Shown: piece by piece, positions 1-39,033 of the stretch
How the letters are laid out: the number at the start of each line of letters is the position of its first letter
Position numbering within the stretch: position 1 is the first letter of the stretch
Source: Candidatus Neomarinimicrobiota bacterium
GTDB taxonomy: Bacteria > Fidelibacterota > SORT01
Direction: 5' to 3'
DNA length: 39,033 bases
Assembly (NCBI GenBank): GCA_022573815.1
Contig: JACZTG010000021.1
Location: 1-39,033, forward strand
Position numbers and translations under genes: made by a program
The notes under the pieces: generated by a model
The model's input: only the letters and a program-made list of their open reading frames with translations
Databases searched by the model: none
What the model was told of the DNA's origin: nothing

Positions 1-1023
1 AAGGAAAAAGAACGGCTATCACGAAATCTCGGTTATAGGGTAAAAGAACTTTCTTGTTTGCAGGCGGTTGGAGAAATAATAGAGAATGAAACTTCACTTA
101 GTAGGTTATTAAGCAAGGTATCGAAAATCGTTCCCTCCGGAATGCGATTTCCCAAAAAAGCTTGGGTGAAATTACTGTTTGATAAAGATGAATACGTTTC
201 TAACGCGTCTAATGTAAACGAAGAATCTGTGACAGGCAGCGATATTATCGTCTCCGGAGTTATTAGGGGAGTTCTGCAAGTGGGATATTTTGATTCTACC
301 AAAATACTTGACGAAGAGATGGAGATGTGTCACAATATAACTCATCGGATTGGATTAGTTGTGGAGCGGAATGAACTTAGAGAGGACCTTTTAAAGAAAG
401 AAAAGCTGGAAGCAGTTCAAAAGCTTGCAGCGGCAGTGGCGCATGAATTTAATCAGCCGTTGCAATCACTTCAACTTATATCAGCATTAGCTTCAGAAGG
501 AGAAGTATCGGCAAAGAGCTACAGCGGTCGCATTCCCGAGGAAGTATCTAAAATATCTTCATTGGTAAATAAATTATTAAATATCACAGCTGTAGAAACA
601 AAAGCTTATGCTGCCGGCAGAGAAATTATTGATTTGGACATATCAGGTATGAATAGAAAGACAGCTGATAATAAAGTGCTCATAGTAGATGACGAAGAAT
701 CGATTTTACAACTTATGTCAAAAATTATTGAACGGTCAGGGCATACGGTAGATTGCGCCTTAACAGGGGAAGAAGCTCTAAAATTGGTCAATAAAAACAG
801 ATACGGATTAGTTATAAGCGATATATCATTACCCGGAATAAGCGGAGTAGATTTATTTCAAGCAGTTTCAAAAAATCATGAAAGCATTGCTTTTATATTT
901 ATGTCGGGATATGCTATTGATGAGATTGATGAAGCTGTAATTAATAAATCGGCTGGATTTCTCGCCAAGCCTTTCGATATTACTCAAGTAATTAAAACCA
1001 TCGATAATATTTTCACAAATTAG
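1..1023 (+). CDS. Hybrid sensor protein: DHp (HisKA-like) plus receiver domain, no ATPase domain; 5' truncated by window
   Basis: The reading frame is open from base 1, so the gene begins upstream. Visible parts in order are a coiled-coil linker and a weak GAF-like segment (about bases 55-370), a DHp/HisKA helix with the H-box AHEFNQPLQ (His codon 442-444), a second helix, and then directly a receiver domain (about 675-1010) with the acidic pair in LIVDDEE, the phosphoacceptor Asp in ISDISLPG (codon 820-822), FMSGYA and the Lys of AKPF. Between the DHp helices and the receiver there are only about 25 residues, so the usual N, G1, F and G2 boxes of a HATPase_c domain are absent. By family knowledge the protein could dimerise and relay phosphate between His and Asp but could not autophosphorylate by itself. 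It may work with a separate kinase. Function and partner are unknown. Confidence 0.8.
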   Translation, partial: KEKERLSRNLGYRVKELSCLQAVGEIIENETSLSRLLSKVSKIVPSGMRFPKKAWVKLLFDKDEYVSNASNVNEESVTGSDIIVSGVIRGVLQVGYFDSTKILDEEMEMCHNITHRIGLVVERNELREDLLKKEKLEAVQKLAAAVAHEFNQPLQSLQLISALASEGEVSAKSYSGRIPEEVSKISSLVNKLLNITAVETKAYAAGREIIDLDISGMNRKTADNKVLIVDDEESILQLMSKIIERSGHTVDCALTGEEALKLVNKNRYGLVISDISLPGISGVDLFQAVSKNHESIAFIFMSGYAIDEIDEAVINKSAGFLAKPFDITQVIKTIDNIFTN

Positions 1024-1066
1024 CTCATCACAAAATTTTAAATATCACATTTCGTACCGATAATCA

Positions 1067-1085
1067 GATGACCTTGAAGGTCATC
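1067..1085. repeat. Perfect inverted repeat (9-bp arms, 1-base centre) between the sensor gene and selD
   Basis: GATGACCTT, a central G, then AAGGTCATC. The arms are fully complementary. There is no T-run directly after it, so it is not a typical intrinsic terminator. It lies 20 bases upstream of the putative selD -35 box, which would suit a dimeric regulator's operator; this is inference. Confidence 0.5.
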
Positions 1086-1105
1086 AATTATGATTCCCTT
1101 TCATC

Positions 1106-1134
1106 TTGACATCTCAAGTGAATGTAGCTAAATT
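1106..1134 (+). promoter_or_regulatory. Putative sigma-70 promoter of selD
   Basis: A perfect -35 TTGACA at 1106-1111, a 17-base spacer and -10 TAAATT at 1129-1134 (4 of 6 match). Transcription would start near 1141, about 27 bases before the selD start, leaving room for the AGGAG at 1156-1160. Confidence 0.5.
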
Positions 1135-1167
1135 GATTTTGGAAATTATTTTATTAGGAGCTAAAAA

Positions 1168-2211
1168 ATCGTTGAAAGAGTAAAGATAACTAAGTTTTCG
1201 ACTTCAGGCGGCTGAGCTTGTAAGCTAAGTCCGGAGGACTTACGAGAATTGGTTTTTGATCTGCCGACAGGATCAAACGAAAATCTTATGGTGGGTTTTA
1301 AGAGCTATGAGGATGCGGCTGTATATCGTCTTTCAGATGAGATTGCATTGGTTCAGACGGCAGATTATATAACTCCGATGACAGACGATCCACATCTGTT
1401 CGGGCAGCTAGCTGCGGCGAATGCTTTGAGCGATATCTATGCAATGGGAGCAAAACCCATTACAGCTCTCAATCTTTGTAATTTCCCGGACAAAGGTATT
1501 CCAAATTCTATATTCAAAGAGATACTTGAAGGAGGCGCTCAAAAGGTTTTAGAAGCAGGCGCGGTGATTGCAGGCGGACACTCCATCAAAGATAATGAGT
1601 TGAAATATGGATTGTCAGTTTCGGGAACCATTCATCCGGATAAAATCGTGCTGAACTCGGGCGGAAAAATCGGCGATCTGCTTATTCTGACTAAACCCAT
1701 TGGAACAGGAGCTCTATTTAATGCGGTTAAAAACGAGGCAATTGATTCTCAGTGGCTTGATGCTGCAATAAGGAGAAACTCCGTATTAAACAAAAATGCT
1801 TCCGAAGCAATGATTAAACACGGTGCAAACGCATGCACCGACGTCACTGGTTTTGGACTTTTAGGACATCTATATGAAATGTTGTCTAAATTGGAATTGA
1901 CCGCCGAAATAACTTCATCCGGTATTCCGTATTTTGAAAAGGCTTTCGAAGCTGCGGAAAAAGGCTTTAGACCGGGAATGTCAAACTCTAATATGCACTC
2001 ACTGAGGTCCACTGTGAAATTTGATTCAGCGGTATCGGAAGCGGATAAATGGTTGCTGGTAGATCCTCAAACTTCTGGCGGATTGATGATTTTTATTGAG
2101 GAAGAAAAGGCGGAAGCGTTACTGAACGAAATTAAATCAGACGATTCTCCTGAAGCAGCGGTCATAGGCATATTGACTGAACAGACCGATACAAAGATTT
2201 TAGTAAAGTAA
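1168..2211 (+). CDS. selD: Selenide, water dikinase, a selenoprotein (Sec16 = UGA at 1213-1215)
   Basis: SelD makes selenophosphate from selenide and ATP for Sec and selenouridine synthesis. From 1249 onward the frame encodes SelD (LPTGSNENLMVGF, QTADYITPM, AGGHSIKDNELKYG, TDVTGFGLLGHLYEM, PQTSGGLM). Upstream in the same frame the sequence reads VKITKFSTSGG-UGA-ACKLSPEDL, which aligns with the SelD active-site loop (GCGCK in E. coli; GUGCK in Sec-containing forms). The UGA therefore falls exactly at the catalytic Cys position, with Cys18 and Lys19 conserved. A stop at 1162 and the lack of ATG, GTG or TTG codons leave ATC at 1168 as the best start: it is 7 bases after AGGAG (1156-1160) and gives 347 residues, the length of E. 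coli SelD. A gene caller would truncate the protein to start at TTG 1249 and lose the active site. ATA at 1186 is the less likely alternative start. Confidence 0.92.
1213..1242 (+). promoter_or_regulatory. Bacterial SECIS element (UGA plus stem-loop) within selD
   Basis: TGA at 1213-1215 is followed by a perfect 7-bp stem, TAAGTCC (1226-1232) pairing with GGACTTA (1236-1242), capped by the 3-base loop GGA (1233-1235). Seventeen bases separate the UGA from the loop, and the loop begins with G. Both agree with the published bacterial SECIS rules (loop G among the first two bases, spacing 16-37 bases). SelB would bind this hairpin in the mRNA to direct Sec insertion. Confidence 0.85.
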
Positions 2212-2233
2212 TAATAGATATTACAGGAAAACG

Positions 2234-3031
2234 ATGATAAGATTTAGATATGGTATATTGGTGTTACTTCTTTCACTGTTTAATACAACAGAATTAGTAT
2301 ACCCACAAAATTTTCCTGACCCTGTGGGTTTTATCAACGATTTTGCCGGTGTTATTTCTCCCCGAACCGAAAGAGCTATGGAAAGTCTCGCGCAGGAATT
2401 AAAACAAAAGACCGGGAGCGAGGTAGTCGTTGTAACTATCAAATCCATTGGTGATATGGAATATACGGATTATGCCGTGCGGCTTTTCGAAAAGTGGGGG
2501 ATTGGCGAAAAAGGCAAAGACAACGGCGTACTGATATTTAATGCCGTGACCGAAAGAAAAATAAGAATTGAAGTAGGATATGGACTTGAAGGGATAATTC
2601 CTGATGGATTAGCAGGCGAAATAAGAGACCGATATTTGATACCCCATCTTCGCAAGAATGATTTTGATACAGGATTGGCAAACGGATTGGCAGCTGTGGC
2701 TTCTATTATTGCTCAAGATGCGGGTGTAAAACTATCCGGTGGAATTGCTGCACGTCCAGCGAGAGGTCGTTCTCAAAACCGTGGACGCGGTGGTATAAAT
2801 ATATTTCAACTTATGATTATCTTTTTTGTATTATCCAGTTTGTTCGGAAAACGAAGAAAAGGTGGAAGAGGAGGCGGGAGAGGCGGTCTTCTCGGTTCCC
2901 TGTTTCTTTTAAGTATGCTTGGCGGTGGCAGGGGATATAGTTCCGGCGGTTTCGGAGGATTTGGAGGAGGCGGTTTCGGAGGATTTGGAGGAGGTATGGG
3001 TGGCGGTGGTGGAGCAGGCGGCAGTTATTAA
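2234..3031 (+). CDS. Exported TPM-domain protein with Gly/Phe-rich tail (YgcG-like)
   Basis: 265 residues, ATG preceded by AGGAAAA. An N-terminal signal peptide (about 1-24) leads to a TPM domain (about 28-155) with the family phrases FINDFAGVISP, GSEVVVVTI, GKDNGVLIF and VGYGLEGIIPD. A linker rich in Arg and Gly follows, then one membrane segment (about 190-205, IFQLMIIFFVLSSLF), then a Gly-rich tail. TPM proteins (Psb32/TLP18.3/YgcG relatives) are membrane-bound or periplasmic; some show phosphatase activity in plants, but the bacterial role is unclear. TPM and LemA genes are commonly neighbours, as here with LemA two genes downstream. The tail contains an exact 24-base tandem duplication (2945-2992). 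Confidence 0.85.
   Translation: MIRFRYGILVLLLSLFNTTELVYPQNFPDPVGFINDFAGVISPRTERAMESLAQELKQKTGSEVVVVTIKSIGDMEYTDYAVRLFEKWGIGEKGKDNGVLIFNAVTERKIRIEVGYGLEGIIPDGLAGEIRDRYLIPHLRKNDFDTGLANGLAAVASIIAQDAGVKLSGGIAARPARGRSQNRGRGGINIFQLMIIFFVLSSLFGKRRKGGRGGGRGGLLGSLFLLSMLGGGRGYSSGGFGGFGGGGFGGFGGGMGGGGGAGGSY
2945..2992 (+). repeat. Perfect 24-bp tandem duplication in the TPM-protein tail
   Basis: Units 2945-2968 and 2969-2992 are identical and each encodes GGFGGFGG, so copy number can change without breaking the frame. It extends the Gly/Phe-rich low-complexity C-terminus. Confidence 0.9.
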
Positions 3032-3050
3032 ATTAATGGAGTATTAAAAA

Positions 3051-3779
3051 ATGGTAAACAAAACCTCTAATGTTGAGGGTCTGTTTGAGGATTTTAAAAA
3101 TCAAATAAAATCTATTTTCGGCGCAGAACTCTTATCAATTTATCTATACGGCAGCGCTGCGAGAGATGAATATATTCAAGGTAAATCAGACATAAACTTT
3201 CTGGTTATTATCCAATCGGACGGCTTAACGAATTTATCGGAAGTTTGGGAATATTTGCCACGATTACGGAAACTCGGAATAGCCACTCCATTGGTTTTGA
3301 CACGTTCATACGTGGATTCTTCTCTGGACACTTTTCCTCTTGAATTCTTAAATATGATGGAAGCGAATTCTCTTATTTACGGGGAAGCTGTTCTCGAGGA
3401 ATTGGAGATAAATAATGACCATCTTCGTTTACAGATTGAACGAGAATTAAAATCGAAACTGCTGAGTTTAAGGCAGGGATATATGGAAACTTTGGGGAGT
3501 AGAGACGGATTAGAAAATCTTATCTCAATCTCTCTGACGGCGTTCACCGCAATTTTCAGGGGTACGCTTTATATCAAAAATGTTGATACCGATAAGGGTG
3601 ACTCACTAAAAGTTTTTAAGCTCATTGAAGATACCTTTAAATTGCGCAAGGGAGTATTCAAAGATCTGTATGATGTTAAAATGGAAGTGAGTAAAATGAA
3701 TACCGCAGAGTTGATTTCGTTAACTGAAGAATATATGGAAGCCGTCAGGACTATTTTTAAGAGAGTAGATGAACTATAG
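3051..3779 (+). CDS. Nucleotidyltransferase-like protein (Pol-beta superfamily, MNT/KNTase type), possibly inactive
   Basis: 242 residues. The N-terminal part carries a Pol-beta-type nucleotidyltransferase signature, LYGSAARDEYIQGKSDIN (Gly34-Ser35, Asp47, Asn49). The canonical motif is GSxxRG...DxD; here the second metal-binding Asp is Asn, which suggests weak or lost catalysis. The C-terminal half is helical and resembles the substrate-binding part of minimal or kanamycin-type nucleotidyltransferases. It sits 19 bases after the TPM gene and 27 before the chosen lemA start, so it is probably co-transcribed with both. The substrate is unknown. Confidence 0.65.
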   Translation: MVNKTSNVEGLFEDFKNQIKSIFGAELLSIYLYGSAARDEYIQGKSDINFLVIIQSDGLTNLSEVWEYLPRLRKLGIATPLVLTRSYVDSSLDTFPLEFLNMMEANSLIYGEAVLEELEINNDHLRLQIERELKSKLLSLRQGYMETLGSRDGLENLISISLTAFTAIFRGTLYIKNVDTDKGDSLKVFKLIEDTFKLRKGVFKDLYDVKMEVSKMNTAELISLTEEYMEAVRTIFKRVDEL

Positions 3780-3806
3780 ATTAACTTATATTATGTGGAG
3801 AGAGAT

Positions 3807-4367
3807 ATGAAAAAATGGATAATTATTGGGGTGGTAGTAATAGTATTACTAATGACGTATTCGTCAATAAAAGGAACATTTAACAGCTTAGTAGCTGGAG
3901 AAGAGCTGATAACGAACTCATGGGCGCAGGTTGAAAATGTTCTTCAAAGAAGATTCGATCTCATACCGAATTTAATCGCAACCGTTAAGGGCTATGCCGC
4001 TCATGAAGAGGAGGTCTTAACTGCTGTCACAGAAGCAAGGGCAAGGGTTGGCGGAGCCCGATCTCCATCTGAATTAATCGAATCAAATAACGGATTATCA
4101 GGCGCTCTCTCACGACTGTTATTGGTAGTGGAAAATTATCCTAACTTAAAGGCGGATCAGGGCTTCATACGTCTTCAAGATGAACTTGCGGGAACAGAAA
4201 ACAGAATAGCGGTTGAGCGGAGAAGATATAACAACTCTGTTTTCAGCTACAATACAATGGTGAGGTCTTTCCCAAACAGAATTTACGCGTCTCTGTTCGG
4301 CTTTGAAACAGCAACGCCGTTTGAGGCCACTGAAGGAGCGGAAGTTGTGCCTAAAGTGGAGTTTTAG
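3807..4367 (+). CDS. lemA: LemA family membrane protein
   Basis: 186 residues from ATG 3807, chosen because GGAG lies just upstream (3797-3800); an in-frame GTG at 3795 is the alternative. One N-terminal membrane helix (about 3-20) is followed by the LemA helical domain with the hallmark phrases NSWAQVENVLQRRFDLIPNL, TVKGYAAHEEEVLTAV, ENYPNLKA and YNTMVRSFPN. LemA proteins are single-span proteins with a long helical domain outside the cytoplasm. Their biochemical role is not settled. The pairing with a TPM-domain gene is the usual arrangement. Confidence 0.92.
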   Translation: MKKWIIIGVVVIVLLMTYSSIKGTFNSLVAGEELITNSWAQVENVLQRRFDLIPNLIATVKGYAAHEEEVLTAVTEARARVGGARSPSELIESNNGLSGALSRLLLVVENYPNLKADQGFIRLQDELAGTENRIAVERRRYNNSVFSYNTMVRSFPNRIYASLFGFETATPFEATEGAEVVPKVEF

Positions 4368-4427
4368 AAAACCCTGTTGATCTCTCCAACGAATAGTCAG
4401 GCATTGAATTTATAAGAGCGAATTAAA

Positions 4428-5492
4428 TTGAACGACAACGAGAAAAACGAATACGGTCGTCAGATAGCTGATTTGCTTACAGAGCATCTGCTTATCAACG
4501 ATATTGATACTTCTTCAAACACTATCGTCATTAAAGGAGTCATGTTTGAATATACAACCCTTGAAGATATGGCGAGAGCGCTGACAAGTCATGGAGTAAA
4601 AGGATCGATTACGACGAGAGGAAACGATGTTGAAATACGCGTAAAAGTTCATAGCGTTGAGTTTGCAGGAATTCCACTGATAAATTTATTCTTATTTATC
4701 GCTACAGTTATAACAACTACTTTGGCGGGCGCTATTATGGAAAGTGGAGAGTTTCCGTCTTCGCTGAACGAGATTATAAGGGGCGTACCTTTTTCAGCAA
4801 CGCTTCTTTCCATCCTGCTTTTTCATGAATTCGGACATTACTTTGCTTCAAAAAGAAACAACGTTAAAGCTACGCTGCCGTATTTCATACCGGCGCCTCC
4901 TCTATTTATAATAGGAACATTCGGCGCGTTCATTAAAATGAAATCGCCCATCGTCAACAAGAAAAGTCTGATGGAAATTGGAGCTTCCGGGCCGATAGCG
5001 GGTTTTATTGTTGCAGTTCCAGCTCTTATATACGGACTAACGACAAGCCAGGTGCTTGAATCCGTTCCGGGTACCGGTATTCATTTGGGCGATTCGTTGC
5101 TTATGATGTTCTTGACCAACTTAATTCACCCCGCGGTGCCTGAAGGTTATGATATATACCTGAATTCAGTTGCCTTTGCGGGATGGATTGGATTATTTGT
5201 AACAGCATTAAACTTAATGCCGATTGGTCAATTGGACGGCGGACATATTACATACTCACTCTTTGGGAAAAAATCCGAAATAATATCCAAATGGGCGTTT
5301 GTGCCGCTGATACCACTTGGATATTATTCGTATAATTGGATTTTATGGGCAGCTCTTATATTTTTCTTCATAAAGCTCAAACATCCGCCTGTTGTGGACG
5401 AGGTTGCTCCATTGAAGCCGTTTCATAGAAAATTAGGTTATATATCTTTAGGAATATTTATTCTGACATTTACTCCTGTGCCATTCTCCTGA
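4428..5492 (+). CDS. Site-2-type intramembrane metalloprotease (peptidase M50)
   Basis: 354 residues from a TTG start. An N-terminal soluble region of about 80 residues is followed by several membrane segments. The zinc motif is FHEFGHYFAS (His133, Glu134, His137), and the third ligand motif is GQLDGGHI (Asp270). Cleavage within the membrane, as in SREBP site-2 proteases and plant EGY proteins, is the family function; this layout (soluble N-domain, HEXXH, then ASGPIAG and LDGGH) is closest to the EGY-like bacterial branch. There is no PDZ domain, unlike RseP. It follows lemA after 60 bases. The substrate is unknown. Confidence 0.88.
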   Translation: MNDNEKNEYGRQIADLLTEHLLINDIDTSSNTIVIKGVMFEYTTLEDMARALTSHGVKGSITTRGNDVEIRVKVHSVEFAGIPLINLFLFIATVITTTLAGAIMESGEFPSSLNEIIRGVPFSATLLSILLFHEFGHYFASKRNNVKATLPYFIPAPPLFIIGTFGAFIKMKSPIVNKKSLMEIGASGPIAGFIVAVPALIYGLTTSQVLESVPGTGIHLGDSLLMMFLTNLIHPAVPEGYDIYLNSVAFAGWIGLFVTALNLMPIGQLDGGHITYSLFGKKSEIISKWAFVPLIPLGYYSYNWILWAALIFFFIKLKHPPVVDEVAPLKPFHRKLGYISLGIFILTFTPVPFS

Positions 5493-5540
5493 TATAACTG
5501 TTATACTAATATTTTTATTTCTCCTGAATATTCGATAATA

Positions 5541-5555
5541 AACCTATTATAGGTT
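5541..5555. repeat. Inverted repeat overlapping the riboflavin promoter -35 box
   Basis: AACCTA (5541-5546), TTA, TAGGTT (5550-5555). The right arm shares two bases with the -35 TTGACA. It might be an operator, but it is short and AT-rich, so chance is possible. Confidence 0.3.
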
Positions 5556-5582
5556 GACAATATTGGGTTTTCAGACTATTTT
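5554..5582 (+). promoter_or_regulatory. Putative sigma-70 promoter of the riboflavin operon
   Basis: -35 TTGACA at 5554-5559, a 17-base spacer, and -10 TATTTT at 5577-5582. The predicted start of transcription (about 5589) coincides with the first base of the FMN aptamer, which supports it. Confidence 0.6.
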
Positions 5583-5588
5583 TGATAT

Positions 5589-5724
5589 GCTTCCGGGGCG
5601 AGGTGGAATTCCTCACCGGCGGTGATTCCTGAAAAGGAAAGCCCGCGACTCCTTTGGAATTAGTCTGAAGGACTGAGCAAGTGAAAATCTTGAGCCGACG
5701 GTCAGAGTCCGGATGGTAGGAAGC
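5589..5724 (+). promoter_or_regulatory. FMN riboswitch aptamer (RFN element)
   Basis: The RFN core blocks are present in order: GGGGCGAGGTGGAATTCC, ACCGGCGGTGAT, AGCCCGCGA, GAGCCGACGGT and AGAGTCCGGATGG. P1 closes with GCTTCC (5589-5594) pairing with GGAAGC (5719-5724). It lies directly upstream of ribD, and FMN binding is expected to switch the operon off. The variable stem around 5640-5690 is larger than the minimal form. Confidence 0.97.
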
Positions 5725-5728
5725 GAAT

Positions 5729-5781
5729 TATCCGAATAGTTACGATTCGGAACGCCTCGGTAAGCTTTATCGAGGTTTTTT
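5729..5781 (+). terminator. Riboswitch expression platform: hairpin followed by intrinsic terminator that also holds the ribD SD
   Basis: A small hairpin (CCGAAT at about 5732 with ATTCGG ending at 5750) is followed by a terminator: a 9-bp stem in 5755-5775 (CCTCGGTAA with TTTATCGAGG, loop about GCT) and six T at 5776-5781. The right arm contains GAGG (5772-5775), 7 bases upstream of the ribD TTG start, so the same hairpin can stop transcription and hide the ribosome-binding site. Confidence 0.85.
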
Positions 5782-5782
5782 A

Positions 5783-6868
5783 TTGGATGATGATAAAAAA
5801 ATGATGAGTTATGCTCTTTCAGTAGCTGAGAAAGGGTTGTTATGGACTTCGCCAAATCCTATGGTGGGTGCGATAATCGTCGCAAACGGTAAAATAATAT
5901 CTGAAGGCTACCATGAAAAGTATGGGGAAGCTCACGCTGAAATCAATGCGTTTAAAAATCTGGATAAATTGCCGGAAGATGCGGCGATGTATGTAACCTT
6001 AGAACCGTGTTCAATTCAAGGGAAAACGCCTCCCTGTACCGAAGCAATCTTAGAAAAAGGAATAAAAAAAATCTATGCCGCAATGGAAGACCCTAATCCT
6101 AAAGTTAGCGGGTCAGGCATTGATATATTAAGCAAGGCGGGGATAGACATCAGAGTTGGATTGATGGAGGGTAAGGCGAAGAAGTTAAATGAAAGATATA
6201 TAAAATATATCACCGAGGGAGTACCGTGGGTTACTCTGAAAGCCGCACAAACATTAGATGGTAGGATCGCAGACATAAATGGTAACTCTAAGTGGATAAC
6301 TTCGGAAGCGTCTCGTAAAGAGGTTCACAGGCTGCGGGCAAGTCACGATGCCGTATTGGTTGGAGCCGGAACAATCGTTAAAGATAATCCAAGATTGGAC
6401 GTAAGGTATGTAAACGGAAAACAGCCTGTTAAAGTCATTATCGATGAAAATCTTGATAGCGATGTAGATTCAAATGTGTACAACGATAAAGATGGCAAAA
6501 CTATTATTTTCACCGCCGTGGATAAGAATAATGATAAAGCAGCTGTCTTCGCCGGTAAAGGAATTGAAATTATTACGTTTGATAAATCAGCAGGTCTGGA
6601 CATTGAATGGTTGTTGTCAGAGTTAGGCGCCAAAGGAATATCATCCCTGCTGGTTGAGGGAGGATCAAAAATATTCTCTTCCTTTTTAAATTCAGGTAAA
6701 GTTGACAGATACATAATATTTATCAATTCGAGTTTTATGGGAAGCGGCATTGAGACATTCCAAAGCGAAGGTTTTCCGATTGAAGAAAGATTAAAATTAT
6801 CAGATCTGTCTGTTGAGGTATTAGGAGAGGATATTATGTTACAGGGAATTCCCCGGGTGATGGAGTAA
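5783..6868 (+). CDS. ribD: Bifunctional diaminohydroxyphosphoribosylaminopyrimidine deaminase / 5-amino-6-(5-phosphoribosylamino)uracil reductase
   Basis: 361 residues. The N-terminal deaminase domain has the zinc site HAE (His51, Glu53) and PCSxxGKTPPC (Cys76, Cys85). The C-terminal reductase domain (about 150-361) has WVTLKAAQTLDGRIA, WITSEASR and LLVEGGSKIFSSF. It carries out the second and third steps of riboflavin synthesis in the cytoplasm. The start is TTG 5783, chosen because GAGG in the terminator arm is well spaced and the resulting N-terminus (MDDDKKMMSYALSVAEKG) matches RibD proteins; ATG 5801 is the alternative. First gene of the FMN-controlled operon. Confidence 0.96.
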   Translation: MDDDKKMMSYALSVAEKGLLWTSPNPMVGAIIVANGKIISEGYHEKYGEAHAEINAFKNLDKLPEDAAMYVTLEPCSIQGKTPPCTEAILEKGIKKIYAAMEDPNPKVSGSGIDILSKAGIDIRVGLMEGKAKKLNERYIKYITEGVPWVTLKAAQTLDGRIADINGNSKWITSEASRKEVHRLRASHDAVLVGAGTIVKDNPRLDVRYVNGKQPVKVIIDENLDSDVDSNVYNDKDGKTIIFTAVDKNNDKAAVFAGKGIEIITFDKSAGLDIEWLLSELGAKGISSLLVEGGSKIFSSFLNSGKVDRYIIFINSSFMGSGIETFQSEGFPIEERLKLSDLSVEVLGEDIMLQGIPRVME

Positions 6869-6870
6869 TT

Positions 6871-7509
6871 ATGTTTACCGGATTGGTAGAAGAGATGGGA
6901 ATTATTACCGAGAATAAAGATGCGGGTGACGGAAAACGTATTCGAATCAGCTGCGAAAAAGTACTTGATGACCTTAACGTTAAAGAAAGTATTTCTGTGA
7001 ATGGAGTTTGTCTTACCGTAGTAGATAAGTCTGATATATATTTTGATGTTGACGTAGTTAGTGAGACTTTAAAGCGTTCAAACATAGGAGATATAAAGGT
7101 AGGAGATAAAGTAAATCTTGAACGTTCGTTATTGCTCACTGACCGGCTTGGCGGCCATATTGTTCAGGGGCATATTGACGGTACGGCTCGAATCAGATCG
7201 CATATCAAAGGAGCCAACGGTTCAACTCTCACAATTGAATTGGCGGAAAACCTGAGAGAGTTTGTAGTGGAAAAAGGCTCAATAACATTGGACGGAATTA
7301 GTTTAACCGTTGCTGAACTCCGGAAGGAACAGCTGAGTGTTGCTCTTATACCGCTTACCCTTGAAACCACTACGCTCGGTAATAGAGAAAAAGGAGATGT
7401 CCTTAATGTTGAAGTGGATATTCTTGGAAAATATGTAAAAAATATGTTGAGCAGTTCTTCGGAAGATAACATTCTGACTTTTGACGGACTGAAAGATTGG
7501 GGCTATTAA
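6871..7509 (+). CDS. ribE: Riboflavin synthase alpha subunit
   Basis: 212 residues, beginning with the typical MFTGLVEEMG. It has two tandem lumazine-binding barrels (about 1-97 and 98-195), each with the repeat signature (SVNGVCLTV and TLDGISLTV; GHIVQGHIDG opens the second). It converts two 6,7-dimethyl-8-ribityllumazine molecules into riboflavin and a pyrimidine. The ATG is 2 bases after the ribD stop and has GGAG upstream. Confidence 0.96.
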   Translation: MFTGLVEEMGIITENKDAGDGKRIRISCEKVLDDLNVKESISVNGVCLTVVDKSDIYFDVDVVSETLKRSNIGDIKVGDKVNLERSLLLTDRLGGHIVQGHIDGTARIRSHIKGANGSTLTIELAENLREFVVEKGSITLDGISLTVAELRKEQLSVALIPLTLETTTLGNREKGDVLNVEVDILGKYVKNMLSSSSEDNILTFDGLKDWGY

Positions 7510-7532
7510 TCCTGCGGAAATAATAGGGGAGT

Positions 7533-8750
7533 ATGTTGGAAACATTTAATGATATCAGTGAGGCCATTGACGCGTATAAAAACGGTGAGATGATAATCGT
7601 TGTGGATGATGAAGACAGGGAGAACGAGGGGGATCTTATCATGGCCGCAGAAAAGGTCAGTTCTGAGGATGTAAATTTTATGTCTAAAGAGGCCCGTGGG
7701 TTGATATGCGTTGCATTGACTGAAGAACGAGCAGATAAACTTAATATAAATTTAATGGTACGGGATAACACTGCGTTGCACGAAACGAGGTTTACGGTAT
7801 CTGTAGATGCAATAACCGGAACCACTACCGGAATATCTACTCACGACAGAGCGCTCACGATAAAAGCTTTGATAAATAAAGATACTTCTCCTGACGAATT
7901 GGCGCGTCCCGGACATATATTTCCCATTTTAGGAGCCGAAGGCGGCGTACTAAGAAGAGCCGGTCATACAGAGGCTTCGATAGATATGGCAAAACTTGCC
8001 GGATTATCCCATGCAGGGGTTTTATGCGAAATAATGGATGACGACGGGACAATGGCCAAGCTTCCCAGACTTGTTGAATTATCTAAACGATATAACTTAA
8101 AATTAATCACTGTTCGCGATATTATAGAATATCGGAGGAAAAACGAAAAACTCGTTGAATTAGTTGAGAAAGTTAATATGCCTACGGGAAACGGAAGTTT
8201 TATCCTATACCTCTATGAAAATATCCTAAGCAAGGAAACTCACGTTGCGCTTGTTAAAGGTGAAATTTCAGATAAAGAACCGGTGCTTGTAAGAGTGCAT
8301 TCGGAATGTCTCACCGGAGACGCGCTCGGCTCGCTTCGATGCGACTGCGGTGACCAGCTTAGCGCTGCAATGAAAATGATCGAAGATGAAGGTAAGGGAA
8401 TTTTACTGTATATGCGGCAGGAAGGGAGAGGAATCGGACTTAAAAATAAAATCCTCGCCTATCAGCAGCAAGATCTCGGTTTAGATACCGTTGAAGCAAA
8501 TGAGGTTCTTGGATTAAAGCCGGACCTTAGAAATTACGGCATCGGAGCGCAAATTCTTGTTGATTTAGGGGTACGAAAAATGAAACTGATGACCAATAAT
8601 CCTAAAAAGGTAGTGGGTTTAGATGCTTACGGACTGGAAATCAGTGAACGCGTACCAATCGAAATTGAACCTCATGCTGATAATAAAAAATATCTTGAGA
8701 CGAAAAGAGATAAGCTTGGGCATCTGATATTAAAAAGGACAGGAGATTAA
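7533..8750 (+). CDS. ribBA: Bifunctional DHBP synthase / GTP cyclohydrolase II
   Basis: 405 residues. The N-terminal 3,4-dihydroxy-2-butanone-4-phosphate synthase domain (about 1-205) has VDDEDRENEGDLIMAAE, RPGHIFPI and RAGHTEASIDMAKLAG. The C-terminal GTP cyclohydrolase II domain has the zinc cysteines in HSECLTGDALGSLRCDCG and the motif YMRQEGRGIGL. Both active sites look complete, so the protein supplies both branches (from ribulose-5-phosphate and GTP). GGGGAG lies only a base or two before ATG 7533, so TTG 7536 is a possible alternative start. Confidence 0.96.
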   Translation: MLETFNDISEAIDAYKNGEMIIVVDDEDRENEGDLIMAAEKVSSEDVNFMSKEARGLICVALTEERADKLNINLMVRDNTALHETRFTVSVDAITGTTTGISTHDRALTIKALINKDTSPDELARPGHIFPILGAEGGVLRRAGHTEASIDMAKLAGLSHAGVLCEIMDDDGTMAKLPRLVELSKRYNLKLITVRDIIEYRRKNEKLVELVEKVNMPTGNGSFILYLYENILSKETHVALVKGEISDKEPVLVRVHSECLTGDALGSLRCDCGDQLSAAMKMIEDEGKGILLYMRQEGRGIGLKNKILAYQQQDLGLDTVEANEVLGLKPDLRNYGIGAQILVDLGVRKMKLMTNNPKKVVGLDAYGLEISERVPIEIEPHADNKKYLETKRDKLGHLILKRTGD

Positions 8751-8754
8751 ATAA

Positions 8755-9222
8755 ATGTATAACCTGATTGAAGGAGACCTTTCAGCGAGGGGAATGAAGT
8801 TTGCCATATTGGTCAGCAGGTTCAATTCTATGATTTCCAAACAGCTTCTCGAAGGCGCTATAGATTGCCTTAATCGGCATGGAGCGGCTGATAATTCAGC
8901 GGATGTATATTGGGTTCCGGGCAGCCGTGAAATTCCGGCAGTTGCGAAGAAATTAGTTGATAAGGGAACATATGACGGAATTATATGTCTTGGGGCGGTT
9001 ATCAGGGGTGCTACATCTCATTTTGATTATGTCGCTCAGGAAGTCTCACGGGGAGTATCAGAACTCGCGTACAATTCAAATATTCCTGTAATTTTCGGCG
9101 TTCTGACAACGGATAATGTCGAGCAAGCCCTTGAAAGAGCAGGAACGAAAATGGGGAACAAAGGTTGGGACGCAGCGTTAGCAGCAATAGAGATGCGAAA
9201 TCTATTCAAAAAGATAAACTGA
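8755..9222 (+). CDS. ribH: 6,7-dimethyl-8-ribityllumazine synthase
   Basis: 155 residues, the usual length. Family motifs are VSRFNSMISKQLLEGA, VPGSREIPAVAKKL, GAVIRGATSHFDYVA and VIFGVLTTDNVEQALERAG. It joins the pyrimidine and the butanone phosphate to form lumazine, the substrate of RibE. Preceded by AGGAG and 4 bases from ribBA. Confidence 0.97.
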   Translation: MYNLIEGDLSARGMKFAILVSRFNSMISKQLLEGAIDCLNRHGAADNSADVYWVPGSREIPAVAKKLVDKGTYDGIICLGAVIRGATSHFDYVAQEVSRGVSELAYNSNIPVIFGVLTTDNVEQALERAGTKMGNKGWDAALAAIEMRNLFKKIN

Positions 9223-9232
9223 TACATCTTCT

Positions 9233-11596
9233 TTGACTAAAAATATTCTAATTCTATTCCTCACATTCTTCTTAACAATTAATCTAGCTCAAGCTCAAAG
9301 TAATATTAGAATTGGCGAGTGGCGTGTCGAATCAAGTAAATTACTTGTACAGGATATGGCGTCTTTTGGTGATAAAGTTTATGCGGCAACCACCGGCGGG
9401 CTTATAATTTATGCGCCGGAGAAAACTGAGACAATAACTATCTTAGACGGGCTTTCTTCGCTTGATATCAACAGTATGGTTGTTGACAGCAGAGGAACCA
9501 TTATACTCGGGATGAACTCTCCCATTGGTAATCTTGATTTTTATTCTCCCGAAGACGGTTTTACTTATACAATTAATGAAAATCTAAGCGGGATAACTTC
9601 GTTAGCGGTATCAGGAGATTCGATTTTCGCAGGATTTTTTGCGGCTGATCAAATCGGTATGTTGCTCTTGACCTATGATAATGCATCAGGAAGATATAAC
9701 TTTAAGGATTCGTTTAAGAACTTTCCCGCAGGATTATCTTTCTCTGCGATAACCGCAATCTCAATTATAAACGATTCGATTTACGTCGGAACAGACGGAG
9801 GATTAGTTTCGGCATCACTTCGCGGTGACAACCTGAAGGATCCGGCAAGTTGGATACGGCTGAAGCTTAATACGGGAAGTGTAGAAAACATTCGAGCAGT
9901 CAGTTTGGTTGCCGGAGTGCTGACTGTCGCGCCTGATAGAGGAGTTTATCGTCGTGAAGGGAATAATTGGGTATTAGAAGATTCATTGACCACTAATACA
10001 CTACTTGTTAATTCCTTTTTTGAATCTCCTGCCGGATTTTTTCTGGCTTCAAACCGAGGTATTTTTGAAAGGAAAGACGGCATTGGGTGGCGACGACTCA
10101 CAAACGAATCAAGACATACAAAAGCATTAACAAAGAGTTCTGATGGCACATTATGGGTTGGGTTTTTGAATGAAGGAGTGGCAAGATTTGATAATACTTT
10201 ATCTCGATTCGTATCTGAGGCGTTAAACTCACCATTTAATAACACAATAACATCGATGTCCATGGGAATTGATTCAGTTCTTTGGACAGGGAGTAACAAG
10301 GGATTCAATTCCCTTTCCGATAGGGGATGGAAAAGTTTCTTATCTTCTCGTGATGGCAATACGCATCTGAATTTTTATAGTGATGTTGACCGACAGTTAT
10401 ATCTGGCGGATACATTATTGATCCCTCTTTCTACTGTCGAGATAGCCTTTGCGGCAAGCAATGGATTAGTTTATTTAGGATATGGCGGTTCAGGAATGCT
10501 GGAATTTGATCCGAAGTCACCCGAAGATTTTATTGTTTTTGATTCGACGGACGGAATATTGGCGGGTTCTGAAGGTCATGGAGGAGATTCAAGATTTGTG
10601 GTGTTGGGTGATATCGCTGAAGATGCAGGCGGTAATCTCTGGTTGGCAAACGCATTCGCGGAAACAGACAGACATCTAATTGCTTTTGACCCAGAAAGGA
10701 ACCTTCACTATTTTAGCACTGATGAAGGATTATTAAACGGTGTTCTTCGAGCAATTTCAATTGACAGCAGAGGACTTATCTGGCTGGGTTTTCAAGCAGA
10801 TCCGGAGACCTTTTTACCTCAAGGAGGATTACAGGTGCTTGACTATGCAGGTACGCTTGCGGACCGTTCTGATGACATCTGGCTGAATATTACTAAATCA
10901 GATGGTCTTGAGAGCAATGTTGTAAACGATATTGCAGTTGATAATGACGATGTAGTTTGGATAGCCGTTGTGGGAGGTGTACATAGACTTGTCATTCCTT
11001 TTGAATTATCGAAAGCAAACTTGAGAGCGAGTCTTTCAGGCATAATCCCTATCGTATCTGACCATAATGTTCAAAGAATCGAAGTGGACAGCCGCAATAA
11101 TAAATGGTTCGCCACCGAGACAGGTGGTGTGAAAGTATTGCTCACTGACAACACGTGGCTGAACGGAAATGAGGGTTTTACCACTAATAACAGTCCTTTA
11201 CTTTCCGATAATATTACGTCTATTGAATTCGATCCTTCGAATGGCGATGTGTTTATTGCAACGCTTAAAGGAATTTCGATATTGAGAACACAATTTGCGG
11301 ATCCCTTAGAAAGTCTATCAAATGTAAGAACTTATCCAAGCCCATTTATAATTCCCGCCACGAACGAGATGGTCATTGATAATCTCGCCGATGGAGCAAG
11401 CATAAAAATTCTCGATATTAATGGTGATTTAGTCAGAGAGTTGACAGCCGGCACCGGAGAAATAAAGGGACGTCAAGGATTCTGGGACGGCAGAGATGAT
11501 GAAAATAGATTAGTAGCAAGTGGGATATATTTAGCGTTTGTATTCACTAATACAGAATTAAAAGCGACAGCTAAGATAGCCGTTGTGAGGCGTTAA
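9233..11596 (+). CDS. Secreted beta-propeller protein, PorZ-like, with T9SS-type C-terminal domain
   Basis: 787 residues from a TTG start. A signal peptide (about 1-21, ending NLAQAQ) is followed by IGEWRVESS and AATTGGL, as in the N-terminus of PorZ. The central region (about 30-690) has repeated segments of the reg_prop type (GLSSLDINSMVVDSRGTI, GVLRAISIDSRGLIWLG, NVVNDIAVDNDDVVWIA), which form beta-propellers. The C-terminus has YPSPF and FWDGRDDENRLVASGIY, a FlgD-like/type IX sorting fold. In Porphyromonas, PorZ takes part in the T9SS attachment complex; here the name rests on domain order only. It starts 10 bases after ribH, so it may be transcribed with the riboflavin operon. Confidence 0.7.
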   Translation: MTKNILILFLTFFLTINLAQAQSNIRIGEWRVESSKLLVQDMASFGDKVYAATTGGLIIYAPEKTETITILDGLSSLDINSMVVDSRGTIILGMNSPIGNLDFYSPEDGFTYTINENLSGITSLAVSGDSIFAGFFAADQIGMLLLTYDNASGRYNFKDSFKNFPAGLSFSAITAISIINDSIYVGTDGGLVSASLRGDNLKDPASWIRLKLNTGSVENIRAVSLVAGVLTVAPDRGVYRREGNNWVLEDSLTTNTLLVNSFFESPAGFFLASNRGIFERKDGIGWRRLTNESRHTKALTKSSDGTLWVGFLNEGVARFDNTLSRFVSEALNSPFNNTITSMSMGIDSVLWTGSNKGFNSLSDRGWKSFLSSRDGNTHLNFYSDVDRQLYLADTLLIPLSTVEIAFAASNGLVYLGYGGSGMLEFDPKSPEDFIVFDSTDGILAGSEGHGGDSRFVVLGDIAEDAGGNLWLANAFAETDRHLIAFDPERNLHYFSTDEGLLNGVLRAISIDSRGLIWLGFQADPETFLPQGGLQVLDYAGTLADRSDDIWLNITKSDGLESNVVNDIAVDNDDVVWIAVVGGVHRLVIPFELSKANLRASLSGIIPIVSDHNVQRIEVDSRNNKWFATETGGVKVLLTDNTWLNGNEGFTTNNSPLLSDNITSIEFDPSNGDVFIATLKGISILRTQFADPLESLSNVRTYPSPFIIPATNEMVIDNLADGASIKILDINGDLVRELTAGTGEIKGRQGFWDGRDDENRLVASGIYLAFVFTNTELKATAKIAVVRR

Positions 11597-11599
11597 AAA

Positions 11600-12646
11600 C
11601 TAAAACTTAGCCAGTTCGTCAACAACTTCTCTAACAAGTTTTTTCTTTTCATTATAGGGAATAAAAGCGCTTTTAAATCCGTAAATTATTATCTCTTTAA
11701 AATCATCCATATCAAATCCGTAGTACTTATTTGCAATCATAAATTCTTTTGATACAGTAGTGTCTGAAACCAGGAGATTGTCTGTGTTTATGGTGACTCT
11801 CAATCCGAGTTCGTAATACGTTTTGATAGGATGCGATTCGAAACTGGAAACGCTCCCTGTCTGGACATTAGAACTGATACACATTTCAAGAGGAATTCTG
11901 TGATCGTTTATGTAGTTCAATAGATCTCCATCCTCACGCGTTCGAGTTCCATGTCCAATTCTGTGAGCTCCGCAGTAATGAATCGCCTGATGAATACTCT
12001 CAGGGCCGTATGCCTCTCCGGCATGAATAGTCAGATTCAGGTTATTGTTCAAAGTAAGATAGAATGCAGCCATATGGTCTTTTGCAGGATAATTTTCTTC
12101 TTGTCCGGCGAGATCAAATCCGACAACACCTCTATTTTTAAATGCTACGGCAAGCTCAGCAAGGATGAGAGAAGTGTCTCCGCCAATACTTCTGATACCA
12201 CATACAATAATACCTGTAATAATTCCATATTTTAATTCTGCTCTACGTAATCCCGTTTTGGTGGCTTCGATTGTTTCTATCAGCGTAAGTCCCTGTTCAA
12301 TATTCAATACAGGTGAAAACCGGACCTCCAACAGTCTTACGCCGTCGTTCCATTGATCTTCAGCCAATTCAAATGCTACTCTTTCTATAGCGGATGCAGT
12401 TTGCATCACACTCAGAGTCAGGTCGAATACTTTTAGATAATCAGCGAGACTTTTATTTTTCCTTCGTCCTGCTTTTAAAATATCAGTTAAATCATCTACG
12501 TTATCCGCCGGAAGCTTCACTCCCTGCTCTTGTGCAAGTTCTAAAACTGTTTCTACCCTGAGAGAGCCGTCAAGGTGGCAATGTAAATCTGTTTTAGGCA
12601 GCGCTTTTAAAACATCTTCTGTTATTTTCAGGTTACTACGATTCAT
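11600..12646 (-). CDS. add: Adenosine deaminase
   Basis: 348 residues from the ATG at 12646, chosen because AAGGA lies six bases upstream; an upstream in-frame ATG at 12673 lacks one. Zinc-site motifs are KTDLHCHLDGSL near the N-terminus, HAGEAYGPESI with the nearby HRIGHGTR, SSNVQTG and INTDN. It converts adenosine (or deoxyadenosine) to inosine. The start overlaps the end of the upstream yjjX-like gene by 11 bases, indicating translational coupling. Its stop is 3 bases from the convergent propeller gene. Confidence 0.92.
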   Translation of the reverse strand: MNRSNLKITEDVLKALPKTDLHCHLDGSLRVETVLELAQEQGVKLPADNVDDLTDILKAGRRKNKSLADYLKVFDLTLSVMQTASAIERVAFELAEDQWNDGVRLLEVRFSPVLNIEQGLTLIETIEATKTGLRRAELKYGIITGIIVCGIRSIGGDTSLILAELAVAFKNRGVVGFDLAGQEENYPAKDHMAAFYLTLNNNLNLTIHAGEAYGPESIHQAIHYCGAHRIGHGTRTREDGDLLNYINDHRIPLEMCISSNVQTGSVSSFESHPIKTYYELGLRVTINTDNLLVSDTTVSKEFMIANKYYGFDMDDFKEIIIYGFKSAFIPYNEKKKLVREVVDELAKF

Positions 12647-13202
12647 ATAAATCCTTATTGTAAAATGGCGCAAAAGCTGAAATCAACGCATATTGGAAAC
12701 TTAACTTCCGCGTAATATTATCATTTGTTAAAACTCCGAACACACCCTGATTGCTTCTAACGTCGGAGATGTTCGAATATCTGTCGATTGCAATTCCAAG
12801 GCTTTCCTTGTTTTCATAAATAGATCTGGCAAGCCTTTCCGGCACACTAAGATTTGGTGAGGAGCCAACGTGAAAATCTGTTCCGTTATATACTACTGCC
12901 CATCCCTGAATAAAAGTGACTTTTCTTCCCTCAATAATATTTTGATGAAATCCACCCTCCATACCAATATAATAATCAGCTTTTTCATCCAAATTATCCA
13001 TCTCATTTTTCAATGTGTAGACTCTATTCATTGCTCCTTTTATAATCTCCTCCTCGGAGATTGGAGTTTCGCTCACTCCTGATTCAATACTTTTTGCAAC
13101 CATACTCCAGCTATCCACACCTAATTCGCCGGCAATGATATTCATTGCCTCGTTTAAAGCATCCAATTTCGGTTTTCTCTCAGTTGCGCACGCAACGATC
13201 AT
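12636..13202 (-). CDS. yjjX: Inosine/xanthosine triphosphatase, YjjX/DUF84 family
   Basis: 188 residues. The N-terminus CATERKPKLDALNEA and the signature ESGVSETPISEEEIIKGAMNR match the YjjX/DUF84 non-canonical NTP pyrophosphatases, followed by YYIGMEGG and GWAVVYNG. The family hydrolyses ITP and XTP and keeps them out of nucleic acids. AGAGG precedes the ATG. It lies between an OPT transporter gene and add, overlapping add; add produces inosine, the route by which ITP can build up. Confidence 0.85.
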   Translation of the reverse strand: MIVACATERKPKLDALNEAMNIIAGELGVDSWSMVAKSIESGVSETPISEEEIIKGAMNRVYTLKNEMDNLDEKADYYIGMEGGFHQNIIEGRKVTFIQGWAVVYNGTDFHVGSSPNLSVPERLARSIYENKESLGIAIDRYSNISDVRSNQGVFGVLTNDNITRKLSFQYALISAFAPFYNKDLYES

Positions 13203-13227
13203 TTATACCTCTAAATTCATATAGCAA

Positions 13228-13260
13228 CGCCCGGTACAGCGATTTTTAAGCGCCCGGGCG
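13228..13260 (-). terminator. GC-rich hairpin between the OPT gene and yjjX
   Basis: CGCCCGG (13228-13234) pairs with CCGGGCG (13254-13260), with a smaller inner AGCG/CGCT-type stem in the loop. Read on the minus strand it follows the OPT stop by about 27 bases. There is no clear T-run, so it may be an mRNA-stabilising or partially terminating hairpin between the two genes rather than a full terminator. Confidence 0.5.
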
Positions 13261-13287
13261 ATGATTACGGTTTATATTAATATTTTA

Positions 13288-15267
13288 TTACGATTCATCT
13301 TTACCACGGGATACTTTGTACAGAAAGTAAACAACAAGTCCAACGGCAACAATACCCGGTAACGCAATCGGGTTAGAAATTAAGGAGAAAACATCGCCGT
13401 CTTGATACACAACAATCGGAATTGCCATAAGAATTCCTACAAGCGCTTCTCCGGTTATAAGTCCGGAGGCAAAAAGAATGCCGTTACCCAGATTATCTTC
13501 TTTCTTCTCTTCGATCTTTTCACGTTCGCTTTCCGGGGCAGTTTCAATCTTTTTATTGAGATGCTTTGCCGCGGCATAAGCTACCAATCCACCAATGAAA
13601 ATTGCTGAAGAAAGTTCAAGAGGAAGGTATATGCCTACAGCGACAGCAAGAACAGGAGTTCTGAATTCGGAACCTTTTTTCTCTAAGTATTTATCCAATA
13701 TAATTATCCCGACTGCAATTACTCCGCCGATATAAATAAGATTCATCGGCAAGCCGCCTTGAAATACACCTTTTGCCACGCTCGCCATTAAAGTTGACTG
13801 AGGCGCGATAAGAGGGTTGGGGTGAGCCGCAGTGGCAATACCAATACCATACGCATCAAGCAACAGATTAAGAACGGGAGCCATAACAAATGCTGCTGCA
13901 ATTACTCCGACTCCTTCCATCACCTGCTGTTTCCACGGCGTCGCTCCCAACAGCTGACCTGCTTTCAAATCCTGAAGCACATCACCACCGATTGCCGCTG
14001 CGCAGGCTACTACAGAACCGATTAAGATTGCGGCCGCGGGACCGACTGCGCTGTCAGTACCCATAAGAACAGCTAACAGTGCGGCGCTTGTTAGAATCGT
14101 GGCGATGGTAACCCCTGAAATCGGGTTATTCGAACTACCGACAAGTCCTGCCATATATGCCGCAACAGCCGAGAAGAGAAAACCTGCGATTATCATAAGT
14201 ACAGCCATAATTCCTGATATAAATAGATTTCCTACCAATACGAAGTAAAGTATAAATAGAGGTACTACGGAAACCAAAATAGCGATCATAACCCATTTCA
14301 TCGGTATATCCCTCTCAAGGCGGGAAATAGCAGAATCAGTTCCATTTTTGTCACCGTGAAAGGCTTGCATTCCACTGCGAATGCCCTGAGATAATGGTTT
14401 TCTCAGGTTGATCAATGCCCAAAGTCCGCCCACAACCATTGAGCCGACTCCGAGAAAACGAATTTTAGTACTCCATATTGTCCCTGCCGCGTCAACAGCC
14501 TCGCCAACCGGAATACCGTTAACCCAAACGTATATCGGGATAGCGATTAACCATGACATAACACCCCCGGCAAATACCAGAGTAGCGATGTTGAGACCAA
14601 TGATGTAACCTACAGAAATTAATGCCGGTGAAAGATTTACACCGAAGTAAGCTATGGTACCCATAACATATCGAGCGGACTCCCAGGTAGCGCTCCAAAG
14701 GTGAAGCCCTGTTTCGGAAAATTTTATTGCCGCACCGGCAAGACTTGACCAAACTAAATACTTGATTCTGGAACCGCCTCTATCACCCGTTTTTAATATT
14801 TCAGCGGTGGCGATACCTTCAGGGTAAAGTAATTTAGCTTCTACTATCAGTGCCCGGCGAAGCGGAATAGTGAATAGCACGCCAATCATACCTCCGAGTC
14901 CTGCAATCAGAGTCGTCTGCCAATAATTAAATTCTGTCCAATAATTCAGCATTACCAGAGCCGGTATTGTAAATATTACTCCGGCTGCCACAGATTCGCC
15001 TGACGAAGCGGCAGTTTGCACAATATTGTTTTCAAGAATGTTTGAATTTTTAAAGAATCGAAGAACAGCCATTGATATTACCGCAGCAGGTATAGAAGCT
15101 GAAACTGTAAGCCCGGCAAACAAACCCAGATAAGCATTTGCTCCGGATAAGATTACAGCAAGAAGAATTCCGAGAATAACAGCTCTTACGGTTATTTCGG
15201 GGAGATTCGTACCTGCTGAAATGTAAGGAATAATCTTAACGCTGTTTGAATCAGTGTGTGAGGACAT
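13288..15267 (-). CDS. OPT family oligopeptide transporter
   Basis: 659 residues, almost entirely hydrophobic, with about 14-16 membrane helices. OPT features include the N-terminal SAGTNLPEITVRAVILGIL, SGANAYLGLFAGLTVSASIPAAV, YPEGIATAEILKTGD, GSSNNPISGVTIATIL and GDVLQDLKAGQLLGATP. A charged cytoplasmic loop rich in Glu and Lys lies near residue 580. Bacterial OPT proteins import peptides, and some import metal complexes; the substrate cannot be read from sequence. A consensus promoter lies 105 bases upstream. Confidence 0.93.
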   Translation of the reverse strand: MSSHTDSNSVKIIPYISAGTNLPEITVRAVILGILLAVILSGANAYLGLFAGLTVSASIPAAVISMAVLRFFKNSNILENNIVQTAASSGESVAAGVIFTIPALVMLNYWTEFNYWQTTLIAGLGGMIGVLFTIPLRRALIVEAKLLYPEGIATAEILKTGDRGGSRIKYLVWSSLAGAAIKFSETGLHLWSATWESARYVMGTIAYFGVNLSPALISVGYIIGLNIATLVFAGGVMSWLIAIPIYVWVNGIPVGEAVDAAGTIWSTKIRFLGVGSMVVGGLWALINLRKPLSQGIRSGMQAFHGDKNGTDSAISRLERDIPMKWVMIAILVSVVPLFILYFVLVGNLFISGIMAVLMIIAGFLFSAVAAYMAGLVGSSNNPISGVTIATILTSAALLAVLMGTDSAVGPAAAILIGSVVACAAAIGGDVLQDLKAGQLLGATPWKQQVMEGVGVIAAAFVMAPVLNLLLDAYGIGIATAAHPNPLIAPQSTLMASVAKGVFQGGLPMNLIYIGGVIAVGIIILDKYLEKKGSEFRTPVLAVAVGIYLPLELSSAIFIGGLVAYAAAKHLNKKIETAPESEREKIEEKKEDNLGNGILFASGLITGEALVGILMAIPIVVYQDGDVFSLISNPIALPGIVAVGLVVYFLYKVSRGKDES

Positions 15268-15379
15268 TCAATTCTCCGTATTAATAGTTAATATGCAGTC
15301 AGAAAACGCAGGAAAATATGTAGGGATATTTAAAGCGTAAACTGTGACAATTAGTAATAATAGCATAAATATTGGTGTA

Positions 15380-15408
15380 ATTATAAACCTTTACCGATAA
15401 TTTGTCAA
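15380..15408 (-). promoter_or_regulatory. Perfect-consensus sigma-70 promoter of the OPT transporter gene
   Basis: On the minus strand: TTGACA (15408-15403), a 17-base spacer and TATAAT (15385-15380), a full 12-of-12 match. Transcription should start near 15373, giving a leader of about 105 bases. Confidence 0.8.
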
Positions 15409-15595
15409 GTGCAAAGGGTGTTTTAAATATTCCTGCATTCAGAATTCTAAATAAAATCAACAAATCGTTGTCTCAATGTGGCAACAAGCTACCGATAATA
15501 TAATAATATAAAAAATGACACTGCTTGGGTGTTAATAGCGTAAGAGATTATTATTACAGCAGATACAGACAAATTCTTCGGTTCATTGGTATTTA

Positions 15596-15611
15596 TGGCA
15601 CATAATTTGCT
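15596..15611 (+). promoter_or_regulatory. Sigma-54 (RpoN) promoter, perfect -24/-12 match
   Basis: TGGCAC, ATAAT, TTGC, T: matches the consensus TGGCAC-N5-TTGCW at every fixed position. The start of transcription would be near 15622, about 80 bases before the small zinc-ribbon gene at 15703. No enhancer-binding site was recognised upstream. Confidence 0.65.
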
Positions 15612-15702
15612 CTTTACATTATAACGCTAATGCAGGAAATGGAAAGAAAATATTAAACTTTTCCTTTTCAAGTGCGTTAAATAAAGTAGAAGGAATATAC
15701 AA

Positions 15703-15912
15703 ATGGTAACAGCACTAAGACATAGAGATGAGAATTGGGAACTTGCGAGACAGCTGCATGAGACTGAAGCAGAGGTCTTAGAGTATCTTATCTGCGACGT
15801 TTGCGGGACTTACTGGAGTCCCGAGGCTGATGATTATCCTTGGTTGATGAATGATGATTACATTAGCTGCAGTTGCGGAAATCTGCTAAGCAAGAAGGGC
15901 GATTTAATCTAA
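15703..15912 (+). CDS. Small zinc-ribbon-like protein, function unknown
   Basis: 69 residues with a strong AGAAGGA ribosome-binding site. The first 30 residues are a charged helix; then CDVC (Cys31, Cys34) and CSCG (Cys56, Cys58) form a likely metal-binding ribbon (CxxC-x21-CxC) with an acidic loop between (SPEADDYPWLMNDDY). I do not recognise the family. It is monocistronic, flanked by divergent and convergent genes, and lies behind a sigma-54 promoter match, which suggests regulated expression. Confidence 0.7.
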   Translation: MVTALRHRDENWELARQLHETEAEVLEYLICDVCGTYWSPEADDYPWLMNDDYISCSCGNLLSKKGDLI

Positions 15913-16010
15913 AGTTGCAAAAACCGGGTTAAACCAGCTCAATTTTCTATCTGGCTGACACTGCTCAGTCGGCCTCGAAGTTCAAATAATCTGTTCTTAC
16001 TAACATATGA

Positions 16011-17594
16011 TCAACCCTTGCTAATTTTTTCTTTGAGTTTCGATATCTTTTTATTAACCTTTTTAACGTCTTTGTAGGAAGGATAATTCTTAACTATCTT
16101 CTGAAGCGTAATAACCGCTGCTGAAAGATTCTTCTGTTTTTTCTGCTGCAATTCAGCGGCTTTTAATAATAATTTAATTGCTCTGTCATCGCGAGGGTAT
16201 TTCTCACTTACAGCCAAATAATCTCTTATAGCCGAACTTATGTCTTTCAACTTTTTTTCCGCTACATTTCCGGCCGCTTCCAATGCTTCGGCGCCTCTTG
16301 GATTAGTGGGATACTTATTGACTACAAGGTGGTAATAGGTTCGGGCTTTACTCGGATCCTTAATTTTATCTCTTAATATTTTAGCGGCATAAAAGATAAC
16401 TTCAACTACATTTTCATCATCCGGATATTCATCAATAAAACGTTGGATTGTCCTAACAGATTCCGAATGCCTTTTGTTTTTTTCTGATTGTGTTTTCGCT
16501 GCGCTAAAAAGAGACATCGGGGCTATAGAATGGGTCGGATATTTGTCCACCACAGCTAGAAAATTTGTTACCGCTTTATGATGTTTTCCAAGCTTCTCGG
16601 TCTGAATAGTAGCTTGAAGATAAAGCGCGTCAGGGACTAATGGACTGTTAGGATAGCTAATGGCTACTTTTAAAGCCATAGTGGCAGATTCTTTTTTGTT
16701 ATTTAATCGGACATGAAGATTTGCCGCCCAGAGGGCAACTTGAGCTTGTCTTTCGTCATGCGGTAAAATACTGTTAAAATATCTTACTTCATTCAGTGTC
16801 CATAAGTCCAATTTAGAAAGTTCAAGGTTGTATAACACCTGAATATAATCAAAGTATTTTGCCTGATATGATTTTTCCTGCAACGGGAGCGCGGCAATCC
16901 TGGTTAATTGATCTCGCTTTTGCTTGATCTTCTTATTGACTTTACCGGAAATTAAAGATACAAGACTCGATCTGGCGTTATCACCTTTAGCGGAAGAGGG
17001 ATAGAGGTAAATAAATTTTATATATGATGCAATGCTCTCGTACTGCATCTTCTTACCCTGGTATAGATTGGCAAGCAATAATTGGATATCTTCCGTATGT
17101 CGTCCTGACCAGTATAATTTTGTGAAGTTATTCAGCTCGTAAATGATATCATCAAATAATTCCTTATCTTTCATTTTCGCAAACGATGTTAAAAAAGTAT
17201 AGTAGTTATCAGCTGTAGGATTATCACTCGTTCGGGATGAAGCTGCTTCAGCAATATAGGAGGATTTCAATTCTTCACTCTTTTTTTCAAATTCTGTTGT
17301 CAGTTCAGCGCTGACTGCTGCCCGGAGAGAGTCCTGCGATATTTTAAACTGATCTGTTAAAGATTTTTGCAAGGAATCCAATTTCATTTTATTGGAAACA
17401 TTAAGAGAATCTTCACGTTGGACATATATAGAGGTCAATTCGTTCCTGAGAGAATCAAGCATTGCTGATACTTTATTGTCCGAAATGCTAATTGAAACTG
17501 CCTCGGTTTGGAGTGAGTCTTCGGATTGACCAGATAAAATTGAAGGTATTAATACACTCATAAAAAGAATTGTGAAAAATATATCTTTTAACAT
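16011..17594 (-). CDS. Exported TPR-repeat protein with coiled-coil N-terminus
   Basis: 527 residues from ATG 17594, chosen because AGGGA lies upstream and the N-terminus then is a clean signal peptide (MLKDIFFTILFMSVLIPSIL, then SGQS). An in-frame start at 17627 would add 11 residues before it. Residues about 25-120 are a Ser/Lys/Glu-rich coiled coil; the remainder holds many TPR-like units (YPNSPLVPDALYLQATI, YPTHSIAPMSLFSAAK, YPDDENVVEVIFYAAKI, YPTNPRGAEALEAAGNVA, YPRDDRAIKLLLKAAEL) of the type found in BamD, YbgF/CpoB and gliding/secretion accessory proteins. It probably scaffolds an envelope complex; the specific role is not identifiable. Confidence 0.75.
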   Translation of the reverse strand: MLKDIFFTILFMSVLIPSILSGQSEDSLQTEAVSISISDNKVSAMLDSLRNELTSIYVQREDSLNVSNKMKLDSLQKSLTDQFKISQDSLRAAVSAELTTEFEKKSEELKSSYIAEAASSRTSDNPTADNYYTFLTSFAKMKDKELFDDIIYELNNFTKLYWSGRHTEDIQLLLANLYQGKKMQYESIASYIKFIYLYPSSAKGDNARSSLVSLISGKVNKKIKQKRDQLTRIAALPLQEKSYQAKYFDYIQVLYNLELSKLDLWTLNEVRYFNSILPHDERQAQVALWAANLHVRLNNKKESATMALKVAISYPNSPLVPDALYLQATIQTEKLGKHHKAVTNFLAVVDKYPTHSIAPMSLFSAAKTQSEKNKRHSESVRTIQRFIDEYPDDENVVEVIFYAAKILRDKIKDPSKARTYYHLVVNKYPTNPRGAEALEAAGNVAEKKLKDISSAIRDYLAVSEKYPRDDRAIKLLLKAAELQQKKQKNLSAAVITLQKIVKNYPSYKDVKKVNKKISKLKEKISKG

Positions 17595-17745
17595 TTTGTT
17601 CCCTTTTGATATACGGTGCATTTCCATAGGAAATAAATAACAGTTTCCAATTGCATTGAAATCAACAGCCGTATATGTTAAAAGATATATATATAAATAT
17701 CAATGATTTAGAAGAGCTGTAAATTATTTTACAATCAAATTCCTT

Positions 17746-19516
17746 ATGAATTTTATTATCCTAAATATTACTGCGCTGGTTTTACTGATACCATCTCCTC
17801 TCTGGAGTCAATCCGGGTTTAATTTTGATGGATGGCAAATTTTCAGATTGGGAGGGAATCGCCTTTGTGCATAATGATGTTGTAGGCGATGTCGCAGAAG
17901 GAAGTATTGATTTTGGCGGAATAAAGATAACCAATGATTTGAAATATATATATCTCTATATTGAACTTAATCAGGACGTAAACTTACAATCATCTCTAAA
18001 TACCGATCTATATATAGACACTGACTTTGACGAATCAACCGGCTTGAGTATTGGCGGTATCGGCGCAGAGTTGAAATGGAATTTCGCAGCGAAGACCGGG
18101 ATGTTTTATACCGATAGCGATAGTGTTTCTGTAACTCAATCGAATGTTGACCTATTTACGTTTCCGACGGTGAGCTCTGATACTTTCGAAATTGCATTTG
18201 GTTTGGATGTTAAACCGGATAATGTGAATGAACTTTTTCCAACATCGCAAATACGATTTATTCTTGCGGATATTGATAGCGGAGATGTTGCTCCGGATTT
18301 TGAAGGGGGTATCGGTTATCAGATGGAGCAGGTTATTGATGAAATGACAGCTCCTTTAGGGATACAAAAAACGGATTCAACTCATCTTAGGTTTCTCACA
18401 TGGAATGTAAGGAGGGATGATCTGTTTAATCCTGATTTGTACGGTGAATATAATCGTGTCCTGAACGCAATAAAACCGGATATAATCTCATTTCAGGAGA
18501 TATACGATCATAATTCTGATGAAATACATGATCTGATGGAAACCATTTTGCCCTCCAATGCGGGAGAAAGTTGGTTTACACAAATTGACCAAAATGATAT
18601 CGCGTTGGCGAGCAGGTACGAAATCACCGGTAGCTGGTTGCCTAACAGTGGCAACAGAGCGTTCCTTGTAAATTTGTCTCCAACGTATGTGAAAGACATT
18701 CTTATTATCGGAGCTCACCCTCCTTGCTGCGCGAATGATGCGGAAAGGCAAAATGAAATGGACGGAATCATGGCGTTTCTAAGGGACGCTCGGCTGCGGA
18801 ATGGAGAGGTTCAATTAGAAGAAAACACTCCGGTAATATTAGCGGGAGATCTAAATTTAGTAGGGGATAAGAGGCAACTTGAAACGCTGCTGACGGGAAA
18901 TATATTAGACAACTCTACTTGGGGAACAGATTTTAATCCTGATTGGGACAACAGCGCGCTCGCAGACGCTATTCCTGTCCATACGAATCTTACTCATACT
19001 TTTACCTGGCAAAATGAAAATAGCCCGTTCAGCCCCGGTAGATTGGATTATATTATCTACACTGATAGTGTCCTCAAGATGGAAAAAACCTTTGTTCTCC
19101 GGACGGAAGAGATGAAATCTGATACCCTCAGTTTATATGGACTAATGTTGGATGACACTCGTTTTGCGTCCGACCATCTGCCTGTAGTGGCTGACTTCAG
19201 TCTTGAACTTGCAAGTGTAACAGAAGTTATAGATTCTCCACTGAATAGACCCGGGAGTTTCATATTAAATCAGAATTATCCGAACCCGTTTAATCCATTC
19301 ACTACGATGGAATTTGAATTACAACAAAGTGGTTTTACGAATTTAGCTGTTTATAATATCCAAGGTCAAAAAGTTGCGACTCTAATTCAGGGGTATATTA
19401 ATAAAGGTATTCACTCCGTTACCTGGAATGCCGCAGGCTCAGCTTCCGGTGTCTACTTCTCTATCCTGACCTCCGGCGAGCAAACTGAAATCCGGAAGAT
19501 GCTATTACTAAAATAA
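17746..19516 (+). pseudogene. Secreted endonuclease/exonuclease/phosphatase-family protein with T9SS domain; frameshift after signal peptide
   Basis: A signal peptide is encoded from ATG 17746 (MNFIILNITALVLLIPSPLW, then SQSGFNF) in one frame; the mature protein continues in the next frame from about 17831 (DGKFSDWEGIAF...). GATG is tandemly doubled at 17827-17834; removing one copy joins the frames as SGFNF-DGKFSDW. The mature part has a beta-rich N-domain (about 150 residues), then an EEP nuclease/phosphatase domain with LRFLTWNVR, SFQEIYD, IIGAHPPCC, ILAGDLNL, RLDYIIY and FASDHLPVV, then a type A sorting domain (NYPNPFNPF, final RKMLLLK). Without the frameshift it would be an outer-membrane-exported nuclease or phosphodiesterase. 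The residual ORF from 17825/17828 lacks a signal peptide and an SD. Confidence 0.8.
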
Positions 19517-19681
19517 TCACTACGGTATTACGGCTTAAACCGAAACAAAATGTAAATTGAACGGGATAGCTGTAATAAGGGGGGAGACCGGATTGCAAGT
19601 GTCGTATATTTGTAGGAACAAAAAGTAGATTTATAGCGTAAGATAATAATAATTATAATACTTGACTGATTCTATTTATAA

Positions 19682-22600
19682 ATGATTAAACGATATTCAT
19701 ATTTAGCTATTTTATTAACAATGGTTGGCTTTTGGGGACTTATTTCATTATTTGCCAAAGAACCGCCTAATAAGAGAAAATTTGTTTTAAGTAAAATAGC
19801 CGGAGAACCGAAGGCTACACTGTCAAACGTTAATAATATGTCAATGTGGATACAAGCCGATGGTGTATCTGCGAGGAATCCAATTATCAAAGTAGTTCTT
19901 TTAATGATAATAGATCAGGAGGGGTTTTCCCAAGAGGAACAGCGGGAGTTATCTTCGCCGACGCTATTCTCTGGGGTGGAATGGTAAATGACGGTCAGCT
20001 GCCGAGATTGAGGGTCGGAGGGAGTACATATCGCTCAGGTATGGTTGAGGGAGCTATTCTTGGTGAACAGACAGGAATCGCAGAAGATCCTGCCGCGTCA
20101 GATGTCAGAATATGGCGAGTAAGGAAAGATTGGGTCACAGCTGACTTATTGCAGGATGCTGCTGAATTTTTCAATTTAGACGCTTCTTCGGTCAGCGATG
20201 CTCAAATAGCCGAGGTAAGGGCACAGTACGGAACAGATTGGGATGAATGGCCGGCGGCAAAAGGCGCCCCTTTTTATGATAATAACAATGATGGATTGTA
20301 TGATCCTTCTATAGACAGACCGGGATTAGCAGCTGCTGATCAGGTTATTTGGTTTGTAACGAACGATCTTGATACATCTATCGTTCGGGGATTCGTGGGG
20401 TCTCCGCCTATCGGATTGGAAAATCAGGTTACCATTTGGGCTTACGATAGGGATGGAACGCTTGGAGATATAATATTCCGTCGGAATCGGTTGATCTACA
20501 AAGGTAACGAGCTCACTCCTGAAAATGCCACAATCGACAGTATGTTCATATCTCAGTGGTGTGATGTAGAATTAGGCGATAGTGGAGACGATTGGGCAGG
20601 TTATGACAGCCTGACCAATACGGCGTATTTTTATAATAACAGCGATATAGATAATAAATTCATTGAATTTGGACTCGCTCCGCCATCTGTAGGGTACACT
20701 CTGGTCCAAGGACCTATTGTCCCATCTTTGGGGGAAGAAGCTATTAAGGGATTTAGTGTTCGTTCGAACTTCAAAAACCTGCATTTATCTTCGTTTGTAG
20801 TCAAAATGATTGGAACATCTATCTCCGACCCCTCAGCCTTTGGAAATTACAGCGCAACTCTTCAATTTTATGATTGGATGCAAGGCCTGCGACCTGATAC
20901 AGGCGGCGATTATCTGAATCCGCTCACGAATCAACCAACACTTTTTCATCTCACTGGCGATCCAATCACAGGCACAGGTTGGATCGGCGGCCAACCATAC
21001 TCTAACAGCGTTACGAGGATGATAATGAGTACGGGCCCGTTCAGTATGGCTATCGGTGACACTCAGGAAGTTATCATTGCCTTAGTTGGTGGAATAGGCG
21101 GAGGTCGATTTGAAAGTATAGTGGAAATGAAGAAAGCTGCGCGGTTAGCCATTTCGTTAGGACAAAACATGTTCAGCGAAATCCCGGAAGCGAATCTGAA
21201 TATAAATCATCCTTCAGATTCCGAAGCGATGTTGAAATTGACAGTTGACGCGCATGGCACAGCCACCGAAGTGATAGTCGAAATATACAATTATGACAAT
21301 GTCCTGCAAGAGACGTTGACTTTATTAGACGATGGGAACAGTGGCGAGGGCGTTGCCAACGACAGTATTTGGGGGGTCGAATGGCTCACAGACCAGAGAG
21401 TATTCGGTATGTACGCAAATGCTCTGATCGTATCTGGGACAGATACAACGCGTTGGGAACATATTCTTGATAATATAACCACGTTAGGACCTGTTGAGTG
21501 GGATGAGCTTATTATTGTGAGCGATAATATCAATGAGGACGGTATAATCAACTCAGGTGAAAAAGTTGTCTTCAACCCATCCATCAACAATGGAAGTTTT
21601 CTCAGCATTCTTGGAGATGTCACCATAGGAACATTTCTGTTCGATGAGTATGTGATTGCGCAAAATGCTCCCCAAAAAACTGAAGTAGAATCTATCCAAT
21701 CAGGAATTACTCAATTAGGAGATACGTTCAGCAGATATTTCGTGCTGGCTGATGACACACCTGATGGGCATCTGCTTAAATTGAGGTTTTCAATAGTTGA
21801 TAAAAACCACAATGTATGGGTATCGGAGTTAGAAGTACGTGTCAGTGAAATATCTTTTAGCACAGAGATCAGATCTGCTGAACATGCAGTGGGGACAGCA
21901 ACCGGAACCAATAGGCTATCGGATAGCGGATCCTTCCGCGCTAACAAGCGAAACCTACGAAGTGACATTTAATAAAGTGGAGTCAGTTTTCTCTTTTAAT
22001 TTACAGAATCTCACAACTTCCGCATTCTTGCTTACTTCGGAGCCAATTCCTGACGACATTTTCGGCAGCACTGTCCCGATCACGGAGGGATTCAAAGTAT
22101 CAATTGAGGATATAACATTCGCAGTCCCAATATCATATTACAGTGCGGAGTTTACGTTTGATGCGGACAGTACAGACGGCGATCTAAGAATATGGACTGC
22201 TTTATTGGGATTTGCTATAACAGATTTATGGTTCGATTTTGGTTCGCCTGTTCCAGTACCTACAATAGATGCCACTCAGGTTGACCTGCAATTCAGATTT
22301 ACCGGTGTAGCTCCGGATAATGACAGTCCCGTGACTTCAGGCGGATCGTTCTCCACTCAATGGGAACGGGCAGCATTTGGCGGAGACGGAACGGAAGCCA
22401 ATGTGCAGCTGCGAATTCCATTTGAATTGTGGGACCTTGAAGGCAATGACGGCGCCGGAAGACAGATAGAGGTAGCCGTGATAAACAGAAACGCAGACGT
22501 TGCCTCTCCCTACGGAAATGATGTAGGGACAGCATCGACAGCACGCTGGCGTATGAGCGGTAGAGACTATATTATAGTCATCAACGAAGATTACGCAGAT

Positions 22601-23065
22601 GACCCAAATAAACTTCGATCTATAGTAAATCAAAACACTACCTGGTTACTCTTTTTTCAGCAGGCCGGCGCATCGGTCTGGTCAACAGGCGACGAGTTTA
22701 CTTTAAGATATGTTAATCCGATTCAAGCCGGAATAGATGTATATCATTTTCAAGTGCCTACTGAATTAGAAGTGCTGGGAATAGCGGAAACGTTCTTGCT
22801 TTCTCAGAACTATCCCAATCCGTTCAATCCGGAGACTACTATACGGTATTCATTGCCGGTACAAAGCGATGTGAAACTCCTGATATATAATCTGCTGGGT
22901 CAGGAGGTGTTCCGGTTTGAGATTGCGGGTCAGAAAATCGGAGAGTATGAAGTTGTCTGGAACGGTAAAAACCAAAGAGGCAACCCGCTCTCTTCAGGAT
23001 TATATATCTATAAGTTTTCAGCAGGCGATTTTGTTCAAACGAAGAAAATGCTCCTACTGAAATAA
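19682..23065 (+). pseudogene. Large T9SS-exported surface protein, broken by at least two frameshifts
   Basis: The N-terminus from ATG 19682 has a membrane/signal segment and NNMSMWIQADGVSARNP in frame 2. The sequence resumes in frame 1 as DNRSGGVFPRGTAGVIFADA after about 19885, and moves back to frame 2 near 21915 (HAVGTATGT to YRIADPSALTSETYEVTFN), continuing to the sorting domain (NYPNPFNPETTIRYSLP, GLYIYKFSAGDFVQTKKMLLLK). The joined product would be about 1125 residues and resembles long, uncharacterised extracellular proteins of FCB bacteria. One base lost from an A-run at 19882-19884 would explain the first break. No other stop codons have accumulated, so the damage is recent or a sequencing error. 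Confidence 0.78.
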
Positions 23066-23074
23066 AACTATGAG

Positions 23075-23455
23075 CTAATGTGTATGAACATCGCCGGGAC
23101 CCCATTTGACGTCACGGGGTTCCACGCCGGGTAATACGCCTCTTCCCATTGCCCAAGATTGACCGCATGACCCGCAGACCGCCTCGCCTTCTTCAAGATG
23201 CGCCGCGCAAGTGCAATGCTTATCATTTATCAGGCACCAATTACAACTTGGTATTACGCAGCAGCGATACTCGCCTTTAGCTGCTAAGCCGGCTTTTGCA
23301 GCTTCAAGGTCTTTAAGTAAACTCGAATGCTGCAAATCAAAGGAAAGGGACGCGAATTGAACTTTGCTTGCCTCATCCGAGGGAGCTTCTGATTTTTGTT
23401 CGCTACATGACGCAAACGCTAAAACAGCTACCGCCAAAATAAAATATGCCTTCAT
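23075..23455 (-). CDS. Small Cys-rich putative lipoprotein
   Basis: 126 residues. The signal sequence ends AFASC (Cys17), a permissive lipobox. After a 45-residue linker the C-terminal half has eight cysteines in YRCCVIPSCNWC, HCTCAAHLEEGEAVCGSC and a Gly/Trp stretch, ending in the His-containing GDVHTH. The spacing suggests a metal-binding or Fe-S/zinc domain outside the cytoplasm. I do not recognise a named family. It converges with the broken T9SS gene (10 bases between stops). Confidence 0.65.
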   Translation of the reverse strand: MKAYFILAVAVLAFASCSEQKSEAPSDEASKVQFASLSFDLQHSSLLKDLEAAKAGLAAKGEYRCCVIPSCNWCLINDKHCTCAAHLEEGEAVCGSCGQSWAMGRGVLPGVEPRDVKWGPGDVHTH

Positions 23456-23587
23456 TATATCTCCTTAGTATTAGTAATTGGATAAAATGAAGATTGTTTA
23501 TTTAAAAGTCAAAACTATTTATTGATTTCTATCGAAAAATAAAATTCTTCTTGAAGAACCCGTCTCTTAAAAGTAATTTGATGTTCC

Positions 23588-23593
23588 TATAAT
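23588..23593 (+). promoter_or_regulatory. Possible -10 box of polA
   Basis: TATAAT at 23588-23593 with no good -35 at the normal distance. Transcription would start near 23600, only about 8 bases before the polA GTG, so a leaderless or near-leaderless message is possible. Confidence 0.3.
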
Positions 23594-23607
23594 ACTACGG
23601 ATTAAAA

Positions 23608-26328
23608 GTGGCGGCGACTAAAAAAACATTATACCTGATTGATGGATTTGCAGAGGTCTATCGTTTTTATTTTGCGATGTTCAGAAATCCTCTCACTAAT
23701 TCAAAGGGAGAGAATGTGAGCGCGATTTATGGGTTCGCGCGGTCGATATATTCAATTCTGAAAAATAAAAATCCTGATTATTTAGCGGTGGCATTCGATC
23801 CGAAAGGGAAAACATTTCGGCATAAACAGTACAAAGAATATAAAGCCACCCGCGAGAAAATGCCTGATGACCTCCGCTCGCAACTTCCGATGATAGACAG
23901 AATTTTAAAGGCATTTAATGTGACTCGTCTCGATCTACCCGAATATGAGGCAGACGACATTATCGGCACGCTTGCATTGCGAGGTGAAAAAGAGGGATGT
24001 GATGTCCTTATGGTAACTGCCGATAAGGATTTCGCCCAGTTGGTTACAAAAAACGTCAATATGTATAACACAAGGGCAAAGCCTGATGAGTCAAACATAA
24101 TTGACGAAGAGGGTGTTTTTAAAAAGTGGGGAGTAAGGCCGGGGCAGATTCGGGATTATCTCGCTCTCGTAGGCGATACTTCGGACAATATTCCGGGAGT
24201 TACGGGGATAGGTCCGAAGGGCGCGGTAAAACTTCTAACTGAATATAAAACGTTTGAAGGGATTTATGATAATCTCGAAGAAATAAGCGGGAACAAGCTT
24301 AAAGAAAATCTAGAAAAGGACAGAGAAAAAGCATTGCTCTCGCTCGATCTCGTTACAATAAGAACTGAAGCTCCTGTGAAGGAAAATATCAGCGACCTCT
24401 CAAGAAAAGAATTCGATATGGAAGAGGTTCGCAATGTAATGAAAGAATTGGAATTCTGGAAATTGCTTGAAGAGATCGAATCCGACAGCGGCATTGTGAC
24501 GGAGAAAGTTGAAAAGAATTATTTAGCGATAAATGACGCTAAGTCGCTCGATAAAATGATAACAGAGATAAGCAAAGCTGATCTTATTTCCGTGGATTTG
24601 GAGACTACAGAGATCAATCCGATGCTCGCCGATATAGTTGGGTTGTCATTCAGCGTAGAAGATAACGAGGGCTGGTATCTGCCGGTAAATTATCGGAACA
24701 AAGAAGGGAATTTATTTGACAGTGAGGAAGCGGACATTGATCTGATTCTTGAGAAATTAAAACCTTTATTGGAAGATCCTCAAATTCCGAAGTGCGGTCA
24801 AAATATTAAATACGATATGCTGATACTGTCACGGCACGGCGTTGAACTTGCGGGAGTAGTTTCAGACAGTATAATAGCGGCGTTTTTACTTAATCCTGAT
24901 GCACGCTCCTACAAGATAGATTACCTATCTATGGAACAGCTGAATTATAAAATGCAGCCGATAACTGACCTTATCGGCTCGGGAAAAGAACAAATATCCA
25001 TGGCTGAAGTGCCCGTGGAAGATGTGACCTTTTATGCCGTTGAAGATGCCGATATTGCTCTCCAACTTGTGAATCTTTATCAGCCGAAGCTTGAAGAAGA
25101 AGGTATGATGAAGATGTATACGGAGATAGAAATTCCTCTCATTCCGGTCTTGATGGAGATGGAAAAAGCAGGTGTCTATCTTGACGTAAAGCTGCTCAAG
25201 AAGATGTCCGATGAGGTCTTAGTTGAAATAGAGAAGATAGAGGCTGAAGTATATGACCTCGCCGAGGAAGAGTTCAGTATCAATTCTCCCAAACAGTTGA
25301 GCAAAATTTTATTTGAGAAACTGCTGCTGCCGCCGACTCGAAAGATCAAGACAGGATTTTCCACAGACCAGCGGGCGATGGATTCGCTGAAAAACGATCA
25401 CGAAATAGTAGCCAAAGTTTTAGAGTATCGGATGTACACAAAGCTCAAATCAACTTATCTTGAGGCTCTTCCAAAATTGGTTAACCCGAACAGCGGGCGG
25501 GTGCACAGCACATTTAGCCAAACGGTGGCGGCTACCGGACGGTTATCAAGCAGGGATCCGAATTTCCAGAATATTCCGATTAAAACCGAAGTAGGCAGGA
25601 AGATTAGGCACGCCTTTATTCCTCAACAAAAGGGCTGGAAAATTATGTCAGCCGATTATTCGCAAATCGAACTGAGGATAATGGCGCATCTTTCGGAAGA
25701 CCCCACACTCATTCAGGCATTTAAAGACGGCGAAGATATTCACAGCAGGACTGCGGCGGGACTATACGGAGTGGAACTTGAAAGTGTAACTCCCGAAATG
25801 AGGAATATGGCGAAGACGGTGAATTTCGCCATTATGTACGGAGCGAGAGCATTCCGGATAGCGGCGGAATTGAAGATTTCTATGGAGGACGCCACTACTA
25901 CAATTGATGATTATTTTAACCGATTTCCCGGTATAAACAATTTTATTGCAAACTCGATCGCAGAAGCGAGAGAGAATAAATTCGTGAGTACGATTCTCGG
26001 CAGGAAAAGATACTTGATGGAAATAGATTCAAGTAATTTCAATCTCAGACAGGCCGCGGAGCGAATCGCTGTAAATACTCAGCTTCAGGGCTCAGCAGCC
26101 GATATGATTAAAATAGCGATGATTAGAATAAGCCATCGTATTAAGAAAGAAAACCTAAAAGCCATGATGATCCTTCAGGTTCATGATGAATTGGTTTTCG
26201 AGCTGCCGGAAGAGGAAATTGACCGGATGAAAGATATTGTAGAATATGAAATGATTAACTCGATGGAATTGAAAGTACCTGTCAGGGTGGACATCAGTGT
26301 TGGTGAAGATTGGTATGAAGCCCACTGA
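23608..26328 (+). CDS. polA: DNA polymerase I
   Basis: 906 residues from GTG. The N-terminal 5'-3' exonuclease domain (about 1-290) has YEADDIIGTLA and GDTSDNIPGVTGIGPKGA. A 3'-5' proofreading domain follows with complete motifs: DLETTEINP (Asp330, Glu332), GQNIKYDMLIL and YAVEDADIALQL. The polymerase domain has motif A SADYSQIELRIMAH (Asp683), the O-helix with Lys736, Phe740 and Tyr744, and motif C LQVHDELVF (Asp860). It serves in repair and Okazaki-fragment processing. Its stop overlaps the nadB start (TGATG). The O-helix reads NFAIMYGARAF, where most PolA have NFGIxYG followed by small residues. Confidence 0.97.
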   Translation: MAATKKTLYLIDGFAEVYRFYFAMFRNPLTNSKGENVSAIYGFARSIYSILKNKNPDYLAVAFDPKGKTFRHKQYKEYKATREKMPDDLRSQLPMIDRILKAFNVTRLDLPEYEADDIIGTLALRGEKEGCDVLMVTADKDFAQLVTKNVNMYNTRAKPDESNIIDEEGVFKKWGVRPGQIRDYLALVGDTSDNIPGVTGIGPKGAVKLLTEYKTFEGIYDNLEEISGNKLKENLEKDREKALLSLDLVTIRTEAPVKENISDLSRKEFDMEEVRNVMKELEFWKLLEEIESDSGIVTEKVEKNYLAINDAKSLDKMITEISKADLISVDLETTEINPMLADIVGLSFSVEDNEGWYLPVNYRNKEGNLFDSEEADIDLILEKLKPLLEDPQIPKCGQNIKYDMLILSRHGVELAGVVSDSIIAAFLLNPDARSYKIDYLSMEQLNYKMQPITDLIGSGKEQISMAEVPVEDVTFYAVEDADIALQLVNLYQPKLEEEGMMKMYTEIEIPLIPVLMEMEKAGVYLDVKLLKKMSDEVLVEIEKIEAEVYDLAEEEFSINSPKQLSKILFEKLLLPPTRKIKTGFSTDQRAMDSLKNDHEIVAKVLEYRMYTKLKSTYLEALPKLVNPNSGRVHSTFSQTVAATGRLSSRDPNFQNIPIKTEVGRKIRHAFIPQQKGWKIMSADYSQIELRIMAHLSEDPTLIQAFKDGEDIHSRTAAGLYGVELESVTPEMRNMAKTVNFAIMYGARAFRIAAELKISMEDATTTIDDYFNRFPGINNFIANSIAEARENKFVSTILGRKRYLMEIDSSNFNLRQAAERIAVNTQLQGSAADMIKIAMIRISHRIKKENLKAMMILQVHDELVFELPEEEIDRMKDIVEYEMINSMELKVPVRVDISVGEDWYEAH

Positions 26329-27947
26329 TGAGCAATTCGCCTGTTAAATCCGATTTTCTCGTTATCGGCAGCGGTATCGCCGGATTGTCATTTGCTCTTA
26401 AAGCTGCGGATTTGGGCAGCGTCGTTGTCATCACTAAAAAAGATAACAAAGAATCGGCTACGAATTATGCCCAGGGTGGAATCGCTTCGGTCTTGACAGA
26501 TGAGGATTCGGTGGAGCTGCACGTAAAAGACACGCTTAATGCGGGTGACGGTTTATGCGATGTTAACGCGGTGAATACTATGGTTCGTGAAGGTCCGAAT
26601 TGTATTAAAGATTTGCAGGAATGGGGCGTCAAGTTCACACAAAAGAACGATTCTTCCGGTGATTTTGACCTCGGAAGAGAAGGGGGACACAGTGTTAGCA
26701 GGGTTTACCACGCCGGAGACATTACAGGGAGACAAATTGAAAAAGCACTGGTAGATGCAGTTTCTTCGCATAATAATATAGAGATATACGAACATCATCT
26801 CGCTTTAGATCTAATCACCGAACATCATTTTAAACCGAATTTTCAACTTAGCCGGAAAAATATCAGCTGCTACGGGGCGTATGTCTATGATACTCATAAT
26901 TCGTCTATTAAACGATTCCTCGCTAAAAACACACTGCTTTGCACAGGAGGAGTCGGAAGGGTATATCGGCATACCACCAATCCGAAAATAGCAACCGGAG
27001 ATGGAATCGCTATGGCATATCGTGCAGGCGCCGAATTGGCGAATCTTGAATTTATGCAATTTCATCCGACCGCTCTTTATAATCCGGACGGCGATCCATT
27101 TTTGCTTTCAGAGGCGATAAGAGGTTTCGGGGGTGTACTCCTGACGATATCGGGCGAGAAGTTTATGGAGAAATACGATAAAAGAGGAGACTTAGCCTCC
27201 CGTGATATTGTGGCAAGAGCGATTGACAATGAACTGAAATTAAGCGGGGATAAGTATGTTTATTTAGATCTGACTCATTTAGACGGCGCATCAGTTAAAG
27301 AACGGTTTCCTAATATATATGAAAGATGCCTGCAACATAAAATTGACATAACATCAGAACCTATACCTGTTGTTCCCGCCGCTCACTATATGTGTGGAGG
27401 AGTAACGACGGATTCGCATGGGGCGAGTACGCTGCCTCACTTATTGGCTGTGGGAGAGGTGGCTTGCACGGGTGTGCATGGAGCAAATCGATTGGCAAGT
27501 AACAGCCTGCTGGAAGGAGTTGTGTTTTCCAAAAGAGCATTTGAAACGATAAAAAAATCAAAAGATTATCAATCAGATAGGTTTCCCGATGTGCCGGAAT
27601 GGGACGACAGTGGAACATTCGATCAGGAAGAGTGGATACTGATTTCACATGATATTAAGGAGATACAGGAAATTATGTGGGATTATGTGGGAATTATCAG
27701 GACAAATCTTCGATTGAAACGCGCGTTGGATAGGATAAAGATGATCAATAGCGAAATTGAAGAGTACTACAGAAAAACTATTGTTTCGGAGGGGCTTATT
27801 GAGCTGCACAATCTTGCCGCCGTTGCATACCTTATCATCAGGAGCGCGGTTATGAGAAAAGAGAGTAGAGGGCTTCATTACAATAACGATTATCCGAAGA
27901 AATCTAAAGTATGGCAAAAGAACACACGAATTATGAGAAAGTTTTAA
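26328..27947 (+). CDS. nadB: L-aspartate oxidase
   Basis: 539 residues. FAD-binding GSGIAGLSFALKAADLG at the N-terminus, then ATNYAQGGIASVL, EGGHSVSRVYHAGDITG, EFMQFHPTALY, SEAIRGFGGVL, AAHYMCGGV and GVHGANRLASNSLLEGVVF, all typical of NadB. It oxidises L-aspartate to iminoaspartate, the first step of de novo NAD synthesis. The ATG overlaps the polA stop by one base, so the two are translationally coupled. nadA and nadC are not in the window. Confidence 0.95.
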   Translation: MSNSPVKSDFLVIGSGIAGLSFALKAADLGSVVVITKKDNKESATNYAQGGIASVLTDEDSVELHVKDTLNAGDGLCDVNAVNTMVREGPNCIKDLQEWGVKFTQKNDSSGDFDLGREGGHSVSRVYHAGDITGRQIEKALVDAVSSHNNIEIYEHHLALDLITEHHFKPNFQLSRKNISCYGAYVYDTHNSSIKRFLAKNTLLCTGGVGRVYRHTTNPKIATGDGIAMAYRAGAELANLEFMQFHPTALYNPDGDPFLLSEAIRGFGGVLLTISGEKFMEKYDKRGDLASRDIVARAIDNELKLSGDKYVYLDLTHLDGASVKERFPNIYERCLQHKIDITSEPIPVVPAAHYMCGGVTTDSHGASTLPHLLAVGEVACTGVHGANRLASNSLLEGVVFSKRAFETIKKSKDYQSDRFPDVPEWDDSGTFDQEEWILISHDIKEIQEIMWDYVGIIRTNLRLKRALDRIKMINSEIEEYYRKTIVSEGLIELHNLAAVAYLIIRSAVMRKESRGLHYNNDYPKKSKVWQKNTRIMRKF

Positions 27948-28039
27948 GATGGTAATTCGAGCGTTAAACACTATCTTTTGCTTGTTCAATATGATTATTT
28001 CAAGAGAAAATACATCCATTAGATTAAGGAATTCAAATA

Positions 28040-28537
28040 ATGATTGAAAAGACACTTGTGCTTATTAAGCCGGACGGCGTTTCACGATCTTTAACGGGCG
28101 AGATATTTGCTCGTTTCGAAAAATCAGGGCTTAAAATAGTCGGGCTGAAGATGCTTCAGGCAACCAAGGAATTAGTCGGTAACCATTACACGGAAGAAGA
28201 TATAGGAGCCAGATTAGGCGAGAAGATTCGTAACCTCTTAATTGATTTCGTTACGGAAGGACCTGTAGTAGCTGGAGTAATTGAAGGGGATGAAGCTATT
28301 GAAGTCGTCAGGAAGATGTGCGGAGCGACCGAGCCGAAAAGCGCTTTACCCGGAACCATACGCGGTGACTATTCACACCATAGCTACGGTTATGCGGATG
28401 AGGCGGGTACGGCCGTCCGGAATGTAATTCATGCGTCTTCAGATAAGGATGCGGCGAAGGCAGAAATAAACGTTTGGTTTGCGGAAAATGAAATTGTTTC
28501 ATATGACAGAGCAGACCAACGCCATCACTGGGAGTAA
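28040..28537 (+). CDS. ndk: Nucleoside diphosphate kinase
   Basis: 165 residues. N-terminus EKTLVLIKPDGV, active-site His in RNVIHASSD, and GTIRGDY followed by the C-terminal WFAENEIVSYDRADQRHHWE extension, which is longer than the E. coli form and seen in archaeal-like and some bacterial NDKs. It balances NTP and dNTP pools. AAGGA precedes the ATG. Confidence 0.96.
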   Translation: MIEKTLVLIKPDGVSRSLTGEIFARFEKSGLKIVGLKMLQATKELVGNHYTEEDIGARLGEKIRNLLIDFVTEGPVVAGVIEGDEAIEVVRKMCGATEPKSALPGTIRGDYSHHSYGYADEAGTAVRNVIHASSDKDAAKAEINVWFAENEIVSYDRADQRHHWE

Positions 28538-29015
28538 CGTCAAAGTCGAAACCAAGACGGCATATCTGTCAGGAGCGATGGAATACGCTCCTGACAGAGG
28601 AGAAAAATGGAGAAAGAGCATTTCTATTCGCCTCAAGCAAGAGCTCGGACACGAAGTATTCAATCCGAATGATGAATCGAATATAATATTGAGTTCGGAA
28701 GAAAAATCGAACTTTAAGAGTTGGAAGGAAAGTGACATAGAAAAGTTTAAGCTGCTTATTCATAAGATTATCAATCACGATCTTGGATTTCTCACGAAAA
28801 AAACTGATTATGTAGTATGTTTTTGGGATGAGTATGCAAGCTTGGGAGGAGGAACTCAGGGAGAAATTACTGTAGCATATCAAAATAAAATTCCGGTCTT
28901 TTTATTAACAAAAATGCCTGTAACCCGCATAAGTTCTTGGATTTTGGGTTGTTCTGAAAAAATATTTTTCGATGAAAATAGCCTTATTTCCGATCTAAAA
29001 AATCGATATAAATGA
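28503..29015 (+). CDS. Nucleoside 2-deoxyribosyltransferase-like protein
   Basis: About 170 residues from ATG 28503, overlapping the last 35 bases of ndk; the start is uncertain. AYLSGAMEY near the N-terminus, YVVCFWDEY, and GGGTQGEITVAYQNKIPVFLL resemble the nucleoside 2-deoxyribosyltransferase fold, where a Glu in the GTxxE region is the nucleophile. The family exchanges bases on deoxyribonucleosides or hydrolyses N-glycosidic bonds. The overlap with ndk suggests shared expression and a nucleotide-salvage role. Actual substrate unknown. Confidence 0.65.
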   Translation: MTEQTNAITGSNVKVETKTAYLSGAMEYAPDRGEKWRKSISIRLKQELGHEVFNPNDESNIILSSEEKSNFKSWKESDIEKFKLLIHKIINHDLGFLTKKTDYVVCFWDEYASLGGGTQGEITVAYQNKIPVFLLTKMPVTRISSWILGCSEKIFFDENSLISDLKNRYK

Positions 29016-29161
29016 TAAAAATTACAGCAGTTATAACTACATTATAATTAACAACATAGGGCTTATGCATTTATGCTTTGAAAGTAAGTATAATTCCCGC
29101 AAACTCACTATGTTCAAGCGTTATAGGGAATACATAATTATTTAAAAAATGAATTTTTTCC

Positions 29162-29189
29162 TTGACATTCGGATGCTCAAGCTTATATT
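29162..29189 (+). promoter_or_regulatory. Putative sigma-70 promoter of the HU gene
   Basis: -35 TTGACA at 29162-29167, a 16-base spacer and -10 TATATT at 29184-29189, about 70 bases before the HU start. Confidence 0.6.
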
Positions 29190-29260
29190 GCTTCTAAGAG
29201 CAAGTAGCCATAAGGGTTACAGCGGTTTCACCCATCAACAACCTAAATGGAGGATCTCAA

Positions 29261-29536
29261 ATGAACAAATCAGAACTTATCGAAGCAATCGCATCAGACA
29301 GTGGATTGACAAAAGTTCAGGCAGAAGGCGCGTTGAATGCAGTAACATCGAACATTACAGCCGCACTTACAAAGAGAGACAAAGTCACGCTGGTTGGATT
29401 TGGCACATTTTCCACGTCAGATCGCGCTGCTCGTACCGGAAGGAACCCACGCACAGGCGCGGCAATCCAAATTCCGGCTACAACGGTACCGAAGTTCAAA
29501 GCAGGGAAAGAGCTCAAAGCAGCAATCAAGTTGTAA
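29261..29536 (+). CDS. hup: HU family DNA-binding protein
   Basis: 91 residues, the usual HU length. MNKSELIEAIA, a helical dimer core, VGFGTFS and the DNA-binding arm RTGRNPRTGAAIQIPA with the intercalating Pro, then PKFKAGKELK. GGAGGA lies upstream of the ATG. It is a single-gene unit with its own promoter and terminator. It bends and compacts DNA in the nucleoid. Confidence 0.97.
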   Translation: MNKSELIEAIASDSGLTKVQAEGALNAVTSNITAALTKRDKVTLVGFGTFSTSDRAARTGRNPRTGAAIQIPATTVPKFKAGKELKAAIKL

Positions 29537-29560
29537 ATTATTTCCCAGCAATAACATTAA

Positions 29561-29595
29561 AGACAGCGGACACTCAGTGTTCGCTGTCTTTTTTA
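29561..29595 (+). terminator. Intrinsic terminator after the HU gene
   Basis: A stem of about 13 bp, AGACAGCG plus GACAC pairing with GTGTT plus CGCTGTCT (29561-29589, loop TCA, one G-T pair), followed by a T-run to 29594. It lies only 15 bases before the next start codon. Confidence 0.95.
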
Positions 29596-29609
29596 TATAT
29601 GGGTCAATT

Positions 29610-30560
29610 ATGTATTTCTTAGGGTTAGATGGTGGCGGCACTAAAACTGAAGCAGTCCTCACTGACCTTTCCGGCAATCAACTGCGCAGAGCGGAAGGAG
29701 GTCCGGGTAATGTCTCCACTCTGGGTCAAGAAGGCGTTAAAGAGTTAATTTCAAATCTAATTGAGAATCTATTAAAGGGAGAGCCTCTGTCACATATTAA
29801 AAACGCTACGTTATGTTTTGCGGGAATAGGTAGAGAGCAGGAAAAATTTTTGATGAGCGATTTGATTGCATCGTTGGGATTAACTGAATTTAATCTCAAG
29901 ACTGATGCTGAAATACTTCATTTCGCCGCATTCGATGAGGAGGACGGTATTGTTCTCGAGGCGGGAACGGGAGCAGTGTGCGTCATAAAATCCGGCGGAA
30001 AGTTGAAACAATTTGGAGGCTGGGGATACCTTCTTGGAGATGACGGTGGAGGATATTCTATCGGTAGATATGCCTTGCGTAAAGTCCTTGCGGAAATTGA
30101 AAGCGATCAACCCCTGTCAGATTTCTCCGCTCAAATTATGAACCATTTCAAAGTAAAGATGCCTGAAGAAATTATCACAAAAGTATATGGCGCAGAGAGC
30201 TCACAAATGCTGATAGCATCCTGCGCAAAACTCGTCTCTTCTTTGGCGTTATCCCGCATTCAGGAAGCTAATGTCATTATTACCGAAGCTGCAAAATCTC
30301 TCTATAATCTTGTGATTAATGCAGTTGAATCCGCGAAAATTAAACCTCCTTATAGTATAGCGCTTGCAGGCTCTGTTCTCGGTTTGAACTCACCTGTTCA
30401 AGATCAGTTCAAAGAGCTTGCATCAAAATCATCTTTTGATTTTAATTATTCCGATATTTTATATACATCGGCGGAGGCGGCTTTAATACACGCAATAAAG
30501 AACTCCGGCGAAGCTATTTCTGATTCACTGCAGCTCAAACTCCGGGAGCCCGCAATATGA
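29610..30560 (+). CDS. BadF/BadG/BcrA/BcrD-family sugar kinase (N-acetylglucosamine/MurNAc kinase-like)
   Basis: 316 residues from ATG 29610, which gives the family N-terminus MYFLGLDGGGTKTEAVL. Upstream in-frame codons run into the HU gene and terminator. The ATPase fold shows DGGGTKT (phosphate 1), VLEAGTGAV, GGWGYLLGDDGGGYSIGR and ALAGSVLG. Relatives include mammalian-type GlcNAc kinase and the Clostridium MurNAc/GlcNAc kinase MurK. There is no clear SD and no promoter after the HU terminator, so read-through or an internal promoter must drive it. It overlaps alr by 4 bases. Confidence 0.8.
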   Translation: MYFLGLDGGGTKTEAVLTDLSGNQLRRAEGGPGNVSTLGQEGVKELISNLIENLLKGEPLSHIKNATLCFAGIGREQEKFLMSDLIASLGLTEFNLKTDAEILHFAAFDEEDGIVLEAGTGAVCVIKSGGKLKQFGGWGYLLGDDGGGYSIGRYALRKVLAEIESDQPLSDFSAQIMNHFKVKMPEEIITKVYGAESSQMLIASCAKLVSSLALSRIQEANVIITEAAKSLYNLVINAVESAKIKPPYSIALAGSVLGLNSPVQDQFKELASKSSFDFNYSDILYTSAEAALIHAIKNSGEAISDSLQLKLREPAI

Positions 30561-31678
30561 GTCATGGCGGTCATCTTTCTTGGGCTGAAATTGATATTGG
30601 AGCTCTGCGACATAACTATTGGCTATTAAAAAAGAGAGCCGGAACTGCCGGAATAATGGCAGTGGTGAAAGCGGATGCCTACGGTCATGGCGCAATAGAG
30701 GTTAGCAAAGCGTTCATAGAAGAAGGTGTTGCTATGCTCGCTGTGGCATTCGTCCAAGAAGGAATCGAACTTCGAGATGCAGGTATAAAAACGCCCATTC
30801 TTGTATTTGCCAAACCATCGGCGGACAATATCGGTATTCAACTCCAAAATGAATTGGATGTCACAATTTCAGCTGTGGACGATGTGGATTTAGTTTCTTC
30901 TACTGCGAAAAAACTTTCATCATCTGCCCGTGTCCATCTAAACATAGATACGGGGATGAACAGGCTCGGTGTTCGATTTAGTGATGCAGTTGAGACTGCT
31001 GAAAAACTATCAGCAGTTAAGGAACTTGAATTTGCTGGTTTATATTCTCATCTTTCAACGTCCGATGATATTGATTCAGACACGAGCAAATTTCAAATTA
31101 AAGATTACAATGAGATTATTGATATTCTTGAAAGAAAGAAAATTAATTATGGACTTCGTCATCTGGCAAACTCAGGTGGGTTATTAAATTATCCTGAGTC
31201 TGTTTTTGATATGGTCAGGTTGGGAATATCTTTGTACGGCCACAACCCGAATCCGCATCAGCAAAGTGAGGATAAGTTAATACAGGTAATGACACTTAAA
31301 TCCACAGTAGTTATGGTGCGTGATGTTGATGAAGGGATGTCTGTAAGTTATGGTCGGAGCTGGATAGCAAAACAAAAAACCAGGATTGCCACTATTCCCA
31401 TTGGCTACGCAGACGGAATCAACAGGCAATTGTCAAACGATATGGAAGTGCTTATCGGGGGGAATCGCCATCCTGTAGTCGGAAGAGTTACGATGGATAT
31501 GGTTATGGCGGATGTGGGTTCATCAAATATCGAAAAAGGGGATGAAGTAGTTATTTACGGAACACAGGGTAATCAAACCATCACCATCTCAGATATTGCT
31601 CAATGCCTAAAAACAATCCCGTATGAAATCTGTTGTTCGGTCTCAAATAGAATTCCAAGAATTTATGTAAACATTTGA
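30557..31678 (+). CDS. alr: Alanine racemase
   Basis: 373 residues. PLP lysine in AVVKADAYGHGA, RVHLNIDTGMNRLG, GLYSHLSTSDD, MVRLGISLYGHNP and the catalytic Tyr region PIGYADGINR; GRVTMDMVMADVG completes the Alr set. It interconverts L- and D-alanine. GGGAG precedes the ATG, which overlaps the kinase stop by 4 bases. The following gene begins within 15 bases. Confidence 0.96.
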   Translation: MSHGGHLSWAEIDIGALRHNYWLLKKRAGTAGIMAVVKADAYGHGAIEVSKAFIEEGVAMLAVAFVQEGIELRDAGIKTPILVFAKPSADNIGIQLQNELDVTISAVDDVDLVSSTAKKLSSSARVHLNIDTGMNRLGVRFSDAVETAEKLSAVKELEFAGLYSHLSTSDDIDSDTSKFQIKDYNEIIDILERKKINYGLRHLANSGGLLNYPESVFDMVRLGISLYGHNPNPHQQSEDKLIQVMTLKSTVVMVRDVDEGMSVSYGRSWIAKQKTRIATIPIGYADGINRQLSNDMEVLIGGNRHPVVGRVTMDMVMADVGSSNIEKGDEVVIYGTQGNQTITISDIAQCLKTIPYEICCSVSNRIPRIYVNI

Positions 31679-31692
31679 GGATGAAGGATTAC

Positions 31693-34548
31693 ATGAAAAA
31701 ATATTTTTATTTATTCAGTATGACCATAATGTTGGGATGCTCTTCGATAGGTGTGAAAAGTGGAGAAAGTTGGGTAAATCATCAACTCAATAATATGACG
31801 TTAGAAGAAAAGGTCGGACAGTTGATGGTGCCTGCGTATACTCCGAGGTTTTTTAACGAAAATAATTATCAGTTTAATCGTCTAAAAAAATTAGTAAAAG
31901 AATATCACGTCGGTGGAGTGATGTTTTTTCGCGGAAATCCATATGCGGTTGGAAGGTCAGTTGAACGGCTTCAGGATGTGGCTAAAATACCATTGCTCAT
32001 AATGGCTGATATGGAATGGGGACTCCCGATGAGGGTAAATGAAAGCACGCGATTCCTTCAAAATATGGCAACAGCAGCAACGGGAAACGAAAATAACGCA
32101 TACGAAATCGGTAAAGTTACGGGAAGAGAAGCACGTGCTATCGGAGTGCATATAGGTTTTGCTCCGGTTATGGATGTCAATAACAATCCCGATAACATAA
32201 TTATCAACACGCGTTCATATGGAGAAGACCCGGAGCTGGTTGCAAGAATGGGCAGTGAATTTATACGTGGCTTGCAGGAAGAAGGAGTTTATGCTACTGC
32301 GAAGCATTTCCCCGGTCATGGAGATACTAATGTAGATACACATATGTCTCTTCCAACTATAAACGCTTCAATGGAAAGGATGAGAAATTTAGAACTTCCT
32401 CCATTTCAGGCTGCAGTGGATGCTGGAGTTAAAGTTGTAATGGCGGCACACATAACATTTAGTCAAGTCAAACAGATGGAAGGGAGACCGGTTACGCTTG
32501 ATCCCTATTTTTTAGAGGATATTTTGAGAAAAGAGATGGGATTTGAAGGTCTGATAATCTCCGATGCGATGGATATGGGCGGAATTACCGGTAACTACTG
32601 GTCCGGTGAGGCAGCAGTAATGGCAATTAATTCCGGCATTGATATGGTTTTGTTATCACCAAATTTCGAAAGTACATATAAATTCGTCTTACAAGCGGTT
32701 AAAGAAGGTCGAATCTCTATTGAGAGACTTAACGAGGCGGTTGGACGAATCCTGAGAGCTAAAGCTGATCACGGACTTGAAAAAAAGCCATATTACAGCG
32801 AAGAAAACTTAGAAAAAGTACTGTCCCAATCTAAATCAGCTATCAAAGCGGCTCAAATCGCCAACGCTTCAATGACGCTTTTGAGGGATGATAAAAATAT
32901 CTTCCCGTTGCATGCAGAGGATATTAATAGAGCTCTTGTACTAACTATAACTGATGAAGAAAACACTGCCTGGCGTGGAAATACTTTAAACAGCCAGGTT
33001 AAAACAAGGGTTCCGAATATAGAAACGGCATTTATGGATCCGCGCTCCACACAGGATGATATTGATAAAATTATGCTCATAGCAGACTCGGTAGATGCTA
33101 TTATCGTCGGTGTGTACGTAAAATGGCGCGACCGGAAAGGGACTATTTCACTTCCTGACACAATCGTCACTCTCTTAAAGAAATTTTTTAAAATCGATAA
33201 ACCGATGGCTGTAACCGCTTTCGGTTCCCCTTATACTTTGAGGCAGATGCCTGAAGTTCCTTCATATCTGTGCGCTTATGAAACAGTTTCGTTAGCTCAG
33301 AGAGCGGCAGTGCGGGCAATATTCGGAGAAATACCAATTAACGCAAAACTGCCTGTCTCGATTCCCGGTTATTATGAAATTGGCGATGGATTGGTGAGGC
33401 CGGCCAGAAAAATGGAATTAGTGAGAAACATCAATGATACTCTTCTCTCGGAAGCATACGAAGTTCTGGATAAAGCGATTAAGGATTCGGTATTTCCCGG
33501 CGCGCAAATTGCCGTTGTTCGAAAAGGAGAACTCATTGCGAGTAAATCATTCGGTCGCCAGACCTACGACCCGGCATCACCGATAATTACGGCGGAGACA
33601 ATGTATGATATGGCTTCAATCACCAAGGTAGCGGCTACAACGCTTGTCGCTATGGGATTATGGGAAAAGAAAAAGCTGGTTCTCGACATTCCGATTAAGA
33701 GTTACCTGCCAGAATACGGCGGCGGTGAAAAAGATGATGTAACTCTCAGGCATCTGCTGACACACTCTTCGGGATCCCATTGGTGGGTCGATTTATGGAA
33801 TAAGGCTTCAAACAAAGAAGAAGCGTATAAATATATTTATGGTCTCCCTCTTGATTTTTCACCGGGTGATTCAATGATATACTCTGATCTCGGACTTATC
33901 CTTATGTTGGATATACTCGAAACTGTTACGGGCAGCACTCTTGATAAGCTTGCAAACAGAGCAATTTACAAACCTATGGGGATGAAGAACACAATGTTCA
34001 ATCCTCCCAAATCTCTTTTATACAGAATTGCTCCAACAGAAATCGGCGGAAGTATGAACAGACCGTTGATTCACGGAGATGTTCATGATGAAAATTCTAA
34101 TTTTCTCGGAGGCGTTTCCACGCATGCAGGGTTGTTTTCTACGGCAGAAGATATGGCGGCACTCGCTCAAATGCTGATAAACGGCGGTATCTATCGTCAC
34201 AGACGGTTTTTCAAACCCTCAACTATTCAGGAATGGACTACGAGACAATATATCACCGAGTCCAGCGATAGAGCTCTCGGTTGGGATACACCGTCGGACC
34301 ATGGCTCTTCGGCGGGAGATTATTTTTCTAAAAATAGTTACGGACATATGGGCTTTACCGGAACATCCTTTTGGGTCGATCCAACAAGAGAAATTGCGAT
34401 TGTTTTGCTGACTAACAGAGTTCATCCCACGAGAGAAAAGGGAGGAATGTATCGAGTCAGAAGAGACTTTCATAATGCTGCTATGAAAGCTATTCTGAAA
34501 GAGATGGGAGAACCGCTAACGGAAACGGATATGGCTGAGAAGAGCTAA
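31693..34548 (+). CDS. Bifunctional lipoprotein: GH3 beta-N-acetylglucosaminidase (NagZ-like) fused to serine beta-lactamase-fold amidase (AmiE-like)
   Basis: 951 residues from ATG 31693, chosen for AAGGA at 31684-31688 and a clean lipoprotein signal (MKKYFYLFSMTIMLGC). ATG 31681 is an alternative. Residues about 25-400 form the GH3 barrel with AKHFPGHGDTNVDTH (about 203-217), the His/Asp general-acid dyad specific to NagZ-type enzymes, and ISDAMDMGG holding the nucleophile Asp. A GH3 C-domain follows to about 580. Residues about 590-945 are a serine hydrolase with SITK (Ser642), YSD (Tyr730) and HMGFTGT (His885). In B. subtilis, separate AmiE and NagZ act together on muropeptides; here they are one chain. 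It probably acts at the outer membrane or periplasm. Confidence 0.9.
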   Translation: MKKYFYLFSMTIMLGCSSIGVKSGESWVNHQLNNMTLEEKVGQLMVPAYTPRFFNENNYQFNRLKKLVKEYHVGGVMFFRGNPYAVGRSVERLQDVAKIPLLIMADMEWGLPMRVNESTRFLQNMATAATGNENNAYEIGKVTGREARAIGVHIGFAPVMDVNNNPDNIIINTRSYGEDPELVARMGSEFIRGLQEEGVYATAKHFPGHGDTNVDTHMSLPTINASMERMRNLELPPFQAAVDAGVKVVMAAHITFSQVKQMEGRPVTLDPYFLEDILRKEMGFEGLIISDAMDMGGITGNYWSGEAAVMAINSGIDMVLLSPNFESTYKFVLQAVKEGRISIERLNEAVGRILRAKADHGLEKKPYYSEENLEKVLSQSKSAIKAAQIANASMTLLRDDKNIFPLHAEDINRALVLTITDEENTAWRGNTLNSQVKTRVPNIETAFMDPRSTQDDIDKIMLIADSVDAIIVGVYVKWRDRKGTISLPDTIVTLLKKFFKIDKPMAVTAFGSPYTLRQMPEVPSYLCAYETVSLAQRAAVRAIFGEIPINAKLPVSIPGYYEIGDGLVRPARKMELVRNINDTLLSEAYEVLDKAIKDSVFPGAQIAVVRKGELIASKSFGRQTYDPASPIITAETMYDMASITKVAATTLVAMGLWEKKKLVLDIPIKSYLPEYGGGEKDDVTLRHLLTHSSGSHWWVDLWNKASNKEEAYKYIYGLPLDFSPGDSMIYSDLGLILMLDILETVTGSTLDKLANRAIYKPMGMKNTMFNPPKSLLYRIAPTEIGGSMNRPLIHGDVHDENSNFLGGVSTHAGLFSTAEDMAALAQMLINGGIYRHRRFFKPSTIQEWTTRQYITESSDRALGWDTPSDHGSSAGDYFSKNSYGHMGFTGTSFWVDPTREIAIVLLTNRVHPTREKGGMYRVRRDFHNAAMKAILKEMGEPLTETDMAEKS

Positions 34549-36063
34549 GTGGGTTTTACATCTGTTGATATTCTGATTGTAGTCGTATATATGGCGGCAT
34601 CGGTCGGTTTTGGCGCATGGATAGGCAGAAAGCAAAGTAACACGACAGATTACTTTTTAGGCGGAAGAAATATTCCCTGGTTCGCTGTATCTTTAAGCAT
34701 AGTGGCCACCGAAACAAGCGTTTTGACATTTATCAGTATTCCGGCAGTGGCGTATCTGGGTAATTTGACGTTCCTTCAAATAGTTTTCGGCTATATGCTC
34801 GGCAGAATACTTGTGGCAATGATATTACTGCCCGCCTATTCAGAAGGTAAAATCGAAACGGCTTACCATTTTCTCGGAAATCGGTTCGGTCAACAGATGC
34901 GGATGACCGCAAGCATAACGTTTATGGTTACAAGGCTTCTTGCCGACGGTGTAAGGCTCTTTGCTACCGCAATTCCGTTGACGATAATAATTAAAGGAAG
35001 CGGTCTTTTTTCAGGATATTCCGACAGTCAATTTTACGCGTTTTCAATTATACTTATCGGTCTGTTAACGATGGTTTATACCTACATCGGTGGTATTCGC
35101 TCTGTCATATGGATGGATGTAATACAAATGGCGGTGTACATCGGCGGCGCACTGTTCGCCGCAGTGATCATTCTAAATAAACTGCCTGACGGATTCGGCA
35201 GTGTGCTTAGCTGGGCATCTGACGGGAATAAACTGCAATGGTTCTATCTGGGAACAGATCTGTCTCTCAGCGAGTTTATTACGAAACCATATACATTCTT
35301 TACAGCATTATTTGCCGGAGCAATTTTCTCTCTCGCTTCACACGGTACCGATCAGCTGATAATTCAGCGGGTGCTAACATGCAAAGATAAACGTTCGAGC
35401 CAGAAAGCAATTTCATTCAGCGGATTATTTGTATTCATACAATTTCTACTGTTTTTGATGTTGGGGGCGATGTTGTACGCCTATTATGAAGGTCAGACTC
35501 CCGAACAATTGGGATTAACCCGTGCCGACGGTATTTTCCCGAAATTTATAGTAGAAGATTTGCCTGTAGGAGTAAGTGGTCTTATAGTCGCTGCGCTTTT
35601 TGCCGCTGCGATGAGTACGCTTTCCAGCAGCTTATCCAGTCTTTCAAGCGCCACAGTTTTAGATGTTTATAAGCCCCTTTTCGGGAAAGATAAATCAGAA
35701 GATGAAATGTTGTCAATTTCGCGCTTCGTCACGTTAGGTTGGGGAATAATTCTTATTACTACTGCCATTCTATTCATAGGATTGGAAGGCACAGTTGTAG
35801 AAGTAGCTCTTGGGATAGCCTCTTATACCTACGGTGGCTTATTGGGTACATTTTTACTCGGATTAATATACAAGAAAGCATCTCAAAAAGATGCTCTTAT
35901 AGGTTTCTTTACTGCTCTTGTGGCGATGATAATCTTTATAACGTCATGGGAAATCGCCTGGCCCCTATATACTGTTGTAGGCAGTTCGGCTGTGATAATT
36001 ACAGGAATTATTTCAAGCAATTTCGGCGCGCAGGGAACTCCAAAAAATAATAGGAATAACTAA
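34549..36063 (+). CDS. Sodium:solute symporter (SSS family) 1
   Basis: 504 residues from GTG, immediately after the previous stop. About 13 membrane helices. SSS signatures include TTDYFLGGRNIPWFAVSLSI, ATETSVLTFISIPA, TYIGGIRSVIWMDVIQ, SHGTDQLIIQRVLTCKD and SGLIVAALFAAAMSTLSSSL. The LeuT-fold family co-transports sodium with sugars, amino acids or vitamins. Operon position after the GH3-amidase suggests uptake of a peptidoglycan product; this is inference. Confidence 0.9.
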   Translation: MGFTSVDILIVVVYMAASVGFGAWIGRKQSNTTDYFLGGRNIPWFAVSLSIVATETSVLTFISIPAVAYLGNLTFLQIVFGYMLGRILVAMILLPAYSEGKIETAYHFLGNRFGQQMRMTASITFMVTRLLADGVRLFATAIPLTIIIKGSGLFSGYSDSQFYAFSIILIGLLTMVYTYIGGIRSVIWMDVIQMAVYIGGALFAAVIILNKLPDGFGSVLSWASDGNKLQWFYLGTDLSLSEFITKPYTFFTALFAGAIFSLASHGTDQLIIQRVLTCKDKRSSQKAISFSGLFVFIQFLLFLMLGAMLYAYYEGQTPEQLGLTRADGIFPKFIVEDLPVGVSGLIVAALFAAAMSTLSSSLSSLSSATVLDVYKPLFGKDKSEDEMLSISRFVTLGWGIILITTAILFIGLEGTVVEVALGIASYTYGGLLGTFLLGLIYKKASQKDALIGFFTALVAMIIFITSWEIAWPLYTVVGSSAVIITGIISSNFGAQGTPKNNRNN

Positions 36064-37814
36064 TGGTAGTATCAACACTCGATTGGGTTCTGGTCATCAT
36101 ATACTTTGTCTTTGCATTGGGAATAGGGGTTTACTTTTCGCGTAGAGCTTCAGGAAGCATTAAGGATTATTTTACTTCCGGCAGAAGCCTTCCCTGGTGG
36201 TTAGCGGGAACGAGTATGGTTGCCACTACATTTGCGGCTGACACACCGTTAGCAGTTACGGAACTGGTTGCCAATCATGGCATAGCGGGTAATTGGCTCT
36301 GGTGGAATATGGTAATGAGCGGACTTCTGACTGTGTTTTTCTTTGCTCGTTTATGGCGACGCGCGGAGGTTATTACCGATGTGGAATTCACCGAGCTGCG
36401 TTACTCGGGAAAACCCGCTGCCATCCTAAGAGGTTTTCGAGCTTTGTATCTTGCCATACCAATTAACCTTATAATTATGGGTTGGGTGACTTTAGCGTTA
36501 GTGAAGATCATCGAATTAACGATTGGAGTTGACAAATGGACGGCTGTAGGAATAACAATGGCGGTGACTCTCGCATACAGCACAATGAGCGGGCTTTGGG
36601 GAGTTGTAATGACCGACTTGCTTCAATTCGTTATTGCGATGGCTGGGTCAATTGCCTTAGCGATTTTTGCAACCAAAGCTGTGGGTGGTATAGATGGATT
36701 AAAGGAAGGACTTATTGAAATATACGGAGCGGACCACACGATGCTTGATTTTACTCCTGAAATAGGCTCTGTCTGGATGCCGTTAACGGCATTCTTTGTG
36801 TATCTGGCTGTAAACTGGTGGGCGGCGTGGTATCCGGGTGCTGAGCCGGGTGGAGGCGGATATATCGCTCAAAGGATGTTTTCGGCAAAGGATGAGCGGC
36901 ATTCTTTTTTGGCAACGCTCTGGTTCAACATCGCGCATTACGCGCTTCGTCCCTGGCCATGGATAATAGTAGCGCTGGTGAGCCTTGTATTATATCCTGA
37001 TATAGAGGATAAACAAACAGGATATATACTTGTGATGCTCAATCACTTACCATCAGGATTTAAAGGATTACTTTTGGCATCATTCGCGGCGGCATTTATG
37101 TCCACAATAAGTACTCACCTTAATTGGGGAAGTTCATACATAGTGAATGATTTCTACAAAAGGTTCGTGAATAAGGATGCGTCCGATAAACATTACGTGA
37201 CGGTCGCGCGGTTTACGACTGTGGGACTGGTTATACTGTCAGCCCTTGTTACTTCACAAATGGAAACAATAGCAGGAGCTTGGAAATTCCTATTGGCATT
37301 AGGAGCTGGAACAGGTTCGGTTTATATACTTCGCTGGTTCTGGTGGCGTATAAACGCATGGTCCGAGATCAGCGCCATGCTTGCCTCGCTGGTGACCGCA
37401 TTGTCATTACAATTTATCTTTGGAATGGATACTTCCGACGTAAATATATTCGCGCAGGTCATGCTTATCACAGTAACAGTGAGTTCTGTTACCTGGGTCA
37501 GTGTTACCTTCTTAACAAAGCCGGAAAGCGACGAAACTCTATTGAAATTTTACAGGAAAATCAGACCCGGCGGGTCACTCTGGAAACCGATGGCTGAATT
37601 AGCCCCTGAAGTGGAAACCGACAAAGGTCTGCTATGGGATCTGGCTGATTGGGCAGTGGGAATAACGCTCATTTACTCCACTTTGTTCGGTTTTGGTAAA
37701 ATATTATTGGGATCAGTTGGATTGGGTTTCGGATTGCTCCTAATCTCAGCATCATGTTTCTACTTTTTGCAGTGGGATTTAAAGAGAAGAAGGTGGGAAA
37801 CGCTCAAAAGCTGA
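36063..37814 (+). CDS. Sodium:solute symporter (SSS family) 2
   Basis: 583 residues. ATG overlaps the preceding stop by one base (TAATG) and has AGGAA upstream. SSS signatures are IKDYFTSGRSLPWWLAGTSM, ATTFAADTPLAVTELV, YSTMSGLWGVVMTDLLQF, GGYIAQRMFSAKDE and LLLASFAAAFMSTISTHLNW. It is a distinct subfamily from its neighbour (longer, more Trp-rich), so the pair are probably not a recent duplication and may carry different substrates. Confidence 0.9.
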   Translation: MVVSTLDWVLVIIYFVFALGIGVYFSRRASGSIKDYFTSGRSLPWWLAGTSMVATTFAADTPLAVTELVANHGIAGNWLWWNMVMSGLLTVFFFARLWRRAEVITDVEFTELRYSGKPAAILRGFRALYLAIPINLIIMGWVTLALVKIIELTIGVDKWTAVGITMAVTLAYSTMSGLWGVVMTDLLQFVIAMAGSIALAIFATKAVGGIDGLKEGLIEIYGADHTMLDFTPEIGSVWMPLTAFFVYLAVNWWAAWYPGAEPGGGGYIAQRMFSAKDERHSFLATLWFNIAHYALRPWPWIIVALVSLVLYPDIEDKQTGYILVMLNHLPSGFKGLLLASFAAAFMSTISTHLNWGSSYIVNDFYKRFVNKDASDKHYVTVARFTTVGLVILSALVTSQMETIAGAWKFLLALGAGTGSVYILRWFWWRINAWSEISAMLASLVTALSLQFIFGMDTSDVNIFAQVMLITVTVSSVTWVSVTFLTKPESDETLLKFYRKIRPGGSLWKPMAELAPEVETDKGLLWDLADWAVGITLIYSTLFGFGKILLGSVGLGFGLLLISASCFYFLQWDLKRRRWETLKS

Positions 37815-38459
37815 AAATAATATTCCTCAGAACAATTTTTCCGTAGAATTCCGGACATTATCGGTATTAATAATAACCGGTTCATTTCAATTATTTTGGT
37901 TTATATCCACCTATTTATATTAATTTATATCAACAAATTATTAAGCCAAAATATTTTGATATTTAATTATTAGATCGTTATCACAAGTTTTGTAAGTGGT
38001 TGATAAATAGTATGTTATCTGCTGCGTTATTCTCATAATCCTTAAATTTTAAGCTAATCAAATCAAATATCGTGTTTTTGGCATATAATGTGCAAATAGT
38101 GTGTGTAATATATTTGGTAAGTTATTATTATTTAGGAAAGGAATGAGAAAATTGTGATGCGGGTCACTGCGGAAAAATTTAATTGTGCTATTTATAGATA
38201 GAGCAGAAGAAGGAAGATAAAATTCAATTAAGTTGGTTGATTCGGGAAATTCGTATCATTACAAAGTTTCACATTATGCTGGGTGTAATGAATAAACTAT
38301 ATTTCTCAGTTCAGAAACGCAGAAGACTCAATTTAATAAAAAGTAATTTTGGAGGAAGATAATTAAAATAGTGATGGCCCCCAAGCGCGGGGCATTACAA
38401 TATATCGTTTTAGATGCGGTGTATAATAGATTAACTCCTAATCCAAAAGAGGATATCCT
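37815..38459. other. 645-base intergenic region
   Basis: AT-rich, with no recognisable gene in the first 550 bases. It contains a sigma-54-like site (38079-38094), a hairpin at 38374-38395 with stem ATG(g)CCCC/GGGGCAT, a possible 29-codon ORF (38374-38463) and a TATAAT at 38422-38427 without a good -35. I recognise no structured RNA family. Confidence 0.5.
38079..38094 (+). promoter_or_regulatory. Weak sigma-54-like promoter upstream of the RRM gene
   Basis: TGGCAT, ATAAT, GTGC, A: keeps the key GG and GC at the right spacing but differs from TGGCAC-N5-TTGC at two bases. It shares the ATAAT spacer with the site at 15596. It would leave a leader of about 350 bases before the RRM gene. Confidence 0.35.
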
Positions 38460-38463
38460 TTGA
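38374..38463 (+). CDS. Possible 29-residue leader ORF overlapping the RRM gene start
   Basis: From ATG 38374 the sequence encodes MAPKRGALQYIVLDAVYNRL followed by TPNPKEDIL, and its TGA (38461-38463) overlaps the TTG start of the RRM gene (38460). GGAGGA at 38351-38356 is too far for the ATG; a non-standard ATT at 38362 would be well spaced. It may be a coupling leader peptide, or chance. Confidence 0.25.
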   Translation: MAPKRGALQYIVLDAVYNRLTPNPKEDIL

Positions 38464-38933
38464 GAATTTACGTAACAAATCTTCGTTCAGAAGTAACTGA
38501 TGACGACCTAAGAAAATTGTTTGAAACTCACGGCAAAGTTATTTCTGCCGAAATAGTTAAAACCCTTACAACAAACGAATCAACGGGCTTGGGTTTCGTG
38601 GAAATGGAATCCTCTGCTGACGCTCTTTCGGTTCGAAAAGAACTTGACGGGAAATTGTTGAATGGTAATCCTATCAAGATATACGATAGAAGAATTAATT
38701 CCGATCGTCGCGATGCTGCAGATCGCAGAGGACTGGATGTTCGGCGAGCGTTAGAAGAAAGACGCCTGGCGGAGAGACGAAAAAAGTCCGGTGAAGAAGA
38801 GCTGGTCAGCATGTTTGATGAGTTAGACAGAAGAGAATCCGAAGAACAAAGAATCACCGAGCGGCGTTTTATAGATGAAAGGCGAATGGGAGATAGAAGA
38901 GCCGGTATAGAAAGACGCCGACTGGGCGCATGA
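38460..38933 (+). CDS. RRM RNA-binding protein with Arg-Arg repeat tail
   Basis: 157 residues from TTG, with AGAGGA six bases upstream. An RRM (residues 1-76) shows RNP2 IYVTNL and RNP1 GLGFVEM. RNP2 has a Tyr and RNP1 the usual Phe, so single-stranded RNA binding is likely. The tail (about 77-157) is charged and contains eleven Arg-Arg pairs, most preceded by Asp or Glu and many spaced six residues apart (DRRINSDRRDAADRRGLDV). Bacterial RRM proteins are usually about 80-100 residues and end soon after the RRM; this extension is unusual. Confidence 0.88.
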   Translation: MRIYVTNLRSEVTDDDLRKLFETHGKVISAEIVKTLTTNESTGLGFVEMESSADALSVRKELDGKLLNGNPIKIYDRRINSDRRDAADRRGLDVRRALEERRLAERRKKSGEEELVSMFDELDRRESEEQRITERRFIDERRMGDRRAGIERRRLGA

Positions 38934-39007
38934 ATCAGATTCTTTATGCGGAGTTTAATTCCGCTATTTCATTTCAAGAATAAATTTTCCGAATTATAAC
39001 CAAAGAG

Positions 39008-39033
39008 TGCCGCGGGCGAGAGTCGAACTCGCA
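39008..39033 (-). tRNA. 3' end of a tRNA gene (possibly tRNA-Leu), truncated by the window
   Basis: On the minus strand the sequence reads a T-arm GCGAG-TTCGACT-CTCGC followed by acceptor strand CCGCGGC and discriminator A. The CCA is not encoded. A 5' acceptor of GCCGCGG with A73 would suit tRNA-Leu, but the anticodon lies outside the window, so identity is a guess. Confidence 0.85.

Follow-up and report, generated by a model that had tools for sequence, protein, structure and literature searches.

A selenocysteine-containing SelD with a probable AUU/AUC start codon in a Candidatus Neomarinimicrobiota bacterium

The window, i.e. the whole stretch of 39,033 nucleotides that was analysed, carries on its plus strand (1168..2211) the gene selD for a selenide, water dikinase (selenophosphate synthetase) of 347 residues, in which an in-frame UGA at the catalytic position is almost certainly read as selenocysteine (Sec) and translation very probably starts at a codon other than AUG, GUG or UUG. 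For the joint reading, a Sec-containing SelD with translation initiating at position 1168, we estimate a probability of about 0.88; the possible regulatory role of the start codon stands outside this estimate. Sec-containing SelD as a gene type is already known. The source genome belongs to the Candidatus Marinimicrobia/Neomarinimicrobiota, a lineage of uncultured marine bacteria, and its order was covered by five genomes including the source (in the following G001 to G004 are the relatives), with class-level and order-level searches returning the identical five. Three of the five share one genus and are therefore not independent. The relatives used include the Neomarinimicrobiota MAG B25T3L8 as well as Candidatus Marinimicrobia MT.SAG.2 and MT.SAG.3, which are single-cell genomes judging by their names.

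Leader and start codon of selD

The upstream neighbor of selD is a sensor kinase/receiver gene, and between the two genes an intrinsic-terminator-like hairpin is located at 1067..1085 on the plus strand (one site compared to 0.1 expected from shuffles). It is followed by a sigma-70-like promoter, TTGACA-17-TAAATT, at 1106..1134 of the same strand with 10 of 12 matches. The five genomes of the order all share this promoter as TTGACA-17/18-TAAMTT, while the intergenic DNA around it is much less conserved. A Shine-Dalgarno sequence AGGAG is found at 1156..1160 (plus strand), 7 nt upstream of the proposed start, and the four relatives carry AGGA or AGAGG 6-8 nt ahead of the corresponding codon. 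A search of the leader for Rfam elements gave chance-level matches only.

Between the in-frame stop codon TAA at 1162-1164 and the UGA, no in-frame ATG, GTG or TTG is present in the source genome, and the same applies to G001 and G004, which are free of these triplets in any frame from the -10 box to the UGA. What is present in five of five genomes is ATC (1168..1170, plus strand, in the source) or, in each of the four relatives, ATT. This codon stands 33-35 nt past the -10 box and 45 nt ahead of the UGA, with the Shine-Dalgarno sequence 6-8 nt before it. In G003 a TTG lies in register but is followed by an in-frame TGA ahead of the ATT. G002 contains an extra in-frame ATG five codons upstream of the ATT, with no Shine-Dalgarno sequence before this ATG and one after it. 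The combination of an absent canonical start, a well-placed Shine-Dalgarno sequence and a conserved non-canonical codon was thus found in four of the five genomes, G002 having the additional upstream ATG. Outside the order, ATG (GTG in locus L038) stands near the equivalent place, and in the nearest of these relatives (L014) the ATG is one codon farther from the UGA. Because a usable canonical start is missing and an aligned ATC/ATT with Shine-Dalgarno sequence and promoter spacing is available, we infer that selD translation in this order probably starts at AUU/AUC. Position 1168 had already been given as the start in the preliminary description, and this position coincides with the one proposed here; the description had passed over the ATC codon and the missing canonical start. 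Both the proposed rare start codon and the UGA recoding cause standard gene callers to lose the active-site end of selD. Within a search restricted to open-licence papers, the combination of selD and an AUU start codon was not found described, and the titles of papers retrieved for both Marinimicrobia and selenoprotein point to other phyla.

Start codons were surveyed in 1.16 Mb of the source genome and 1.12 Mb of G002, comprising 435 orthologue pairs. About six genes of the source and about four of G002 have no canonical start at their conserved N-terminus, as counted by eye from a filtered list. Examples are infC (ATT/ATA in the source, TTG in G002) as well as a CTG-started methyltransferase gene and rluD of G002, these gene names being assigned by reading the sequence. 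Genes without canonical start in one genome were located on C4 (L055, infC), C6 and C2 of the source and at C50:149119 of G002. With about ten further genes lacking a canonical start in either the source or G002, the selD start may be a sign of general tolerance and not of control specific to selD, and the lineage as a whole may be tolerant of non-canonical starts. The Sec-containing SelD and its AUU/AUC start would then both be real, with start selection relaxed in about 1% of the genes and no regulatory meaning attached to it, a reading to which we give a chance somewhat short of even; the rate of about 1% comes from one genome pair of this lineage. Against this reading, the other genes of the survey have a canonical start in the partner genome, whereas selD alone keeps a non-canonical codon throughout: it is without usable canonical start in at least four of the five genomes, and AUY together with a Shine-Dalgarno sequence is found in five of five.

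A canonical start in a short upstream frame, followed by a programmed frameshift into the selD frame, was also considered. In the source genome, TTG 1139 opens a frame that runs across a stretch of six A (1163-1168); a -1 frameshift on this stretch would lead into the selD frame at ATC 1168. This TTG is located only 4 nt past the -10 box and hence probably ahead of the transcript start, and no such frame can be conserved in the start-free leaders of G001 and G004. The frameshift is very improbable and was rejected as unconserved.

The in-frame UGA and its decoding

From 1168 to 2211 the selD frame is interrupted solely by the TGA at 1213..1215 (plus strand) and terminates at the TAA 2209-2211. 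Its translation after the TAA 1162-1164 reads K-IVERVKITKFSTSGG-U-ACKLSPEDL. The predicted protein matches the SelD model TIGR00476 with 364.5 bits (cut-off 125) over profile positions 2-310 of 311, compared to 337.1 bits for the ORF from TTG 1249, so that the N-terminal part is worth 27 bits. The best solved relative is 2yye, a selenide, water dikinase with a close sequence match that we take to be the SelD of Aquifex aeolicus; Sec16 and Lys19 of the catalytic motif GG-U-ACK align with its Cys and Lys. Each of the five genomes of the order encodes a SelD with a single TGA, always at this codon, the relatives being 69-73% identical to the protein of the window. Upstream of the UGA, changes are most frequent at third codon positions (for example 4/3/7 for the first, second and third positions between the source and G001, and 2/1/8 between G001 and G003). 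Elsewhere in the phylum, most SelD copies likewise contain one TGA. Further copies form fusions with a NifS-like cysteine desulfurase, with Cys at the position of the UGA in those read. These fusions were observed at L016, L032, L034 and L036 in other families of the phylum.

Directly downstream of the UGA a SECIS hairpin with a 7-bp stem and the loop GGA is predicted at 1226..1242 (plus strand). Its letters are TAAGTCC-GGA-GGACTTA, with 10 nt from the UGA to the stem and 17 nt from the UGA to the loop. Of all TGA triplets counted over 1.16 Mb of source sequence, 0.59% are followed by a perfect 7-bp stem anywhere in the SECIS search range and 0.017% by the exact geometry of this hairpin. In a comparison of 14 sequences, which represent Campylobacterota as well as the order and the phylum, 85.7% of the helix cells are paired, compared to 13-63% in slid versions, and compensatory changes, seen in the wider relatives, affect two of the seven pairs (7 cells). 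The covariation score was reached by none of 500 shuffles. Within the order the five genomes all keep the hairpin, with GGA or GGC as loop and a G near the loop start; outside the order the inner pairs are kept and the two outer pairs are frequently wobble pairs or broken.

The source genome also encodes the machinery for Sec decoding. A tRNA-Sec with anticodon TCA was detected with 64.5 bits, above the Rfam cut-off, and selA (545 bits) and selB (359 bits) are adjacent to each other on C1, both with an ATG close to the expected N-terminus. On these grounds the selD of the window is with near certainty a gene for a Sec-containing SelD. The preliminary description had proposed a TGA at the active-site Cys/Sec position, a conserved SelD N-terminus upstream of the called ORF in the same frame, and a 7-bp stem with loop GGA beginning 10 bases past the UGA with 17 bases to the loop, and had expected selA, selB and tRNA-Sec elsewhere in the genome; all of this was borne out by the comparisons and searches above.

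If the UGA were a real stop, the gene would start at TTG 1249, as in the mechanical ORF list, and encode a SelD-like protein that lacks the catalytic segment. Homologues starting at this TTG with no conservation upstream, which the preliminary description had named as evidence against its own reading, were looked for. The aligned codon is TTG in the source and G001, the remaining three genomes having CTG or CTT, and the upstream segment is conserved as protein in all five. A start at TTG 1249 would moreover drop the catalytic Cys/Sec and the Lys, and a real stop is at odds with the Sec machinery present in the genome. The truncated SelD was rejected on the basis of the upstream conservation and is even less probable than the frameshift. 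The least probable explanation, a UGA read as an ordinary amino acid under a changed genetic code or a decaying gene, can practically be set aside, since the search for support found none, all five genomes keep an open frame past the UGA with 69-73% identity, hairpin and Sec machinery are present and the fused relatives have Cys at the UGA position.

A second gene with an in-frame TGA was found by family search. A SelW-like gene (Rdx, PF10262), located in the source genome at C5:18424-18633 (L194 1528) and also found as L193, L195 and L196, contains one in-frame TGA in four of the five genomes, followed by a SECIS-like hairpin; its protein sequence around Sec is NISIEYCDV-U-GYLPQA and its start codon is TTG or ATG. 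selU/YbbB, standing for a second use of selenophosphate, did not reach the cut-off in any of the order's five genomes, with short fragments only. Selenophosphate therefore appears to be used solely for making Sec, which goes into SelD, the SelW-like protein and perhaps others. In a scan for conserved in-frame TGA codons, covering about half of the source genome and part of G002, antisense frames swamped the output and after filtering selD alone was clear; the scan is insensitive, because it had not brought out the SelW-like selenoprotein.

Proposed mechanism and possible role of the start codon

Initiation of selD translation would occur at AUC 1168 (AUU in the relatives), guided by the Shine-Dalgarno sequence, on a short leader transcribed from selD's own promoter. 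SelB together with Sec-tRNA-Sec would read the UGA as selenocysteine, and the resulting SelD, as predicted from its sequence, would make selenophosphate. This would feed SelA for the synthesis of SelD itself and of at least one other selenoprotein, the SelW-like protein. Starts of the AUU/AUC type are weak and discriminated against by IF3 in the bacteria in which they have been studied. As a weak start subject to this discrimination, the codon may hold SelD synthesis low, which is the least certain step of the mechanism.

A dedicated translational throttle, with IF3 acting at initiation and UGA recoding at elongation as a two-level control of selenium use, is a tentative and rather doubtful extension. 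If it existed, the enzyme which supplies the selenium donor and needs this donor for its own synthesis would be limited at two levels. The non-canonical start and the UGA recoding would place two rare decoding events, separated by 45 nt, near the 5' end of a single gene. If the proposed start is correct, selD becomes one more of the few genes known to keep a non-canonical start, and the lineage is worth a start-site survey.

Comparison with known systems

SelD proteins containing Sec occur in Haemophilus influenzae and Aquifex aeolicus. Sec-containing SelD ranks among the selenoprotein families with the widest distribution in bacteria (PMC1794560, PMC9312934). The gene of the window resembles other bacterial genes of this kind in the catalytic UGA, the SECIS element directly downstream and the presence of SelA, SelB and tRNA-Sec in the genome, and differs from them in its proposed start codon AUC/AUU instead of AUG, GUG or UUG. 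The Neomarinimicrobiota lineage is not discussed in the literature found on bacterial Sec-containing SelD.

With regard to the start codon, infC of E. coli starts with AUU. In Streptomyces, sigR starts with GTC in 32 of 34 species and with GTT in the rest, and is repressed by IF3 (PMC5472188), and in S. aureus non-canonical starts have been described for infC (AUA), cvfC1 (AUU) and ccpN (AUA) (PMC13009471). sigR and the three S. aureus genes are precedents for non-canonical starts with a regulatory function. selD is not among the examples found of genes with conserved non-canonical starts. Like infC, sigR, cvfC1 and ccpN, the selD of the window combines a good Shine-Dalgarno sequence with a weak start codon that is kept across relatives. 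As a difference, other non-canonical starts occur in the lineage of the window as well, and the selD start is proposed from sequence.

Within the same phylum, the SelD domain of the NifS-SelD fusions belongs to the same protein family as the SelD of the window; the fusion proteins differ from it in their length of about 740 residues and in the Cys that replaces Sec.
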